Under the pieces are notes generated by a model, which saw only the letters and a list, made by a program, of their open reading frames with translations, made no database searches and was not told the DNA's origin. Shown here one piece after another: positions 1-64,000 of a DNA stretch of 64,000 nt. Both the position numbers and the translations under genes were made by a program. Where the stretch lies: NCBI RefSeq assembly GCF_029589435.1, contig NZ_JARRAG010000001.1, positions 920,808 through 984,807 on the forward strand, given 5' to 3'. Each line of letters starts with the position of its first letter. Positions within the stretch are counted from its first letter, which is position 1. Source of the stretch: Paludisphaera mucosa. GTDB lineage: Bacteria; Planctomycetota; Planctomycetia; Isosphaerales; Isosphaeraceae.

Positions 1-239
1 GTCGTCAGCTCGCGGCTGGGCACCGCGCGGCCGGGCCGGAGCTTGCCGTCGCCGTCGGCCGTGAGGAAGGCGTGGCAGAGGTGCGTGTACAGCCCGTAAT
101 TCGGCTTCCGGGGCGAGCCCGCGAGGTAGCCGACGAACACCTTCTCCTTCGGAGGCTCGTCAGCCGCCGCGGGAGGAAGGAAGACGAAGGCGGCGAGGAA
201 GAGGAGCGCCGTGGATGCGGCGAGGTCGAAGCGTTTCAT
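1..239 (-). CDS. Secreted glycoside hydrolase, GH18 (chitinase)-like, N-terminal part only
   Basis: Only the first 79 or so codons are in the window; the gene runs off the left edge. The protein begins with a typical signal peptide (MKRFD, then a Leu/Ala/Phe-rich stretch ending near PAAADE). The mature part has VFVGYLAG and then YTHLCHAF followed by an acidic Asp-Gly loop. That order, a first beta strand ending in a G-Y and a second strand with YTH..AF, is what the start of a GH18 TIM barrel looks like. The catalytic DxxDxDxE motif would lie further in and is not visible, so activity on chitin or other GlcNAc polymers is an inference. No Shine-Dalgarno is visible before the ATG at 239. Confidence 0.55.
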   Translation of the reverse strand, partial: MKRFDLAASTALLFLAAFVFLPPAAADEPPKEKVFVGYLAGSPRKPNYGLYTHLCHAFLTADGDGKLRPGRAVPSRELT

Positions 240-276
240 CGGGAGGTCGGCTCCGTGGGGGCGGCTTCGGCGGGAG

Positions 277-1116
277 TCAATGCAGTCTGGGCAGGAAGGA
301 GAACGAGGTCGATAGGAGGACCGCCAGGGCTGCGGTCATCTGGACCCGGCTCGACGTGGAACGAGCCTGCTCGCGACGATCGACGAGGACGGCCGGCGGC
401 AGCACGGCCCCCAGCGCGAGGCCGCCGAGGAGTCCCCCCAAATGGCAGGAGTTGGAGACCATCGGGCTGAGGAGCCCGAGCCCGAGCGTGTAGATCGACC
501 AGATCGCCAGGGCGATCCCGACGCGGTGGTCGCGCACCTCGATCTTGCTGCGATGCGCGAGCGCCAGGCCGATCACCGCCCCGCCCAGCCCGAAGATGGC
601 CCCGGAGGCGCCGACGGTCGGCAGCGGCGTGGTCATGGCGAGCGAAAAGCCGGTCGCGCAGCAGGCCGTGTAGAGGAACAGGAACGATCGCCAGCCGAAG
701 GCGTGCTCGCAGGCCATGCCCAGGATGAACAGCATCAGCATGTTGCCGATCAGGTGATCCGGACTCGCGTGCATGAAAGCGGCGGAGATGAGCCGCCAGA
801 ACTCGCCGTCCAGCACGGCCTCGCGCTGCATCGCCCCGGTTTCGACGAGTCGCTGGACGCTGTCCAGGCTGCCGATCTGCAATTGGCGGCCGAAGACGGC
901 GATGCAGGCCAGGATGATCAGGATCGTGGCCGGCGGAAAGGCGTTCATCCCCGCTTCGAGGTCGATCCGCTCACGGTGGATCATGTCGTCGCTGATCGTG
1001 AGGACGTCGTCGTCGTCCAGGCTTGATGTGAGCGGGGTCGTCTCGACCTCGGCCGAATCGGTCGGGGCGGGCGGCGAATTCGGGCCCCATTCGGGGGCGT
1101 CGTCGTCGGGCGTCAT
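277..1116 (-). CDS. Rhomboid family intramembrane serine protease
   Basis: A 279-residue polytopic membrane protein with a long acidic cytoplasmic N-terminus (about residues 1-55, rich in Asp/Glu/Pro). The rhomboid core has HLIGNMLMLF near residue 121, GASG with the probable nucleophile Ser171, and the second catalytic residue His225 in CHLGG. Rhomboids cleave substrates within the membrane; the substrate here is unknown. The ATG at 1116 is chosen because GGGAGG lies about 7 bases upstream; an in-frame TTG at 1131 would put that ribosome site inside the gene. It starts 24 bases after the zinc-ribbon gene ends, so the two are probably co-transcribed. A second rhomboid lies at 56035-56958 and is quite different in sequence. 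Confidence 0.85.
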   Translation of the reverse strand: MTPDDDAPEWGPNSPPAPTDSAEVETTPLTSSLDDDDVLTISDDMIHRERIDLEAGMNAFPPATILIILACIAVFGRQLQIGSLDSVQRLVETGAMQREAVLDGEFWRLISAAFMHASPDHLIGNMLMLFILGMACEHAFGWRSFLFLYTACCATGFSLAMTTPLPTVGASGAIFGLGGAVIGLALAHRSKIEVRDHRVGIALAIWSIYTLGLGLLSPMVSNSCHLGGLLGGLALGAVLPPAVLVDRREQARSTSSRVQMTAALAVLLSTSFSFLPRLH

Positions 1117-1140
1117 CGTCGGTCCTCCCAACCGCGCGGC

Positions 1141-2085
1141 TCAGCGCCGCTCGCCGGTGTCCAGCAAGACGCCGAGGGCGATCCCGATCCGGCGGTCGAT
1201 CAGCGGCGGTCGGTCCCGCGCGAGGTCCAGGACGTAGCTGTCGACGATCGTGAACTTGCGGTTGAACTCGCCGCGAACCTGCTCGTTCCCGTCCGGCGTC
1301 TTCATCACGAAGATGAAGTTCGTCCGCATGAACTGGAGGGCCGGGATGAGCCGCCGGATTAGCGACAGGATCAGCGAATCCTCGCGGGCGATGAAGAGGG
1401 GGCGACCCTCGGCGTCGGACACGACCCACTTCTTGCGGAGGATGTTCGTGAGCTGGTTCTTCCGGATCCGCGCCAGGACCTTCGTGTCGGGACGCTGCAC
1501 GGTGAAGGTGGTCGAGAAGACCTCGAATTTGCGATCCTGGAGGACGTCGAGCAGGGGCTCCTGCTTCGTCTCGTCGGCGTAGAAATGGATGTGCCGCTTG
1601 GGCGAGAATCGGACGGCGGCGACGATGGTCAGGACCAGGGTCGCCAGCCCCCCCAGGATCGCGGCCACCCCGGCGACCCAGTCGAGGCCCGTGGCCTCGC
1701 GAAGCCCGGCCGCGACCGCCACCGTCAGGATCGCCAGCAGGAAAAACACGGCCACCGCCCCGAAGGCCGCGCCGATCTGCCTCATAAGGTGGGCGGGACG
1801 CTCGATGTAAAGGATCGGCCGCTTGGCCTCGTCGCTGACGACGTACTTGGCCGATATCGCCATCATCTTCTGACGCATCAAAAACTTGTCGCGCTGGAAG
1901 GAGGGATGGAGGGCGACCCGCTCGCCCCCTTCCTCGTCGACGGGCTCCGCCGAGACGTAGATGACTTCCTCGATCGGCACGACCTGGACGTTGTCGCACT
2001 GGGGGCAGCGGATCTTCTTGCCGGCGAACTCGTCCTTGAGCGTGTAGGTCTTGCCGCATTGCGAGCACGTCACCGACAGGGGCAT
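1141..2085 (-). CDS. Zinc-ribbon membrane protein with two repeated VVSD-type segments
   Basis: A 314-residue protein. The N-terminus carries a CxxC...CxxC ribbon (Cys7, Cys10, Cys27, Cys30) like the MJ0042-type zinc finger common in planctomycetes. Two hydrophobic stretches (about 105-127 and 137-158) look like a membrane hairpin. On either side of it the same short pattern appears: KYVVSDEAKRPILYIER near 80 and KWVVSDAEGRPLFIARE near 219. This resembles the strand pattern of tubby/phospholipid-scramblase-like (LURP-one) domains, but that link is my inference. The function is unknown. A GGAG-type site precedes the ATG at 2085. The rhomboid gene follows in the same direction, and a divergent gene starts at 2311. 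Confidence 0.7.
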   Translation of the reverse strand: MPLSVTCSQCGKTYTLKDEFAGKKIRCPQCDNVQVVPIEEVIYVSAEPVDEEGGERVALHPSFQRDKFLMRQKMMAISAKYVVSDEAKRPILYIERPAHLMRQIGAAFGAVAVFFLLAILTVAVAAGLREATGLDWVAGVAAILGGLATLVLTIVAAVRFSPKRHIHFYADETKQEPLLDVLQDRKFEVFSTTFTVQRPDTKVLARIRKNQLTNILRKKWVVSDAEGRPLFIAREDSLILSLIRRLIPALQFMRTNFIFVMKTPDGNEQVRGEFNRKFTIVDSYVLDLARDRPPLIDRRIGIALGVLLDTGERR

Positions 2086-2235
2086 CGTTCGATCTCCGAG
2101 GGAGGTCCGCAGGACGCTGCGAATCGACGCCCGTCGCGATTCGTCGGCGTCGATGATCGGTTGACGCCATCGCGAATGCAAGACGCCACCCGCGACCCGG
2201 GACGGGGGGAATCTCCAGTCCTCGACGGGTCGGAC

Positions 2236-2266
2236 TTCCCCGCGCGGGCGGGGTCGGGGGTATAAT
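2236..2266 (+). promoter_or_regulatory. Probable sigma70-type promoter for the secreted coiled-coil gene
   Basis: A perfect TATAAT lies at 2261-2266, in otherwise very GC-rich DNA. The best -35 candidate, TTCCCC at 2236-2241, is poor and its 19-base spacer is long. Transcription would start near 2273, giving a leader of about 38 bases with GGAGG at 2298-2302, 8 bases before the ATG at 2311. Confidence 0.45.
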
Positions 2267-2310
2267 CGAATTTGTAGGTTTAGACGGGCCCGCATCTGGA
2301 GGCCGCACTC

Positions 2311-3123
2311 ATGCCGATCGCGATCTCCTGGCTCTTCCATCCGGCGCTGGGCTTCGGGGTGGTCGTCGCCGCGGCCCTGATGGGGCAGGCCGACGACGCG
2401 AAGCCGTCGGCCGCCGTGCTGACCGACCTCGGCCTGACCGCCGAGAAGGCGCGATACGTCTACGCCGCCGACGAGAAGGCGTTGCACGAGAAGTACCGCG
2501 ACGCCAGGGCCGCCGTCGAGCAGGCCCGCGCGGCCCAGGCGAAGGTTCAGGACGGCGAGATGATGGAGCAAGGGGTGGCCGCGCTGCAGTCCGACGAGAT
2601 GGCGCTGCGGGAAGAGATCGGTTCCATGCGGGCGGGCGCCTCCGGGACGAATTACGGGAGCGGTCGTCGAGGCGGCAACTATTCTCGGAACCAGACGAAC
2701 GCCATGATCCGCCGGGAAGAGGCGGCCCTCAACCAGGTCCGAGCCCAGATCAAGCAGGCGACCAGGCAGAAGCTCACGCCGAAGCAGAAGGACCTCGCCG
2801 CCCTCGGCGCGCGTCAGGCGTTCGAGCAGGCCGAACGGGCGGTGAAGGACGTCGTCACGGCCCATGAGGCCCTCGCCGACCGCTACGATCAGGCCCGATC
2901 CAAACCCGGCGTGCTCAAGGCCCTGGAAGACGTGGGCCGGGCCAAGAAGATGGGATTCCGCCTCGGCCCGTCGGAGGAGTCCGAGAAAATCGGCGCGTGG
3001 GCGAAGGCCCTGTTGAAGATCCGCCCCAAAAAGGCGACGGCGCGGCCCGCCCACGCCCCCGACGCCGCAGCGAAGCCGGCAGACGATACGAGTCCGAAGA
3101 ACGAGGGCAAGACTCGCCCCTGA
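2311..3123 (+). CDS. Secreted coiled-coil protein of unknown function
   Basis: A 270-residue protein not recognised as a named family. It starts with a hydrophobic segment (about residues 4-24, ending AALMGQA) that looks like a signal peptide. The rest is strongly helical and charged, with long Ala/Glu/Lys/Gln heptad-like runs (about 45-115 and 135-200). They are broken by a Gly/Ser/Arg/Asn-rich linker near residues 110-130. The C-terminal 30 residues are Pro/Ala/Lys-rich and look disordered. This layout suggests a periplasmic or envelope spacer protein rather than an enzyme. The start is supported by GGAGG 8 bases upstream and a TATAAT box at 2261. XdhC follows after 57 bases, so read-through is possible. 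Confidence 0.7.
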   Translation: MPIAISWLFHPALGFGVVVAAALMGQADDAKPSAAVLTDLGLTAEKARYVYAADEKALHEKYRDARAAVEQARAAQAKVQDGEMMEQGVAALQSDEMALREEIGSMRAGASGTNYGSGRRGGNYSRNQTNAMIRREEAALNQVRAQIKQATRQKLTPKQKDLAALGARQAFEQAERAVKDVVTAHEALADRYDQARSKPGVLKALEDVGRAKKMGFRLGPSEESEKIGAWAKALLKIRPKKATARPAHAPDAAAKPADDTSPKNEGKTRP

Positions 3124-3180
3124 GGCGAGTCCGGCGTGGCGATCCCTCGCAGCAGGCGACGCCCGGAGGGACGCTCGACG

Positions 3181-4236
3181 ATGCGGGACGTGGTGAAGCA
3201 TGTGATCGGGACGCTGGAGGGGGGGCGGCAGGCCCTCTTCTGCCAGGTCGTCGAGACCCGCGGGTCGACCCCGCAGAAGGCCGGCGCCGTCATGGTCGTC
3301 GAGACCGACGGCGGCCAGGTCGGTACCCTCGGGGGCGGCTGCGTCGAGAACGAGGTCAAGCAATTGGCGATCCGCCAGCTCGATCGGCCCGGCGCCCGCA
3401 TCGAGTCGTACGTCCTCGACCACGACGACGCCTGGGCCGACGGCCTGATCTGCGGCGGAAAGATGTCGATCGTCACGGAAGCCCTGGCCGGCGAGGGCCC
3501 GCTCGCCTACTTCCAAGCCCTCGACGGGGCCCTCGACCGGGGCGAGGGCTTCACGGAGGCGGTCGTGGTCGATCCGGGGAGGGTCCCCGACTCGGCCGTC
3601 GGTCGTCGCGCCTTGTTCGACCACGAGGGGAACCTCCTCGCGGGCGAACGGGGGCTTGGAACCCGCCCCGCGCCGCTCGCGGAACGGCCCCGGGCTCGCG
3701 TGGAGCAGGGGATCGCCTGGCTCCCCTCGCTGCCGCGCATCCGGCTGGTGATCGTGGGCGCCGGGCACGTGGGCCAGGCCGTCGCGGCCCTCGCGGCCGA
3801 GACCGACTTCGACGTCTGGGTCGTCGACGACCGGGCCCGGTTCGCCAACGTCGAACGCTTCCCCGCCGCCCAGCGGACGCTCGTCGGCCCCATCGCCGAG
3901 ACCCTCGACGCGCTCGACGTCACGCCGCAGACCTACATCCTGATCGTCACGCGAGGCCACGGGCACGACCAGGAGGCCCTCCAGCACGCCGCCCCGACTG
4001 CCGCGGCGTACGTCGGCCTCATCGGCAGCAAGCGCAAGATCCGGCTGATCTTCGAGTCGCTCCGCGAGCAGGGCGTGTCGGACGAGGCTCTCGCCCGGGT
4101 CAACGCGCCGGTGGGGCTCGACATCGGCTCGCGGACGGTCCCCGAGATCGCCGTCAGCATCGTGGCCGAGCTGATCGCCCGCCGCAACCTCGGCCCGAAG
4201 GCCGCCGTCCCGAGCCTGGGAGCCCGATCGCGATGA
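3181..4236 (+). CDS. XdhC/CoxI family protein (molybdenum-cofactor handling)
   Basis: A 351-residue protein with the two-domain XdhC layout. The N-terminal XdhC/CoxI domain has RGSTPQKAG near residue 28, GTLGGGCVE at 49-56 and ICGGKM near 90. The C-terminal Rossmann domain has the nucleotide-binding GAGHVG at 193-198 and GLIGSKRK further on. XdhC proteins bind molybdenum cofactor, help its sulfuration and insert it into xanthine-dehydrogenase-type enzymes. No such hydrogenase is encoded nearby, so its client is elsewhere. The ATG at 3181 is chosen over an in-frame GTG at 3136 because GGAGG lies just upstream. Its TGA overlaps the next ATG by four bases (ATGA), so translation with the MocA-MoaD gene is coupled. 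Confidence 0.88.
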   Translation: MRDVVKHVIGTLEGGRQALFCQVVETRGSTPQKAGAVMVVETDGGQVGTLGGGCVENEVKQLAIRQLDRPGARIESYVLDHDDAWADGLICGGKMSIVTEALAGEGPLAYFQALDGALDRGEGFTEAVVVDPGRVPDSAVGRRALFDHEGNLLAGERGLGTRPAPLAERPRARVEQGIAWLPSLPRIRLVIVGAGHVGQAVAALAAETDFDVWVVDDRARFANVERFPAAQRTLVGPIAETLDALDVTPQTYILIVTRGHGHDQEALQHAAPTAAAYVGLIGSKRKIRLIFESLREQGVSDEALARVNAPVGLDIGSRTVPEIAVSIVAELIARRNLGPKAAVPSLGARSR

Positions 4237-5096
4237 GTCCGACCGGCATCCCCGCCATCGTCCCGGCCGCCGGCGCGAGCCGAAGGATGGGGCGTCCCAA
4301 GCTGCTGATCGCTTTCGACGGCCGTCCCCTGATCTCGCGGGTGGTGACGAGCCTCCTCGAGGGCGGGGCGGGCCCCGTGATCGTCGTATCGCCCCCCGCC
4401 GATACGCCGGAGGGGCCGCCGATCATCGACGCCGCGACGGCCGCCGGCGCGGTCGTCGTGATCCCCGAAGCCCGGCCGGCCGCCATGCGGGACTCGATCG
4501 AGCTGGCCGTGGCCGAGCTGAAACGGTCCGAGGCCCCCCCGGGCGTCTTGCTCATGCCGGCCGACAGCCCCAGGCTCGACGCCCTCGTCGTCGAGACGCT
4601 CATTGATGCGTGGGGCCGGCGTCCCGATCGGATCGTCGCGCCGACCTTCCGGGGGCGGCGAGGCCATCCCATCCTCCTCCCCTGGAGGCTGGTGGAGTTG
4701 ATCGCCGACTTGCCGGCGGACGTCGGCGTCAACGCCCTGATCGCCGAGCATTCGGGGCTGGTCGACGAGGTCGCCTTCGAAACCGACGCGGTCGTCGTCG
4801 ACCTGGATACGCCCGAGGATCTCCGTCGGCTGGAAACGGCGGGGGCCGGGCGGAAGGTCCGTCTATTCGCCATTGCGCGCGAGCGGGCGCGGGGCTCCGA
4901 GGTCGTCGTCGCGCTGGCGGAGCCCGCGACGGTCCGCGACCTACGAATCGCCCTCGCCGCTCAATATCCGGCCCTGGCCGAGATCGTCGACCGCGTGCGG
5001 ATCGCCGTCGACGACGAGTACGCCGACGACGCGACGATCATCCCCGCCGACGCCACGCTGGCCCTGATCCCGCCCGTCAGCGGCGGCGGTCGCTGA
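4233..5096 (+). CDS. Fusion of MocA-like nucleotidyltransferase and MoaD-like sulfur carrier
   Basis: A 287-residue protein made of two parts. Residues 1-200 are a MobA-like NTP transferase: AAGASRRMGRPK at 12-23 is the nucleotide-binding signature, PADSPR at 109-114 is the metal-site region and RGHPILLP lies at 143-150. This type (MocA) normally adds CMP to molybdopterin. Residues 208-287 look like MoaD: a beta-grasp fold beginning VRLFAIARE and ending ALIPPVSGGGR. MoaD normally ends in a free Gly-Gly that carries the thiocarboxylate; here Gly284-Gly285 is followed by Gly286-Arg287. No separate moaD is seen, so this domain is presumably the partner of the MoaE just downstream (24 bases). The four-base overlap with xdhC supports one operon. 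Domain calls are firm; whether the tail is trimmed is unknown. Confidence 0.82.
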   Translation: MSPTGIPAIVPAAGASRRMGRPKLLIAFDGRPLISRVVTSLLEGGAGPVIVVSPPADTPEGPPIIDAATAAGAVVVIPEARPAAMRDSIELAVAELKRSEAPPGVLLMPADSPRLDALVVETLIDAWGRRPDRIVAPTFRGRRGHPILLPWRLVELIADLPADVGVNALIAEHSGLVDEVAFETDAVVVDLDTPEDLRRLETAGAGRKVRLFAIARERARGSEVVVALAEPATVRDLRIALAAQYPALAEIVDRVRIAVDDEYADDATIIPADATLALIPPVSGGGR

Positions 5097-5120
5097 GATT
5101 TCCCGCTTCGAGGGCCCCTC

Positions 5121-5537
5121 ATGATCGAGATCACCGAATCGCCGCTGGACCACGCGGCGCTGACCGAGCGCGTCCGGCACGCGAACGCGGGGGCGGTCTG
5201 CACGTTCCTGGGCACGGTCCGCGAAATGACCGGCGAGCGCCGCACGGTGGCGCTGGAATACGAGGCGTATCCCGAGATGGCCGGCAAGAAGCTCGCCGAG
5301 CTGGAGGCCGAGGCCCGCCGCCGCTGGCCCTTGATCGAGGTCGTCCTGGCGCACCGGGTGGGCCGGCTTGAGCTGGGGGACGTCAGCGTCGTCGTCGCCG
5401 TGTGCTGCCCCCATCGCGGCGACTCGTTCGAAGCCTGCCGCTGGCTGATCGACACGCTCAAGGAGGTCGTCCCGATCTGGAAGCGCGAAAACTGGGCCGA
5501 CGGCGAGGAGGAATGGATCCACCCCGGGCTGAATTGA
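5121..5537 (+). CDS. moaE: Molybdopterin synthase catalytic subunit MoaE
   Basis: A 138-residue protein of normal MoaE length. It carries the family's key segments: GAVCTFLGTVRE near residue 28, LEYEAYPEMA near 50, HRVGRLELGDVSV near 80, CCPHRGDSFEAC near 94 and VPIWKREN near 119. The lysine of the last segment is the conserved active-site Lys. MoaE with thiocarboxylated MoaD converts cyclic pyranopterin monophosphate to molybdopterin in the cytoplasm. It lies between the MocA-MoaD fusion and moaA, so three consecutive steps of the pathway are encoded together. Confidence 0.93.
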   Translation: MIEITESPLDHAALTERVRHANAGAVCTFLGTVREMTGERRTVALEYEAYPEMAGKKLAELEAEARRRWPLIEVVLAHRVGRLELGDVSVVVAVCCPHRGDSFEACRWLIDTLKEVVPIWKRENWADGEEEWIHPGLN

Positions 5538-5621
5538 GTCGGAGTCGGGCCTGTCCGCGGCTCGTCCCGCCGCTACAATTTGGACATGCCGCTTCGCAAC
5601 CTCACCGAGACGCGCACGCAC

Positions 5622-6620
5622 ATGACCCCGAAGCCTCGCCTGGTGGATTCCTTCGGGCGCGTCCACAACAACCTGCGCATCAGCGTCACCGATCGCTGCA
5701 ACATCCGCTGCGTGTACTGCATGCCGGAGAAGGTCGAGTTCATGCCCCGCGAGCGACTCCTCAGTTATGAGGAGATCGCCCGCTTCGTGGCGATCGTCGC
5801 CCCGCTGGGGATCGACAAGATCCGCCTCACCGGGGGCGAGCCCTTGCTCCGCAAGGACCTCGACGTCCTGGTCCGGATGATCAAGGCGATCGACGGCGTC
5901 GCCGACGTGGGGATGACGACGAACGGCATGCTGCTCGCCCCGATGGCCCGTCGGCTCCGCGACGCCGGGCTGGAGCGGATCAACGTGAGCCTGGACACGC
6001 TCGATCCCGGGCGATTCGAGCGACTCTCGCGCCGGCCGGGGCTCGAAGACGCGATCGAGGGCGTGCTCGCGGCCAAGCGCGAGGGCTTCGACCCGGTGAA
6101 GTTGAACGCCGTGATCATCCGCGGCTTCAACGAGGAGGACATCGCCCCGCTGGGCCGGTTCGCCCGCGAGCACGGGCTCGAAGTCCGCTTCATCGAATAC
6201 ATGCCGCTGGACGCCGGCCACCTCTGGGAACGCGAGAAGGTCGTGTTCGCGGCCGAGATCCTCGACGTCCTGACGCGGGAGATCGGCCCGCTCGCCCCCA
6301 CGCCCGACCAGGACCCGCGCGCCCCGGCGCTCGACTACGACTACCTCGACGGCGGCGGCCGCGTCGGACTCATCGCTTCGGTCAGCCGGCCCTTCTGCAT
6401 GAGCTGCAACCGGCTGCGGCTGACCTCGGACGGCAAGATTCGGAACTGCCTCTTCGCGCTGGAAGAGACGGACGTTCGCGACCTCCTGCGATCGGACACA
6501 CCCGACGAGGCCGTCGCGCGGGCGGTCGCCGCCTCGGTCGCGGCCAAGTGGGAAGGGCACGAGATCAACACCGCGCGCTTCATCCAGCCCGACCGGCCGA
6601 TGTACTCGATCGGCGGCTGA
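5622..6620 (+). CDS. moaA: GTP 3',8-cyclase MoaA (radical SAM)
   Basis: A 332-residue radical SAM enzyme that, with MoaC, makes cyclic pyranopterin monophosphate from GTP, the first step of molybdenum-cofactor synthesis. The SAM cluster is CNIRCVYC (Cys26, Cys30, Cys33). LTGGEPLLRKD and TTNGMLL follow in the usual places. The second cluster is near the C-terminus: CMSCNRLRLTSDGKIRNC. The protein ends in SIGG, the conserved Gly-Gly tail that reaches the active site. In-frame starts at 5580 (TTG) and 5586 (ATG) lie in or next to a TACAAT box at 5574-5579 and lack a ribosome site, so the ATG at 5622 is preferred. No moaC is visible in the window. Confidence 0.93.
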   Translation: MTPKPRLVDSFGRVHNNLRISVTDRCNIRCVYCMPEKVEFMPRERLLSYEEIARFVAIVAPLGIDKIRLTGGEPLLRKDLDVLVRMIKAIDGVADVGMTTNGMLLAPMARRLRDAGLERINVSLDTLDPGRFERLSRRPGLEDAIEGVLAAKREGFDPVKLNAVIIRGFNEEDIAPLGRFAREHGLEVRFIEYMPLDAGHLWEREKVVFAAEILDVLTREIGPLAPTPDQDPRAPALDYDYLDGGGRVGLIASVSRPFCMSCNRLRLTSDGKIRNCLFALEETDVRDLLRSDTPDEAVARAVAASVAAKWEGHEINTARFIQPDRPMYSIGG

Positions 6621-6629
6621 GCCCTACGC

Positions 6630-7544
6630 TCAGGTCAGGCGGTAGACGCGGATCGCGTTGTCGTGGTAGAGCTTCCGCCGATTCTCGGCGGGGATGTGCT
6701 TCACGACCTGGGCCAGGGTCGTGATCCAGGTCTGGAGCGGCGCGCCTAGGGTGCAGACCGGCCAATCGCCGCCGAACAGGACGCGGTCGGGGCCGAACGC
6801 CTCCAGCATGTGGCGGATCACCGGCGCGAGGTCGTCGGAATGCCACGTCCGACCCTTCACGGACGCAATGATCCCCGAAACCTTACCGACGACGTTGGGC
6901 CGCGCGGCGATCCGGTCGACGTCGCGCTTCCATGCGGTCAGGTCGCCGAAGAGCGGCGGGTTGCCGCAATGGTCGAGGATGAACGCGGTGTCCGGGACGG
7001 TCTCGACAAGCTTCGCCGCGTCGGGCAGGTCGGCGTGCCGCATGCAGAGGTCGAAGCTGAGCCCCAGCGAGCCGAGCTTCCGGATCCCGTCCACGAATCG
7101 CGGCTGGAGGCAGTAGCCGGCCGGCGTCGCGCCGTGGAGGACCTGCCGGAGTCCCTTGACGGCCGGATCCTTCGCCAGCGGCTCGATGTAGGCGGCGAAG
7201 TCCTCGGCGGCGGGCCGGCCGCCGATCACCGCCCCGGTGATGGCATTGCTCGGGTCGCGGCAGAGTTCGATCGCGAGCCGCGCCTCCTGCTCGTGCTGGT
7301 GCGGCGCGACGTCGACCTCCAGGTACACCGCCTTCACGACGTTCACGCCTGCCGAGGCCTTCTGATACTCGCTCCATCGCGCATTGTGGTCGAGCTGAGG
7401 ATCGCCCGCGAGCCAGGGGGGGCGGAGCCGGTCCAGGTCCCAGATGTGGACGTGGGAGTCGACGTACGAGACGGGCGCGTCGGCGCCTGCGGATAGCGCG
7501 GCGGCGGCGGTCCAGCCCAGGAACTCGCGGCGGTTGGGGGCCAT
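6630..7544 (-). CDS. Amidohydrolase family 2 protein, exported (sugar-lactonase-like)
   Basis: A 304-residue TIM-barrel hydrolase of the amidohydrolase-2 group. The N-terminus has a twin-arginine motif (NRREFLGW at 4-11) followed by a short hydrophobic stretch, so export in folded form is likely. Metal and substrate ligands include HVH (His31, His33), DHCGNPP in the middle and FGGDWPVC near the C-terminus. Close family members include L-fuconolactonase and L-rhamnono-lactonase types, so a role in deoxysugar lactone breakdown is plausible but not shown. GGGAG precedes the ATG at 7544. The gene follows the enolase-superfamily gene by 21 bases in the same direction, suggesting one catabolic operon. 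Confidence 0.8.
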   Translation of the reverse strand: MAPNRREFLGWTAAAALSAGADAPVSYVDSHVHIWDLDRLRPPWLAGDPQLDHNARWSEYQKASAGVNVVKAVYLEVDVAPHQHEQEARLAIELCRDPSNAITGAVIGGRPAAEDFAAYIEPLAKDPAVKGLRQVLHGATPAGYCLQPRFVDGIRKLGSLGLSFDLCMRHADLPDAAKLVETVPDTAFILDHCGNPPLFGDLTAWKRDVDRIAARPNVVGKVSGIIASVKGRTWHSDDLAPVIRHMLEAFGPDRVLFGGDWPVCTLGAPLQTWITTLAQVVKHIPAENRRKLYHDNAIRVYRLT

Positions 7545-7565
7545 GGTGTTTCGCTCCCGATCGGT

Positions 7566-8708
7566 TCAGGCGGAGACGGTTCGCGTGAATTCCTGCTGCC
7601 GGACCTTGTAGCGGTGGACCTTCTGGAGGTCCACCTGCACGCCGACGCCCGGCCGGTTGGGGACGGCGAAGACGCCCGGGGACGACATTTCGAACGCCGG
7701 GGCCACGAAGTCGTCGACGAACCAGCGGGCGCTCGGCTCGATGTCGCTGGGATACTTGCAGTTGGCGAGCGTGCCGAGGTGGACGCCGTAGGCCTGGCCC
7801 AGCCCGAACTCGGGCGTCGAGCCCACCCAGCAGGCGACGCCGTGCTGGAAGCAGAGGTCGTGCATGGCCCTCGCCGCGCCGAGGCCCCCGATGCGCTGGA
7901 TCTTGAGGTTCACGATCCGGCACGAGCCGCGGCGGATGGCTTCGGCGGTCCGGTCGTGGGAGTCGGCCGTCTCGTCGATGCAGATCGGCGTCACGAGGTC
8001 CTTCTGCAACTCGGCCAGGGCGGCGAGGTCGCCGGGGGCGAACGGCTGCTCGATCATCAGCAGGTCCAGGTCGTCCAGCTCGCGGAAGAGGTCGGCGTCG
8101 GCCGCCGAGTACTCGCCGCCGCCGTCGACCATCAGCTCGACGTCCAGGAAATGCTGGCGGATGGCCCGGACGAATTCCAGGTCGCGGCCGGGGGCGATCC
8201 GGATCTTGATGCGGCGGTAGCCCTCGCCGATGTGGGCCTCGATCGCCTCCAGCAGCTCGACGACCGAGGGGTAGAGCCCCAGGGCGAGGCCGGATTCGAC
8301 CCCCATGCGGATCTGCGTCTCGTCCGCCCCCAGGAGCTGGGCGACCGTGACGCGATGCTCCTGCCCAAGAAGATCCCAGAGGGCCGTCTCCGCGCCGGCC
8401 GTGGCCGTCGGGCTGGTCCTCCAGGAGGCGGCGGCCTCGCCGATCCGCTCGGTGCAGTCGACGGAGAGTCCCAGGAGCTTCGGCGCGATCGTCCCCGTCA
8501 GCTCTTCCCAGACGGCGTCGAGGGAGGGGCCGACCCCGGCCGGCGGGGGCGAGCTTTCGCCGTGGGCGACGCCGAGGGCGGTCTCGATCGAGACCAGGAC
8601 GGACTCCTTGACGCCGGCCCCGCCCGTCGCCTCGGGCCACGAGGATTTCATCGGGATCTGAATCCGCGTCACGACGACCCGCTCGATGGGGCTGGTGGAT
8701 GTGAACAC
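7566..8708 (-). CDS. Enolase-superfamily enzyme (muconate cycloisomerase / OSBS-like)
   Basis: A 380-residue two-domain enzyme of the enolase superfamily, MLE subgroup. The catalytic barrel shows RIKIR with Lys168, metal ligands Asp195 (MVDGGGEY), Glu220 (IEQPF) and Asp245 (CIDETAD), and the opposite-face lysine Lys269 (NLKIQRIGG). The Lys...Lys pattern fits o-succinylbenzoate synthase, N-acylamino-acid racemase or cycloisomerase activities; sequence alone does not decide which. The neighbouring lactonase-like amidohydrolase favours a sugar or aromatic catabolic job, while a menaquinone role (menC) remains possible. The start is GTG at 8708 with GGAGG 7 bases upstream. Confidence 0.82.
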   Translation of the reverse strand: MFTSTSPIERVVVTRIQIPMKSSWPEATGGAGVKESVLVSIETALGVAHGESSPPPAGVGPSLDAVWEELTGTIAPKLLGLSVDCTERIGEAAASWRTSPTATAGAETALWDLLGQEHRVTVAQLLGADETQIRMGVESGLALGLYPSVVELLEAIEAHIGEGYRRIKIRIAPGRDLEFVRAIRQHFLDVELMVDGGGEYSAADADLFRELDDLDLLMIEQPFAPGDLAALAELQKDLVTPICIDETADSHDRTAEAIRRGSCRIVNLKIQRIGGLGAARAMHDLCFQHGVACWVGSTPEFGLGQAYGVHLGTLANCKYPSDIEPSARWFVDDFVAPAFEMSSPGVFAVPNRPGVGVQVDLQKVHRYKVRQQEFTRTVSA

Positions 8709-8818
8709 GTCGCGTCCTCCGTCCTGTCCGAAACCTCTCGGGGCTCCCGGGCGGCCCCGAGCCGGGTCGTCCAGCTTATCACAACCCCTGGCTTTTCATA
8801 CCCTTGGAAACGCCGGAA

Positions 8819-8847
8819 TTGCCCGCGTCGGGGGCGGTTGCTAAACT
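8819..8847 (+). promoter_or_regulatory. Probable promoter of the Cys-cluster gene pair
   Basis: TTGCCC (8819-8824), a 17-base spacer and TAAACT (8842-8847) lie about 50 bases before the ATG at 8898. The spacing is ideal and each box matches consensus at four positions. Confidence 0.4.
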
Positions 8848-8897
8848 GTTCGGAGGACGCTTCGGGACGGCAACCCATCAAGGATATCGGATCAATC

Positions 8898-9323
8898 ATG
8901 AGCGGTGGTCGAGCCGACGAGCCGTGGTACAAGGACGGCCTGTCGTTCACGTGCACGCGCTGCGGCGCCTGCTGCACCGGCGCGCCCGGCTACGTCTGGG
9001 TGACGGCCGATGAGGTGGCGGACCTCGCCCGACTTCGCGGCGAGACGCCCGACGAGTTCTCGCTGCGGTTCGTCCGCAAGGTCGGCCGGCGCTACAGCCT
9101 CATCGAACGTCCGGGGGGCGACTGCATCTTCTGGGATCGCGAGGCCGGCTGCACGGTCTACGAGGCCCGGCCCGTCCAGTGCCGCACCTGGCCCTTCTGG
9201 CCTGAGAACGTCGAGACCCCCGAGGACTGGGAGGCCGTCACCGAGATCTGCCCCGGCTCGGGCAAGGGGCGTCGCTATTCGGCCGACGAGATCATCACGT
9301 CGATCGGCATGGTCCGCGAATGA
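8898..9323 (+). CDS. YkgJ-type cysteine-cluster protein (first of two)
   Basis: A 141-residue soluble protein with the YkgJ/UPF0153 cysteine pattern: FTCTRCGACC near residue 18, GGDCIFW and GCTVYEARPVQCRTWPFWP in the middle, and EICPGSG near the end. Family members probably bind zinc or an iron-sulfur cluster; no reaction is established. The Trp-Pro-Phe-Trp-Pro segment after the last CxxxxP-type site is typical. AAGGA lies about 13 bases before the ATG, a rather wide spacing. The gene overlaps the next one by four bases (ATGA), and the second gene encodes a divergent member of the same family. Confidence 0.78.
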   Translation: MSGGRADEPWYKDGLSFTCTRCGACCTGAPGYVWVTADEVADLARLRGETPDEFSLRFVRKVGRRYSLIERPGGDCIFWDREAGCTVYEARPVQCRTWPFWPENVETPEDWEAVTEICPGSGKGRRYSADEIITSIGMVRE

Positions 9324-9865
9324 CGCCCGGATCCGACCCGAGCTCGGGCGCGGCCCTCGCGGACGAGGCCCGAGGGCCGCTCGCGATCCTCTACCGCGAG
9401 CTCGACGCGGCCGTCGCCGAGCTGGCGCCGGTCTGCCGGCTCAGCGGCCGTTGCTGCCGGTTCGAGGAGTACGGCCACACCCTCTTCCTGTCGGCCCCCG
9501 AGGCCGCCGTGCTCGTCGCCGACGCCCCCGCGGCGGCGCGCCCTCTCGACGCCGGCCGGACCTGCCCCTGGCAGGACGATCGGGGCCGCTGCACCGCCAG
9601 GGAGGCCCGGCCCCTGGGCTGCCGCGTCTATTTCTGCGACCCGGCCTTCGAAGACCAGGCCCCGATCCTCACGGAACGCTTCCTGTCGCGTCTCAAGGAA
9701 CTCGTCGACGCCCGGGGCTGGCCCTGGAGCTACGCCCCGCTCCATCGTCATCTGCACTCGGCCGTCGAGCGGGGCGAGTTCGCGCCGCCGAGCGACCTCG
9801 CCGGCGGCGACGACGCGATCGACCCGCGCGAAGCCGGTTCCCAGGCCCCCGCAGGCCCCGCCTGA
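9320..9865 (+). CDS. YkgJ-type cysteine-cluster protein (second of two)
   Basis: A 181-residue protein with a related but looser cysteine set: [16 protein letters not shown] near residue 38, [11 protein letters not shown] near 79, and [12 protein letters not shown] near 95. Compared with its neighbour it has a different N-terminus, a longer helical middle ([15 protein letters not shown]) and a disordered Asp/Pro/Ala-rich tail. It starts inside the stop of the first gene, so the two products are likely made in fixed ratio and may work together. Function unknown. The HU promoter begins 34 bases after its stop. Confidence 0.75.
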
Positions 9866-9899
9866 GGACCGCGACGGGCGTCCGTCGATGGGTTTTTTC

Positions 9900-9928
9900 T
9901 TGACACTAATCTATGCGGCCAATACATT
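9900..9928 (+). promoter_or_regulatory. Strong sigma70-type promoter of the HU/IHF gene
   Basis: A perfect TTGACA (9900-9905), a 17-base spacer and TACATT (9923-9928). Transcription would start near 9935. The promoter lies downstream of an in-frame ATG at 9888, which rules that codon out and supports the GTG start at 9984. Confidence 0.72.
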
Positions 9929-9983
9929 TGAGACGTTCTCAGCCTCCCAGCGAGCCGCCCGCGCCTTCGTGGAGATCGCCATC

Positions 9984-10367
9984 GTGACGAAAAAAGAGAT
10001 CGTGAAGAAAATCTCCGAAGACATCGGACTGACGCAGCTCAAGACCAAGGACATCGTCCAGAGGACCCTGGACGCGATCATCCAGACCCTCGTCGCCGAA
10101 GGCCGCATCGAACTCCGGAATTTCGGCGTTTTCGAGGTCAAGCGACGGGCTCCCCGCAAGGCTCGCAACCCCCGGACGGGCGACAAGGTCTACGTCCCGT
10201 CCAAGAACGTCGTCACGTTCAAGCCGGGCAAGGAAATGGAAGAGCTGGTCCGAAAGATGAATCCCGACGATCTTCCGCTATTGGAAGAAGGCTCCGATGC
10301 CGATCTAGAAGGCAACGGACCCGTCGAGCCGGTCTCCGAGCCCCAGGCGCGTACGTCGAAAGACTGA
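9984..10367 (+). CDS. HU/IHF family DNA-binding protein with acidic tail
   Basis: A 127-residue nucleoid protein. The first 90 residues are a standard HU/IHF fold: [12 protein letters not shown], the dimer helix, then [16 protein letters not shown] and the DNA-minor-groove arm [17 protein letters not shown], ending [11 protein letters not shown]. The remaining 35 residues are an acidic, Pro/Glu/Asp-rich tail not found in classical HU, which may modulate DNA binding. The GTG at 9984 is chosen because GGAG lies 9 bases upstream and the promoter maps at 9900-9928. Asn-Pro-Arg-Thr-Gly in the arm is the DNA-intercalating proline region. Likely abundant, given the near-consensus promoter. Confidence 0.92.
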
Positions 10368-10563
10368 GCCCTGCGGGAGCCTCCCGGTCGGACCCCACGC
10401 CCGCCAGAGCCCTCGTCGCGAGGGCCGCGCGGACGTCGAAGCCGATGCGGGGTCTCGGGATCGGCAGACAAGGCCAGGGCGGTCCAACGGTCGCCGTCCG
10501 AGACCCTGAGCGAGCGGGATTTTCGGCTCGAGCCGAGGCCGGACGGCCCGGCGGCGAGCCCCC

Positions 10564-10603
10564 GGATCAGATCCACGCAAGGACTGCGTGGCGCGACTGA
10601 TCC
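10564..10603 (+). other. Nested stem-loop ahead of the small lipoprotein-like gene
   Basis: Outer arms GGATCAG (10564-10570) and CTGATCC (10597-10603) enclose inner arms CCACGCA (10573-10579) and TGCGTGG (10585-10591) with a 5-base loop. Both stems are perfect, separated by a small internal bulge. There is no T-run after it, so it looks more like a structured 5' leader than a terminator. It ends 17 bases before the GGAGGAG of the next gene. Confidence 0.5.
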
Positions 10604-10633
10604 GTGCGATACCGTAGGCGGGAGGAGCCCGAC

Positions 10634-10867
10634 ATGCGAAAACTTCTGGCGGCCTTGGCCATCCTGGTCGCCTCCCTCGCGCTGTTCGAGGGATGTGCGC
10701 CGGTGCCGCTGCCGCGATATGCAGCGTACAAGCCCAGGCGCGTGGAACAACTTCTCAACGAGTCGGAGAACCTCCGGCAAGGCGGCGACGACTGGGAGCG
10801 GTTCTGGTTCCTCGATCAGCCGTCCCACATGACGCCGTTCCGCACTCACGGCGGCCTCGGGCCCTGA
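10634..10867 (+). CDS. Small exported protein, possible lipoprotein
   Basis: A 77-residue protein with an N-terminal export signal (MRKLLAAL, then a Leu/Ala/Val core) ending in LFEGC. The cysteine at residue 21 could be lipidated, but Phe-Glu-Gly before it is not a strict lipobox. The mature part is short, basic then polar (RYAAYKPRRVEQLLNES) and ends in an aromatic segment ERFWFLDQPSHMTPFR. No family was recognised; similar short C-terminal ERFWF.DQPSH patterns occur in planctomycete small exported proteins as far as I recall. GGAGGAG at 10621 gives a strong start. A stem-loop precedes it and an intrinsic terminator follows, so it is probably its own transcript. Confidence 0.7.
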   Translation: MRKLLAALAILVASLALFEGCAPVPLPRYAAYKPRRVEQLLNESENLRQGGDDWERFWFLDQPSHMTPFRTHGGLGP

Positions 10868-10907
10868 TCTCCTAGTTCGGCTCGACTCGCCTGCGACGCG
10901 ACCACGA

Positions 10908-10945
10908 GGCCGTCCCTCGATTTACTTCGAGGGCCGGCCTTCTTT
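10908..10945 (+). terminator. Intrinsic terminator after the small exported protein
   Basis: Arms CCCTCGA (10914-10920) and TCGAGGG (10927-10933), extended by GGCCG (10908-10912) and CGGCC (10935-10939) across one mismatch, followed by TTCTTT. It lies between two convergent genes. Confidence 0.7.
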
Positions 10946-10968
10946 CGTGCGCCCCCGAACCGAAACGC

Positions 10969-11871
10969 CTACGGCCCCAGGTTGTCGTCAAAGAACCGCG
11001 CGATCATGGCCACGTAGCCGCCCGGGTCCGAGCGATAGGCCTGGACGTGCTCGACTCCCGGCAGGAACGTGGTGAGGCAGGCCGCGCCGACGGCCCGGCC
11101 GAGCGTGCGGGCCTGGTCGACGGGGACGGTGGTGTCGGACTCGCCGTGGATCAGGAGCATGGGCCGATCGCCCCACGACGCCGCGGCCGCGATCGGGACC
11201 AGCTCCTCGGTCCGCAGCCCGTAAAGCAGCCGGGCGCAGGTGAGGATCCCCGGATTGAACCACCCGGGGAGCCGGCTGTGCTTGCTGAGCTGGCTTTCGA
11301 GCAGCTTGGGCAGGTCGCCGTAGGGGCTGTCGATCACCGCGGCGTGGATCGACGGGTTCTGCGCCGCCTCGAGGATCAGGGTGGCCGCCCCCATCGAATA
11401 GCCGAGCCAACCGATCCGATCGTCCTCATAGCCGGCCTCATGGGCCCACCGGAGCACCGCACGGACGTCGGCCCGCTCGCGGCTGCCCAGCGAGAGTCGC
11501 GACGGGTCGCTCTGCCCGTGCCCGCGGAGGTCGAACAAGAGGACGTCATACCCCGCTTCGTGGAGGTCTCGCCCCAGCGAGGCCATCTCCAGCCAGGAAC
11601 TCCACATCCCGTGGACGAGCACGATCAGCCGACGGCGCTCGCCGCTGACGAGACGCCAGCCGCGCAGGGTCAGGCCGTCCTGGGTGCGCGTCAACCAGGG
11701 CTCGGCGTCGGGGCTCAGCCGGCAGGGGTCGACTTGCAGGGGTTGGTTCGTCGCCCGCGTCAGGCGTTCGGCCGTCAGGCAGGAGACCGCCAGGTAGGCC
11801 CCGCCCAGGAGGAGCAGGCCTGCGAGGCACGATCGGGTGAGGAGGCGGATCCGGCCGCGGATTCCCATCAT
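10969..11871 (-). CDS. Membrane-anchored alpha/beta hydrolase
   Basis: A 300-residue protein. An N-terminal hydrophobic segment (about residues 12-33) would anchor or export it. The rest is an alpha/beta hydrolase: IVLVHGMWSS is the oxyanion region, FDLRGHGQSD follows, the nucleophile elbow is GYSMGA, HGESDTTVP carries the probable acid and GVEHVQAY the catalytic histidine. The substrate is unknown; the fold matches the serine aminopeptidase S33/lysophospholipase-like group. The paired ATG codons at 11871 and 11868 follow GGGAG, and either could be used. It is transcribed divergently from lpxA and convergently to the small exported protein. Confidence 0.82.
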   Translation of the reverse strand: MMGIRGRIRLLTRSCLAGLLLLGGAYLAVSCLTAERLTRATNQPLQVDPCRLSPDAEPWLTRTQDGLTLRGWRLVSGERRRLIVLVHGMWSSWLEMASLGRDLHEAGYDVLLFDLRGHGQSDPSRLSLGSRERADVRAVLRWAHEAGYEDDRIGWLGYSMGAATLILEAAQNPSIHAAVIDSPYGDLPKLLESQLSKHSRLPGWFNPGILTCARLLYGLRTEELVPIAAAASWGDRPMLLIHGESDTTVPVDQARTLGRAVGAACLTTFLPGVEHVQAYRSDPGGYVAMIARFFDDNLGP

Positions 11872-12162
11872 CGTCGGCTCCCGTCGACTCCGAGCGCGGC
11901 GGCGCGACACCCGGCCGCCCTCGTGAGCATAACTTCGAGCCCTGGGTCGGGACAGCGGAAACGCCCCCCATGACGGCTCTGGGCCGCCTTGGAAAGCCGG
12001 CTTCCCGACTTCGGAGCGGCCGATCCCGGCGTCTCCGTCCGCTCCCGGTCGCATGGCGCGTTCGGCGCGTTTAGCTCAAGCCGCAAAACTCCGTCGACCG
12101 ATGAAACTCGTCGGCGACGGATCGCTGCGAGACGGGTGGACGCCGATCGTGAGGAGAAGATA

Positions 12163-12987
12163 ATGGCGCTGATGATCTCGGAAATGGTGCACGCGACGGC
12201 CATTATCGACCCCGAAGCCGTGCTCGCGGCCGACGTCCAGGTCGGCCCTTACGCGATCATCGAAGGGGCGGTCCATATCGGCCCCGGATGCGTCGTCGAG
12301 GCCCACGCCTGCCTGTGCGGCCCGCTCGTCATGGGTCGGAACAACGTCGTCGGCCACGGCGCGGTCCTGGGCAAGGGGCCGCAGCACCGCGGCTATCGCG
12401 ACGAGCCCACGGGCGTCCGGATCGGCGACCACAACGTCTTCCGCGAGTTCGTCACCATCCATCGCGGCACGGCCCAGGGCGCGGGCGAGACGGTCGTCGG
12501 CGACCACAACCTCTTCATGTGCAGCTCCCACCTCGGCCACGACGTCCGCGTGGGCGACCACTGCACGGTCGTCAACAACGCCCTCGTCGCCGGCCACGTC
12601 ACGCTGAACGACGCCTGCATCCTGTCGGGCAACACGGCCGTCCAGCAGCGGGTCCGGGTCGGCCGGCTCGCAATGCTCGGCGGGATGGGCTCCTCGTCCA
12701 AGGACATCCCCCCGTTCATCCTCCAGCAGGGCTACAACTGCGTGACGGGCTTGAACCTGGTGGGCCTGCGGCGGGCCGGCGTCTCCAACCAAACGATCAA
12801 CGCCCTGCGCCAGGCGTTCCGCATCCTCTACCGCGAGGGGCGTACGATCTCGGCGGCCCTGGACCGCATCGCGGCCGACTTCGGCGAGACGGCCGAGGTG
12901 GCCGAATTCCTGGACTTCATCCGGAATTCCAAGATCGGGATCAATCCGGCGCGTTCCAGCGACCGCGAGAATTACGACATCAACTGA
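12163..12987 (+). CDS. lpxA: Acyl-ACP--UDP-N-acetylglucosamine O-acyltransferase LpxA
   Basis: A 274-residue left-handed beta-helix protein. Hexapeptide repeats run from about residue 12 to 195, followed by the helical C-terminal domain (NQTINALRQAFRILYRE) typical of LpxA. SSHLGHDVRVGDHC matches the active-site region around the catalytic histidine, and NVFREFVTIHRGT is the family hallmark. LpxA starts lipid A synthesis by acylating UDP-GlcNAc. lpxB, lpxD, lpxC and fabZ, its usual neighbours, are absent here. GAGGAGA lies 6 bases before the ATG at 12163. A SHOCT-like gene converges 15 bases after the stop. Confidence 0.9.
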   Translation: MALMISEMVHATAIIDPEAVLAADVQVGPYAIIEGAVHIGPGCVVEAHACLCGPLVMGRNNVVGHGAVLGKGPQHRGYRDEPTGVRIGDHNVFREFVTIHRGTAQGAGETVVGDHNLFMCSSHLGHDVRVGDHCTVVNNALVAGHVTLNDACILSGNTAVQQRVRVGRLAMLGGMGSSSKDIPPFILQQGYNCVTGLNLVGLRRAGVSNQTINALRQAFRILYREGRTISAALDRIAADFGETAEVAEFLDFIRNSKIGINPARSSDRENYDIN

Positions 12988-13002
12988 GCGCCGGCGGTCC
13001 GG

Positions 13003-13278
13003 TCACTCGTCCTGCTCCAGTCGCATCCGGATCTTCGCGTACTCTTCTTCGTTCAGTTCGCCCTCGATGCGGGCCTGTCGAAACGCGTCGAGCAGCTCTT
13101 CCTTGGTCGCCGGGTCGAATTCCTCGTGGGCCTCCTCCCACGAGCGATAGGCCACGATCCCGCTCCAGATCATGGCGGCCACCAGGGCCGCCAGGCCGAG
13201 GTAGTAATACATGGGCGAGACGCTCACGAGAGCGAGCGGTCCGAGCCCCCCCGTGAGGTCGAAAGTCCAGCAGCTCAC
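13003..13278 (-). CDS. Small membrane protein with SHOCT-like C-terminus
   Basis: A 91-residue protein with one membrane segment (about residues 24-44, YYYLGLAALVAAMIW) and a short C-terminal helical hairpin EELLDAFRQARIEGELNEEE. That last part is the SHOCT pattern (short C-terminal domain, with Gly-x-Leu-x-x-x-Glu turn). SHOCT domains are found at the ends of many membrane proteins and may help oligomerise; no function is known. The GTG at 13278 is chosen because GGGAGGGGG lies directly upstream; an internal ATG at 13212 has no ribosome site but would still include the membrane segment. Confidence 0.65.
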   Translation of the reverse strand: MSCWTFDLTGGLGPLALVSVSPMYYYLGLAALVAAMIWSGIVAYRSWEEAHEEFDPATKEELLDAFRQARIEGELNEEEYAKIRMRLEQDE

Positions 13279-13361
13279 ATCCCCCTCCCGGTCGACCGCT
13301 TGAGAGCCCTTGCATCAGCCCGGATTCGACCCATGGGCCGACGATCCGAGATCGCCGCCGC

Positions 13362-13389
13362 TTGCTCCGACGGCTGGTTCGATTATACT
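13362..13389 (+). promoter_or_regulatory. Probable promoter of the Gly/Met-rich secreted protein
   Basis: TTGCTC (13362-13367), a 16-base spacer and TATACT (13384-13389). Transcription would start near 13396, leaving a leader of about 130 bases before the ATG at 13527. Confidence 0.5.
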
Positions 13390-13526
13390 AGAAAGAGGAT
13401 CCTGCGCGCAGAATCCAGGCCGTCGACGTCGGCTTCGATTCTCACCCCGGCCGGAATCCGGCCGAACACAGATCTTCAGGAAGAGGATGTCCCGCACGTC
13501 GCCCAATTGAGGAACAGGGGTGCTTC

Positions 13527-14102
13527 ATGCTTCGACCTCATCACCGCGGGTTCATTTCGCTGACGCTGGGGCTCGCCGCATTCACCATCCCGTCGGCGAC
13601 GCAGGGTCAAACGTCGACCTCGCTCGGGGACATCTCCAGCGATCCCTTCGCGTTCTATTACGCCTACTACCTCCCGAATCAGCAGATGCAGGCCATGCGG
13701 CCCCGGGCCGATGATTCTATCAATCAGGCCGTGCAGCAGCGTCAATATTACGCCGCTTCGCAGAAGCCCCGATTGTACGACCCGATCTCGCCCTACACCG
13801 ATCAGCCGTACGATCCGCTCCGTCCCTACTCGAAGCAGCAGGGTAAGGAAAGGTCGGCCAACCCCTACCGTTTCGCCCAGAACCCGTCCAACTCCGACGG
13901 CACGGGCCCGTCGCTCTATTACGGACGCGCCGCGCAGTATTTCCCGACCTTGAGGGCTGGGCGGGGCCCGAACGCCAACGTGGCCTCGGGAGGTCGGCGC
14001 ATGGGCGGAGGCCGTCGCGGCGGCGGCATGGGTGGCATGGGCGGCGGCATGGGTGGCATGGGCGGCGGCATGGGCGGCGGAATGCCCGGTATGCCGGGCT
14101 GA
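13527..14102 (+). CDS. Secreted Tyr/Gln-rich protein with Gly-Met repeat tail
   Basis: A 191-residue protein of no recognised family. It has a signal peptide (about residues 1-28, ending ATQGQ). The mature part is rich in Tyr, Gln, Pro and Asn (FYYAYYLPNQQ, QQRQYYAASQKPRLYDP), like low-complexity surface or matrix proteins. The C-terminal 40 residues are nearly all Gly and Met with a few Arg, in repeats of the type GGMGGMGG. Such Gly/Met tails can be flexible linkers, adhesive or copper-binding through Met; none is shown here. GAGGAAC lies ahead of the ATG and the promoter is at 13362-13389. The anti-sigma-like gene follows 128 bases downstream. Confidence 0.68.
   Translation: MLRPHHRGFISLTLGLAAFTIPSATQGQTSTSLGDISSDPFAFYYAYYLPNQQMQAMRPRADDSINQAVQQRQYYAASQKPRLYDPISPYTDQPYDPLRPYSKQQGKERSANPYRFAQNPSNSDGTGPSLYYGRAAQYFPTLRAGRGPNANVASGGRRMGGGRRGGGMGGMGGGMGGMGGGMGGGMPGMPG
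14022..14084 (+). repeat. 21-bp tandem repeat encoding Gly-Met motifs
   Basis: Three consecutive copies of a 21-base unit beginning GGCGGCATGGG; the first two (14022-14042, 14043-14063) are identical, and the third has diverged. Whole codons are repeated, so the copy number could change without a frameshift. Confidence 0.7.
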
Positions 14103-14230
14103 GGCTCGACTTCTTCGGGAGATGCAAGGGGCGTAAACTGGACCAGCGGCGGCCGACCTCGTAATCTTCGCCCGATCGTCTTCGGGGACCATGAACTCGT
14201 CCGCCAGCCCTCCGGACCCGGAAATGCAGC

Positions 14231-14731
14231 ATGCCCCCCGGCCCTGATCAACAACGTCTGAGACCGGAGGAGCGGGCGAACCTCGTCGCGTACATCGACG
14301 GCGAATTGACCGAGACCGAGTCGCGCGCCCTGTCGACCAAGATCACCCATAGCGCGACGGCTCGTCGCGAGGTCGAACTGCTGAAGAAGACCTGGGAGGC
14401 GCTCGACAAGCTGCCGCGCCCCCAGATTTCCGACCAGTTCCAAGATCGGACGCTCACCTACGTCCGCTCGATCCAGATCCGCCAGGGGACGCGTCTGGAA
14501 CCCCTCGCGGGCTCCTTCACGGCCGCCTTGAAGATCGCGGCGTGCCTCTTCCTCGTCGGGTCGACCGGGGCGGGGGGATACTTCGCCGTCCGCAACTTCT
14601 GGCCGGATCCCGATGCGAGGGTCATTCGCGACCTTTCCGTCGCCGAGCATCTCGACGAATACCTCGAAGTCGGAAGGTTCGAGCTGCTGGACGCCCTGAA
14701 GAACTCACCCGAATTCGGCCCCGGCCGCTAG
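14231..14731 (+). CDS. Anti-sigma-factor-like single-pass membrane protein
   Basis: A 166-residue protein. The N-terminus (ANLVAYIDGELTETESRAL near residues 16-35) is the pattern seen in cytoplasmic anti-sigma domains, but the His-Cys-Cys zinc ligands of the ZAS type are missing. A membrane segment lies at about 97-115 (IAACLFLVGSTGAGGYFAV) and a short extracytoplasmic tail follows. An anti-sigma role is an inference from this layout. No sigma factor gene is adjacent, which is odd because the two are usually paired. The next gene begins 10 bases later, so they are co-transcribed. Confidence 0.62.
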   Translation: MPPGPDQQRLRPEERANLVAYIDGELTETESRALSTKITHSATARREVELLKKTWEALDKLPRPQISDQFQDRTLTYVRSIQIRQGTRLEPLAGSFTAALKIAACLFLVGSTGAGGYFAVRNFWPDPDARVIRDLSVAEHLDEYLEVGRFELLDALKNSPEFGPGR

Positions 14732-14741
14732 AGCTCCTGCC

Positions 14742-15800
14742 ATGATCGGCGCCGCCCACGACAGCCCGCTGCACCTGCGTTCGATCGCCCTGGCGATCGG
14801 GCTCGCCGTGGTCGTCATCGCCGGCGCCGCGACGTTGGAAGGAAATCGGGCCGGGTTCCTGGCGAAGTCGGCGGCGGAGCGCGACCTGCTGCGCGAGACG
14901 CTGCGACGCTTCGACATGCGATTGAACTCCAACGAGCAAAGCCTGGTGCGCTCGCTGGATGAACGTCTCAACGCCCTGCCCGACGAGGAACGCGACGAGT
15001 ACCTGACCGTCCTGCGGCGCTATCACAACTGGCTGAGGCAGCTCCCCGAACGCGTCCGCGACGACCTGGTGGGCGGGCCCGTCGAGGGCCGGCTCAAGAG
15101 GATCCAGGACCTCGCCGCCAAGTACCCGCCCCCGAAAGAGGAGGCCCGCTCGTCGCTCGACTTCGTCCAGATCGGCGGGACCGGGGCGTTCGAGCTGGCG
15201 GCCCTCTGCAAGGTCTGGATGGCGCTTCCTCCCGCGGAGCGCAAGCAGATCGACGGCCTTCCCGTCGGCAGCCGAAAGGACGAGCTCGTCAAACGCGGAC
15301 GCGAGCTCAAGATCCCCCGCGAACTCAGGCCGGACGACTTCGACGAAGCCAGGTGGACCGCCGAGGCCGAGGCCCGGATCCGCGAGCTTCGAAGCCAGTC
15401 CGCCGGCCCCAGGGACTGGGTGTCGAAGATCGAGGGCAAGCTCGAGCAGTCCGAGGCGAACGCCCCCGAGGGGGTGCCGCGCGTTCGACGATTCTTGAGA
15501 CGTCTCGCCGTGAATCTCTACGTCGACGAGCACAAGCCGGGGCATCCGGTCGAGCCGTCGCGCCTTGCGCAGTTCTTCGAAGCGACCCCGACGTGGATCC
15601 AGTCGACGTTCGGTTCGTTCACCGCCGACGAGGTCCGGCGACGGGTCTCCGTGGTCTATCGCACGCTCTACCCCTTCCCGGAGGAATTTCGAGGCGTCCT
15701 TCCCGGGCCGGCTCCCTCCGCAGCCAAACCGTCTCCGAGCGTCCCGGCCGCGAAGCCCGCCACTCCGCCGAAACCCGCGGGCAACCAGGCTCCCTTCTGA
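14742..15800 (+). CDS. Membrane-anchored helical protein of unknown function
   Basis: A 352-residue protein I cannot assign. One membrane segment sits near the N-terminus (about residues 13-33, SIALAIGLAVVVIAGA). The rest is a mostly helical, charged extracytoplasmic region. It contains patterns such as SLDERLNALPDEERDEYL and WMALPPAERKQIDGLP, which look like repeated short helices, and ends in a Pro/Ala/Lys-rich tail. It is 10 bases downstream of the anti-sigma-like gene, so the two may form one membrane signalling or envelope unit. ribD follows after 35 bases in the same direction. Confidence 0.62.
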   Translation: MIGAAHDSPLHLRSIALAIGLAVVVIAGAATLEGNRAGFLAKSAAERDLLRETLRRFDMRLNSNEQSLVRSLDERLNALPDEERDEYLTVLRRYHNWLRQLPERVRDDLVGGPVEGRLKRIQDLAAKYPPPKEEARSSLDFVQIGGTGAFELAALCKVWMALPPAERKQIDGLPVGSRKDELVKRGRELKIPRELRPDDFDEARWTAEAEARIRELRSQSAGPRDWVSKIEGKLEQSEANAPEGVPRVRRFLRRLAVNLYVDEHKPGHPVEPSRLAQFFEATPTWIQSTFGSFTADEVRRRVSVVYRTLYPFPEEFRGVLPGPAPSAAKPSPSVPAAKPATPPKPAGNQAPF

Positions 15801-15835
15801 TCCTTCGGGCCGACGGCCCCGCGAGCGAATCGGCC

Positions 15836-16993
15836 ATGGACGAACGGGACCTTGTTTGGATGCGAAAGGCCCTTGACGAGGCCGCGAAGGGACGGGGGCG
15901 CGTCGAGCCCAACCCGATGGTGGGGGCCGTCGTCGTCCAGGAGGATCGACTCATCGCGGTGGGGCACCACCAACGCTTCGGCGGCCCTCACGCCGAGGTC
16001 CTCGCGCTGGAAGCCGCCGGCGACCAGGCCCGCGGGGCGACGCTTTACGTCACGCTCGAACCGTGCTGCCACTTCGGCAAGACTCCCCCGTGCACCGAAG
16101 CGATCCTCCGGGCCGGCGTGGCGCGGGTCGTCGCGGCCCATCGCGACCCCTTCCCCAAAGTCGCCGGCGGTGGGCTGGCCCGGCTTCGCGAGGCCGGCGT
16201 CGAGGTTGCGGCGGGGGTCGGGGCCGCGGCCGCCGTCGACCTGAACGCGCCCTACCTGAAGCGCGTCCTCACGGGGTCGCCTTACGTCATCGCCAAGTGG
16301 GCGATGACGCTGGACGGCAAGACGGCGGCGGCCGGCGGCGACAGTCGATGGATCTCCTCGCCGGAGTCGCGTGCGGAGGTGCATGCGGTACGCGGCCGGG
16401 TCGACGGGATCGTGGTCGGCGTCGGCACCGTCCTCGCCGACGATCCCCAGCTCACCGCTCGGCCTCCGGGCCTGCGCTCGCCGACCCGCATCGTGATGGA
16501 CTCCCGCGGACGCACCCCGCTGGATTCCCACCTCGCGCGTACGGCCCGCGAAGTTGCGACCCTCATCGTCGTGGGGGCCGAGGCCCCCTCGGAGGCCATC
16601 GACGCGCTTCGTGCGTCGGGCTGCGAAGTCCTCTCGCTCCCCGAAGCGCGCCGGCCGCACGTCGATCGGCTCTTGTCGGAACTGGGGCGAAGGGGGATGA
16701 CGAACGTGCTGCTCGAAGGGGGCGGCGTCGTGCTGGCGGCCTTCTTCGAGATCGGGGCGGTCGACGAGGTCGACGTCTTCATCGCCCCGCTGATCGAGGG
16801 GGGGGATCATGCGAGGACCGCCGTCCGCGGCGTGGGTCGGCGGCTCATGAGCGATTCGCTGCGTCTTCAAAACGTGCGACGCTCACTCGTCGCCGACGAC
16901 GTGCGGATCCAGGGCGAGGTCTCCCACCAATGGCGTGAGCACCTGGACGATCGACTGACGTCGTGTCCGGGACAGGTGGCCAACCCGACTTGA
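15836..16993 (+). CDS. ribD: Bifunctional riboflavin deaminase/reductase RibD
   Basis: A 385-residue two-domain enzyme of riboflavin synthesis. The N-terminal deaminase has NPMVGAVVV, the zinc-ligand motif HAE near residue 52 and CCHFGKTPPC near 79. The C-terminal reductase begins AKWAMTLDGKTA and contains DSRWISS, VGVGTVLADDPQLTAR and NVLLEGGG, all usual for the NADPH-dependent domain. It catalyses the second and third steps from GTP, giving 5-amino-6-ribitylamino-uracil phosphate. No other rib gene is adjacent. The ATG at 15836 fits the start of the deaminase fold (DLVWMRKALDEA). The rex promoter overlaps its last codons. Confidence 0.92.
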   Translation: MDERDLVWMRKALDEAAKGRGRVEPNPMVGAVVVQEDRLIAVGHHQRFGGPHAEVLALEAAGDQARGATLYVTLEPCCHFGKTPPCTEAILRAGVARVVAAHRDPFPKVAGGGLARLREAGVEVAAGVGAAAAVDLNAPYLKRVLTGSPYVIAKWAMTLDGKTAAAGGDSRWISSPESRAEVHAVRGRVDGIVVGVGTVLADDPQLTARPPGLRSPTRIVMDSRGRTPLDSHLARTAREVATLIVVGAEAPSEAIDALRASGCEVLSLPEARRPHVDRLLSELGRRGMTNVLLEGGGVVLAAFFEIGAVDEVDVFIAPLIEGGDHARTAVRGVGRRLMSDSLRLQNVRRSLVADDVRIQGEVSHQWREHLDDRLTSCPGQVANPT

Positions 16994-17019
16994 CCGGGAC
17001 CGGCTCCCCATCCTAGAAT
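16990..17019 (+). promoter_or_regulatory. Promoter of rex
   Basis: TTGACC (16990-16995), an 18-base spacer and TAGAAT (17014-17019). The -35 overlaps the ribD stop codon. Transcription would start near 17026. The leader contains the inverted repeat TTGCCC (17043-17048) / GGGCAA (17056-17061), which could be a hairpin or a binding site. Confidence 0.62.
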
Positions 17020-17075
17020 CGCTTGTGGCGACGGCATGGATTTTGCCCTGATCCGGGGCAAGTCTCCTTTCGGAG

Positions 17076-17759
17076 ATGCACCTCGTGGATCTCTCACGAA
17101 ACGGGCATCCCAATACGAAGCCGGCTCCTAAAGCCGTCGTGGGACGGGTCAGCCTCTATCTTCGCCAGCTCGAATCCCTCCAGCGTCAGGGGCTGACGAA
17201 GACTTCGAGCCATCAACTCGGCGAGCCCTTCGGGATCAAGAACGCCCAGGTGCGCAAGGACCTCGCTTTCTTCGGCCAGTTCGGCCGTCCCGGCATCGGC
17301 TACCACATCAACGACCTGATCCTCGTCCTGCGGCGCATCCTCGGCGTCGACAAGGACTGGCCGCTGATCCTCGTCGGCCTCGGCAATCTCGGCCGCGCGC
17401 TCCTGCGATATCGAGGGTTCCAGTCGCGTCGGTTCCACATCGTCGCGATCTTCGACACCGACCCCAAGAAGATCGGCCAGACGTACCAGGGCGTGACCGT
17501 CGAGCCGCTCGACGCCCTTCGCAAGGGCATCGCGGCCCACAAGACGAGCCTGGCCCTCCTCTGCGTGCCGGCGGACGCCGCCCAGCGCGTCGCCGACTTG
17601 ATGATCGCCGTCGGAATCCGGGGCATCCTCAACTTCGCGCCGGTCCCCCTCGCGGTGCCGCCCCAGGTCAGCGTGATCGCGGTCGACCTGAGCATCCAGC
17701 TCGAGAACCTGGCGTACAAGGTCCAGGGCTCGCTCGACGGCGTCTCCTGGGCCGGTTGA
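17076..17759 (+). CDS. rex: Redox-sensing transcriptional repressor Rex
   Basis: A 227-residue protein with the Rex layout. The N-terminal winged helix has SLYLRQLESL, SSHQLGEPFGIKNAQVRKDLAFFG and a GRPGIGYHI wing. The Rossmann domain has LVGLGNLGRALL for NADH binding, then IFDTDPKKIG, and ends with the domain-swapped helix containing SIQLENLAYKV. Rex senses the NADH/NAD+ ratio and represses respiratory and fermentative genes. The GGAG directly before the ATG at 17076 is too close; the GTG at 17085, with 9 bases of spacing, may be the true start. Its own promoter lies at 16990-17019. No adjacent target gene is obvious. Confidence 0.9.
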   Translation: MHLVDLSRNGHPNTKPAPKAVVGRVSLYLRQLESLQRQGLTKTSSHQLGEPFGIKNAQVRKDLAFFGQFGRPGIGYHINDLILVLRRILGVDKDWPLILVGLGNLGRALLRYRGFQSRRFHIVAIFDTDPKKIGQTYQGVTVEPLDALRKGIAAHKTSLALLCVPADAAQRVADLMIAVGIRGILNFAPVPLAVPPQVSVIAVDLSIQLENLAYKVQGSLDGVSWAG

Positions 17760-17869
17760 TCGACGTCCCAGGCGGGCTCAATCGTCCTCGCGGGTCGTCC
17801 CCGACGTCGGGCTTCCGAGGGCACTCGTCTTCCCGGGGTCCTCGACCACGGTTAGAATATCAGCACGCT

Positions 17870-17940
17870 TACCCGGTGGTGAAACGGTATCACAACAGGT
17901 TTTGGTCCTGTCTTTCCAGGTTCGAATCCTGGCCGGGTAG
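17870..17940 (+). tRNA. tRNA-Gln (TTG anticodon)
   Basis: A 71-base cloverleaf. The acceptor arms TACCCGG (17870-17876) and CCGGGTA (17933-17939) pair fully, with discriminator G17940. The anticodon stem ACAGG/CCTGT holds the loop TTTTGGT, anticodon TTG. The T arm has GGTTCGAATCC. CCA is not encoded. A TAGAAT box at 17853-17858 may be its -10. The 3' end of the hybrid kinase gene lies on the opposite strand. Confidence 0.9.
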
Positions 17941-19539
17941 CTCCCCCTCACGCCTCGGTCGGACGCCCTCCAGCAGGGCCAGCAGCCGATCGAACTCGAC
18001 CGGCTTGGTGAGATGGTGGTCGAAGCCCGCCTCGCGGGCGTGCGATCGGTCCTTGTCCTGTCCGTAGCCGGTCACCGCGATCAGGCGCGAGGTCCGGCAC
18101 GGCTCGTCGGCGCGAAGGCGGCGGGCCACTTCGTAGCCGTTCATGCCCGGGAGGCCGATGTCGAGCAGGACGGCGTCGGGCCCTCGGTCGCGCGCCAGGT
18201 CGACGGCGGCGGGCCCGTCGTTGGCGACGACGACCTCGTGGCCGTGGAGCTGGAGCAGCCGGGCCAGGCCCCAGGCGGTGTCCACGTTGTCGTCGACCAC
18301 GAGCACGAGCAGCTTCGAGCCGGCCGAAGACGGGGAGGACGCGTCGATCGTCCCTCTCGCCGGCCGCCGGCCGTTTTCCCGGGCGATCGGCAGCCGGACG
18401 GTGAACGTGCTGCCATGCCCCAGGCCCGGGCTCTCCGCGACGACCGAGCCGCCGTGCAGCTCGACCAGCGACTTCACCAGCGTGAGGCCGATTCCCAGGC
18501 CCCCTTCCGAGCGTGCGATGGAGCGGTCGCCCTGGGCGAACAGCTCGAACATCCGCGGGAGCTGGTCGGGGGCGATGCCCATGCCGGCGTCCTGCACCCG
18601 GATGAGCAGCGAGCCCGCGTCGACGTGCGTCGAGAGCCCGACGCGCGAGCCGTCCTCGGAATACTTGGCGGCGTTGGTGAGGAGATTCACCACCACCTGC
18701 TCAAGCCGAGTCGGGTCGACCTCGACGCGTGTCTCGCCGTGGCCGAATTCGACCTTCAGCTCATGCTTCCGCCCCTGAACGAGCGGCCCCACCGAGGTCG
18801 CGGCCTGCTCCAGGATCGGACGGGGGTCGAGGACCTGTTTCTTGACGCGAATCTTGCCGTGGTTGATCCGGGAGACGTCCAGCAGGTCGTCGATCAGGCG
18901 GGAGAAGGTCTTCATCTGGTTCTCGATGATCTGCTTCGCCCAGTCCTGGTGCATCTCCAGGTTGCTCTTCTTCCAAACCTGAATGGCGTTGGAGACGGCC
19001 GAGAGCGGGTTCCTCAGCTCATGAGCCAGCATGGCCAGGAACTCGTCCTTCAGGCGGTCGGTCTCCCTGAGGTCGGCGGCGTGGCGTCGGCTCGTCTCCA
19101 GCAGCCGGGCGTTCTCGGCGAGGGTCGCCTTCAGCTCGTCGCGCTGGCGGGCCAGCTCGAAGAAGACGTCGACCTTGCTGCGGAGCACGTCGGGCTCCAG
19201 CGGCTTGCCGAGGAAGTCGACGGCCCCGGCTTCGTAGCCCCGAAACCGCCGGCGCTGGTCGGCGCCCGCCGCCGTGAGGAAGATGATCGGCACGCGCCGG
19301 GTCCGTTCGGCCCCGCGCATCAGCTCCGCCAGCTCGAACCCGTCCATCCCCGGCATCTGCACGTCGACGAGCGCCAGGGCGACGTCATGCCTCAGGAGCA
19401 GCTCCAGGGCGTCGGGGCCCGAGCTCGCCCGGAGCAGGATCAGGCCTTCTCGGCGCAACAGGGCCTCGAGCGCCACGAGGTTCTCGTCGCGGTCGTCGAC
19501 CAGCAGGAAGTACACGGGGTCCGTGGGGGAATCGTTCAT
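17890..19539 (-). CDS. Hybrid histidine kinase: receiver - HisKA - ATPase - receiver
   Basis: A 549-residue soluble signalling protein without membrane segments. An N-terminal receiver has the phospho-acceptor Asp59 (LVDVQMPGMDG) and conserved Lys112. A coiled coil (about 125-165) leads into the HisKA helix with the phospho-histidine His173 (LAHELRNPLS). The ATPase has NLLTNAAKYS, DAGMGIAP and GGLGIGLTLV. A C-terminal receiver has LLDIGLPGMNG near residue 470. The gene overlaps cheB by four bases and is the last of the cheR-cheB-kinase unit. Its stop at 17890-17892 lies inside the antisense of tRNA-Gln, so about the last 17 residues are antisense tRNA sequence. Confidence 0.9.
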   Translation of the reverse strand: MNDSPTDPVYFLLVDDRDENLVALEALLRREGLILLRASSGPDALELLLRHDVALALVDVQMPGMDGFELAELMRGAERTRRVPIIFLTAAGADQRRRFRGYEAGAVDFLGKPLEPDVLRSKVDVFFELARQRDELKATLAENARLLETSRRHAADLRETDRLKDEFLAMLAHELRNPLSAVSNAIQVWKKSNLEMHQDWAKQIIENQMKTFSRLIDDLLDVSRINHGKIRVKKQVLDPRPILEQAATSVGPLVQGRKHELKVEFGHGETRVEVDPTRLEQVVVNLLTNAAKYSEDGSRVGLSTHVDAGSLLIRVQDAGMGIAPDQLPRMFELFAQGDRSIARSEGGLGIGLTLVKSLVELHGGSVVAESPGLGHGSTFTVRLPIARENGRRPARGTIDASSPSSAGSKLLVLVVDDNVDTAWGLARLLQLHGHEVVVANDGPAAVDLARDRGPDAVLLDIGLPGMNGYEVARRLRADEPCRTSRLIAVTGYGQDKDRSHAREAGFDHHLTKPVEFDRLLALLEGVRPRREGELPGQDSNLERQDQNLL

Positions 19540-20114
19540 GACCGGCCTACGATACCAAGAAGATAGTCGGCGATCTCCTGCAAGCTCATCGGCGACGCGT
19601 CGGGGCAGGCGGCCAGTGCGGCCTCCGGCATCGCCGACGCCAGGGCGGTCTCGGGCGTCTGGACCAGGGCGACTCCGCCCGAGTCTCGGATCGCACGCAA
19701 ACCCCGGGCCCCGTCCCGGTTCGCGCCCGTGAGGACGATGCCGACGAGCGCGGGGCCGTACGCCTCGGCCGCGGTCTCGAAGAGGACGTCGATGGAAGGC
19801 CGCGAGAAGAGGACGGCCTCCTCGCCGGAGAGCGACAGCCGGCGGTCGGGCTCGACCAGCAGGTGGTAGTCGGGCGGCGCGAGGTAGACGCTCCCGCCGA
19901 TGATGGGTTCCTTATCCTCGGCTTCCTTGACGACGACCCGGCACTTGCCCTGGAGGAGGCCGGCCAGCAGGCTCTTCCGATCGGACGGCAGATGGACGAC
20001 CACCAGCACGGGCAGCGGATAGTCCGCGGGCAGGGCCGGCAGGATCGCGGCGAGCGCCTCGAGCGCGCCGGCCGACGCCCCCACGGCCACCGCATGGGCT
20101 CGCGGGGCGCTCAC
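19536..20114 (-). CDS. CheB-type methylesterase domain protein (no receiver)
   Basis: A 192-residue protein that is just the catalytic domain of CheB. The triad is visible: Ser14 (VGASAG), His41 (VVHLPSD) and Asp135 (TGANRDGARG). CheB removes methyl groups from glutamates of chemoreceptors and also deamidates glutamines. The regulatory receiver domain that normally controls CheB is missing; the receivers of the kinase encoded immediately downstream could supply that control, which is my inference. Four-base ATGA overlaps link it to cheR upstream and to the kinase downstream. No chemoreceptor, CheA or CheW is encoded in the window. Confidence 0.87.
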   Translation of the reverse strand: MSAPRAHAVAVGASAGALEALAAILPALPADYPLPVLVVVHLPSDRKSLLAGLLQGKCRVVVKEAEDKEPIIGGSVYLAPPDYHLLVEPDRRLSLSGEEAVLFSRPSIDVLFETAAEAYGPALVGIVLTGANRDGARGLRAIRDSGGVALVQTPETALASAMPEAALAACPDASPMSLQEIADYLLGIVGRS

Positions 20115-20995
20115 GGGTCAACTCGTTTCTGATAGATCCGCTCGTCGAAGGCGAATTCCGCGAAGGCCTCGGCGTGGCACGAGAACCGCAGGCTCTCCCT
20201 GGCTCCCAGCCCCAGGAAGCCCCGACGGGCGAGCGAGTCCTTGAAGAGGCCGGTCGCGCGGTCCTGCAGCGGCCCGTCGAAGGAGATCAGGACGTTGCGG
20301 CAGGAGATGAACTGGACCTCGGCGAACACCTCGTCGACCGCCAGGCTGTGGTCCGAGAAGACGGCCCGACGCCTCAGGCTCTTGTCGAAGACCGCCCAGC
20401 CGTAGGCGGCCGTGTAATAGTCCGAGAGGGACGACCGCCCCCCCGATCTCCGATGATTCTCGGTGAAGAGCGGGATGCGGTCCAGTTCATAAACGCCGGC
20501 CTCGGCCTTGCGGAGCGCCTCCGGGTTGACGTCGGTGCCGTAGATGAGCACGCGGTCTTCCAGACCTTCCTCGCGGAAGAGGATCGCCAGGGAATAGAAT
20601 TCCTCCCCCGCGCCGCAGCCGGCGACCCAGACCTTGAGCGAAGGGTAGGTCTTGAGGTAGGGGACCACCTGCTCGCGGATCACCCGGAAGTAGGCGGGAT
20701 CGCGAAAGAGCTCGCTCACTTGCACCGTGAGGAACGACAGGAGCTGGGGAAGGACGCCGGGCTCGTGGAGAACCCGGTCCTGGAGCTGGGAGAACGTAAA
20801 ACATCCCAGTTGGTCGCGAGCCTGCCGGAGCCGACGCTTGAGCGACGCCGTCGAGTAGCCTCGGAAATCGTAGTGGTACTTGCGGAGGACGGCCTCCAGC
20901 AGCAGGCGGAACTCGATGTCCTCGCAAGCGTCGAGCAAAGGACCGGAACTCCTCGTCGACAGGGCGATCCACGGCGAGTCCGCCTCGGGACGCAT
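20111..20995 (-). CDS. CheR-type protein-glutamate methyltransferase
   Basis: A 294-residue SAM-dependent methyltransferase of the CheR family. The N-terminal helical domain has KYHYDFRGYSTASLKRRLRQA. SELFRDPAYF follows, then the SAM-binding VAGCGAGEEFYSLAI, YGTDVNPEAL and the late ISCRNVLISF. CheR methylates receptor glutamates. Relative to the common VASCSTGEEPYS form, Cys-Gly-Ala-Gly-Glu-Glu-Phe is slightly divergent, but the acidic pair is kept. The ATG at 20995 fits the protein's start, although GGAGG is 14 bases away. First gene of the coupled cheR-cheB-kinase unit. Confidence 0.88.
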   Translation of the reverse strand: MRPEADSPWIALSTRSSGPLLDACEDIEFRLLLEAVLRKYHYDFRGYSTASLKRRLRQARDQLGCFTFSQLQDRVLHEPGVLPQLLSFLTVQVSELFRDPAYFRVIREQVVPYLKTYPSLKVWVAGCGAGEEFYSLAILFREEGLEDRVLIYGTDVNPEALRKAEAGVYELDRIPLFTENHRRSGGRSSLSDYYTAAYGWAVFDKSLRRRAVFSDHSLAVDEVFAEVQFISCRNVLISFDGPLQDRATGLFKDSLARRGFLGLGARESLRFSCHAEAFAEFAFDERIYQKRVDP

Positions 20996-21109
20996 CGGGC
21001 ACGCCGCCGTCCTCCTAGCTTCGGCGACGACCCCCGGGCCGGAACCGGGAGTATAGCCGGCCCGGCGATCACGCCACAACGTCAGCCGCCCACGACGGAT
21101 CCCGGCTGG

Positions 21110-22291
21110 TCAGGCGAGGATCGGGACGACGGCCTTCTGGAGCCCGCCGGTGACGTGGACCGTCCTCGCGGCGTCAATGAAGACGTTGATCTCGCTGCGA
21201 ATCCCGAAGTCCTCGAAGTAGATCCCGGGCTCGATCGAGAAGCAGGTGCGCGGAAGGACCAGCCTCTCGTCGTGGGTTTCCAGGTTGTCCATGTTCGCCC
21301 CGTTGCCGTGGACCTCTTGCCCGATGTTGTGGCCGGTGCGATGGATGAAGGAAGACTCGTAGCCGGCCCGACGAATGACCTCGCGCGCGGCGTCGTCGAC
21401 TTCGAAGCCGCGCAGGGGCCTCCCCGCCGCATAAGCTTCCCTGACGAGCGCGATCGCGGCGTCGCGCGAGGCGGCGACGATCTGGAAGATCTTTTCGTAC
21501 TTGTCCGGCGTCGCGTCGCCGACGTAGCCGACGCGGGTCAGATCGCTGTAGACCGACCGCGGCCGCTTCAACTTGCCCCACAGGTCGATGAGGACGAAAT
21601 CGCCCGCATGGATCGCGGCGTCGCCCCCGGCCGTCGGCTCATAGTGGGGATCGCCGCTATGCGGACCGACCGACACGTTCGGAGGGCTGTAGGTCGTCAG
21701 GTTGTGTTTCGCGAAGTGGTCGAGGATGGCCGCCTGGACCTCGGTTTCGCGAACCGATCCCCCGTCTCGCGTGCGATCGGCGATGAAACCCCAGGCGACG
21801 TCATAGGCGGAAGTCGTCACCTTCTCGGCTTCCAGGTGCATCCCCCATTGATCCTCATCCCAGGCCGCCTCGTAGAGCTGGATCAGGTCGCCGGACGACG
21901 TCACCTCGACGCCCAACTTGCGCACGTATTCGATCGTTCCGCCGTCCACCCGGGATATGTAAGGGTTCGAAAGATTCGGCGCGTATTCCATGGCGATGCG
22001 CCTGGCGCCGTCGATCAGGTGGGAGAGTCCTTCTTCAAGACCGGGCCAGGAGCGATAGATGGTCTTCTCGCCAGGCAGGTGGTCGAGGGCCTTCGTCTCG
22101 ATGGCGTGGACGAGCTTGCGCGGCTCGCCGCGGGCGGGGATCATGTAAAAGAAGCGCCTCGAGCCCGCCGGAACGCCTTCCAGGCCGAGCAATCGCCGGG
22201 CGGGGACGTTGACGCCTCGGAAGTCGTAGAGCAGCCAGCCCTCGAAGCCGAACTCACGAAGACTCTCCTGAATCGACGCCAGGTCCAACAT
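21110..22291 (-). CDS. M24-family metallopeptidase (Xaa-Pro peptidase-like)
   Basis: A 393-residue protein with the pita-bread peptidase fold in its C-terminal half: VLIDLWGK, YSDLTRVGYVG, FIHRTGHNIGQEVHG, ERLVLPRTCFSIEPGIYF and GIRSEINVFI. The second aspartate (SDLTR), the HRTGH histidines and the late SIEPG and RSEI glutamates are the expected metal ligands; the first one is in LIDLW. The N-terminal half is a creatinase/prolidase-type domain with LLYDFRGVNVPARRL. Likely cleaves X-Pro peptides in the cytoplasm. AGGGG precedes the ATG at 22291, where the protein begins MLDLASIQE. It is 114 bases upstream of cheR in the same direction. Confidence 0.85.
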   Translation of the reverse strand: MLDLASIQESLREFGFEGWLLYDFRGVNVPARRLLGLEGVPAGSRRFFYMIPARGEPRKLVHAIETKALDHLPGEKTIYRSWPGLEEGLSHLIDGARRIAMEYAPNLSNPYISRVDGGTIEYVRKLGVEVTSSGDLIQLYEAAWDEDQWGMHLEAEKVTTSAYDVAWGFIADRTRDGGSVRETEVQAAILDHFAKHNLTTYSPPNVSVGPHSGDPHYEPTAGGDAAIHAGDFVLIDLWGKLKRPRSVYSDLTRVGYVGDATPDKYEKIFQIVAASRDAAIALVREAYAAGRPLRGFEVDDAAREVIRRAGYESSFIHRTGHNIGQEVHGNGANMDNLETHDERLVLPRTCFSIEPGIYFEDFGIRSEINVFIDAARTVHVTGGLQKAVVPILA

Positions 22292-22479
22292 CGCGAAGCC
22301 CCTGGAACGACGGCCGCCTCCGGAGGTCGATGACGTCTCCGCTCTCCGGGGCAGTCCGGGTCGACACTCTACCTTACGAGAGGTCCGCCCCGCCAGGGCC
22401 GATGCGCGTCGAAGGATGGACCGAACGGCCGGCCGAATGACTGGAGGGCGAGGGTATCCATCCCGGAAAGTGTGCAGGA

Positions 22480-23334
22480 TCAAGCCGCGGGACGCGACCG
22501 TCTCCTCGAAAAGCTCAAGCCGCCGGCACTGAGCAGCACGGCTGAGAGCCCCATGACGATCGAGGTCGGCTCGGGGATCGGGTTCACCACGACGGTCGGG
22601 AAACCATTGAGGAGCGTCCAGGCGCCTCCGCCGAATGTTCGGGCGTCGCCCCCCAGGTTCACCTCATTGGCGAAGGCGGTGGTGAGCAGGTCGTCCGGAT
22701 CGCGCTGAGTGGGCGGGTCCAGGGGCAGAACGCCGATCGTCCCGTCCGGGCGGGTGCCGATGGAAAAGCCCCAGGTGAAGGTGGTGATCGCGAAGATGTC
22801 GCGGCCGCTTCCGGGCTGGCTTGCGTCGAAGTCGTCGCTGGGGTTGGTCGGAGCCTGGACGGCCGCGAGGGTGAGGTTCCAGGTTCCGGTGAAACTCGTT
22901 TCCGTACGCGCCGGATTGTCGAGGAAGGGAAGCGTATATCCTTGGCCCGGCTGGCGAAACGACGCATAGAAAGGGGACTGATCGGCGACCGTGGGGTCTG
23001 AGAAAGAAACCCGACTCCGGTCGACGTAAGTTTGCCCTGCCGACTGCCAATCGTTGATTGGAGCGGAGGTGTTGACCGTCTGGATCCAGCGGTATTCATA
23101 TCCGGCAGGCAAAGCCAGGTTTCCGCTCTCCTGAAATCCACCCTGGATGGCCACGCCGAAGGTCGAACCAGTTTGGGAGGATGTATCGACGAACGTCTCC
23201 ACCGTGAACGTCCCCAACTGCACTCCACCGACGAAGACGTCTAGCGGGCCGCAGTACGCCGGGGTCTCCCAGGCGACCCAGGAGAAGAACATCAGGCCGA
23301 GGAAGAGCCTTCGTGGGAGAACCGTGACGATCAT
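22480..23334 (-). CDS. PEP-CTERM sorting domain protein
   Basis: A 284-residue secreted protein. It has a signal peptide (about residues 1-28) and a beta-rich middle of unknown fold (GTFTVETFVDTSSQTGSTF, GTWNLTLAAVQ). The C-terminal sorting tripartite signal is clear: IPEPTS, a hydrophobic segment, then SRRRSR. Such proteins are recognised by an exosortase (EpsH-type) and usually end in the extracellular matrix or on the surface. No exosortase is in this window. The mature part is not related to the second PEP-CTERM protein at 23687-24277 beyond the sorting signal. AGGA lies 9 bases before the start. Confidence 0.85.
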   Translation of the reverse strand: MIVTVLPRRLFLGLMFFSWVAWETPAYCGPLDVFVGGVQLGTFTVETFVDTSSQTGSTFGVAIQGGFQESGNLALPAGYEYRWIQTVNTSAPINDWQSAGQTYVDRSRVSFSDPTVADQSPFYASFRQPGQGYTLPFLDNPARTETSFTGTWNLTLAAVQAPTNPSDDFDASQPGSGRDIFAITTFTWGFSIGTRPDGTIGVLPLDPPTQRDPDDLLTTAFANEVNLGGDARTFGGGAWTLLNGFPTVVVNPIPEPTSIVMGLSAVLLSAGGLSFSRRRSRPAA

Positions 23335-23686
23335 GGATGAGGGTCCTGAAGCACCCGAGGGAGCATGGTCGTTCTTGCGTGACGTTTCGCTTGAAATTCG
23401 GAACGGCCGAGTGTGGAAGAGTCGTGCGAATTGGCGACGACTCGGCGCAACGCCAGATCGTTAGACAAATGTATGAAGAAAGGGCGAAGGCTGGAAAAGC
23501 ATTCCTACGATCGACAAGACCTGCCTTCGATGTCGACGAAGATGCACACGGATTAGGCAAGAAAGCCTAGCGGACCGTGGGGAGGATGGGAAGAGTCGAA
23601 CTCAAAGGGTCCAGGAATAAACAGAGCGTCCGACTCAAGAGAATCGGACGCCCTCGGTATTTTAGGTTAGCGTCGCAAGTGACAGG
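23335..23686. other. Intergenic region between the two PEP-CTERM genes
   Basis: 352 bases with clearly lower G+C than the flanking genes. It holds the terminator of the upstream PEP-CTERM gene (23626-23651) and must hold the promoter of the 22480-23334 gene on the minus strand, but no convincing -35/-10 pair was found. A short hairpin TAGGC/GCCTA lies at 23554-23569. Short open frames here have no ribosome sites or recognisable content. Confidence 0.5.
23626..23651 (-). terminator. Intrinsic terminator of the second PEP-CTERM gene
   Basis: A perfect 8-base stem GCGTCCGA (23626-23633) / TCGGACGC (23644-23651) with a 10-base loop. On the minus strand it is followed by TCTGTTTATT. It begins 35 bases after the stop of the gene at 23687-24277. 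Confidence 0.7.
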
Positions 23687-24277
23687 TCACTTGGCGAGAC
23701 GCTTCCGGAGGCCGAACAGGCCGGCCGCGGCCAGGCCGATGCCGGCGAGGGCGACCGAGCTGGGCTCGGGCACGGCGGAAGGGGCGAACACCGAGCCGCT
23801 GAGGGTGATGCCCTGACCCGGGAGCCGCTGGAAGGTCAAGGAGACCAGGGTCGAGGTGTTGGCGTCAAAGCCACTCAGAGCCCCGGCCGGGGTGAAGGTG
23901 CCGGTCAGGATGATCTTCACCAGGTCGGCGGTGGCGCCAGGGGCGACGATGCCGGCGGCGGCGACGAACGAGCCGTAAGTGCCGAAGCTGATGGCTTCAC
24001 CCGCCAGGGAGGAGGTGTCGATCGTCCCATCGAAGGTGACCGGGCTGAAGGCGGCGACGGCACCGAAGTCGCCCGAGGGAGCGAGGGTCGTGGTGAAACC
24101 ACCCGTCGCCGGCACCAGCGACAGAGACAGCGGGCTGGAATCGAGAGAGTCCGGGGTCGCCGTGATGGTACCGTTGTAGCCAATGCCCAGCTGGCCGACG
24201 ATCGGGTCGGCCTGGACGGCGGTGGTGGCGGCGACGAGAACGGCCGCGGCCAACAGCATGCGATGCAGCTTGATCAC
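23687..24277 (-). CDS. Short PEP-CTERM sorting domain protein
   Basis: A 196-residue secreted protein with a signal peptide (MIKLHRMLLAAAVLVAATTAVQA) and a C-terminal exosortase signal: VPEPSS, an Ala/Gly/Leu segment, then LRKRLAK. The middle is a Thr/Ser/Ala/Pro-rich beta-type sequence. Function unknown; likely a matrix or surface protein. The start is a GTG at 24277 with AAAGGAG 7 bases upstream, a strong ribosome site. The gene ends 35 bases before a good terminator, so it is a single-gene transcript, typical of an abundant product. Confidence 0.85.
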   Translation of the reverse strand: MIKLHRMLLAAAVLVAATTAVQADPIVGQLGIGYNGTITATPDSLDSSPLSLSLVPATGGFTTTLAPSGDFGAVAAFSPVTFDGTIDTSSLAGEAISFGTYGSFVAAAGIVAPGATADLVKIILTGTFTPAGALSGFDANTSTLVSLTFQRLPGQGITLSGSVFAPSAVPEPSSVALAGIGLAAAGLFGLRKRLAK

Positions 24278-24823
24278 TCAGTAGCTCCTTTAACTCTTCT
24301 CTTGGTGACGGTCGGAGACGAGAACGAATCGACCTGCTATTCCGAACAAGTGACGTAACCTAACGAATCTGGACGCCGCGAGTCAAGAGTCTAGGTCTCG
24401 TTCTTCGAGAACGTGGCGAGCGTCGAGCGTCGTGTTGTTTCGCGGAAACATACCCTCGACCCCCTTTCCTCCAAGCACGAGATCAATCTCCATCCCCCAG
24501 TCGTCAGAGACGGCCCCGGGCCGTCAGCATTCCGCGAAAACCCAGGGATCAAGCAACCTGTGGCAGCCCCATGAGCAAAGATCGCGCCAGCCTTGATCAT
24601 GCCCCCATGAACTTCCAGGCTGCAAAGAAATGCCCGCATGCATTTGTGTGCCGCCGTTCGGCGACTCCGTCGCCAGCCGTAATCGCAAGCGCGTCGTTCT
24701 CGTTCGTTCGCTTGCCGCGTGGGGGAAAAGAGCGAAAAACCGCGGGCGTTCGGGATCGAACCGAACATTCGAACGAACGCTGGATCCCAAACAAGGGGGC
24801 GTGGAGGTGGGGAGGGAGAAAAC
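24278..24823. other. Gene-free, lower-GC region between a PEP-CTERM gene and tRNA-Met
   Basis: 546 bases with no convincing gene. It must contain the promoter of the minus-strand PEP-CTERM gene; TTGACT on the minus strand near 24382 is a -35 candidate but lacks a good -10. A 10-base inverted repeat, CGTTCGTTCG (24701-24710) and CGAACGAACG (24770-24779), flanks 59 bases. Short frames on both strands have no ribosome site and no recognisable protein content; one ends in the antisense of the tRNA. Confidence 0.5.
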
Positions 24824-24897
24824 TACCGGGGTGGGGACTCGAACCCCAGACCTGCGGATTATGAGACCGCCGCTCTAACCAACTGAGCTACCCCGGC
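24824..24897 (-). tRNA. tRNA-Met (CAT anticodon)
   Basis: A 74-base cloverleaf on the minus strand. The acceptor GCCGGGG pairs with CCCCGGT, including one G-U pair at the end, and the discriminator is A. The D arm has AGCTCAGTTGGTTAGAGC, the anticodon loop is CTCATAA (anticodon CAT) and the T arm GGGGTTCGAGTCCCC. The ordinary 1-72 pairing suggests the elongator or the Ile-CAU type rather than the initiator. CCA is not encoded. Confidence 0.88.
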
Positions 24898-25077
24898 GTC
24901 GACGGCCGCGAGCGGGGAAACTTGTCCCCGGGCGTCGCCTCGGCCATAATCACCCTACCAGAGGTCCGGGGCGACTTCAAGACGAGCGGCCTCGGGGCGA
25001 ACCTCTTCCTCAGGCCGTCGTTGCATCCGGCCGTCGCCTCGTCTCGTTCGATCCCGGCCCCGTGGAAAGTCCAGGTC

Positions 25078-26740
<1,663 letters not shown>

Positions 26741-26751
<11 letters not shown>

Positions 26752-27727
26752 TCGGGACGCGATCGATTCCATACGACGAGGGATCATGCGACGATACGAT
26801 CGCATGATCCTTCGTTCGTTTCCGCGGCGTCGCCGCGACGCCGTGGCCCGCGCAGACTAGCAGGGCGTCTGGGTCGTCGATTGCGAAGCGCGGCGAGTCC
26901 GGATCCGCCACCACGTCCAGCCTGGCCCGATCGGGACCGTCGAGATGGGGAGGGGTGCGCCCCCGCAGGTCTTCGAGGTAGGCGACCGGGAAACTCCGGG
27001 TCGGCGAATCGAACGGGGCCTGGCGGCGGAAGGCGAAGCTGCGGATCTCGCATGCCGGCGCCCCGGCCTCGCGAAAGACGCGCGAGAGGTCGCGGGCGCC
27101 GTAGAATTTCCGGGGCTGCTTCGAACTCTCCTCGAACGCCCGCAGCTCCGCGCGGCGGAGGGCCGGCTCCAGGTCCACGGGCCAGGGGAGCGTCGCATGC
27201 TTAATTTAATCATGCTTATATACGGCGATGCGTCATACCGGCCGGGCGACCCTGGCCATGCCGCGTACGGCCGCGACCGGATCGGGGAGGCCGTCCAGGC
27301 TCTGGGCGCACCGGACCAGGTCGGCCAGGCCGTCGGCGAGCGGCGAATGGTCCACGTCCATGCGGATGAATTGCAATCGGTCCGAGAGCGACGCGGACCG
27401 GCCCGCGGCCCTCGCGACGTCGAGGAACGCGGCGGAGAGGTCGACGCCGAGAACCGGCCCACGGGCGCCGAACCCCTCGGCGAGCCATCGCATTTAGGAT
27501 CCGTCCCCGCACGCCATGTCCACCACGCGCGAGCCCGGCTCGATCGCGAGGCCGACGACGGCACCCCTCAACCCGGGTTCGAAGGCGTTGTGGTAATCGG
27601 CCATCATGCTCGCATAGTCCGGCGAGCTGGGCGGCTTGGTCCAGGGCTGGTCCTGATCGTCATCGCTCGACTCGGGCTTCGACGGGGCCTTTTCGCATTC
27701 CGTGGCCGGAAATTGCCGTCGATTCAT
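26741..27727 (-). pseudogene. Decayed SAM-dependent methyltransferase (three in-frame stops)
   Basis: One continuous reading frame of about 329 codons on the minus strand, interrupted only by stop codons: TAA at 27491-27493, TGA at 27233-27235 and TAA near 27206. The start is intact (MNRRQFPATE at 27727, GGAG 5 bases upstream). VVDMACGDG before the first stop is the SAM-binding motif I of class I methyltransferases; VLGVDLSAAFLDVARA and DGLADLVRC follow between stops, and PWPVDLEPALRRAEL after the third. The DNA around the second and third stops is unusually AT-rich. The frame then runs past any expected end, through the hairpin at 26781-26810, to 26741. Not a working full-length gene as read; a sequencing problem is less likely given three separate stops. 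Confidence 0.72.
26781..26810. terminator. Bidirectional hairpin between ettA and the methyltransferase remnant
   Basis: A perfect 11-base stem GGATCATGCGA / TCGCATGATCC with an 8-base loop, followed on the plus strand by TTCGTTCGTTT. It begins 29 bases after the ettA stop and most likely ends ettA transcription. Confidence 0.65.
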
Positions 27728-27991
27728 GACATCTCCACGCCCGCATCCCTTAATTGATGGTCGATTAGGGTTTGGCAAGAACCGTGCCGAATGCGGTTAT
27801 TCGGGAGTTCGATGCCGAGGTCGGACTTGTCGGCTTTTCTGGTCGCGTGCGTCGTCCCGCGGCATTCGTTTTGCGTTCGTCTCAGGATGTGCGGCGCGAC
27901 GGTGACTTGGCTCGGAGGAATCGCCCTCGCGAGCGACCCGTCGCGAAGACGCCCTCACTTCGGTTTCACATCTGCCAAGGGAGAACCAATC

Positions 27992-29035
27992 ATGGCGACC
28001 CGTAAAGACCCGGAAAAGACCGTCGACGTCCCGCCGACCGGCAGCCGAAATCCCGACCCGATCACCGATGCTCCGGGCTCCCACCCCGTCGAGACTGGTG
28101 TGGGCGCGGCACTCGGCGGCATCGCAACGGGCGCGGCGATCGGCTCGGTCGCCGGACCCGTCGGCACGGCGGTCGGCGCGGCCCTGGGCGCGATCGCCGG
28201 CGGATACGCCGGCAAGGGCGTGGGCGAGTTGATCGATCCCACGACCGAGGACAACTGGCTGCGCGAATCCTTCCCGTCGCGATCCTACGCATCGAAGGGG
28301 GAGACCTACGACACGTACAAGCCCGCTTACGACTATGCCGGCGAGCACGAGACGCGGTATGCCGGCAAGCCCTATCATGAAGTCGAAAGCGACCTTCAGC
28401 AGGGCTGGGACAAGACCAAGCATGCCGCCGACCTGACCTGGGACAAGGCCAAGCACGCCGTCAAGGACGTCTTCGACTATCGCACGGCCCATCGCTACGC
28501 CGGCGAGGCCTACGACCAGCACGGCGGCAAGCCCTTCGCCGAGGTCGAGAACGACCTGAAGGCGGGCTGGAACAACACAAAGCACGCCGCCGCCACGACC
28601 TGGGACAAGGCTCGCGATTCGATCCGCGACGCCTACGACAAGACCATCCAACTCCGCGCGGAGCGACTGAAGGTCGACAAGCGCCCCGTCGACGCCGGCG
28701 AGGTGTCGGTCCGGAAAGAAGTCGTGACGGAGAACAAGACGATCACCGTGCCCGTCGAGCGGGAAGAGGTCGTCATCGAGCGTCGGGCCGGCTCGGGCCA
28801 GGTCACCAAGGGCGGCATCTCATCTTCCGGCACCGAGGAGATCCACATCCCCGTCCGCCGCGAAGAGATCGAGGTCGGCAAGGAATCGGTCGTGACTGAC
28901 GAGATCTCGGTCGGCAAGAGGAAGGTGCAAGGCACTCAGCAGGCCTCCGGCACCGTCCGCAAGGAACAGCTCAAGGTCGATAAGCAGGGCGAGGTCGAGA
29001 TCGACGACCAGACCCGCAACTCGGGCCGTCGTTGA
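27992..29035 (+). CDS. Glycine-zipper and YsnF/AvaK (DUF2382) stress-type protein
   Basis: A 347-residue protein in three parts. Residues 36-76 are a Gly/Ala-rich glycine-zipper stretch (GVGAALGGIATGAAIG and AALGAIAGGYAG). Residues 120-217 hold two copies of a ~45-residue unit: RYAG..Y...GKP(F/Y)xEVExDLxxGWxxTKHAAxxTWDKA. Residues 226-347 are a YsnF/AvaK-type domain of alternating charged strands (VSVRKEVVTENKTITVPVEREEVVIE, EEIHIPVRREEIEVGKESVV). DUF2382 proteins are linked to general stress in Bacillus and cyanobacteria; no biochemical role is known. AAGGGAGA lies before the ATG at 27992; an in-frame upstream extension is unlikely. A large terminator hairpin follows at 29060-29118. Confidence 0.82.
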   Translation: MATRKDPEKTVDVPPTGSRNPDPITDAPGSHPVETGVGAALGGIATGAAIGSVAGPVGTAVGAALGAIAGGYAGKGVGELIDPTTEDNWLRESFPSRSYASKGETYDTYKPAYDYAGEHETRYAGKPYHEVESDLQQGWDKTKHAADLTWDKAKHAVKDVFDYRTAHRYAGEAYDQHGGKPFAEVENDLKAGWNNTKHAAATTWDKARDSIRDAYDKTIQLRAERLKVDKRPVDAGEVSVRKEVVTENKTITVPVEREEVVIERRAGSGQVTKGGISSSGTEEIHIPVRREEIEVGKESVVTDEISVGKRKVQGTQQASGTVRKEQLKVDKQGEVEIDDQTRNSGRR

Positions 29036-29059
29036 GTCGCGCGTCGATCTCGAGCTTTT

Positions 29060-29118
29060 GAGAAACAACCCCGCCCGATCCCTTCGCCCATGGCGAGGGG
29101 TGACCGGCGGGGTTTCTC
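29060..29118. terminator. Large bidirectional terminator hairpin
   Basis: Arms CCCCGCC (29069-29075) and GGCGGGG (29106-29112), extended by GAGAAA and TTTCTC across a 3-base bulge, with a second hairpin (TCGCC/GGCGA) inside the loop. TTTCTCG follows on plus. It separates two convergent genes. Confidence 0.65.
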
Positions 29119-29201
29119 GTTTCTCGCACCTGCGCCGTCCCGCCAAGCTTGAGAAGTTCGTCGCGCGGGTCCTTCGATGACGCCCGCGCGACGACACGGT
29201 T

Positions 29202-30674
29202 TCAGGCCGCTCCGCAGTTGTCGCAGCGGCCGCAAGTCTCGGTATGTTCCTCGTCGCCGAAGTAGTCGAGCAAGGCGGACCACCGGCATGACCGCATGGC
29301 GGCGTAGTCGATGATGCGTTGAAGGTTCATGCGATCGCGCTCGTCCTTCGCCTCGTAGCTCCGCACCATGCGCATCAGGTCGTCGCGGGTGAGATCGTCG
29401 CGGATCAGGTGCATCCGGCCCGCGAGGTCTTCCTTGACGACGCCCTGGCTCCGGAAGAAGTTCAACGACGTCTTGAGCTTGGTGCGGGGCAGGGGGGAGA
29501 TCGGGATCAGTTCTTCGAAGGTCGGCGGCTCGCCGGCGAAGCGTTTCAGGGCGTGGTGGGCGTTGACGAGGTCCTCGCCGGAAGGATACCGGCCGGCCTG
29601 GAAGAAGTTGTGCAGCTTCCAGTCCTCGTCGTGGTGCAGGAGGATGCAGCGTGCGGGCGCGCCGTCGCGACCGGCCCGGCCGAACTCCTGATAGAACGAC
29701 TCGATCGTGCCCGGGGGATGCGCGTGGACGACGAACCGGACGTCGGGCTTGTCGATCCCCATCCCGAACGCGTTGGTCGCGACCATGATCGGGATCTCGC
29801 CGCCCATGAACCGGTCCTGATTCTCGTCGCGCTCGGCCTTTCTCATCCGGCCGTGGTACGAGGCGACGGAAAGGCCCTTCTCGGCCAGCCGACCAGCGAT
29901 CTCGCCGACCCCCTTCACCGTGGCCGAGTAGACGATGCCGCATGTCGCTTCGTCACGCTCGAGGAACGCGGCCAGCCGCTCGATCTTATCGTCGGCCCCG
30001 CCGGTGGAGAACGCGGAGAGGAGCAGGTTCGGCCGGTAGAAGCCGGTGTGCACGATCTCGGCGTCGGGGATGTGCAGTTGTCGGAGTACGTCCTCGACGA
30101 CGTCCGCGGTCGCGGTGGCCGTCATCGCCAGGACCGTGGGCCGGCCGAGGTCCTCGATCACCGATCCCAGCGCGAGATATTCGGGCCGGAAATCGTGCCC
30201 CCACTGGCTGACGCAATGGGCCTCGTCGACCACGAAAAGATCGATTCGAGCCCCCCTCAACAAGGCGCGGAAGTCGGCGGAGGCGAGTTGCTCCGGAGTG
30301 GTGTAGATGAAGCCGCTGAAGCCGTCCTGGATGCGTCGCTCGGCTTCGGCGCGCTCGGCCGCCGAGAGCGCGCTGCTCACGGCGATCGCCTCGAAGCCCC
30401 TGGACTTCAGGCTCTCGGTCTGGTCCTTCATGAGAGCGATGAGCGGGCTGACGACGATCGTGGCGCCGGGCAACGCTAGGGCGGGGAGCTGGAAGCACAA
30501 GCTCTTCCCCGAGCCGGTGGGCATGACCACCAGCGTGTCCCTCCCATCCAGCGCGGCGCGGACGGCCCGCTCCTGGCCGGGGCGGAACGCCCGGAAGCCG
30601 AACAGCGAACGCAACCTCCGGGCGAGTTCGCCGCGACCTGCGGCCGGGACCGCCACTTCAATACCCTGGGCCAT
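29202..30674 (-). CDS. recQ: ATP-dependent DNA helicase RecQ, short form
   Basis: A 490-residue superfamily 2 helicase. Motifs in order: [13 protein letters not shown] (motif 0), [15 protein letters not shown] (Walker A), [35 protein letters not shown] (DEAH), AMTATAT, then in the second RecA domain [27 protein letters not shown] and [11 protein letters not shown] zinc-binding module with [12 protein letters not shown] and CGRCDNC ends the protein. The winged-helix RQC and HRDC domains of E. coli RecQ (609 residues) are absent. RecQ unwinds DNA in recombination repair and restart. GGGAGG directly precedes the ATG at 30674. Confidence 0.92.
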
Positions 30675-31028
30675 GACGCCTCCCGTCGCCCGGCCGGCGG
30701 CGGTGCAGCCGAGGGGCCGAGCGGATCATCCTGAGTTGAACTTCTCCAAAGACCTCGCACGCCGAGCGGGAACGCAAAGGATGTACCGACGCTGATCAAA
30801 TGCACCCTCGAAGCGACGCTCCGACGCCGATGCCCTCGCGAGAGGTCCGGCGACCCGCACAACCCTCGCGCGAGACACCTCGACTGTCATGAGCCGCGAG
30901 TGATCCTGCGGGCAGAACTGCGGGTCGCCGACACTCTAGAGATGCATCGATGGCCGAAGGTCGCCGATGCGCCGGGCGCCGTCAGGACGACGAGCCGCTC
31001 GAACGGCCGTGGGAAGGAGTCCCTCATA
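30675..31028. other. Divergent intergenic region, recQ / TolC-type gene
   Basis: 354 bases between two divergent starts; it must hold both promoters. AAGGAG at 31014-31019 serves the TolC-type gene. No -35/-10 pair stood out on either strand, and no credible small gene was seen. Confidence 0.5.
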
Positions 31029-32429
31029 ATGCGTGGTTCGCGGATGGCAGTCGCGCTCGCCCTTTGCTGGTGGCAGGCCGCGGCCGGCTCCGTCCGCGGC
31101 GAGGACCTGCACGAGGCCTGGGCGATCGCATTGGGGGGCAACCAGGGCTTGCAAGCTCGCCAGGAGCAGACGGCGGCGGCGGGTTTCTCCGCGGCCGCCG
31201 CGCGGTCGGATCGCCTGCCGAGCGTGCGCAGCCTCTCGTTCAACGCGTTCCTCACGGCCACTCCGACCTACCGCCCGTTCCAATCGTCCGGCGGCCAGGG
31301 TGGCTCGGGAAGCTCCAGCCTCGCCGGGCTTCCCACGTCGTTCCCCATCCTCGGCAACGGCCAGCGCAACTTGCCGTTCTCGCTGACCTACGCCAATATC
31401 CCGCTCTACACGGGCGGTCGGCTGAAAAACGCGGTCGCCGCCGCCGACGCCCGCACGCGCGTGGAACGCGCCCAGGAATACGCCACGGCGCTCGACCTCA
31501 AAATGGGGGTGGCGCGCACCTACATCGGCGTCCTGCGAGCCAGGCGCTCGTTGGAAGTCGCCGAGAGCAATGTCGATCGGCTCCAGGCTTTCGCCCGCGA
31601 CGTCCGCAACCGTCGCCGCGAGGGGATGGCGGTCCGCAGCGACGTCCTGGCGGCCGAGGTCTCGCTCGCCAACGCGCAGCTCGGCCGGATCCAGGGGCGG
31701 ACGAGCCTCGACGCCGCGTGGTCGGCCTACAACCGGCTACTTTGCCGTCCGCTCTCGTTCACCACCGACCTCGTTGAGCTGGGGAACCTACCCCAAGACG
31801 TCAACCGCGACGAGCTGGCGGCTTATGCCGAGGACGTGGTTTCGCATCCGCCGATCGTCGACGAGTCCGAGGTCGCCGACCTCACGGCCCGGGCCTTCGA
31901 GATGCGGCCCGAGCTGGCGGGGCTGACCGACCTGGCTCGCGGATTTCGCGCCCAGGCCGCGGCGGCGCGGGGGGCTACCAAGCCCCAGGTGGGCTTCGCG
32001 ATGGCCTTCCTCTACCTGGGGAACAACAGCCAGGCCCCCCAGGGGATCGGGGCGGCGACTTTCTATTTCGACTGGCTCATGACCGACTCCGGCGGCACCC
32101 GACGGCGGACCGAGGCGCTCCGTCGCCAGGAGGTCGCCGCGCTCAAGCGTAAGGCTGACGAGGCGGCGGATGTCGCGCTCGAGGTCCGTACCCGGTGGCT
32201 GGACCGCAATCAGGCTCGGCTGCGTATCCCGGTCTCTCGCCTGGCCATCGCCCAGGCCGAGGAGAACCTCAACGTTTTGATCGAAAGATACCGGCAGGAA
32301 GAAAGCACCTACACGGAGGTCCTCGACGCCGAGAACCGCCGCGTCGCCTCGCTCAACAATTATTACAACGCGGTCTACGACGAGACGCAGGCGGATTTCG
32401 CCCTGCGACGCGCCGTCGGCACCCTGTAA
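31029..32429 (+). CDS. TolC family outer membrane efflux protein
   Basis: A 466-residue secreted protein. A signal peptide (about residues 1-23, ending GSVRGED) is followed by the TolC/OEP pattern. It has long alpha-helical stretches rich in Ala/Arg/Glu, in two structural repeats (about 25-245 and 250-466). Markers are ARSDRLPSV, NIPLYTGGRLKNAVAAADA and AEENLNVLIERYRQEESTYTEVLDAENRR near the end. Members form trimeric outer-membrane channels for type I secretion or RND efflux. Neither an adaptor (HlyD/MFP) nor a transporter is adjacent, so its partner is unknown. AAGGAG lies 9 bases before the ATG. Followed by 447 bases without a gene. Confidence 0.85.
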   Translation: MRGSRMAVALALCWWQAAAGSVRGEDLHEAWAIALGGNQGLQARQEQTAAAGFSAAAARSDRLPSVRSLSFNAFLTATPTYRPFQSSGGQGGSGSSSLAGLPTSFPILGNGQRNLPFSLTYANIPLYTGGRLKNAVAAADARTRVERAQEYATALDLKMGVARTYIGVLRARRSLEVAESNVDRLQAFARDVRNRRREGMAVRSDVLAAEVSLANAQLGRIQGRTSLDAAWSAYNRLLCRPLSFTTDLVELGNLPQDVNRDELAAYAEDVVSHPPIVDESEVADLTARAFEMRPELAGLTDLARGFRAQAAAARGATKPQVGFAMAFLYLGNNSQAPQGIGAATFYFDWLMTDSGGTRRRTEALRRQEVAALKRKADEAADVALEVRTRWLDRNQARLRIPVSRLAIAQAEENLNVLIERYRQEESTYTEVLDAENRRVASLNNYYNAVYDETQADFALRRAVGTL

Positions 32430-32876
32430 AGAGCCGGTCGGACCCCTTCCGTAAGTCTCTATCTTCTCCCTCCACCCACCTCCTCTTCGAGACTTACCCA
32501 GCTTCACGGAGCTTTACGCTCGACCACTGAGTCGATCGGTGAGGCGGTGCGACTCGCTTCCCGAGATCCGGGAACGTGACTTCGCGATTGTTCAATTCGA
32601 CTCGGATCGATGGACTCCGTCGGTTTCCGACGTCCTTGCCATGCGTTCGCTTTCGCGCGGCGGAATGCAGGAATAGCCCGAGAAAACGCAGGTTTTTCGA
32701 GAAGTCTCGGAATCGCGCGGCGGATTCAGACCGCGTTGGTACCCCGATTGCAAAGTCATGTCTCTCGTAGCAAGGTCACGACGTCGGATCTCGGCTCGCG
32801 ACTCGATGCGACGGCGATTCACTCCGTTCTGGAAGGGTTCCGGAACACGATGACGAGACAAGCTAGGAGATACGCT
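32430..32876. other. Gene-free region ahead of the EF-hand gene
   Basis: 447 bases. It must hold the terminator of the TolC-type gene and the promoter of the EF-hand gene; neither could be fixed. A possible loose stem CCGAGA/TCTCGG lies near 32680-32710. In-frame codons extend upstream of the EF-hand start but lack a ribosome site and protein-like composition. Confidence 0.45.
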
Positions 32877-33716
32877 ATGCGCAAAGGGACTTTGACCATC
32901 CTCTCGATGATGCTCGCCGCCTCGCTCGGCGTCGTCCGCGCCGACGACAAGGACGCGCCCGGCCCGATCGATAACATCGGCGACCTCCGCGACACCGCGA
33001 AGATGGCCTTCAAGATGGCCGACGTGAACAACGACGGCCTGATCTCGCAGAAGGAAGCAGTCGACGCCGGCAACCTGTTGGTCGGCGGCTTCTTCTTCCG
33101 CGCCGACGCCAACGGCGACGGCAAGGTTTCGAAGGATGAGAGCGACCAGGCTCGCGAGAACCTGTTCAACCAGCGGCCGATCCTGCGGTTCATCCTCCAG
33201 CGGGCGGAGCAGGAGACGTCGGCCAACGGCACCAAGCCGCAGCTCGACCAGGCTCAGCAGAACGTGCTGGCCGCCATCGACGCGAATCACGACGGGGCGC
33301 TTGAGGCTTCCGAGCTGCGTCAGGCCGTCCAGACCGGGGTCCAGAGCCTGTTCCTCGCCGCCGACCGAAGCGGCGACGGCCAGCTCGACCCGAGCGAGCT
33401 GAACGGCGCGGTCGTCGAGGTCGGTCGTGCGGGCCTTCAGGCCGCCTTCCAGACCGCCGACGCCGACAAGAACGGCGCGGTGAGCCGCGACGAGTTCGAC
33501 AAGGCCATCATCAACCCGGCTAACGTCGCCTTCCGCGTGATGGACGCCAACAACGACGGCCAGCTCTCGCGTGAAGAGCTGCAGTCGGGCGCCCGGATCA
33601 TCATCGGCGAACTCCGGAACCTCCAGGTCGCCGAGCCGGCCAACTCGATCACGAATCAGGCCAAGCGAGCCGTCGAGACCACCCCGGCGCCGGCCTCCGC
33701 CGTCCAGCCCCGCTGA
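32877..33716 (+). CDS. Secreted protein with six EF-hand calcium-binding loops
   Basis: A 279-residue protein with a signal peptide (MRKGTLTILSMMLAASLGVVRA). Six EF-hand-type loops can be read: DVNNDGLISQKE, DANGDGKVSKDE, DANHDGALEASE, DRSGDGQLDPSE, DADKNGAVSRDE and DANNDGQLSREE. Each has the Dx(D/N)xDG core and the Glu at position 12, so calcium binding is likely. They are joined by helices in three pairs. This is longer than the usual two-loop calmodulin-like proteins of planctomycetes. Role unknown; extracellular or periplasmic calcium buffering, adhesion or scaffolding are possible. GGAG lies 7 bases before the ATG. A strong terminator follows, so it is its own transcript. Confidence 0.88.
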   Translation: MRKGTLTILSMMLAASLGVVRADDKDAPGPIDNIGDLRDTAKMAFKMADVNNDGLISQKEAVDAGNLLVGGFFFRADANGDGKVSKDESDQARENLFNQRPILRFILQRAEQETSANGTKPQLDQAQQNVLAAIDANHDGALEASELRQAVQTGVQSLFLAADRSGDGQLDPSELNGAVVEVGRAGLQAAFQTADADKNGAVSRDEFDKAIINPANVAFRVMDANNDGQLSREELQSGARIIIGELRNLQVAEPANSITNQAKRAVETTPAPASAVQPR

Positions 33717-33769
33717 ACAGCGGAATTTGATCACAGCCAGCCGATTCAAGGCCCATAGGCCTTGATCAC

Positions 33770-33815
33770 GGGCCGGGCGTCGGGCGACGTGCAAAACGTC
33801 GCCCGGCCCCGGCCC
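33770..33815 (+). terminator. Intrinsic terminator after the EF-hand gene
   Basis: A perfect 10-base stem CGGGCGACGT (33781-33790) / ACGTCGCCCG (33796-33805), with outer arms GGGCCGG (33770-33776) and CCGGCCC (33809-33815), then TTCGTCG. A second smaller hairpin CAAGGCC/GGCCTTG lies at 33747-33764. Confidence 0.65.
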
Positions 33816-34013
33816 TTCGTCGTGGCGTGCCCGGAAAAATCTCATGAACCGACGAGGTTTGCTTACGATTCCAGAGTTCGCCGAGCCGTGCGGTTCGGGA
33901 TGGAATTGGGGCGGGCCAGGGTATAGCATTCCCCAACGGCTTCCGAGGAAAAACGCTCGCCCGTCACGCTGTAGGTGGCGAGGAGCGATGTGGACGGCCG
34001 TGGAGGAATCACG

Positions 34014-35672
34014 ATGAAGGTGGTCATCGTCGGCGGAGTCGCCGGGGGGGCTTCGACGGCGGCGAGGGCGAGGCGGCTCTCCGAATCGGCCGAGATCATC
34101 ATGTTCGAGCGCGGGCCCGACGTCTCGTTCGCGAACTGCGGCCTGCCCTATTACATCGGCGGCGAGATCCAGGAGCGCGAGAAGCTGCTCGTCACGAAGC
34201 CGAGCCTGCTCAACAAACGCTATCGGATCGACGTCCGGACCAGGACCGAGATCGTCGCCATCGATCGCCGAGCCAAACAGGTCAGGGCGCGAAACCTAGG
34301 GGATGGCGTCGAGTACCTCGAGTCTTACGACTTTCTCGTCCTGGCCCCGGGAGCGGCCCCCTGGAAGCCACCCATCGAGGGGGTCGACCTGCCCGGCGTC
34401 TTCACCCTGCGCAACCTTGAGGACGTCGATCGGATCAAGGATTTCGTCGACCGAGGCGTCGAGCACGCCGTGATCGTGGGTGCGGGCTTCATCGGCGTCG
34501 AGCTGGCCGAGAATTTCCTCAGGCGTAAGCTGCGAACGACGATCGTCGAGCTGCAGGATCAGGTGATCCCCGTCGTCGACCGCGAGATGACGACGCCCAT
34601 CGCCGAGGCTCTCCGATCTCGCGGGGCGACGCTGTTGCTGCGGGAATCCGTCGAGGCGATGCGCAAGTCGGCCGACGGCCTGACGCTAAATCTGAAGTCG
34701 GGCCGGACGCTCGATGCGGGGCTCGTCGTGCTGGGCGTGGGTGTCCGGCCCGAGAACCAACTGGCCGTCGCGGCGGGCTTGGAGATCGGTCCTCGCGGGG
34801 GGATCCGCGTCGACGACGGGATGCAGACGAGCGACCCGTCGATCTACGCCGTCGGCGACGCCGTGGAGACCCGCGATTTCCTGACCGGCGGGCGGACTCA
34901 GGTCCCCCTGGCCGGTCCGGCGAACCGCCAGGGGAGGATCGCGGCCGACAACATCTTCGGGCGTGAGAGCCGATACCGGGGCACGCAGTCCACCGCGATC
35001 GTCGGCTTCTTCGACCATACTCTGGCGACGACCGGGCTGACGGAGAAGGTCCTCGTTCGCGATCGGACGCCCTTCTTCAAGGTGTACGTCCACGCGAACC
35101 ATCACGCCGGCTACTATCCGGGCGCGAAGCCCCTGTCGATCAAGCTCCTCGCCGACCCGCTCACCGGAAAGGTCCTCGGGGCCCAAGCGGTGGGCTCGGA
35201 GGGGGTCGCCAATCGGATCAACGTCCTGGCGGCGGCCATCCAGGCCGAGATGACCATCCGGGACCTGGCCGAGGTCGAGCTGGCCTACGCGCCGCAATTC
35301 GGCTCGGCGAAGGACCCCGTGAACATGGCCGGCTTCGTGGCCTCGAACGCGGCGGACGGGCTCTGCCCCCAGGTCCACGTCGACCAGTGGGAAGGGGAGC
35401 TGGGGAAGCGGGCCGCGCTGATCGACGTGCGCACGCCGCAGGAATTCGCGGCCGGGGCGATCCCGGGAGCGGTGAACGTGCCGATCGACGAGCTGCGCGA
35501 ACGCCTGGACGAGATCCCGCGCGACCGCCCCGTCGTCGCGTATTGTCAAGTCGGCATGCGTGGGTACATGGCCGTTTTGATCCTGCGTGACGCCGGCCTC
35601 GACGCGTACAATCTGGGAGGCGGCTACAAGACCTACAGGCTCCATCATCCCGCATCGGATGAACATGCTTGA
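34014..35672 (+). CDS. CoA-disulfide reductase-type flavoprotein fused to rhodanese
   Basis: A 552-residue FAD/NAD(P)-dependent disulfide reductase with a C-terminal rhodanese domain (CoADR-Rhd type). GGVAGGAS (7-14) is the FAD fingerprint, and SFANCGLPYYIGG carries the single active-site Cys42 of this subgroup. A second Rossmann motif IVGAGFIGVELAEN lies near residue 158, and YAVGDA in the FAD C-motif. Residues about 455-545 are rhodanese: LIDVRTPQEFAAGAIPGAVNVP and active Cys in AYCQVGMRGY. Related enzymes reduce CoA-persulfides or polysulfide. GGAGG precedes the ATG at 34014. The next gene overlaps its end by 14 bases. Confidence 0.88.
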   Translation: MKVVIVGGVAGGASTAARARRLSESAEIIMFERGPDVSFANCGLPYYIGGEIQEREKLLVTKPSLLNKRYRIDVRTRTEIVAIDRRAKQVRARNLGDGVEYLESYDFLVLAPGAAPWKPPIEGVDLPGVFTLRNLEDVDRIKDFVDRGVEHAVIVGAGFIGVELAENFLRRKLRTTIVELQDQVIPVVDREMTTPIAEALRSRGATLLLRESVEAMRKSADGLTLNLKSGRTLDAGLVVLGVGVRPENQLAVAAGLEIGPRGGIRVDDGMQTSDPSIYAVGDAVETRDFLTGGRTQVPLAGPANRQGRIAADNIFGRESRYRGTQSTAIVGFFDHTLATTGLTEKVLVRDRTPFFKVYVHANHHAGYYPGAKPLSIKLLADPLTGKVLGAQAVGSEGVANRINVLAAAIQAEMTIRDLAEVELAYAPQFGSAKDPVNMAGFVASNAADGLCPQVHVDQWEGELGKRAALIDVRTPQEFAAGAIPGAVNVPIDELRERLDEIPRDRPVVAYCQVGMRGYMAVLILRDAGLDAYNLGGGYKTYRLHHPASDEHA

Positions 35673-36657
35673 AAATCCCCCCTCCGGGCCCGTCGACCCC
35701 CAGGCTCGGGATTTCCTGGACCGTCTGGCGGCCGCGGGCCTGCCGACGATCGACCAGCAGAGCGTCGCGCAGGCCCGCACGCAGATGGACGTGTCGACGC
35801 GTTTCCTCGGCCGTCCCCCGCGCGTCTCACGGGTAGAGGACCGTCGAATCTCGGGCCCGGGCGGAGACATCCCGCTCCGCGTCGTCATCCCGGCGGGCGT
35901 GGGCGACGGGCCGTCGCCGGTCGTGGTCTACTTCCACGGCGGCGGCTGGGTCGTCGGCGACCTCGCCTCTCACGAGGGGCTGTGCCGGGCCCTGGCGAAC
36001 GCCTCGGGGGCCGTCGTCGTCTCGGTGGGCTATCGTCTGGCCCCCGAGCATCCCTTTCCGGCCGCTGTGGAGGACGCTTACGCCGCATTTGCCTGGTTCG
36101 CCGCCCAGGCCGCGGAAGTCGGCGGCGACCCCACGCGGGTCGCGGTCTGCGGCGACAGCGCGGGGGGAAACCTCGCGGCCGCGGCGGCTCTCATGGCGCG
36201 CGACCGTGGCGGTCCCGCTCCGGCGTTCCAGGCGCTGGCCTACCCCGTGCTCGATTGCGACTACGAGACGGAATCGTATCGCCGCTTCGCGGTGGGCCAT
36301 TTCCTGACGCGTTCGGAGATGATGTGGTACTGGGACCAGTACGTCCCCGCCTTGAAGGACCGCCTGAACCCCTACGCCTCGCCGCTTCGCGCGGCCGACT
36401 TTTCCAACCTGCCGCCGGCGCTCGTGATCACGGCGGGGTACGACGTGCTGCGCGACGAGGGCGAGCGTTACGCCGCGAGGCTGGACGCCGCCGGCACGCC
36501 CGTCAGGCTCTCGCGCTACCCGGGGATGATCCACGGATTCCTGCGCCGTTATCCGTTCTTCGCCGAGGGCCGGAGGGCGGTCGACGAGGTGGCGGGGGCC
36601 CTGCGAGGGGCGTTCGGGCTCACGGGGCCGAGCCGAGGCGTTGACGCAGCCGGATGA
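35659..36657 (+). CDS. Alpha/beta hydrolase, hormone-sensitive-lipase family
   Basis: A 332-residue esterase of family IV. The oxyanion motif is YFHGGGWVVG, the nucleophile elbow GDSAGGN, the acid DVLRDEG and the histidine MIHGFLR. YRLAPEHPFPAAVEDAY is the family hallmark. Substrates are usually short acyl esters. Two start codons (35659 and 35665, both ATG) overlap the end of the flavoprotein gene; neither has a good ribosome site, so translational coupling is likely. Its 3' end overlaps the 3' end of the minus-strand helical-repeat gene by 38 bases. Confidence 0.86.
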   Translation: MNMLENPPSGPVDPQARDFLDRLAAAGLPTIDQQSVAQARTQMDVSTRFLGRPPRVSRVEDRRISGPGGDIPLRVVIPAGVGDGPSPVVVYFHGGGWVVGDLASHEGLCRALANASGAVVVSVGYRLAPEHPFPAAVEDAYAAFAWFAAQAAEVGGDPTRVAVCGDSAGGNLAAAAALMARDRGGPAPAFQALAYPVLDCDYETESYRRFAVGHFLTRSEMMWYWDQYVPALKDRLNPYASPLRAADFSNLPPALVITAGYDVLRDEGERYAARLDAAGTPVRLSRYPGMIHGFLRRYPFFAEGRRAVDEVAGALRGAFGLTGPSRGVDAAG

Positions 36658-39013
36658 ATTTCTCCTTGACCCGGCCCCCGCCCAGCTCGGGGTGGAGGAT
36701 CGCGGTCCCCTCGATGAGCTGGAGCGTATCCTGCTTGCGGCCGAGCCGGTAGTACGCCAGGGCCAGGCCGTATCGGGCGTCGAACCAGGCGTGCGAGCCG
36801 GACTTCAGCTTCTTGATCCGGAGCCGTTCGACGTCGATTGCAAGCTCGTTGGCCTCGAGCCGGAAGTAGGCGTCGGCCAGGTCCTTGAGAAACCGGTCGT
36901 CGGCCTTCCCGGTCGACGGCGACCAGTTCTGGAGCGTCGCCTGCGCGGTCCGGGCGTCGCCCTGGAAGAGCAGGGCGCGGGCCATCCGGAAGGTCAGCTC
37001 GTTTCGCAGCTCGTCCGGCAACGAGGCGTCCTGGAGCAGGGGGCCGATCAGCAGGCGGGCGACGAGGCCGAGCCGCCGTTGCAGCAGGTCGGTGTCGGCG
37101 GCGGCCGCCGCCAGGTCGATCTGGCGGACTGCGTCGAGGAACGCGGCGCGACCCTCGGGTTCGGCCCAGGTCGGGTGCTGCTGGGCCTCGCGCTCGGCCT
37201 CGACGTAGCGGCCGAGGGCGGCGAAGGCGACCATCCGGGCCAGCCTCGCCTGGTAGCGCTGAGCCGGCGTGACGTTCATGCCCAGGCACTCCTCCGCCGC
37301 GTCGCGCGTGAGGGCCGGCTTGCCGACGATCGGGACGAGGTTCAATCGGGCCTGGCAGAGGAGCAGGTCGGCCCGGTCCGATTCCGACCGTCCGCGCGCG
37401 AGTTGCAGGCTCTCGTCGAGGAAGGCCTTCGCCTGGACGTACTCGCCTTCGAGCCCATCTCGCTCCTCGGCCGCGACCCGATCTTCGAGGGCGTGCCGGA
37501 AGGCCTCGGCTGCCGCGGTGCGAGCCTGCCCCCAGCGTGGGGACTCGATTGGGACGGCTTTCCAGAGGGCCAGGGCCTGCTCGCGGCGGCCTCGCGACTG
37601 TTCCAGCCCCCCCAGCATCCATCGCGCTTCGACGGCCGTCGGGTCGTCGGGGAATTCCTGGAGATGACGCTGGAGGGCCTTCTCGTAGAGGTCCATCGAC
37701 CCGCCCGCGGCCGACGCGCGGCCCCGCGCCAGGGACTGGAGCAGGCTCGCCCGGGGCCTCGATGCGCCGGCGTCGCGATCGGCGACGACCTTTTCGAGAA
37801 GGCTGGCGGCTTCGGCGTACTTGCCGGCCTGGAAGAGGAACCCGCCCGCTCGCAGTCGCGATGCGGCGGACTCCACGTGTCGTCCGTCGCGCTCGGCTCG
37901 CGCGGCGGCCTTCTCGCTCATCGCCGCGGCGGACGCGGCGTCGCCCAGGACCTCGTAACCCTCGGCGACGGCGTCCCAGAACGCGGGGGCGGCGTCCGGC
38001 TCGAAGACGGCCCCCTGTCGCGCCAGCTCGGCGAGCGCGACCCGCGTCTCGGGGGCCCTGGCGGCTCGCAGCGACTGAACCTGCTTGAGCGCGTCGGCCT
38101 CCAGCTCGCGACGACGACCGCTCCCGGCCGGGCCGGGCTCGGCGGCCTTCCATTCGGCCAGATCGATGCGAACCCGGTGCAGGGCCTTCAAGGGATCGGG
38201 AATCCGCATCGCGTCGATCGTCTTCCGGGCCTCGGCGAACCCCTTTCGGGCGACGAGGATGGGGATGAGGACGTCGAGGATCTCGGAGTCGGGCGGCGGT
38301 GACGCGGCCTTCGCGGCGACCGCGATCTGGCCGGCGGCCTCGTCGAGCTGGCCCTCCTCGCGCAGCAGCTCGGCCTTGAGCAGGGCGTGGAAGCCCGCCA
38401 GGCTCGGCTCGCTCGGCGGCTGTTTCAGGAGCTCGAGGGCCTCCTGCCGCCGCAGCGGGGTCGTCGGCGAACCGGCGTCCTCCAGATCGGCCCGGTCGGT
38501 CAGCGCCCAGGCCAGCCGGAACCGGACGTTGTCCGTCAGCGCGCCGGGCTCGCCGCCGACGATCAGACGCAGGCGAGCGATCGCGTCGTCGAGCGCGCTG
38601 GCTTCCTCGGACGACGATCGGACCTGGGCCGGGAAGAGGTCGCGCTGGTCGTGCCAGGCGCGAGCCTCGGCCCAGCGGTAGACCGCCGCCTGGAGGCTGG
38701 CGTCGCGGCGGCGGGCCTGCTCGGGATTCTTGCGGCCGAAGTCGTCGAGCAGGTCGACCGCGGCGTTCCAGCGCGCGAGCTTCGAATCCAGCTTCGACTC
38801 GGCCCGTGCGGCCCGATCCAGGGTCCCCGCCGTCTCGAGGGCCAGGTCCTCGCGGACGTCGAGATCGATCGTCGGGTCGTCCAGCCGCTGCTTCATGGCG
38901 GCCAGGTGGTTCGCCGTCTCGTCATCCGTCTCCGGAGTTTGCGCGCGGGCCGAAACGCTCGCGCCGAGGAGGACGAAGAGGAGCCCGCAGAGGATGGGGA
39001 GGCGACGCCGCAC
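36620..39013 (-). CDS. Large secreted helical-repeat (TPR-like) protein
   Basis: A 797-residue protein with a signal peptide (about residues 1-24, ending SARAQ). Almost everything after it is helical and built of 30-40-residue Ala/Leu/Arg/Glu-rich units such as AGGFLFQAGKYAEAASLLEKVVADRD, ALARGR and YRLGRKQDTLQLIEG, with gaps like FPDDPTAVEARWMLG. This is the TPR-like solenoid pattern, so it probably mediates protein-protein contact in the periplasm. No enzymatic motif was seen. The start is GTG at 39013 with GAGAGGAG upstream. It is downstream of the MFS gene, but a strong terminator lies between, so it probably has its own promoter in the 175-base gap. Confidence 0.75.
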   Translation of the reverse strand: MRRRLPILCGLLFVLLGASVSARAQTPETDDETANHLAAMKQRLDDPTIDLDVREDLALETAGTLDRAARAESKLDSKLARWNAAVDLLDDFGRKNPEQARRRDASLQAAVYRWAEARAWHDQRDLFPAQVRSSSEEASALDDAIARLRLIVGGEPGALTDNVRFRLAWALTDRADLEDAGSPTTPLRRQEALELLKQPPSEPSLAGFHALLKAELLREEGQLDEAAGQIAVAAKAASPPPDSEILDVLIPILVARKGFAEARKTIDAMRIPDPLKALHRVRIDLAEWKAAEPGPAGSGRRRELEADALKQVQSLRAARAPETRVALAELARQGAVFEPDAAPAFWDAVAEGYEVLGDAASAAAMSEKAAARAERDGRHVESAASRLRAGGFLFQAGKYAEAASLLEKVVADRDAGASRPRASLLQSLARGRASAAGGSMDLYEKALQRHLQEFPDDPTAVEARWMLGGLEQSRGRREQALALWKAVPIESPRWGQARTAAAEAFRHALEDRVAAEERDGLEGEYVQAKAFLDESLQLARGRSESDRADLLLCQARLNLVPIVGKPALTRDAAEECLGMNVTPAQRYQARLARMVAFAALGRYVEAEREAQQHPTWAEPEGRAAFLDAVRQIDLAAAAADTDLLQRRLGLVARLLIGPLLQDASLPDELRNELTFRMARALLFQGDARTAQATLQNWSPSTGKADDRFLKDLADAYFRLEANELAIDVERLRIKKLKSGSHAWFDARYGLALAYYRLGRKQDTLQLIEGTAILHPELGGGRVKEKFIRLRQRLGSAP

Positions 39014-39114
39014 GATGATTCGACTCCTCTCGGGCCGGCGGGATCCGCCGCGTTAAGCGGCCGGTAATCCCAGCTTATCGCAAAGCCGCCGCATCGGCGA
39101 CGCCGCAAAACGCG

Positions 39115-39149
39115 ACGGCGGGGGCCGTCGCGATGACGGCCCCCGCCGT
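39115..39149 (-). terminator. Strong intrinsic terminator of the MFS gene
   Basis: A perfect 15-base stem (39115-39129 with 39135-39149) and a 5-base loop. On the minus strand CGCGTTTTGC follows. It lies 40 bases after the MFS stop. Confidence 0.72.
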
Positions 39150-39188
39150 GGTTGGGCTGCGGTCGAACGGTCTAACGGTCGCGGCCGA

Positions 39189-40583
39189 TCAATGGGCGGC
39201 GACGCTGGGCTCCGAGTGCGACTCGGCGTCCTCGCGGATCTCGCCGATCTGCTGCTCCTTGAACAGCAGGGCGAAGAGGCCCATGCAGATCAAGGTCAGG
39301 GCGAACGGGCAGAGCCAGATGGCCCGCCAGTCGCGCCGGACGACGTCGTTCACCGTGGTCGAGAAGTAGTCCAGCACGTAGCCGGCCACCGCGCTGCCGA
39401 CCACCGTGCCGAGCCCGTAGATCACGAAGATCAGGAGCGATTGGGCCGACGCCTTGATATCCCGGCTCGCGGCGCGGTCGACGAACATCTGGGCGACGAT
39501 GAAGAAGAAGCCGAACGCGAAGCCGTGGAGCATCAGCGTCCCGACCATCAGCCAGACCGGGTACCCGATCGCCGAGAGGCCGAAGCGGATCGCCCAGGCC
39601 GCCATGCCGATCAGCATCGTCGTCTTGAAGCCGAGCCTGGCGACCGACCAGGGGATGAAGAGGACCACCACGGCCTCGGCGAATTGCGAGATCGTCATGA
39701 ACGCCCCGGTCTGAGTCGGGTTGATGCCGACCGCTTCCAGGAAGTAATTCTCGCAGGCGAAATAGAAGGCCAGCATGATCCCCACGAGCGAAGCGACGAC
39801 CACCAGGACGGCGAACGAGCGGAACCGCATCAGCTCCAGGCATTCGAGGACGGCCGATTTCTTGTCGATCGGGTCGGTATCCAGGGCCGGGGTCGGCGGC
39901 GTGTGCGGCAGCGTGAGGCAGTAGGCGGCGTAGAGGATCGAGAAGAACCCCGAGACGCGGAGGCAATCCTTGAAGCTCGGCTCGCCGACGCCCGGTAGCG
40001 CGAAGAGCGCTTGCATGAGGGGGACGATCGAGGCCCGCCAGAACGAAAGGAAACTCTCGAAGAGCCCGTGCAGGTTCAGCAGGTCGAAGATCGACTGGTA
40101 GAAGGCGAGGTTGTTGTAGTCGAGATAGGCGGCGAAGAAGAGGCCGGCGGCGATCCAGCCGATCGTCCCCCAGACGCGGATCGACGGGAAATACGACTGG
40201 TTGGCCTCGCCCAGGCTGCGGAACGAGAGCGAGTTGGAGAGGGCCATCGTGGGCATGTACAGGTTGCAGTACGCCAGCAGCAGCAAAAAGATCGGCCAGA
40301 ACGTCGTTGCGTAGGCCGCGGCGATCAGCAGCAGCCCGCCGAAGAAGTGCGCGAAGGCCATGACCCGCTCGGTCGCGAAGTAGCGGTCCGCGAGCTGCCC
40401 CATGATCAGCGGGCCGATGATCGAGCCGAACCCGTAGACGGTGAAGATCCAGCCGATTTCGCCGCCGGTGAGCTTCAGGTCGTTGTTCCCCAGGCGCTGG
40501 GCGAGCATGGGGAGCCAGATGCCCCAGACGAAATACTGCAGGAACATCATGATCGACAGGCGCACGCGCAGGCCAAAGCTCAT
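39189..40583 (-). CDS. Major facilitator transporter, nucleoside/H+ symporter-like
   Basis: A 464-residue membrane protein with about 12 hydrophobic segments. The first contains SIMMFLQYFVWGIWLPMLAQ, and the early loop GEIGWIFTVYGFGSIIGPLIMGQLADRYFATERV is the MFS motif-A equivalent. FPSIRVWGTIGWIAAG in segment 5 is the mark of the nucleoside:H+ symporter (NupG/XapB) group. The central loop carries a ~25-residue acidic/Pro insert (LPHTPPTPALDTDPIDKK). Substrate, probably a nucleoside or a related sugar, is an inference. AAGGAGG lies just before the ATG, a strong ribosome site, so expression is likely high. A perfect terminator follows. Confidence 0.85.
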   Translation of the reverse strand: MSFGLRVRLSIMMFLQYFVWGIWLPMLAQRLGNNDLKLTGGEIGWIFTVYGFGSIIGPLIMGQLADRYFATERVMAFAHFFGGLLLIAAAYATTFWPIFLLLLAYCNLYMPTMALSNSLSFRSLGEANQSYFPSIRVWGTIGWIAAGLFFAAYLDYNNLAFYQSIFDLLNLHGLFESFLSFWRASIVPLMQALFALPGVGEPSFKDCLRVSGFFSILYAAYCLTLPHTPPTPALDTDPIDKKSAVLECLELMRFRSFAVLVVVASLVGIMLAFYFACENYFLEAVGINPTQTGAFMTISQFAEAVVVLFIPWSVARLGFKTTMLIGMAAWAIRFGLSAIGYPVWLMVGTLMLHGFAFGFFFIVAQMFVDRAASRDIKASAQSLLIFVIYGLGTVVGSAVAGYVLDYFSTTVNDVVRRDWRAIWLCPFALTLICMGLFALLFKEQQIGEIREDAESHSEPSVAAH

Positions 40584-40716
40584 CGAGGTCCTCCTTCGGT
40601 CGTGGACGTTCTCACCGGCTGCAGGCTGTCGGCAGGGATCTCGGAAACGACTCTAGCGGCGCGAGCCTTGCGACGCCACCGGGTTCCCTCGCGGAGGGAC
40701 GGGGGCGACGCACGCC

Positions 40717-41880
40717 TCAGGCCGTCGAGCGCAGCGTCGCGATCACGCGCGAGGCGACCGCGGCGCAGGTGTTCGCGGCGGCGTGCTCGAACCGCAGCCC
40801 GGCTCGGCCGTCGTCCGATCCCGACTCGACGATCCGGCCGACGGCTTCGACGAATGCCTCGCTCGTCTCGGCCACGTCGAAGAGGCGCCCGTGGAGCCGG
40901 CACTCGGGGACGGCCGTCGATACCATGGGGCGCGTCGCTCCCATGCCGTCCATGATCTTCGTGGGCGAACAGGCCCGGTTGAAGGGGTGGTCGACGAGGT
41001 AGGGGATGAGGTTCACGTCGAACGTCTGGTAATAGGCGGGAAGCTCGTCCTGACGTCGCCAGCCGAGCACATGAACATTGGGACGTTCGAGCACGCGACG
41101 GCAGGCCTGCCGCCAGGGCTCGTCGCCCGGACCCGGCGGGCGGCCCGCGACGACGATCGAGCCCTTTGAAAACTCCCGCGAGATCGCCTCCATCAGCGGC
41201 CAGTCGAGCCGATCCTCCAGCGAGCCGACGTATCCCAGAAGCGGCCTGGGCAGCTTCGCGACGTCATCCGGAGGCGGCCCCGGCCGGTCGCGAGGCTCGG
41301 GCGCGAGGAAACCCGCCGGAGTGCCGTGGGGGATGTGGTGGATCCGAGCCGCGGCGCTCGGGACTGCGCTTCGGAAGGCCTCGGCCTGCGCGAGTGCGAC
41401 GCAGACCGTCGAGGCGGAGCGCTCGATCAATTCATGTTCGAGGCGTCGAAGCTCGTCGGCTCGATCGGGCCAGTAGAGCGTGTAGTCGTCGAGGTTGTAA
41501 TAGAGCGTGGCGTCTGGCCGGGTGATGTCGGCCAGGTGCCGATAATGGGGATAGGTGGCGATGAGGCCTCGCCGGGCGAGGCGTCCCCGGCGTGCCCAGA
41601 ATCGGCGTGCGGTGCGGGCGATCGGCCACATGCCGACCTTCGGGAACCGCTTCATCCAACCAGGCGGCAAGAGAAGGTCCTGGGTCCACAGACGCTCGCC
41701 GGCTCGACGCACGCGGCACGAGGCCGACCAGGGGCGGATCCCCTTCCGCCAGCCGTTGCGGTAGTCCATGCAGCGCAGGGCGAGCAGCGAGACGTCGGGC
41801 TCGCTCAGATCTCGGAACAGGTTTTCGGTCGTGAACCAGTTGGCGTCGGCGAGGACGAGCGCGAGCGGATCCGAGGTCAT
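40717..41880 (-). CDS. Glycosyltransferase family 1/4-like
   Basis: A 387-residue GT-B enzyme. The N-terminal half has TLYYNLDDYTLYWPD near residue 135 and VCVALAQAEAFRSAVPSAAARIHHIPHG, the usual link to the donor domain. The C-terminal half has LLGYVGSLEDRLDW, VHVLGWRRQDELPAYYQTFDVNLIPYL and FNRACSPTKIMDGMGATRPMVST. The last stretch is the GT4 donor-site region, where the usual second Glu of EX7E is replaced. It resembles TuaH-type and other polysaccharide transferases. Sugar and acceptor are unknown. Its ATG overlaps the stop of the DUF1573 gene by four bases, so translation is coupled. Confidence 0.8.
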   Translation of the reverse strand: MTSDPLALVLADANWFTTENLFRDLSEPDVSLLALRCMDYRNGWRKGIRPWSASCRVRRAGERLWTQDLLLPPGWMKRFPKVGMWPIARTARRFWARRGRLARRGLIATYPHYRHLADITRPDATLYYNLDDYTLYWPDRADELRRLEHELIERSASTVCVALAQAEAFRSAVPSAAARIHHIPHGTPAGFLAPEPRDRPGPPPDDVAKLPRPLLGYVGSLEDRLDWPLMEAISREFSKGSIVVAGRPPGPGDEPWRQACRRVLERPNVHVLGWRRQDELPAYYQTFDVNLIPYLVDHPFNRACSPTKIMDGMGATRPMVSTAVPECRLHGRLFDVAETSEAFVEAVGRIVESGSDDGRAGLRFEHAAANTCAAVASRVIATLRSTA

Positions 41881-42875
41881 GGACCGACCGTGGCGAACGT
41901 CTTCAGCACGGCCTCGGGCTCGTCCGGGATGTCCGTCTTGACGGTCATGAGCGAGTGGAAGGCCCCCGCCTGCTCGGGCGCCTTGAGCGTGAGCTTGACC
42001 TGGTGGACGGGCTGCGACCCCTTGGCCTGGTCTTCGGTCTGGAGGTCGTCCTTGGTGGTCGTCAGGTTGGTGATGCTGAACGGCTTGTCGGAACGCACGA
42101 GGACCGTCTTGGTCACGCTCTGGCCGGGCTTGATCTGGCCGAAGTTGATGATCGACGGGGTCAGCGCCACCGCGCCCTGGACGTTGGCCACGACGGAGAT
42201 CGGGATCTTCTGGCCGTCGTTGGTCTCGACGGTGACCTCGTCCTTGAAGTAGCCGTTGGGGACGCTGGGGCTGAGGGTCGCCGACAGCGCGAAGACGATC
42301 TGGCCGTCCGCGGACCGGCCGGTCTCGCGACACTCGGCCTTGATCTTGTCGGACTGGGTGCCCATCGACGTGACCGCCCAGTCGGCGCGGCCGCCGGCGT
42401 AGGTCAGCGTCAGGGCGGCGGAGGCGGCCTTGTCGGAGCGGCGGACGATCCCGAAGTCGAGCTGGCCGGGGGTCGTCACGATGTCGCCGCGGATGAAGCA
42501 CGAGGTGTTCAGGTCGACCTGGACGTACGACGGCGTTTCGAAGATCAGGGTGAGGCCCGACGGCTTGTGGCCGAGGAATCGCGTCGTGTCGACGGTGACC
42601 TCGACGGTCGTCTGCGTGCCCGGGGGGATCACCTTCGCGCCCACCTTGACGTCGGTGCAGCCGCACTTCGTCCGCCATTCCAGGATGCGGATCTCCTGAT
42701 CGCCCCGATTGACGACCGGGAAGGCGTGCCGGAGCTGCGAGCCCCGCGCGACGACGCCGAAGTCGTAGGCCCGCTCGGGCAGGGCCGCGTTGAGCCAGTC
42801 GTAATTCTGGCCCAGGGCCGCCGGGCAGGCCGTCGCGACCAGGACCAGGAACGCGTTGAGTCTCATCGAACGCAT
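41877..42875 (-). CDS. Secreted DUF1573 domain protein
   Basis: A 332-residue protein with a signal peptide (MRSMRLNAFLVLVATACPAALG). Residues about 35-130 are a DUF1573 beta-sandwich: YDFGVVARGSQLRHAFPVVNRGDQEIRI, then TKCGCTDV, the CxC hallmark of the family, and PPGTQTTVEVTVDT. Two more sandwich-like repeats follow (DFGIVRRSDKAASAALTL and INFGQIKPGQSVTKTVLV). Such proteins are common and multicopy in planctomycetes and Bacteroidota; the role is unknown, perhaps in envelope or carbohydrate binding. GGAG lies 8 bases before the ATG at 42875. The glycosyltransferase gene is coupled downstream. Confidence 0.82.
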   Translation of the reverse strand: MRSMRLNAFLVLVATACPAALGQNYDWLNAALPERAYDFGVVARGSQLRHAFPVVNRGDQEIRILEWRTKCGCTDVKVGAKVIPPGTQTTVEVTVDTTRFLGHKPSGLTLIFETPSYVQVDLNTSCFIRGDIVTTPGQLDFGIVRRSDKAASAALTLTYAGGRADWAVTSMGTQSDKIKAECRETGRSADGQIVFALSATLSPSVPNGYFKDEVTVETNDGQKIPISVVANVQGAVALTPSIINFGQIKPGQSVTKTVLVRSDKPFSITNLTTTKDDLQTEDQAKGSQPVHQVKLTLKAPEQAGAFHSLMTVKTDIPDEPEAVLKTFATVGP

Positions 42876-43412
42876 CTGAGCGGCTCCGAGTAGGTTGCGA
42901 CGCCGGCGCGTCGACCCGGGGCGGGGTCGACTTCGATTGCGGCCCGGGCGTTCGACTCCGATCCGAAGGCCCGTCCCCGATCGCCTCCCGGCGGACGCCC
43001 TCATTGTACCCCGGCGGCCGGCGCAACGTGAGGCGGAGTCGACGAGGTCCGAGTACGAACGCAAGCCTCGACGATGCATCCCGACGGGCGCGCCTACGAG
43101 GGGAGATCGGCCGCGGCGACGACCACCGGGAGGCCATTTCAGACCGCCGATCCACGCATGTTCCGACTGCGCCGATCTTTCGGATCCTTCGAACCGAAGG
43201 GACTGGGACTCATCCCTGGTGGCCCGGTTCACGCGATGCTACGATGACCTCGAAGTCGACCCTCCGCGATTTCCTGGCGAACCTCATGGGAGTCGCTCGC
43301 ATCCGATCGTGCGGATCGGTCTCGAAACACTTCGTCGCGATCATGAGCGTCGCCCGGTCCCCGCGTGGACCGGCCATCCTCGTCCTCGCGTGGCCCAGGC
43401 GACCGATTGATC
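42876..43412. other. Intergenic region between DUF1573 and STAS genes
   Basis: 537 bases between divergent starts with no convincing gene. On the minus strand TACAAT (43003-43008) is a good -10 for the DUF1573 gene, giving a leader near 120 bases, but its -35 is poor. TACGAT near 43238 is a candidate -10 for the STAS gene on plus. Open frames crossing here continue into known genes in wrong frames. Confidence 0.45.
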
Positions 43413-43895
43413 ATGAAACCTTCCGTGCAGATCCACGACGCCGACGGGCACATTCTCGCCGAATTCTGGGACTGCCTCCGGCTCGACCCGGCGCCCACCC
43501 TGGACCTGCGGAATCGCTACGACGAGCACATCCGGGCCAAGGGCAAGCCCAGCGTGATCATCGACCTGGGCGGCGTCGGGTTCGCGGGATCGTCCGCGCT
43601 CGGGAATTTCGTGGCACTGCAACGGACCGCCAGGCAGAATGGTGGCCGCGTGGTGTTCTGCCACGTCGATCCCACCGTCGCCGAGGTCTTCCGCGCCAGC
43701 AAGCTCGACAGGCTCTTCGAGTTCACGCCCGATCGCGAGGCCGCGATCGCCGCGGTGGCCCGGAGCGAGTCCGGGGGCGCCGCGAAGCCTGCGGATGCCT
43801 CGGAGGCGGAGCCCAAGCCCATGCGTACCCTCGGCCCCGCCTCGGATCGCCTGAGTCGCCTCCGCCGCAACCGATCCGCCTCGGAACCCGAGTGA
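43413..43895 (+). CDS. STAS domain protein with basic tail
   Basis: A 160-residue protein. Residues 1-110 form a STAS domain: PSVIIDLGGVGFAGSSALGNFVALQRTAR with Ser-Ser at the usual phosphorylation site, GGRVVFCHVDPTVAEVFRASKLDRLFEF at the last strand-helix. The C-terminal 50 residues are Ala/Pro/Glu- then Arg-rich and look disordered. STAS proteins act as anti-anti-sigma factors or as partners in phospho-switch cascades. The ribosome site is weak. Another STAS gene follows after 19 bases, so they are one operon. No matching kinase or sigma factor is visible nearby. Confidence 0.8.
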   Translation: MKPSVQIHDADGHILAEFWDCLRLDPAPTLDLRNRYDEHIRAKGKPSVIIDLGGVGFAGSSALGNFVALQRTARQNGGRVVFCHVDPTVAEVFRASKLDRLFEFTPDREAAIAAVARSESGGAAKPADASEAEPKPMRTLGPASDRLSRLRRNRSASEPE

Positions 43896-43914
43896 TCTAA
43901 CCAGGATCTGTAAC

Positions 43915-44277
43915 ATGCCCCCAGCAGACCGGATCAACATCACGGAGGTCGACGGGGTCAAGGTCGTCCGCTTCCAGGACCGTCAGCTGTTCGACGAGCG
44001 CACCGTGCGCGAGGTCGCCGACCAGATCGCCGCCAAGCTGCCCAACGACGGCAAGCCGATCCGGCTGGTCCTCGACTTCAGCGAGGTCGGCCTCATCTCC
44101 AGCACCCTGCTGAGCAAGCTCATCCTCCTCCAGCGGCGGATCGACGGCTCGCACGGCAAGCTCCGCCTCTGCGAACTTTCGCCCGTCCTCCAGCAGGTCT
44201 TCCGGACGTCGAATCTCGACCGCCTCTTCGGCGTCGATCGCGACCTGCGGTCCTCGATGGAAATCCTCCGCGCCTGA
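43915..44277 (+). CDS. STAS domain anti-sigma-factor antagonist-like protein
   Basis: A 120-residue single-domain STAS protein of SpoIIAA size. IRLVLDFSEVGLISSTLLSKLILLQRR contains the conserved Ser-Ser-Thr at the phosphorylatable site, and GKLRLCELSPVLQQVFRTSNLDRLFGVD is the expected C-terminal strand and helix. It would bind an anti-sigma kinase in unphosphorylated form. It lies directly behind another STAS gene and 173 bases before a PilZ gene. Confidence 0.85.
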   Translation: MPPADRINITEVDGVKVVRFQDRQLFDERTVREVADQIAAKLPNDGKPIRLVLDFSEVGLISSTLLSKLILLQRRIDGSHGKLRLCELSPVLQQVFRTSNLDRLFGVDRDLRSSMEILRA

Positions 44278-44450
44278 CCGCGGGGGATTTCCGCGGGCCT
44301 TTCATCGCGGCCGGGTCGAGTCCCGGCGGCGCGATCGTCCATTTTCGGCATCGCGAGGGACGATCGCAGGTATGCGGACTACGCTTCCGATGGAGGTCGC
44401 GGACGCGTCCCGTCCCGCCCCACAATCGGGCCGATAGTCCGGAGGATGGC

Positions 44451-44906
44451 ATGTCCACGCAGAAAAAGCCGATCGAGGAGATCGTTGGCCGGTCCAGGAG
44501 GGGGGGAGGCCCCCACATCTCGCTGGAGCGTCGGCAGGAGCCGAGGTTGCCGGCCGTGGATTACCGGATCTGGGTGGGCCGCTGGAGTTCGCTGCGGGAG
44601 TTCGCCACGGTGGCCGCGCGGGTCGAGAACATCAGCCGCGGGGGCGTCCGACTCCTGACGACCGAGCCGTTCGTGGAATCCGACGACGTGTGGCTCCGGC
44701 TCGCGAGCCCCGAATACGACGGCTGCGTCTGCGCGGAGGTGCTGCGGGTCTCGGCGACGGGGGACGGCGATTATCTGTCCCGACTCCGCTTCTACGAGCC
44801 GTGCCCGGACCCCTTCTTCGACGTCGTGACCAAGGGGCTGCGGGACTGCGGGGCGTCGAACGTCGGCGACGATTCGTCCACCGGGATCGCCGACGAAGGA
44901 GCCTGA
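44451..44906 (+). CDS. PilZ domain protein (putative c-di-GMP effector)
   Basis: A 151-residue protein with the PilZ pattern: ERRQEPRLPA near residue 26 supplies the RxxxR c-di-GMP-binding motif, and ISRGGVRLL near 61 the (D/N)xSxxG-type motif, here Asn-Ile-Ser-Arg-Gly-Gly. Residues after about 125 are disordered and acidic. Binding of c-di-GMP is likely from these motifs, but the output is not known. GGAGG lies just before the ATG at 44451. It lies downstream of two STAS genes in the same direction, suggesting a shared signalling theme. Confidence 0.82.
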   Translation: MSTQKKPIEEIVGRSRRGGGPHISLERRQEPRLPAVDYRIWVGRWSSLREFATVAARVENISRGGVRLLTTEPFVESDDVWLRLASPEYDGCVCAEVLRVSATGDGDYLSRLRFYEPCPDPFFDVVTKGLRDCGASNVGDDSSTGIADEGA

Positions 44907-45009
44907 ACTTCTCCTCCATCTCTTCCACCCCATGAGTCGGCCGCGGACCCCTCCCCGGGCCGCGTCCGAGGGGAAACCGTCGGCTCGCCCGCCTCGCGCG
45001 ACCGGAGCG

Positions 45010-45038
45010 TTGACCTGGAGATCGTCGATCTCCATAAT
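45010..45038 (+). promoter_or_regulatory. Strong promoter with a palindrome filling the spacer
   Basis: TTGACC (45010-45015), a 17-base spacer and CATAAT (45033-45038). The spacer is a near-perfect palindrome, GGAGATCG-T-CGATCTCC (45017-45033), eight bases per arm. A protein bound there would cover the promoter, so this looks like an operator. Transcription would begin near 45045. Confidence 0.65.
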
Positions 45039-45137
45039 TCGGACAGCGCCTGTCTTACGGTCGTCATGTGTCGGACGCCGCCGTCGTCGTCGTCGAGAGA
45101 TCGGGCGGGGCTGGCTCCGGCCGGGAAGAGGTGGTGT

Positions 45138-46433
45138 TTGGGGCTCTTCGGCCGAGCGAAGAACTTGATCAAGGGCCTTGCGACGCCTCCGGAGGCCGAC
45201 GTCCAGTACTACAACGTGGTGTGCCCCCTGGGCCACCGCGTTCGGGGTCAGCGGACCGAAGGGTATCAGGCGCTGCGCTGCCCGGCCTGCGGCGAGGGGG
45301 TCTTCGTCCTCCCGATCAGCCCGCTGCCGGACCCCGGCCCGCGTGTGGACGTCGCGAGCGGCCGGCGTTCCGTCGAGCCGACGGGCGTCGCCCGCGTGGT
45401 CGAGGAAGGCCCGATCGAACTCCACGACCCCGGCGAGGCCACCGTGGAGATGGCCGACTCGATCCCCCACCCCGACGCCGAGATCTCGTGGGAGGACGAC
45501 GTCGCGCCGTCCCGCACGACAGAGCGGCCGGCCGGCCCGGCGCCCGCACCGCGTCGGCCCGCGAAGGGGCGGCCGCCGGGCCGCGACGCCGCCCCGGTCG
45601 AGCGTGAGAGAGAGACCACGCCGCGAGGGGGCGGCCGCCGGGCCGACGTGCGCCAGCCGGTCGTCGCGATCGAGACGCGGAGTCGCCGCCGGTCCGGGTG
45701 GAAGCCCGTCTGGGTCTTCGCACTCGTCGCGATGGTCGTCATCGGGACCGTCTCCCTGCGCGTCTGGCGGACCCGCCGTCAGGAGCTTCCGCGGGTCGCC
45801 GAGCTGGGCCGCGTGGAGGGCATACCGGCCCTGGAGGCCGGCGACTTCGATCGCGCCTACCAGATCCTGGCCCCGGCGAAGCAGGCCGTCGACTCGCTCG
45901 GCGGCGAGGTCGAGGGGGCCGACCGGATCCGCCAGGCCGCGGACGAGGCCGGGCTCTACGTCAACCTGGCGACGGCCGGGCTCGAGGAGTTGCTCGACCA
46001 GGCGGCGCGGTCGGATCCCAAGAAGTGGGCGACGCAGTTCGACGACCAGTACCGGGGCCGGGGCGTCCTCTTCGACACACGGATCAAGGCGGCGCCGGAC
46101 TCCGCCGAGAAGCGCTACGAGATCGATTACGTCGTCCTGCCCACCGAGGACGCCGGCAGCTTCCGGGCGGGAGGCGCGCGGCCCGAGCGGTCGGCGCGGG
46201 TCGATTTCCAGGACTTCGAACTGTTCGAGCTGGCCCAGCCCAAGGTCGGCGACCACGTCGTTTTCGGGGCCCGCCTCGCCGCGGTCGAGTTCGACTCGGG
46301 GAGCAACGCCTGGGTCGTCCGGCTCGAACCCAAGAGCGGCCTGTTCGTCCAGTTCCACAAGGCGCTCCAGGCCCTGGGCTGGCCCGAGGCGGACGAGTCC
46401 GCCGCGCCGGTCGAAGCGGGAGGCGAGAAATGA
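45138..46433 (+). CDS. Zinc-ribbon single-pass membrane protein
   Basis: A 431-residue protein. The N-terminal ribbon has CPLGHRVRGQRTEGYQALRCPACG (Cys29/His33 and Cys48/Cys51). A Pro/Arg/Glu-rich, low-complexity linker follows (about 62-185), then one membrane segment (about 189-210, KPVWVFALVAMVVIG). The extracytoplasmic C-terminal part ends in YEIDYVVLP, HVVFGARLAAVEF and FVQFHKAL. Not a known family. The TTG at 45138 is chosen: GAGGTGG lies just upstream and the product starts LGLFGRAKNLIKG; an ATG at 45066 has no ribosome site. The stop overlaps the next ATG (ATGA). The promoter is at 45010-45038. Confidence 0.68.
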   Translation: MGLFGRAKNLIKGLATPPEADVQYYNVVCPLGHRVRGQRTEGYQALRCPACGEGVFVLPISPLPDPGPRVDVASGRRSVEPTGVARVVEEGPIELHDPGEATVEMADSIPHPDAEISWEDDVAPSRTTERPAGPAPAPRRPAKGRPPGRDAAPVERERETTPRGGGRRADVRQPVVAIETRSRRRSGWKPVWVFALVAMVVIGTVSLRVWRTRRQELPRVAELGRVEGIPALEAGDFDRAYQILAPAKQAVDSLGGEVEGADRIRQAADEAGLYVNLATAGLEELLDQAARSDPKKWATQFDDQYRGRGVLFDTRIKAAPDSAEKRYEIDYVVLPTEDAGSFRAGGARPERSARVDFQDFELFELAQPKVGDHVVFGARLAAVEFDSGSNAWVVRLEPKSGLFVQFHKALQALGWPEADESAAPVEAGGEK

Positions 46434-48013
46434 CCCCGACGGCACTCGGTCGAACCCGTCCCCCCGTCGGACTGCTCGCGGCGATGGCGATCGTCGCAAT
46501 CTCGGCGCTGGGGCCGTCGGCCTCCGCCCAGCAGGAGACCGCCACGGCCGTCGAGCCCGCGGACCTGACGCGTCGCGAGGACCTCGTGGGGAAGCTCATC
46601 GTCGTCGACGACCGCGTTCGGTTCTTCCAGAACCATCCCCGCGTCGGTTACGACGAGCTCTACGTGAAGCGGACGCCGCTCGCCTTCCGGCTGCCCGCCG
46701 CCCTGCGGCCCGAGTCGCCGCCCCGCAACCCGGCGGTCATCGTTCAGGGCCGTTTGACCCGCGAGGGGACCAGGCTGTACGTCGACGCCACCGCGCTGAG
46801 CCTGCAGCCGTCGGACCAGGAACGCTTCGACAAGGGGATCGCCGCCCTGCCCGCACGCGACTTCGAGCAACGCCGGGAGTGGGCGCGATGGGCGTCGAAA
46901 CGTGCGCGCGATTTCGGCGACGAGAGCCTGGGCCTCCGGGCCAAGGCCGCCGAGACCGAGGCGCTGCGGATCGAGGCCGAGGCGAAGCGCGTCACGGTCG
47001 ACGCACCCCGCGAATGGCTGTCGCTCGCCCAGCAAGGTCGCAAGCGCGGCGTGGCCGAGGCCGACACGTCGGCCCTCGCCCATCGCGCGTTTCGCACGCT
47101 GCTCGCCTCGGCCGCGACGCCCACGGCGCTCGAAGGGCTGAAGTCGGAGATCGAGGCCTACTTCCCCGCGGCGGCCGCCGATTCGGCCGCAGCCGAGGCC
47201 GATCTCGGATCCTGGGCGGAAAAGTACGACCAGGATCCCGCCGCCGCCTACCGAACCGCCCCCGCTGAGGTTCGGAAGCCGCTGGACCGCCGACTCTGGG
47301 CGGACGTCGTCCAGCGGCTCCTCGAATTGCAGGTCTCGCAAGATGTGCAATCGTCGCTGAAGGTGGTCGACGAGGCCGCTCGACTCGTCCCCGATCGGCC
47401 CCAGCTCGCGGTCAAGCTGATCGACCAGGCCCAGAGCCAGGCTCGCAAGGACCTTACCGCACTTCGGCTGGCCCAGGTGGAGGCGATCGGCGGGCTGCTC
47501 AGCGACCGCGCCAAGAACCCCGGGGCCGCCGCCGAACTCTACCGCGACTGGCTCAAGTCCCAGCGCGACCACCTGAGCGACACCGACGCCGAGGGCCCTG
47601 TGGTGCTCGCCGGCCATTACGAGAAATTGCTCCACGATCCCGAGGCCGGCCGCCAGCTCCTCGATCGCGCCTGGAAGATCGCCCCCGGTTCCGCCATGGT
47701 GACCGAGGCGTTCAAGGCCCGTGGCTATCGTCGCGTGGGAGAAGACTGGGTCAAAGACGTCGAAGCCCCGGAGGCGACGGCCGCGGCGGCCCCGCCGACG
47801 GACGTCGAGCAGGTCCTGCGCAACAAGACCCCCGCCGAAGTCCGCGCCGTCATGGGCGTCGAGCCTTCCAGTAAGACGACCGTCGCCACCAAGAGCCGCG
47901 TCATCCTCCAGTGGATCTACATCGAGACGCGTCAGAAGCGTTACGTGAATTTCATTTATGTACCCGGCAGCTCGAACCCCCGTGTCGCGTCGGACTTTTT
48001 CTTGCCTCTGTAG
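46430..48013 (+). CDS. Secreted helical protein coupled to the zinc-ribbon protein
   Basis: A 527-residue protein with a signal peptide (about residues 1-34, ending PSASAQ). Residues 45-130 look like a beta domain with DLVGKLIVVDDRVRFF and AVIVQGRLTREGTRLYVDA, similar in tone to an OB-type fold. The remainder is helical and Ala-rich, with TPR-like units (AAELYRDWLKSQRDHL, AGRQLLDRAWKIAP). It ends with a beta strand set VILQWIYIETRQKRYVNFIYVPG. Function unknown. GGAGG in the overlap region serves its start. Four-base overlap with the membrane zinc-ribbon gene suggests the two act together across the inner membrane. Confidence 0.68.
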   Translation: MTPTALGRTRPPVGLLAAMAIVAISALGPSASAQQETATAVEPADLTRREDLVGKLIVVDDRVRFFQNHPRVGYDELYVKRTPLAFRLPAALRPESPPRNPAVIVQGRLTREGTRLYVDATALSLQPSDQERFDKGIAALPARDFEQRREWARWASKRARDFGDESLGLRAKAAETEALRIEAEAKRVTVDAPREWLSLAQQGRKRGVAEADTSALAHRAFRTLLASAATPTALEGLKSEIEAYFPAAAADSAAAEADLGSWAEKYDQDPAAAYRTAPAEVRKPLDRRLWADVVQRLLELQVSQDVQSSLKVVDEAARLVPDRPQLAVKLIDQAQSQARKDLTALRLAQVEAIGGLLSDRAKNPGAAAELYRDWLKSQRDHLSDTDAEGPVVLAGHYEKLLHDPEAGRQLLDRAWKIAPGSAMVTEAFKARGYRRVGEDWVKDVEAPEATAAAAPPTDVEQVLRNKTPAEVRAVMGVEPSSKTTVATKSRVILQWIYIETRQKRYVNFIYVPGSSNPRVASDFFLPL

Positions 48014-48584
48014 GATTTGGTCCTAGCTTTCCGTCGGGGAAGCGGGCTGATTCTCGATAAAATCCGGGCCGCGGGATTTTTTTGGTTGATTTCGAGGGAT
48101 TGGGCCCCAAAATAGCGACGCTTTCCCGCCTCCTCCGCCCTCCTCTTCAAGAAAGCTGAGGAGCCCTTCATTCCAGGGGCGACGCAGCCCTATTGAATCG
48201 CGTCGTCGCCCTTGCGGGTCAGGGGTGGGGGATTCCGCCCGGATCGCCGAAAAGCGGGAACAAAATCCTAGTGAATTCGTCAAACCTTTCGCAGAACCGG
48301 ACGTAATACCCTCGGCATCGGAAAACGACGGGGACCGGCTCCAGACGACGGCGCATCGTATGCTAGTAGCGAGAGGCGGGATCGAGGGTCGTCGGCCTTA
48401 CAGGTCCAACGACGCGACCAAGATCCCCGCCGAATCCGGCGGCCGGCGTCCCGTGGTGAGCTATCATCTTCTTACGCATCCGAGCCGTATCATACGTTCG
48501 CTGGCGTCCCTCGGTCATGCGGACCTGTAGATCGCCGCGTCCGAGTCCCAGTGATCCCAGCAGGAATACACCAGGAGGTGTACG
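48014..48584. other. Gene-free region between the secreted helical protein and the DksA-type gene
   Basis: 571 bases, lower in G+C than its neighbours. It contains the terminator at 48059-48083 and, before the DksA-type gene, TATCAT near 48490 as a weak -10 candidate without a good -35. Short frames on both strands have no ribosome site or recognisable content. Confidence 0.45.
48059..48083 (+). terminator. Intrinsic terminator after the zinc-ribbon/secreted pair
   Basis: A 6-base stem AAATCC (48060-48065) / GGATTT (48074-48079) with GC-rich loop, running into seven T residues (48077-48083). It lies about 46 bases after the stop codon. Confidence 0.6.
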
Positions 48585-49067
48585 ATGGCCCGCAAAGACG
48601 CTCTGCTTCGCTTGACCTCGCGGTTGATCGCGCGACGGGACGCTCTCCGCAAGGCCCTCTCCGGCGACCTGGAAGGCTTCCGCAAATTCTCCGATCCCGG
48701 CGGAGTGGGCGACAACGTCGACGCCGCCGTCGATTCGGCCAATGATGAAATCAGCTCTCGCCTGGTCGAGATCGAGAGCCGCGAGCTGGGCCAGATCGAA
48801 CACGCCCTCCAGCGGATCGCCGCCGGCGTCTACGGCCGTTGCGAATTCTGCGGCGGCAAGATCCTGGAACCCCGGCTCAACGCCCTGCCGTATACGAACA
48901 GCTGCATCGACTGCCAGCGCGAGAACGAGCGGCTGGGTCGCGACCGCGGCATGGATTCGGATACCCACCGCTGGGCCAAGGTCTTCTCGAAGCCTGCGGA
49001 TGAAGAGGGCGACGCCCCGATCAACCTCAGCGACTTTGAAATGGACTTCAGCGACTCCGCCCGCTGA
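48585..49067 (+). CDS. DksA/TraR-type zinc-finger protein
   Basis: A 160-residue protein. The N-terminal helical hairpin (about residues 1-75) includes RLIARRDALRKAL and EISSRLVEIESRELGQIEHALQRIAAG. The zinc finger is YGRCEFCGGKILEPRLNALPYTNSCIDCQ, a Cys-x2-Cys...Cys-x2-Cys of DksA type. DksA proteins enter the RNA polymerase secondary channel and, with ppGpp, modify promoter choice. The conserved acidic tip of E. coli DksA is not clearly matched, so it may be one of the many related zinc-finger proteins. AGGAGGTG precedes the ATG, a near-perfect ribosome site. A terminator follows at 49119. Confidence 0.85.
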   Translation: MARKDALLRLTSRLIARRDALRKALSGDLEGFRKFSDPGGVGDNVDAAVDSANDEISSRLVEIESRELGQIEHALQRIAAGVYGRCEFCGGKILEPRLNALPYTNSCIDCQRENERLGRDRGMDSDTHRWAKVFSKPADEEGDAPINLSDFEMDFSDSAR

Positions 49068-49118
49068 TCCCGGCGCGATCGGCGTACGCCGATCGCGACG
49101 CGACGACCCGTAAATGAT

Positions 49119-49158
49119 GCAAGCCGCCGAAGGGGCCTCCCTCGGCGGCTTGCGTTGT
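49119..49158 (+). terminator. Intrinsic terminator after the DksA-type gene
   Basis: A perfect 12-base stem (49119-49130 with 49142-49153) and 11-base loop, followed by GTTGTTT. A separate perfect 22-base palindrome with no loop, GCGATCGGCGT/ACGCCGATCGC, lies just before it at 49075-49096. Confidence 0.7.
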
Positions 49159-49331
49159 TTGATGGGCTCGGGAGACGCCGGAATGGACCGGGGCCTGGGG
49201 GGAGACTCGGGCGAGAGGGCGAACCCGGAGCCGCCGCGTTCGGCAGGCTCCGGATCGAGTCCGGCTGGGATTGCAGGAAGGCCGCGTCGGTTCAGGTCGA
49301 ACGTGCGAACGCTTCGGGTCGGATCACGGGA

Positions 49332-49730
49332 TCAATAACGGCCGCCGCCGCCGTAGTCGCCACGACCGCGGCCGCCGCCGCCGCCGTAACCACCACCGCC
49401 ACGCGAGCCGCCGCCGCCCCCACCGTAGCCGCCGCCACCGCCGCCGCCGCCATAACCGCCGCCACCGCCGCCCGAGCGGGGTTCGCGAGGCCGGGCTTCA
49501 TTGACGGTGAGCCGCCGCCCGTTGTGCTCCTGGTCGTGCAGGGCCCGGATGGCCTCTTGCGCCTCAGCGTCCGTGTCCATCTCGACGAAACCGAAGCCCT
49601 TGCTTCGACCGGTTTCGCGGTCGGTGATAACCTGAGCGCTCTGGACCGTCCCATACTGGGAGAAGAGCTGCTCAAGGTCGGTGTTGGCGACCCCGTAGGT
49701 CAGGTTCCCGACGTACAATTTCTTGCCCAA
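49332..49730 (-). CDS. Glycine-rich RNA-binding protein (RRM domain)
   Basis: A 132-residue protein. Residues 3-80 are one RRM domain, with RNP2 KLYVGNL (4-10) and RNP1 KGFGFVEM (44-51) complete, including the aromatic residues that stack on RNA. The C-terminal 50 residues are almost all Gly, with Tyr and Arg spaced regularly, as in cold-induced bacterial and plant glycine-rich proteins. It probably binds single-stranded RNA and acts in cold stress or RNA folding. The start is a TTG at 49730 with AGGAG 8 bases upstream. A TATAAT on minus at 49895-49900 suggests a long leader (about 158 bases), which is common for such autoregulated genes. Confidence 0.9.
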   Translation of the reverse strand: MGKKLYVGNLTYGVANTDLEQLFSQYGTVQSAQVITDRETGRSKGFGFVEMDTDAEAQEAIRALHDQEHNGRRLTVNEARPREPRSGGGGGGYGGGGGGGGYGGGGGGSRGGGGYGGGGGRGRGDYGGGGRY

Positions 49731-49894
49731 CTTGCAATCTCCTGAGCCTGGACGTGAAGGCGGCCCTCATTTTACTTTCTAGGCCGAGACGAAAGGGGCC
49801 GGATGGCGGCCCGGGGGCGGTAGGGCAGGGGGAGTAGGCGAGCGATCCCGGAAGGCATCGACATCGCGCACGCATCCATCCCCAACCATTCTTG

Positions 49895-49900
49895 ATTATA
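49895..49900 (-). promoter_or_regulatory. Probable -10 box of the RRM gene
   Basis: A perfect TATAAT on the minus strand. The best -35 position reads TGGGAC and is poor. It would put the start of transcription near 49888. Confidence 0.35.
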
Positions 49901-49997
49901 CCCGGCCCGGCAAAATCGTCCCAGCGAAATCCCATGCTTTTGGCGGAATCCGCGGAGGGCCCGCGGCGCCCAACCTAAAGCATTTCATGATTACCTC

Positions 49998-50666
49998 TTA
50001 AAGCGATCGAGGCGACCTCGGATTGGGGCCCGAAACGGGCCGTCGAGGGCCCTCTTCGGACCGTTCGTCGAGCCCTTCCAGGGCGCGCCGATAATCCTCG
50101 GGCGTGTTGAGGTTGGCGAGCGTCCGCAAGTCGGCGTCGACCGCACGCAGATCGACCTCGGGAACCTCCCGCCGGCGGAGGGCCGTGGAGAGCGCGGTGA
50201 GGCGTCGGACGTCCTGGGCCAGCAGGCTCTCGACGGCGACCCGGGTCGGCGTCACGCGGTAAAGTGCGGCGACCGGGTTCGGCCGTCCCGCCACCAGGGG
50301 CATGGCGGCGTCGTGGTCGCCGATCCGGCTCAGGAGGAGGTCCATCCAGGCCGGCTCGAAGAAGGGGGAGTCGACGGCCGCGAGATAGACGAACTCGATC
50401 GCGGGCGGGACGGCCGTGAGCCCCGTCGCGAATCCCTGGAGCGGTCCCCGGCCCCTCTCCAGGTCGCGTACGAGAAGGACCGAGGTCGGAGTCGGCGGCA
50501 AGACCTGATCGGGGGCCGCCGCGAGGACGACGGGGCGGGCGACCGCCGAGAGGAGGCGCGTCACGCGGGCGAGGAGCGTCTCCGTCCCGAACAGGAGGTC
50601 GGCCTTGGGCCTCCCCATGCGACGGCTCTCCCCGCCGCACAGGACGATCGCGGCGACCTCGGACAT
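49998..50666 (-). CDS. mobA: Molybdenum cofactor guanylyltransferase MobA
   Basis: A 222-residue nucleotidyltransferase. VLCGGESRRMGRPKADLLFG (residues 8-27) is the MobA signature with GTP-binding Gly-Gly and conserved Arg/Lys. AAVDSPFF supplies the metal aspartate, and RPNPVAALYRV and NLNTPEDYRRAL are in the usual places. MobA attaches GMP to molybdopterin to make the bis-MGD form used by DMSO-reductase-type enzymes. It lies 43 kb from the moaA/moaE block, which carries its CMP-forming cousin. The GAGGAGGGAG before the ATG is strong. The last 20 residues are disordered. Confidence 0.88.
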   Translation of the reverse strand: MSEVAAIVLCGGESRRMGRPKADLLFGTETLLARVTRLLSAVARPVVLAAAPDQVLPPTPTSVLLVRDLERGRGPLQGFATGLTAVPPAIEFVYLAAVDSPFFEPAWMDLLLSRIGDHDAAMPLVAGRPNPVAALYRVTPTRVAVESLLAQDVRRLTALSTALRRREVPEVDLRAVDADLRTLANLNTPEDYRRALEGLDERSEEGPRRPVSGPNPRSPRSL

Positions 50667-50703
50667 AGGGCTCCCTCCTCGGTCGCCGCGAAGGCTTCGT
50701 GCC

Positions 50704-51186
50704 TCAGGGCTTGCCGGCGTCGGCGACCTTGGGCGGCTCGGGGCGGCGGAAGGTCACGACGTCGGCGAGCGGTCCGTCCCCCGGGGTGAAGTCGGCGGGC
50801 CGGGCCCCGTTGAAGCCGCCGTTGCACATCACGAACGCGTCGTTCTCGATCTTGTAGACACCTTGGACGTCGGGGAAGGACTGGAAATCGCCGGCCGCGA
50901 AGCCGACCCAGTCCACGTTGCGGGGCGACGTCGACTCGTCGATCCGGATCTCGCCCTTCGCCTGGATCTTCAGCCCTTGCGCCGTCTGGATCACGACCCC
51001 GACCCTCTTGCCGGAGACGTCGAGCGTCACGCGGATGTCCCGCGCGGGGCCCACGCAGGCCTCCCACTTGCCCTGCAACCGGCCGATGTCGCCGGGATGC
51101 GAGAGTTCTTCGCCCGCCAGGCCCCAGGAGGAGCCCAGGATCAAGAGCCACGCCGCCAGCCACTTCGTACCGATCCGCGTCATCAT
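50704..51186 (-). CDS. Secreted TIGR03067-type protein
   Basis: A 160-residue protein with a signal peptide (about residues 1-24, ending LAGEE). The mature part begins DIGRLQGKWEACVG, the LQGxW start of the TIGR03067 domain of planctomycetes, and continues as a small beta barrel (RVTLDVSGKRVGVVIQT, VQGVYKIENDAFVMCNGG). It also contains a short Asn-Gly-Gly-Phe-Asn-Gly segment. Function unknown; lipocalin-like binding is sometimes proposed. AGGG before two adjacent ATG codons marks the start. The sulfatase gene is 99 bases upstream in the same direction. Confidence 0.75.
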   Translation of the reverse strand: MMTRIGTKWLAAWLLILGSSWGLAGEELSHPGDIGRLQGKWEACVGPARDIRVTLDVSGKRVGVVIQTAQGLKIQAKGEIRIDESTSPRNVDWVGFAAGDFQSFPDVQGVYKIENDAFVMCNGGFNGARPADFTPGDGPLADVVTFRRPEPPKVADAGKP

Positions 51187-51285
51187 CGTACCCTCGCCGT
51201 TCCCGTCACTCGATCATGGAAGTCCCGACGTCACCCGCCCTTCCGTGGGAATCGACCCGTCAATCAACAACAACACGCGGCCATC

Positions 51286-52620
51286 TCAATCGCCCCCGGT
51301 GCGGAGCCACGCGTCGAGATCCTTCTTGATCCCGCCGGCCAACTCCGGGTGTTCGGCCGCGACGTCCCGGCGCTCCGCCGGGTCGCTCGCGACGTGGTAT
51401 AACTCGGGCTTCCCCCCCCGCGTGACGACCAGTTTGAAATCCCCCCGCATCGCGGCGACCTGCTCGGCCCCTTCGTCCCGCCATTCCCAGAACAGCGTGC
51501 GACCCGGCACCTCCCCGCGACCCAGCCAGGCCGGCAGGACGTTCAGGCCGTCCACACGCCAGGAAGGATCGACGGCCGCTCCGGCCGCGGCGGCGAACGT
51601 GGGCAGCAGGTCGATGAGGCCGGTAACCTCCTGCGAGACGCCCCCGGCCGGGATCCGTCCGGGCCAGCGGGCGAAGGCCGGGATCCGGATACCACCTTCC
51701 CACAACGTCCGCTTCTGGCCCCGGAACGGCCGATTGCTGTCGACCGCGGAGCTCACGCCGAGATTGCCGGCCTCGAATGTAGCGCCGTTGTCGCTCGCGA
51801 AGACGACCAGCGTGTCGTTGCTCAGGCCCAGCGACTCGATCCGGTCGACGAGCCGCCCGACGTTCGCGTCGAGCCGCGTGACCATGCCGGCGTAGGCCGC
51901 GGAGAGCGCCTGGTCGGGCTTCGGCTCCGGGAGCTTCCCGCGGTGCTTCTCGACCTCGTCGGCCGGCGCGGCGATCGTGAAATGGGTCGCGACGTAGGCG
52001 ACGTAGAGGAAGAACGGCTTCTCGCGGCGCCGATCCAGGAAATCGATCGCCTGGTCTGTGAACAGGTCGTCGACGTAGCCCGCCACGGGCACTTTTTGAC
52101 GCGCTTTCCACAGCTGCTTGGGAAATTTTTCCCAGGCCGCAGTGGCGTCGGTGTATCCGAAGAACTCGTCAAAGCCCTGGTCGAGCGGGTGGACGAAATC
52201 TTTGGCGCCCGCCCGGGGGCGGCCGTGGTGCCACTTGCCGAACAGGCCGGTGGCGTAGCCCGACGGCCTGAGGGCCTCGGCGATGGTCGTCTGCTCGGCC
52301 GGCAGGTCGTCGCTGTTCCTGGCGACGCCCGAGTGGATCGTGTACTTGCCGGTGAGGAAGGCCCCGCGACTGGGGGCGCAGATCGGCGCTGCGGCGTAGC
52401 AACGCTTGAGCACGACCCCTTCGCTGGCGAGCCGATCGAGACGCGGGGTCGCCCACTCGGTCCGGCCGTTGAAGCCCACGTCGCCCCATCCGAGGTCGTC
52501 GGCGACGATCAGGAGGATGTTGGGCGGCCGATCAGCGGCGGACGCCGGGTCGACGGACAGGGCCCAGGCGGCCAGCGTCGACACCGTCGCCGCGATCCAG
52601 GCGTAACGACCTCGTCTCAT
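51286..52620 (-). CDS. Secreted sulfatase (formylglycine-dependent)
   Basis: A 444-residue arylsulfatase-family enzyme. A signal peptide (about residues 1-29, ending DPASAAD) is followed by PPNILLIVADDLGWGD, with Asp41-Asp42 as calcium ligands, and CAPSRGAFLTGKY, where Cys81 is the residue converted to formylglycine. FASDNGATFE near residue 270 is the second metal site, and HHGRPRAG and KWHHGRP-type His residues are present. It cleaves sulfate esters, probably on sulfated algal polysaccharides or glycans; the exact substrate cannot be told. Activity needs a formylglycine-generating or AtsB-type maturase, none of which is nearby. GAGGGA lies just before the ATG. Confidence 0.9.
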   Translation of the reverse strand: MRRGRYAWIAATVSTLAAWALSVDPASAADRPPNILLIVADDLGWGDVGFNGRTEWATPRLDRLASEGVVLKRCYAAAPICAPSRGAFLTGKYTIHSGVARNSDDLPAEQTTIAEALRPSGYATGLFGKWHHGRPRAGAKDFVHPLDQGFDEFFGYTDATAAWEKFPKQLWKARQKVPVAGYVDDLFTDQAIDFLDRRREKPFFLYVAYVATHFTIAAPADEVEKHRGKLPEPKPDQALSAAYAGMVTRLDANVGRLVDRIESLGLSNDTLVVFASDNGATFEAGNLGVSSAVDSNRPFRGQKRTLWEGGIRIPAFARWPGRIPAGGVSQEVTGLIDLLPTFAAAAGAAVDPSWRVDGLNVLPAWLGRGEVPGRTLFWEWRDEGAEQVAAMRGDFKLVVTRGGKPELYHVASDPAERRDVAAEHPELAGGIKKDLDAWLRTGGD

Positions 52621-52952
52621 CGCTTCGCTTCCCTCTTCGTCGCGGTACTCGACCCGCCCCGGCGTCGAGGCGACCTTCGCCCTCGTTCTCTCTTTTCGGA
52701 CCGCGACCTCGTCGTCCGCCAGTCAATCCATTGTATATCTATAAAATAAGTCTGGAATAGGTGCGGCGGATGATTGGTCGAAAAAAAGCAACACCGCGGC
52801 CTGCCATCGGTGCAGGCGGCGGCGGGTCGCGAGTTTTTGACTTGGGGTCGGGGCGGGGGGTATATTGACGGTGCCGGTGGGGCGAAGGTTGCCTCATGCG
52901 CCCGACTGCGGGAGCCCGAGCGACCTCCGAACTTTGGGCCTGGAGCCCGTTT
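52621..52952. other. Divergent promoter region, sulfatase / HtrA-like protease
   Basis: 332 bases between two divergent genes. It holds the HtrA promoter at 52837-52866 and, for the sulfatase, an AT-rich stretch around 52730-52760 with TATACA- and TACAAT-like boxes on minus, but no clear -35. No gene was seen. Confidence 0.5.
52837..52866 (+). promoter_or_regulatory. Promoter of the HtrA-like protease gene
   Basis: TTGACT (52837-52842), an 18-base spacer of almost pure G/C, and TATATT (52861-52866). Transcription would start near 52873, which fits the ATG at 52953 with GGAG upstream. Confidence 0.65.
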
Positions 52953-54500
52953 ATGAAGATGCGGTCGGCCTCGATCATGCTTGTGGCGGGCTCGCTGGGC
53001 GTGGGCCTCGGCGTCGGGTTCCAGATCGGCCGCGGGGGCGGGGTCCTCTCGGCCCAGGTCGGCGCGCCAGCTCCGGCGCTGGACGGGCCGGTGAATCCGT
53101 CGGTCCGAAAGGTCGGCCTGGTCGAGGCCAACGACGCCAAGGTCTACGACGAGCTGGTGCGCGAGTACGACCGCTTCAAGCACGTCGACCGCATGTTCGA
53201 GCTGGTCTCGCAGGCGGTCCGGCCGACGGTCGTCCACATCGTCACCCAGAAGACGACCCGGCACGAGGAGGGCCAGCGCGTCCGCAAGTTCGAGGAGACC
53301 GGCTCGGGCGTGATCGTCCGCAGCGACAAGGCCCCGGGCCTCTTCGTGCTGACGAATCACCACGTCATCGAGGGCGGCAAGAGCAACCGGATCCGGGTCT
53401 TCCTCCACGACGGTCGGTCGATCATCCCCGAGACGGTCTGGAGCGACGTCATGGCGGACATCGCCGTGCTCAAGCTCGACCGCGACGACCTTCCCGCGGC
53501 GCGATTGGGCGACAGCGACGCCGCCCAGATCGGCAGTTGGGTGCTGGCCCTGGGGAGCCCGTTCGGCCTGACCCACTCGGTCAGCCAGGGGATCATCAGC
53601 GCCCGCAGCCGCCATATGGACGAGCTTCAGGACGTCGAGAACCAGGACTTCCTCCAGACCGACGCCGCGATCAACCCCGGCAACTCGGGCGGGCCGCTCG
53701 TCAACATGCTGGGCGAGGTCGTCGGCATCAACAACTCGATCGCCAGCAGCCACGGCGGCAACGAGGGGGTCGGCTTCAGCATCCCGATCAACCTCGCCCG
53801 CTGGATCATGAACGAGCTGATCGTCCACGGCCGGGTCGCCCGGGGCGGCCTCGGCGTGGTCCTCGACCCCGACTTCCGGCCCGAGAAGGCCGTCGAACGC
53901 GGGCTCGATCGGCCTCGAGGCGCCCTCATCGAACGGGTCAGCCCGGACTCGCCGGCGTCGCGGGCGGGCGTCCGCGACGGTGACGTCGTGCTCCAGTTCG
54001 GCGGGGCCGCGATCCTTGACCTGAATCACCTGATCAACGCCGTCTCCATGTCGCCGATCGGCCAGCCCGCCGACCTGGTCGTCTGGCGCGACGGCCGGGA
54101 GGCGAAACTGCAGGTCACCGTCGCCGATCGCGAGCGCACGCTGGGGCCGCCCGTCGATCGGACCGAGGCCGCCCGCCAGGGCCGGTCCAAGGACCGCCCG
54201 GTCGGGCCCACGAGCCTGGCGCTGGGGCTGGAGCTAATGAGCCTCGACGGCGACCTGGCCGTCGGCCACGGCCTGCCCAAATCGTCCCGCGGGGCCCTGG
54301 TGGTGGCCGTCGAGGCCGAGAGCCCGTTCGCGCCCCTCTGCCGGGTCGACGACGTCATCTCGGCGATCAACGACCAGCCGATCCAGACCGCCGAGGAGGC
54401 CGTGCGGTTCCTCGCCCACGAGGACGCCGCGCCGCTCATCATCAGCCTCGACCGCGCGACGAACGGCCGCGTCGAGCGCCACGTGATCCGGGTCCCCTGA
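52953..54500 (+). CDS. HtrA/DegP-like trypsin-type protease with two PDZ domains
   Basis: A 515-residue membrane-anchored or exported protease. The first 30 residues have a hydrophobic anchor (IMLVAGSLGVGLGVGF). The chymotrypsin-fold domain has the triad His137 (TNHHVIEGG), Asp169 (MADIAVLKL) and Ser245 (NPGNSGGPL). Two PDZ domains follow: GVVLDPDF...GALIERVSPDSPASRAGVRDGD near 310-380 and GALVVAVEAESPFAPLCRVDDVI near 435-480. HtrA proteins degrade or refold misfolded periplasmic proteins. The ATG at 52953 has GGAG about 8 bases upstream and lies downstream of the promoter; an earlier ATG at 52896 lacks a ribosome site. trpD starts 4 bases after the stop. Confidence 0.9.
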   Translation: MKMRSASIMLVAGSLGVGLGVGFQIGRGGGVLSAQVGAPAPALDGPVNPSVRKVGLVEANDAKVYDELVREYDRFKHVDRMFELVSQAVRPTVVHIVTQKTTRHEEGQRVRKFEETGSGVIVRSDKAPGLFVLTNHHVIEGGKSNRIRVFLHDGRSIIPETVWSDVMADIAVLKLDRDDLPAARLGDSDAAQIGSWVLALGSPFGLTHSVSQGIISARSRHMDELQDVENQDFLQTDAAINPGNSGGPLVNMLGEVVGINNSIASSHGGNEGVGFSIPINLARWIMNELIVHGRVARGGLGVVLDPDFRPEKAVERGLDRPRGALIERVSPDSPASRAGVRDGDVVLQFGGAAILDLNHLINAVSMSPIGQPADLVVWRDGREAKLQVTVADRERTLGPPVDRTEAARQGRSKDRPVGPTSLALGLELMSLDGDLAVGHGLPKSSRGALVVAVEAESPFAPLCRVDDVISAINDQPIQTAEEAVRFLAHEDAAPLIISLDRATNGRVERHVIRVP

Positions 54501-54503
54501 CGC

Positions 54504-55535
54504 ATGGAAGCCTCCGAAACGCTCACGACGGCGATCGAAACCCTGGCCGCGGGTCGTCCTCTGGACGCTGGGGAGACTCGGCGGGCGGTCGAGGCGATCC
54601 TCGACGGCCGGGTCGGCGACGTCGAGACCGCGGCCTTCCTGACCGCCCTGCACATCAAGGGCGAGACGGGCGATGAACTGCTCGGGGCCGTTCAGGCGAT
54701 CCGAGAACGGATGATCCCGTTCGACGCGGGCCGGGTCGACGCGATCGACACCTGCGGCACGGGCGGCGACCGCGCCGGAACCGTGAACATCTCGACCGGG
54801 GCGGCCGTGGTCGTCGCCGCCTGCGGGGTCCCGGTGGTCAAGCACGGCAACCGCGCCGCGTCGGGGAAGTCGGGCAGCTCCGACGTCTTGATGGAACTCG
54901 GCGTGTCGGTCGAGGCGGACCCCGCCGTCCTTCGTTCGGCGCTCGACGAGCTTGGCGTCGCCTTCCTCTTCGCCCCTCGGTTCCATCCCGGCCTGCGGGG
55001 GGTCGCCCCGATCCGCCGCCGGCTCCCCTTCCGAACCGTCTTCAACCTGGTGGGGCCGCTCTGCAACCCGGCCTCGCCGCCGTTACAGCTCGTGGGCGTG
55101 CCCGACCCCGGCAACGCCCGCCGGATGGCCGAAGTCCTGGCGCGGACGCCGACGACCCGCCGCGCGGCCGTCGTGCGCGGGGCCGACGGCCTCGACGAGG
55201 TGACCCTGAGCGGCCCGACGGAGGTCCTGCTCGTCGAAAACGGCCGGATCTCGAGCCTCGCCTGGCGGCCGGACGATTTCGGGCTCCCCGAGACGAGTGC
55301 CGACGGCCTGGGCGTCGACGGCCCGGCGGAGAGCGCCTCGCTGCTACGCCAGGCCTTCGCGGGCGAGCCTGGCCCGGTGCGGCTCTATCTCCTCGCCAAC
55401 GCCGCCGCCGCGCTCTGGACGGCCGAGGGCGTTTCGTTGCGCGACGCCGTCGCCCGCGCCGCGGAGGCGCTCGACTCGGGACGCGCCGCCAGGCTGCTGG
55501 AACGCTGGGCGATCCGGACTCACGAACCGTTGTGA
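54504..55535 (+). CDS. trpD: Anthranilate phosphoribosyltransferase TrpD
   Basis: A 343-residue enzyme of tryptophan synthesis. DTCGTGGD near residue 79 is the PRPP-binding signature, KHGNRAASGKSGSSDVL and the FAPRFHPGL loop are conserved, and RTVFNLVGPLCNPA is the family hallmark. It joins anthranilate and PRPP, the second step from chorismate. No other trp gene is present; it follows the protease by 3 bases without its own ribosome site, so it is probably translated by reinitiation. The GNAT gene converges and overlaps the last 16 bases. Confidence 0.94.
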   Translation: MEASETLTTAIETLAAGRPLDAGETRRAVEAILDGRVGDVETAAFLTALHIKGETGDELLGAVQAIRERMIPFDAGRVDAIDTCGTGGDRAGTVNISTGAAVVVAACGVPVVKHGNRAASGKSGSSDVLMELGVSVEADPAVLRSALDELGVAFLFAPRFHPGLRGVAPIRRRLPFRTVFNLVGPLCNPASPPLQLVGVPDPGNARRMAEVLARTPTTRRAAVVRGADGLDEVTLSGPTEVLLVENGRISSLAWRPDDFGLPETSADGLGVDGPAESASLLRQAFAGEPGPVRLYLLANAAAALWTAEGVSLRDAVARAAEALDSGRAARLLERWAIRTHEPL

Positions 55536-56035
55536 CGCCGGCCGTCGGGCTGGGAGCGTTCCATCCACAGCTCTTCGAGGACCGTATAGCCGGCCTCGTC
55601 GAGGCCCAGGGCCCGGTACGCGTCGCGGGCGCGATGGTTCTCGTCCTCGACGTAGAGGCGGATGCCGATGACGTCGCCGGCGGCCAGGGCCTCGTCGCGG
55701 ATACGCCGATAGAGGGCCTTGAAGACGCCCTGGCCCCGGTGTTCGGCGTCGATGTAGACGCTCTGCAGCCACCAGAGCCAGCCGTTGCGCCAGTCGCTCC
55801 ACTCACGGGTGATCGCCGTCTGGCCGATCACCCGGCCGTCGCGGTCCGCCGCGATCCAGTAGCGGAGGCGGTCGGGATCGGCGAGGGCGCGCGCGACGCC
55901 GTCGCGGAGGATCGCGGGGTCGAGGACCTTGTCCTCGGTCTCGTGGGCGAGCCGTCCGTTGAAGTCCACGATGGCGTCGAGGTCGGCGGCCGCGGCGTCG
56001 CGGATCGAGAAGTTCGAGGTCGGGCGGGCGTCCAT
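55520..56035 (-). CDS. GNAT family N-acetyltransferase
   Basis: A 171-residue acetyltransferase. FSIRDAAAADLDAIVDFN opens the fold, VIGQTAIT and LWWLQSVYIDAEHRGQGVFKALYRRI supply the acetyl-CoA loop (RGQGV, motif A), and RLYVEDENHRARDAYRALGL is motif B with the conserved Asn and Tyr. The substrate is unknown. Its start shares one base with the stop of the rhomboid gene upstream (TGATG), so the two are coupled. The last 16 bases overlap trpD on the other strand. Confidence 0.88.
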   Translation of the reverse strand: MDARPTSNFSIRDAAAADLDAIVDFNGRLAHETEDKVLDPAILRDGVARALADPDRLRYWIAADRDGRVIGQTAITREWSDWRNGWLWWLQSVYIDAEHRGQGVFKALYRRIRDEALAAGDVIGIRLYVEDENHRARDAYRALGLDEAGYTVLEELWMERSQPDGRRHNGS

Positions 56036-56958
56036 CAGTGACGGTCGCTCCGGCGGTCGCGGGCGCGTCGGCTGGCTTCCTGAAGGACCCCACGCTCCTC
56101 GTCCGTCAGCCCGTCGCCCCCCTCGCGCGCGATCTTGGCGAGGACCTCGTCGAGCCGGGCGTCGAGTTGCTCCGCGGGCAGGACGTTGGCGGACGGCGCC
56201 AGGGCCCCGACCGTCTCGCCCGCACTACGCGTCGGCACGGGGGTGCGCGGCCGGGTCGACTCGTAGCGCGGCGGCGTGACGACCTTGAGGCGGGGTCGGC
56301 CGATCCTCCCGGCCGTCAGCCGCGACCAGCGGAGGTCGAAGTGCTTGAAGGCCAGGGCGAAGGCCGCGCCGGCGAGGTGCGACTCGAACGCCACCGGGCC
56401 GCCCCGACCGTCGACCACCATCGGCCAGACGAGGTAGATCGTCAGCACGAGCCACATCGGCATCGGCACGAGGATGAACAGAATCTCGCGGCGCGGGTAG
56501 TAGAGGGTGTAGAGCGTCAGCACGGCCATGACCGCCCCGGAGGCACCGATCATGTAGCTCGGGCCGGACGTGAAGGCCTGCACGACGGCCCAGCAGAGCG
56601 TGCTGACGATCGCCGAGGCCAGGTAGAAGGCGAGGAAGTCGCGGCTGCCGTAGAGCGACTCCATCTCCCGGCCCACGAACCACAGGAACAGCATGTTCCC
56701 GAAGATGTGCCAGAGGGTCCTCTGGTCGTGCAGGAAGGTGGCCGTCAGCAGCTCCCAGACCCGGCCCTTCTGGAAGATCCCCTCGGGCGAGGCGGCGAGC
56801 CAGTCGCGGACGAAGGCCGGGTCGACGTGGAAGGCGCGCTCGATCAGGAAGACGGCCACGTTGATGAGGATGAGCGCGGTGCACCAGGGGGCCGTCCCCC
56901 CGAACCAGGCGGGACCGCTCTTCTCGCCACGATAATACTCGCGGTCGTAAATCCCCAT
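56035..56958 (-). CDS. Rhomboid family intramembrane protease (second)
   Basis: A 307-residue membrane protein. FLHDQRTLWHIFGNMLFLWFVG is the first hallmark, the nucleophile Ser140 lies in GASGAVMAV, and the second catalytic residue is His194 in SHLAGA. The protein has about six membrane segments in residues 26-205 and a long cytoplasmic C-terminal tail that is basic then acidic and disordered, ending in a short helical unit LDARLDEVLAKIAREGGDGLTDEE, like a SHOCT end. It differs from the first rhomboid in having the tail instead of the N-terminal acidic region. GGAG is 5 bases before the ATG. Coupled with the GNAT gene downstream. Confidence 0.87.
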   Translation of the reverse strand: MGIYDREYYRGEKSGPAWFGGTAPWCTALILINVAVFLIERAFHVDPAFVRDWLAASPEGIFQKGRVWELLTATFLHDQRTLWHIFGNMLFLWFVGREMESLYGSRDFLAFYLASAIVSTLCWAVVQAFTSGPSYMIGASGAVMAVLTLYTLYYPRREILFILVPMPMWLVLTIYLVWPMVVDGRGGPVAFESHLAGAAFALAFKHFDLRWSRLTAGRIGRPRLKVVTPPRYESTRPRTPVPTRSAGETVGALAPSANVLPAEQLDARLDEVLAKIAREGGDGLTDEERGVLQEASRRARDRRSDRH

Positions 56959-57157
56959 CTTGGCTCCGCTCCCGGGAAAGGGGACGATCGGCCGCGGTCG
57001 GATCGCGTCGGGAAACGGCCGAGGGCCTCGAAATCATCATCGGGACGGCGGCGGGAACTGTCAACGGCTGGCGCGGCGGGTCGAGCAGGGGGGCGGCCCC
57101 GGCGGTTCGAGGGCGCCCGTCCGGGCCGAGAGGGTCCGATCGAGGGCGGCGGTCGGA

Positions 57158-57541
57158 TCAGTCGAGCTCGAGGGCGGCGATGGCCTCGTTGCGGGTGTCG
57201 TAGATCGGCCAGACGATGTCGAGCGAGGTCACCCGGAGCAACTCGCGGGTCCGCGGGGTCACGCCCGAGAGCGCCATCGAACCGCCGTTGGCGGAGGCCA
57301 GCTTCCAGGTGCGGATCAGGAGCGCCAGGAACATCGACCCGAAGTAGTTGACCCGGCTGAGGTCGAAGACGATCAGGGGATCGTCCTGCCTCTTGATCGG
57401 CTCGAGGATCAGTTCGGCGGCCTGCTCTTCCAGGCGGAACGACAGCTTCTCCAACGCGGGGGTCGCCGTGATGACGGTCACGTCGCCATGACGCTCGATC
57501 GTGAAGGCCTCGTCGGTCATGTTGGTTTTCTTGGTGACCAT
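57158..57541 (-). CDS. STAS domain protein (third in the window)
   Basis: A 127-residue single-domain protein of STAS type: FTIERHGDVTVITATPALEKL, PLIVFDLSRVNYFGSMFLALLIRTWKLA with Gly-Ser-Met at the usual phospho-site, and GGSMALSGVTPRTRELLRVTSLDIVWPIYDTRNEAI as the final strand and helix. It lacks a kinase or sigma factor neighbour. The upstream ATG at 57541 is used; an internal ATG at 57520 (MTDEAF) is equally possible since neither has a clear ribosome site. It stands alone, 199 bases from the rhomboid gene. Confidence 0.8.
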   Translation of the reverse strand: MVTKKTNMTDEAFTIERHGDVTVITATPALEKLSFRLEEQAAELILEPIKRQDDPLIVFDLSRVNYFGSMFLALLIRTWKLASANGGSMALSGVTPRTRELLRVTSLDIVWPIYDTRNEAIAALELD

Positions 57542-57738
57542 CTGTGGGCGCTCGCTTCGATGAGGTGCCGAATCAAGCCGAGACGTGGGGGACGACCTGC
57601 AAGGTCTGCCCCCCTAGCCTAGGGTTTCGCCCCTGCCGGAGCAAGGTCGAAGGCGGCCGACCGGCGGCCCGTCGCCGTCGCGGACCGGCCCGCCGCGGCG
57701 GCGCCGGGCGGGCTCGGATGGTCGGGAAGGCGGCCGGC

Positions 57739-57963
57739 TCAGGCCGACGGGCGGCAGTTCGAGAAGGCGCGGACCACCTCGTAGAGGTCGCCGCTGACGA
57801 GCATCTCGTCGTTCTCGAAGTCGCGGAGCCAGACGTAGTTGTCGCGATACGCCTGGGCCAGCAGGGGATACAGGTCGCAAAGCCGGATGGGGATGGACGG
57901 AGCCTCGGCCTCTTGGGTGTCTTCCTCGGGGTACGGGAAGAGTCGCAGACGTGCGGTCGCCAT
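57739..57963 (-). CDS. Small acidic protein of unknown function
   Basis: A 74-residue soluble protein. It begins MATARLRLFPYPEEDTQEAEAP, with an acidic central part followed by IPIRLCDLYPLLAQAYRDNYVWLRDFENDEMLVSGDLYEVVRAF. The second half looks like a compact helical unit rich in Tyr, Asp and Leu. It is not a family I can name. GGAGG about 10 bases before the ATG at 57963 and the composition support a real gene. It may be conserved among relatives. Confidence 0.65.
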   Translation of the reverse strand: MATARLRLFPYPEEDTQEAEAPSIPIRLCDLYPLLAQAYRDNYVWLRDFENDEMLVSGDLYEVVRAFSNCRPSA

Positions 57964-58325
57964 CGATTTTCGTCCTCCGTGCATTCCCACGGGCCGGGAG
58001 CCGATCGGTCCCAGGGCCGCTACATGATCCGCTCGAGGGCCGAGCACGAGTCCGGGGCGCGTCGGCGAGACGTGATCTCGACCCGCCCGGCTCGATCCTG
58101 ACCGGTTCATCCATCGGCGCGCGACGGGGCGCGACATCAGGAAAAACGACGCAGCGTCTTTCGGAGGCCCCCGGACGAGTGCTTTCTCGTTTTGGCCTCT
58201 TCGCGCGGAAGGTCCGTCTGCTATAGTCGATGGGCCGACTCGAACGGCGATCCGCGGCCTCTGCAGACCGGGAACGCTCCGCTCGGCCCCGCACGGATCC
58301 CACACCTTTGCAAAGGCCCCTCTGC
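57964..58325. other. Divergent region, small protein / apbE
   Basis: 362 bases. TATAGT at 58222-58227 on plus is a good -10 for apbE, with TCTTCG (58198-58203) as a poor -35 candidate. No clear promoter was found for the small minus-strand gene, and no gene was seen inside. Confidence 0.45.
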
Positions 58326-59381
58326 GTGAAGGCTCCTCGAAGCGGAGTGAATCGTCGCGACCTCATGCGGCTGCGGCGGCTGGGCTCGGAGACGCCCCGC
58401 GGCACCGCCGAGGCCCCCGGCGCGACCGACCTGCTCCGCATCCACCGCCCGGGAATGGGCTCGGCCTTCGAAATCCGCCTCGGCGCCCGCGTCCCCGGCG
58501 CCGTGGAACTGGCCGGCCGCGCGCTCGACCGGGTCGAGGCCCTGGAAGTCCAGCTCACGATCTATAGCGACGATTCCGAGGTCAGCCGCCTCAACCGCAC
58601 GGCCCACGCCGGCCCGGTCGCGGTCGAATCCGGCCTCTTCGCCCTCCTCGAACGCGCCCGCGCCCTCTCGGAATGGAGCGGAGGGGCCTACGACGTCACG
58701 GCGGGCGCCCTGTCCCAGGCCTGGGGTTTCGTCCGCGGCCCCAGACGCGTGCCATCCGAGGCCGAACGGACCGAGGCCCTGGCTCGGTCGGGCTGGCGCA
58801 AGCTGCGGCTCGACCGCGAACGGCGGACCGTCGCGTTCGACGTCGAGGGGATGGTGATCAACCTCGGCAGCATCGGCAAGGGGTTCGCGATCGACCGCGC
58901 GGTCGACGTTATCCGGAGCCACTGGCTGCCGACCTCGGCGCTGGTGCACGGCGGCCGGTCGAGCCTCTTCGCGCTGGGGTCGCCGCCGGGACGGTTCGCC
59001 GACCGCTGGGAGATCGCCCTGCGGAACCCGTTCGACGACGAGACGCCCCTGGGCGTCTTCCGCGTCCGGAACCGCGCGATCGGCACCTCGGGCGGCGCCT
59101 TCCAGCGGTTCGAGGCCGACGGCCGGACCTACGGCCACATCCTCGACCCCCGCACCGGTGAGCCGGCCGCGGGGCCGGCGAGCGTGACCGTCCTCGCCCC
59201 CGACGCCGCCGAGGCCGACGCGCTCTCGACGGCCCTGTACGTGATGGGACCCGAGGCCGCCCGCGACCTGGTCGCCCGCCGCCCCGAGGTCGGAGTCGTG
59301 TTCGTGGAGGAGGGCCCGGCCGACCGCAGCCCGCGCGTCGTCGCGATGGGGCTCGGCCCCGGCGATTACGCCTCCTCTTGA
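58326..59381 (+). CDS. apbE: FAD:protein FMN transferase ApbE
   Basis: A 351-residue exported flavin transferase. GMGSAFEIRLGA near residue 44 and EAQLTIYSDDSEVSRLN near 75 begin the fold. AYDVTAGALSQAWGF, INLGSIGKGFAIDRAVDVI and GGAFQRFEADGRTYGHILDPRTGEPA (metal and FAD region) are family hallmarks. TVLAPDAAEADALSTALYVMG is the ApbE metal-binding Asp-Ala-x-x-Ala-Asp-Ala region. It attaches FMN to Ser/Thr of periplasmic or membrane proteins. The N-terminus has twin arginines (NRRDLMRLRR), which suggests Tat export, although a hydrophobic core is missing. The start is GTG at 58326 (AAGG 9 bases upstream) or GTG at 58347. Confidence 0.9.
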   Translation: MKAPRSGVNRRDLMRLRRLGSETPRGTAEAPGATDLLRIHRPGMGSAFEIRLGARVPGAVELAGRALDRVEALEVQLTIYSDDSEVSRLNRTAHAGPVAVESGLFALLERARALSEWSGGAYDVTAGALSQAWGFVRGPRRVPSEAERTEALARSGWRKLRLDRERRTVAFDVEGMVINLGSIGKGFAIDRAVDVIRSHWLPTSALVHGGRSSLFALGSPPGRFADRWEIALRNPFDDETPLGVFRVRNRAIGTSGGAFQRFEADGRTYGHILDPRTGEPAAGPASVTVLAPDAAEADALSTALYVMGPEAARDLVARRPEVGVVFVEEGPADRSPRVVAMGLGPGDYASS

Positions 59382-59387
59382 CAGCCC

Positions 59388-60515
59388 ATGCCTGGTGATG
59401 AGAGAGAAAGGAGGCGTCCCCTGAACGCCGCCAGACGCTATCAGATAGGGTTCCTCGGGGCGCTCTTCCTCGTCCTGCTCCGGGTCGCGATCGGCTGGCA
59501 TTTCCTGACCGAAGGCGTCAAGAAATACGAGGCCGGCGAGCACGGCAAGCCCTTCTCGGCCGAGATCTACCTCAAAAACGCCAACGGCCCGTTCGCCCCC
59601 TACTTCCGCGGGATGCTGCCCGATCCCAACGGCCTCGACCTGCTGGAGCCCGAGCGGCTCAAGAAGTCGTGGACCGACATGGTCGGCGGGATCGGCCGCC
59701 ACTACGACTTCGACGAGGACCAGAAGGGGCAGGCCAAGAAGCTCCTCGACGACGCCGGCGTGTGGGCCGACTACTGGTTCCACAACCCGACGAACGTCCA
59801 GGGCCGCGAGAAGTACTACCACGACCTCCGCGAGGCCATGCTCGTCGAGCGCGACCCGAAGTCGATGTCGTTCCAGCTCGAACGCGCCTGGGACGCCCGC
59901 AAGACGCTCGACGGCGAGAAGAAGACCCTCACCGCGCCGATCGTGGCGCAGGGCGAGGACCTCAAGGCCGCCGTGATCGGCCTCGCCACGTCCGACCAGA
60001 AGCAGGCGCGGCTCGCGAGCTGGGAGTTCCCCTGGCTCAAGTCGAAGCTGCCGACCTCGGCGGCCAACGCCTACGACGGCTGGCGGCTTCGAAAGGCCGA
60101 ATATCAGGGGCCGACGACCTTTCTGGACGTGGCCAACGTACTGACGATGTACGGCCTGATCCTGATGGGGGTCTGCCTCATCCTGGGCTTCCTGACGCCG
60201 TTCTCGGCCCTCTGCGCGGCGGCCTTCCTGGCGATGATCTACTTCTCCATGCCCCCCTGGCCCGGGCTGCCCGACAACCCGAAGGTCGAGGGCAACTACT
60301 TCATCGTCAGCAAGAACCTCATCGAGCTGATCGCCTGCCTGCTGATCGCCGCCACCCCGAGCGCCCACTGGGTGGGGCTCGACGCCCTCTTCTTCGGCGC
60401 ACGCCGCCGCCGCCGCCTGGCCCGTCGCGAAGGCCTGATCGAGGCTTCCGACGACGCCGAGTACGCCGCCGACTCCCGCAAGACCGAAACCGCCCGACTC
60501 GCGAGCCGACCCTAA
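59388..60515 (+). CDS. DoxX-like membrane protein with large extracytoplasmic insert
   Basis: A 375-residue protein. LRVAIGWHFLTEGVKKYEAGEHGKPF near residue 30 is the first helix and loop of the DoxX family. A ~170-residue hydrophilic, helical insert (about 65-235, with DDAGVWADYWFHNPTNV) comes before the remaining helices (LTMYGLILMGVCLILGFLTPFSALCAAAFLAMIYFSMPP and NLIELIACLLIAATPS). A basic tail follows. In DoxX proteins the insert is not usual. The ATG at 59388 has no ribosome site, while AAAGGAGG at 59407-59414 sits 6 bases before an in-frame CTG (59421), which may be the true start. Same direction and close to apbE and the Gfo/Idh/MocA gene. Confidence 0.78.
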   Translation: MPGDERERRRPLNAARRYQIGFLGALFLVLLRVAIGWHFLTEGVKKYEAGEHGKPFSAEIYLKNANGPFAPYFRGMLPDPNGLDLLEPERLKKSWTDMVGGIGRHYDFDEDQKGQAKKLLDDAGVWADYWFHNPTNVQGREKYYHDLREAMLVERDPKSMSFQLERAWDARKTLDGEKKTLTAPIVAQGEDLKAAVIGLATSDQKQARLASWEFPWLKSKLPTSAANAYDGWRLRKAEYQGPTTFLDVANVLTMYGLILMGVCLILGFLTPFSALCAAAFLAMIYFSMPPWPGLPDNPKVEGNYFIVSKNLIELIACLLIAATPSAHWVGLDALFFGARRRRRLARREGLIEASDDAEYAADSRKTETARLASRP

Positions 60516-60545
60516 AGACGCCTACCCCTTCGAGAGGAGCCTGGG

Positions 60546-62105
60546 ATGACCAATCTGACCGCCGAACAGCGCCTTCTAGGCCGCGAGAACGCCAACCGGG
60601 CCCTGGGCATGAGCCGCCGCGACTGGCTGGCCGCCGCCGTCGCCGCCCCCGCGATGGGCGCCTATTATTTCGGCTACAAGAACGGCCTGGGTGACAAGCC
60701 GCCGGTCAAGGCGGCGATCATCGGCACCGGCGACGAGGGTTGCCAGGCCATGATCCGCTTCCACAACCGCGACTACATGAACTTCATCGGCTTCTGCGAC
60801 ATCCGCCCTTCGCAGCAGGAGCGGGCCCGCAAGGAGTTCACCAACCACAAGCAGTACACCGAGGGCGACGTCAAGGCGATCAAGCAGTATCAGAACAAGG
60901 AGGAGATGTACGCCGACCCGGACGTCGAGGTCGTCGTCATCGCCCTGCCGCTCTGGCTGCACGCCCCCGTCGCCATCGAGGCCATGAAGGCCGGCAAGCA
61001 CGTCTTCACCGAGAAGCTGATGGCCCACTCGATCGCCGAGTGCAAGGAGATGTGCCGGGTCGCCCGCGAGACCAACAAGCTGCTCGCCGTCGGCCACCAG
61101 CGGCACTACTCGGCCCTCTACGACAACGCCAACTTCCTGCTCAATAACGGCGTGCTCGGCGACGTCCGCCACATCCGGGCCCTCTGGCACCGCAACAACG
61201 CCCAGCCCCGCGTCCAGAAGGACAAGGCCGGCAACCCGGTCTATGACACCACCACGGGCCTCCCCCAGTACATGCACGACGAGAAGGGGAACCTGATCTA
61301 CCAGGACTCCTGGAAGCGGATCCCCCCCGACGCCGACAAGAACATCGACTACGCCGCCCTCGGCTACAAGAGCCTCGACGAGCTGATCAACTGGCGGCTC
61401 TACAGCCGCACCGGCGCGGGCCTGATGGCCGAGCTGGGCAGCCACCAGCTCGACGCCTGCTCGATCTTCCTGGGCAAGCGGCACCCGATCGCCGTCACCG
61501 GCGTCGGCGGCACCTACTTCTACAAGGACGGCCGCGAGGCCGACGACCACGTCTTCACCATGTTCGAGTTCCCGGGCTCGGACGAGAAGGACCGGATCGT
61601 CGTCACCTACTCCTCGATCAACACCAACTCGTTCGACGGCTACGGCGAACAGGTGATGGGGTCGAAGGGGACGATGATCGTCGCCGGCGAGAAGGAGATC
61701 CTCCTCTATAAGGAGGCCGGCGCCGCGACCCTCTCGAAGACGACGAGCGTCACCGTCGAGACCCAGAACAAGAAGCCCGTGCTGGAGACCAGCCCCAGCA
61801 CCGCCGGCCCCAGCGCGGCGACCTCGATCGGCGGCCTGGCGACGGCCGACCCGTCGCGCGGCTACCGCGAGGAGCTGGAGCACTTCGCCTACTGCATCCG
61901 CCACGGCGACGCCTCCAACTACCACGCCGACGCGGAGCACCAGCCCCGCTGCCGCGGCGAGGTCGCCCTGGCCGACGCCGTCATCGCCCTGACCACGAAC
62001 ATCGCCATGCATCAGAACCGCCGGATCGAGTTCGATCCCAAGTGGTTCGACTACGCCGCCGACGACACGCCCGACGGCTCCACCGTCGTCGCCAACCGCG
62101 GCTGA
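60546..62105 (+). CDS. Tat-exported Gfo/Idh/MocA family oxidoreductase
   Basis: A 519-residue NAD(P)-binding oxidoreductase. An N-terminal twin-arginine signal (SRRDWLAAAVAAPAMG near residues 22-37) suggests export of the folded cofactor-bound protein. The Rossmann domain has VKAAIIGTGDEGCQAM, and EKLMAHSIAECKEMCR supplies the conserved Glu-Lys. The C-terminal domain has YSRTGAGLMAELGSHQLDACSIFLG with the catalytic-site histidine. It is longer than usual (about 340-400) owing to extra loops near residues 215-285. The substrate is probably a sugar or inositol derivative. The strong AGAGGAG site is 6 bases before the ATG. It follows the DoxX-like gene by 30 bases, as in many planctomycetes. Confidence 0.88.
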   Translation: MTNLTAEQRLLGRENANRALGMSRRDWLAAAVAAPAMGAYYFGYKNGLGDKPPVKAAIIGTGDEGCQAMIRFHNRDYMNFIGFCDIRPSQQERARKEFTNHKQYTEGDVKAIKQYQNKEEMYADPDVEVVVIALPLWLHAPVAIEAMKAGKHVFTEKLMAHSIAECKEMCRVARETNKLLAVGHQRHYSALYDNANFLLNNGVLGDVRHIRALWHRNNAQPRVQKDKAGNPVYDTTTGLPQYMHDEKGNLIYQDSWKRIPPDADKNIDYAALGYKSLDELINWRLYSRTGAGLMAELGSHQLDACSIFLGKRHPIAVTGVGGTYFYKDGREADDHVFTMFEFPGSDEKDRIVVTYSSINTNSFDGYGEQVMGSKGTMIVAGEKEILLYKEAGAATLSKTTSVTVETQNKKPVLETSPSTAGPSAATSIGGLATADPSRGYREELEHFAYCIRHGDASNYHADAEHQPRCRGEVALADAVIALTTNIAMHQNRRIEFDPKWFDYAADDTPDGSTVVANRG

Positions 62106-62266
62106 TCCGCCCTCGCGGCGGGCGGAGGCTCCCCCTCCGCCCGCCGATCGCCTCCCCTCCTCTCCCGGCCCCACCGGCCCGGCGGCCCTCCTCCCACACC
62201 GAGCCGACGTCGTCTCGCGTCCTCCCGTCACGTCCGAAAAGCCAGGCTCCCATCGAGGGCCCTTCC

Positions 62267-63592
<1,326 letters not shown>

Positions 63593-63615
63593 TCCGTGCA
63601 ACGCGGCTGCAACTC

Positions 63616-63648
63616 ACGGCCTTCCCCCGCGAGGGGGGGGAAAGCCGT
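63616..63648. terminator. Hairpin between citrate synthase and the LUD gene
   Basis: Outer arms ACGGC (63616-63620) and GCCGT (63644-63648) with inner TTCCCCC (63622-63628) and a run of eight G and AAA. It is suitably placed between two convergent stops but lacks a T-run on either strand. Confidence 0.45.
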
Positions 63649-63672
63649 CGTCGACGTCGAACGACTCTTCGC

Positions 63673-64000
63673 TCACTCCACGTCGAGCGCAGTGACGACG
63701 ATCACTTCGAGCGTCCGCGGGCCGTGCACCCCTTCGACGCGATTCAATTCGATGTCGGAGGTGGCCGAGGGCCCGGAGATGAACGTGATCGGCCGATCCG
63801 GCGACTCGGCGGCGGACTGCAGCTTCACGACGGCCTCGGGGACGAGGCCGACGACCTGCTCCTGGAAGGTCACGCAGAGGTGGTAGTCGGGGACCAGGCT
63901 GATCGCGCGTCGGCCCTGGCCGGGCCCGCTGTCGAGCACGACGGTCCCGGTCTGCGAGATGCCCAGGGCGCATGCGGTCAGCACGCCGTCGCTGTGCTCC
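63673..64000 (-). CDS. LUD domain protein (LutC/YkgG-like), C-terminal part
   Basis: The gene enters from the right edge; about 109 C-terminal residues are visible. SDGVLTACALGISQTGTVVLDSG, LVPDYHLCVTFQEQVV and FISGPSATSDIELNRVEGVHGP are hallmarks of the LUD (lactate utilisation) domain of LutC/YkgG and LutB. With LutA and LutB it oxidises L-lactate. The short size after these motifs fits LutC rather than the ferredoxin-like LutB. The lutA/lutB partners would lie to the right of the window. It converges with citrate synthase. Confidence 0.85.
   Translation of the reverse strand, partial: EHSDGVLTACALGISQTGTVVLDSGPGQGRRAISLVPDYHLCVTFQEQVVGLVPEAVVKLQSAAESPDRPITFISGPSATSDIELNRVEGVHGPRTLEVIVVTALDVE

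What the first reader, a model, noticed from the sequence alone, without database searches (positions are those of the whole stretch)
4233..5096. MocA-MoaD fusion whose MoaD part ends in GGGR instead of a free Gly-Gly
The sulfur carrier MoaD must end in a free Gly-Gly for MoaB/MoeB-type activation and thiocarboxylation. Here the reading is unambiguous: Pro-Pro-Val-Ser-Gly-Gly-Gly-Arg-stop at residues 280-287. The carrier is also fused behind a nucleotidyltransferase, which would tether the sulfur donor to a late-step enzyme. So either one or two residues are trimmed (as JAMM-type proteases do for CysO or eukaryotic ubiquitin-like proteins), the fold works without trimming, or a second MoaD exists elsewhere.
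Basis: partly seen in the sequence, partly recalled or inferred. Interest (0 to 1): 0.62.

Follow-up and report, generated by a model that had tools for sequence, protein, structure and literature searches.

The report
Capped sulfur carrier awaiting protease trimming
A sulfur-carrier protein needed to make the molybdenum cofactor is encoded with two extra residues covering its reactive end, and in the bacteria sampled such covered carriers turn up only where a JAMM-type protease that could uncover them is also encoded.

Summary
Window 4233-5096 encodes a 287-residue MocA-like/MoaD fusion ending PPVSGG-GR-stop. It is not an error or a one-off: in the window's family 31 of 40 MoaDs read run past the invariant Gly-Gly. 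No second moaD was found in the genome: its other two ThiS-family matches are a CysO/SAMP-type carrier ending in GG and a ThiS-ThiG fusion. It encodes a stand-alone JAMM protease with the metal motif, beside a cysteine synthase, as expected of the Mec enzyme of the CysO pathway. In three samples (window's phylum, other phyla, Chloroflexota) all 83 MoaDs extended past GG (short tails or MoaD-MoaE fusions) lie in genomes with a strong JAMM hit, against 48 of 152 ending at GG. The third sample was a prediction noted beforehand and held: 59 of 59 against 15 of 23. Best reading: a JAMM, probably the cysteine-pathway Mec, removes Gly-Arg so that the E1 can charge Gly285. Cleavage itself is not shown. 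JAMM cleavage of MoaD-MoaE fusions is published; short-tailed MoaD precursors and the MocA-MoaD fusion did not show up in my paper searches. New variant of a known kind.

The parts
4233..5096 (+). MocA-like nucleotidyltransferase / MoaD fusion, 287 aa
4254..4832 (+). MocA-like NTP transferase domain, residues 8-200 (AAGxSxRMGxxK-type and GRRGHP stretches largely invariant in 12 fusions; their roles are recalled)
   Evidence: PF12804 at 8-173; TIGR03310 at 8-199; alignment; best Foldseek hit Rv0371c (2we9)
4857..5087 (+). MoaD (ThiS-family beta-grasp) domain, residues 209-285
   Evidence: PF02597 at 209-285; PDB sequence hit 2q5w_D molybdopterin synthase small subunit, E 1.7e-4
5082..5087 (+). 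invariant Gly284-Gly285, the presumed thiocarboxylation site
5088..5093 (+). two-residue cap Gly286-Arg287 that would have to be removed
   Evidence: residues 284-287 predicted with pLDDT below 50
3136..4236 (+). XdhC-family maturation factor; its stop overlaps the fusion's ATG (ATGA)
   Evidence: PF13478, PF02625; sequence
5121..5537 (+). MoaE, partner subunit of molybdopterin synthase
   Evidence: PF02391 E 2.1e-40
5580..6620 (+). MoaA, GTP 3',8-cyclase
   Evidence: TIGR02666 379.5 bits, over its cut-off

Best explanation
The gene makes a MoaD precursor, fused behind a MocA-like domain, whose functional Gly-Gly end is capped by Gly-Arg. A JAMM metalloprotease, most likely the single stand-alone one encoded beside the cysteine synthase (a Mec-type enzyme, which in the CysO pathway releases cysteine from the carrier's Gly-Gly), hydrolyses the bond after Gly285. 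The MoeB-like E1 can then adenylate Gly285, which is thiocarboxylated and delivers sulfur to precursor Z in MoaE. The MocA domain stays attached at the other end. Shown here: the capped sequence, the invariant GG, the variable tails, the JAMM gene with its motif and place, and the association of extended MoaD with JAMM. Inferred: the cleavage, its site, which JAMM does it, and that it is needed.
For: (1) Association. Window's phylum: strong JAMM (PF14464 E<=1e-12) in 15 of 15 genomes with extended MoaD against 21 of 91 with GG ends, p=8.6e-9; by family 7 of 7 against 10 of 34, p=0.0009. Other phyla: 10 of 10 against 12 of 38, p=1e-4. Phylum of G228 (a SAR202 genome, Chloroflexota), noted as a prediction before it was run: 59 of 59 against 15 of 23, p=1.4e-5. 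Together 83 of 83 against 48 of 152, G228 counted once; short tails alone 35 of 35 (5, L234 and L284, G228 once). (2) Gly-Gly is kept in 82 of 82 of the third sample and invariant in 12 fusions, while tails vary in sequence and length, as expected of a removed cap on a working carrier. (3) The own JAMM has E-CCGLLGG and H-S-H-x7-S-x2-D and lies directly beside CysM, as in 14 of 14 family genomes examined of 45 (15 loci, G001 twice). Of six tail carriers outside the family whose JAMM surroundings were looked at, four show CysO or CysM there (G046, G052, G089, G194), two do not (G048, G228). [quoted passage not shown] DR0402 cuts MoaD-MoaE (PMC8832034, passages); MoaX is cut Gly82|Ser83 and must be cut (PMC4326299, passages). 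(5) The first residue after GG is Gly, Ala, Ser, Thr or Cys in 40 of 56 extensions against 23 of 55 at the next position, p=0.002; distinct tails only, 37 of 52 against 23 of 51, p=0.01; in the third sample's tails 20 of 29.
Against: No cleavage was observed. All 45 genomes of the own family have a PF14464 match over its cut-off, so there is no contrast within it. JAMM is not sufficient: 48 of 152 GG-ended MoaDs also sit with a strong JAMM. In the same family the CysO-like carrier mostly keeps a bare GG (27 of 30 read; 3 of 30 end GG-SV), so JAMM does not free every carrier from that constraint. The E<=1e-12 cut-off was chosen after seeing the first sample; at 1e-3 that sample gives 15 of 15 against 45 of 91, p=1e-4, and the third gives 59 of 59 against 21 of 23, p=0.08. 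Relatedness is controlled by family only in the first sample. Which JAMM acts is not resolved: 2 of 6 tail carriers looked at outside the family lack a CysO/CysM neighbour, and the own genome has a second, weaker JAB match beside a ubiquitin-like operon. For ThiS-ThiG fusions the strict rule failed (2 of 4).
Confidence: 0.75

Rival explanations
1. The cap is removed by another peptidase, for example a carboxypeptidase nibbling back to Gly-Gly, and JAMM is only a bystander that marks genomes with some linked trait such as the CysO pathway.
For: 23 of 29 tails in the third sample are only 1-3 residues long. In the own family the JAMM stands by CysM in 14 of 14 genomes examined, so a linked trait could carry the association.
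Against: The same association holds for MoaD-MoaE fusions (10 of 10 and 30 of 30; MoaE confirmed in the same frame), which need an endopeptidase and for which JAMM cleavage is published. Tails of 10-20 residues occur too. In 9 of 10 fusion carriers examined no CysO or CysM lies by the JAMM, yet the association holds.
Confidence: 0.12
2. No trimming: the tail is tolerated, or the MoaD domain is no longer a sulfur carrier, and the CysO-like carrier with free GG serves MoaE instead.
For: The genome has a CysO-like carrier ending in GG next to the MoeB-like E1.
Against: The GG is invariant and the gene stays in the moaE-moaA cluster. The CysO-like carrier scores only 23 bits to TIGR01682 against 58 for the fusion domain. 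Mycobacterial CysO gave no more nitrate reductase with MoeZR than alone (PMC3227635 Table 1, passages). Uncut MoaX and SAMP1-MoaE are reported inactive. A tolerated tail predicts tails without JAMM; none was seen among 83 extended MoaDs.
Confidence: 0.08
3. About origin, and compatible with trimming: the tail is a neutral by-product with no role of its own. Because a JAMM is present, the stop codon is free to drift or to slide into the moaE start for translational coupling.
For: In L013, L016, L021 and L022 the tail's stop overlaps the moaE start as ATGA. Tail sequence differs between congeners.
Against: The small-residue bias right after GG suggests some constraint at the cut; in the window itself the stop does not reach moaE.
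Confidence: 0.6

Closest known systems
MoaD-MoaE fusions cut by JAMM: DR2607 with DR0402 (Deinococcus), SAMP1-MoaE with HvJAMM1 (Haloferax, engineered fusion), and MoaX of Mycobacterium tuberculosis (protease not identified in that paper)
   Same: MoaD Gly-Gly is masked by a C-terminal addition and must be exposed; the same JAMM family is encoded here
   Different: Here the mask is two residues, not a MoaE domain, and MoaD is fused behind a MocA-like domain
QbsE/QbsD, PdtH/PdtG and HcyS/HcyD, small sulfur carriers with a short C-terminal cap removed by a JAMM (caps recalled; only the PDTC/quinolobactin operon type with a carrier and a JAB gene was seen, PMC1779556 passages)
   Same: Residues after Gly-Gly, JAMM peptidase encoded
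   Different: Those carriers serve siderophore or homocysteine pathways with the JAMM in the operon (recalled for HcyS); here the carrier is MoaD and the JAMM lies on another contig of the genome
CysO-CysM-Mec cysteine pathway
   Same: Own genome has a CysO-like carrier, a cysteine synthase with a JAMM directly beside it, and a MoeB-like E1
   Different: Mec is known to release cysteine from CysO (PMC3227635, passages); a role in MoaD maturation is proposed here, not known
Stand-alone MoaD and MocA
   Same: Both domains, with moaE and moaA following
   Different: Joined in one chain in the genus and several related genera; PMC11237513 names MoaD fusions to MoaE and MoeB in the passages read, not to MocA

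Membership tests
MoaD (molybdopterin synthase small subunit) | ThiS/MoaD beta-grasp domain | tested here: met
   PF02597 52 bits, over cut-off 22.5; TIGR01682 58.2 bits, E 1.1e-15, but under its curated cut-off 66.15; PDB 2q5w_D
MoaD (molybdopterin synthase small subunit) | free C-terminal Gly-Gly | tested here: not met
   As encoded the chain ends GG-GR; a free end would need trimming, which is inferred
MoaD (molybdopterin synthase small subunit) | partner genes moaE and moaA | tested here: met
   moaE 5121-5537, moaA 5580-6620
MocA (molybdenum cofactor cytidylyltransferase) | NTP transferase domain and equivalog score | tested here: inconclusive
   PF12804 106 bits, over cut-off; TIGR03310 115.7 bits, best NCBIfam family but under cut-off 186.45
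MocA (molybdenum cofactor cytidylyltransferase) | CTP transfer to molybdenum cofactor | not testable with these tools
   needs assay
JAMM-processed ubiquitin-like precursor | residues beyond a conserved Gly-Gly | tested here: met
JAMM-processed ubiquitin-like precursor | a JAMM with the metal motif in the genome | tested here: met
   PF14464 78 bits; HSH-x7-S-x2-D read in the sequence against the motif quoted in PMC8832034
JAMM-processed ubiquitin-like precursor | cleavage after the second Gly | not testable with these tools
   needs protein work
Mec (CysO-cysteine hydrolase) | JAMM linked to cysM, with a CysO carrier in the genome | tested here: met
   JAMM beside CysM in 14 of 14 family genomes examined; CysO-like gene elsewhere in the genome
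Mec (CysO-cysteine hydrolase) | named equivalog score | tested here: inconclusive
   only NCBIfam hit is desampylase NF041370, 73.5 bits against cut-off 130

The most novel reading that the evidence does not exclude
Capped MoaD is a general bacterial precursor form: where a JAMM is present, often the Mec of cysteine synthesis, it also matures MoaD, so one protease links cysteine and molybdenum-cofactor synthesis and lets the moaD stop codon drift, slide into moaE or vanish into a MoaD-MoaE fusion.
Probability: 0.5. Interest if true: 0.68.

Novelty: new variant of a known kind. Interest (0 to 1): 0.55.

Why it matters
E. coli-type MoaD ends in a ready Gly-Gly. If the association found here reflects processing, many bacteria make it as a masked precursor, and a protease known from another sulfur pathway becomes part of molybdenum-cofactor synthesis. 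It gives a simple rule that can be checked in any genome, a candidate protease class for masked MoaDs such as MoaX, and a warning to those who express such MoaDs in E. coli, where a published study suggests the cutting system for MoaX is missing (PMC3227635, passages).

Tried and rejected
Frameshift or wrong frame: rejected; the frame is open, congeners share it, and within the genus the ends differ by where the stop falls.

A second canonical moaD in the genome: looked for with PF02597 (three matches at E<=1e-3); the other two are the CysO-like protein and the ThiS-ThiG fusion.

General relaxation of all carriers in JAMM genomes: tested on the CysO-like carrier; 43 of 45 genomes matched, 30 loci read, 27 keep the bare GG, 3 end GG-SV.

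Extending the rule to ThiS-ThiG fusions: among 148 genomes, 4 of the matches listed cover query 5 or less to 340 or more in one frame without a stop (G000, G046, G105, G149); 2 of 4 have a JAMM at E<=1e-12, the others 5.1e-11 and 1.1e-8 (the match list was cut). So the strict rule was not shown for ThiS.

Fold search: the model (mean pLDDT 84.3, four-row alignment) gave no MoaD-like structure among the 50 rows shown, which follow the larger nucleotidyltransferase domain.

Paper search was wasted: 'ThiS' matches the word 'this'.

Rows dropped. First sample: 148 genomes, 111 with a TIGR01682 match, 106 read (G090, G117, G145, G148 and G191 left out as weak; second matches ignored). Second sample: 80 loci, 72 with a MoaD-profile match, 49 asked (22 left out as Planctomycetota by title, my reading of the names, and L233, whose contig length equals one already sampled), 48 held; L261, extended, was not held. 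L253, L274 and L297 carry no phylum in the title; L270 runs past GG to the end of the locus, so tail or fusion is open. This sample was drawn by patterns that include PPVSGG, and a few of its genomes are, by title, of the phylum of the third sample. Third sample: 101 genomes, 86 with a match, 82 read (G248, G265, G279, G297 left out as weak; a second MoaD of G253 fetched but not counted). Own family: 45 genomes, 40 MoaDs read. JAMM neighbourhoods: 14 of 45 family genomes, 6 tail carriers and 10 fusion carriers outside it.

Full report
What is there. Window 4233-5096 (+) encodes 287 residues: an NTP-transferase domain of MocA type (residues 8-173, PF12804; TIGR03310 is the best NCBIfam family but under its cut-off) and a MoaD/ThiS domain (209-285), followed by Gly286-Arg287-stop. 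It lies in a cluster XdhC - MocA-MoaD - MoaE - MoaA. No in-frame ATG, GTG or TTG lies between residues 161 and 254, so the two domains read as one chain. A model gives residues 284-287 a pLDDT below 50.

Is it real and how common. All six genomes of the genus searched carry the fusion. Their ends are GG-GR (own), GG, GG, GG-GV, GG-GG and GG-GR. Within the family, 43 of 45 genomes match the protein. Of 40 MoaD ends read, 31 run past Gly-Gly: 29 by 2 to 21 residues, one is a MoaD-MoaE fusion, and one runs in frame into an MshEN domain that the locus end cuts off. Gly-Gly itself is invariant in 12 aligned fusions, the tail is not. At DNA level, in L013, L016, L021 and L022 the stop of the tail overlaps the moaE start as ATGA, which suggests that tails can arise as the stop slides into the next gene; in the window the stop stands 24 bases before moaE.

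Other carriers and the machinery in the genome. PF02597 finds three places: this one, an 89-residue carrier ending PAVAGG between a threonine synthase and a MoeB/ThiF-like E1, and a ThiS-ThiG fusion. The 89-residue carrier scores best to SAMP1 and archaeal MoaD, just under their cut-offs, and poorly to MoaD; I read it as CysO-like. PF14464 finds two places. One is a 156-residue stand-alone JAMM four bases from a cysteine synthase, with the motif HSH-x7-S-x2-D that PMC8832034 gives for active JAMMs; the neighbourhood recalls the CysM-Mec pair, with the CysO-like gene elsewhere. The other is a weaker hit beside genes for a YukD-like protein ending VVAG, an E2-like and an E1-like protein.

The test. 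If tails must be cut off by a JAMM, a MoaD with a tail should not occur without one. Sample 1, the window's phylum, genomes at least 90% complete: 106 MoaD ends read; 91 stop at GG, 15 continue (5 short tails, 10 MoaD-MoaE fusions, MoaE confirmed in all 10). A JAMM at E<=1e-12 is present in 15 of 15 extended and 21 of 91 plain genomes (p=8.6e-9; tails alone 5 of 5, p=0.001; by family 7 of 7 against 10 of 34, p=0.0009). At E<=1e-3 it is 15 of 15 against 45 of 91, p=1e-4. Sample 2, 48 genomes reached through genome contigs, non-Planctomycetota by title: 10 of 10 (2 short tails, 7 MoaE fusions, 1 cut off by the locus end) against 12 of 38, p=1e-4. Sample 3, the phylum of G228 (the genome of L284, titled SAR202 cluster bacterium; NCBI places SAR202 in Chloroflexota), was announced in the notebook before it was run: 82 ends read, 59 extended (29 tails, 30 fusions, MoaE confirmed in 30 of 30); 59 of 59 against 15 of 23, p=1.4e-5; tails alone 29 of 29, p=0.0007; all 8 genomes of the 82 without a strong JAMM end in GG. 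At E<=1e-3 this last contrast is weak (21 of 23 plain genomes positive, p=0.08), because weak JAB-like hits are nearly universal there. Together, with G228 counted once: 83 of 83 against 48 of 152.

Limits of the test. Genomes are related; only sample 1 could be reduced to families. The cut-off was picked on sample 1 and kept after that. The own family offers no contrast, since 45 of 45 genomes have a JAMM. The association shows at most need, not sufficiency: 48 plain MoaDs coexist with a strong JAMM, among them five genomes titled Aquificaceae or Aquifex. The CysO-like carrier of the same family mostly keeps its bare GG (27 of 30 read).

Which JAMM. In 14 of 14 own-family genomes examined (15 loci, one genome twice) the JAMM is next to CysM. 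Of six tail carriers looked at outside the family, four have CysO or CysM by the JAMM (G046, G052, G089, G194) and two do not (G048, G228). Of ten fusion carriers looked at, one does (G185). So in the window's lineage the Mec-type enzyme is the best candidate, by genome content and position, not by experiment.

Prior work. JAMM cleavage to free a fused ThiS or MoaD was foreseen in 2006 (PMC1779556, passages) and shown for SAMP1-MoaE with HvJAMM1, cut after the C-terminal Gly and required for activity (PMC4443979, passages), and for the Deinococcus MoaD-MoaE (PMC8832034, passages). MoaX is cut between Gly82 and Ser83 by a protease not identified there (PMC4326299, passages). MoeZR activates both MoaD and CysO, and CysO did not replace MoaD in the nitrate reductase test (PMC3227635, passages). 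MoaD fusions named in the passages read of PMC11237513 are with MoaE and MoeB. I also looked at passages of PMC2948915 and PMC1949818 and saw nothing on tails of MoaD. In the listings I saw no title or abstract start about short-tailed MoaD or MocA-MoaD; the library holds only open-licence papers and I read passages, not whole texts.

Conclusion. The cap is most likely a two-residue propeptide removed by a JAMM. What is new, as far as these searches go, is that such capped MoaDs are common in at least two phyla, that they follow the JAMM gene without exception in the samples taken, and that in the window's genome the only strong JAMM is the one beside the cysteine synthase.

Noticed in passing
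L072:5513-8314 (window's genome, contig C2 near 3605.5-3608.3 kb): A ubiquitin-like gene group: a YukD-like protein ending VVAG, an E2-like protein (UQ_con), an E1-like ThiF protein and a JAB match just downstream.
   Followed up: partly
L066:268-900 (G010): MoaD runs in frame past GG into an MshEN domain (secretion or pilus ATPase type, recalled); the locus ends inside the frame, so a true fusion or a separate downstream start are both open.
   Followed up: partly
L003:1429-2523 (window's genome): ThiS-ThiG fusion with an internal GG-GS, another carrier whose Gly-Gly is masked. The JAMM rule was not strict for such fusions (2 of 4).
   Followed up: partly
L212, L213, L215 (G033, G035, G036): In one genus the CysO-like carrier itself ends GG-SV, while the other 27 of 30 read in the family end in GG.
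   Followed up: no
L013, L016, L021, L022: The stop codon ending the MoaD tail overlaps the moaE start as ATGA, suggesting translational coupling as the origin of some tails.
   Followed up: partly
L077 (G033): A MoaD-MoaE fusion inside the window's own family, beside relatives with short tails.
   Followed up: no
L238, L240, L254, L259, L272: Five genomes titled Aquificaceae or Aquifex have very strong JAMM hits but plain GG MoaDs, so JAMM alone does not bring tails.
   Followed up: no
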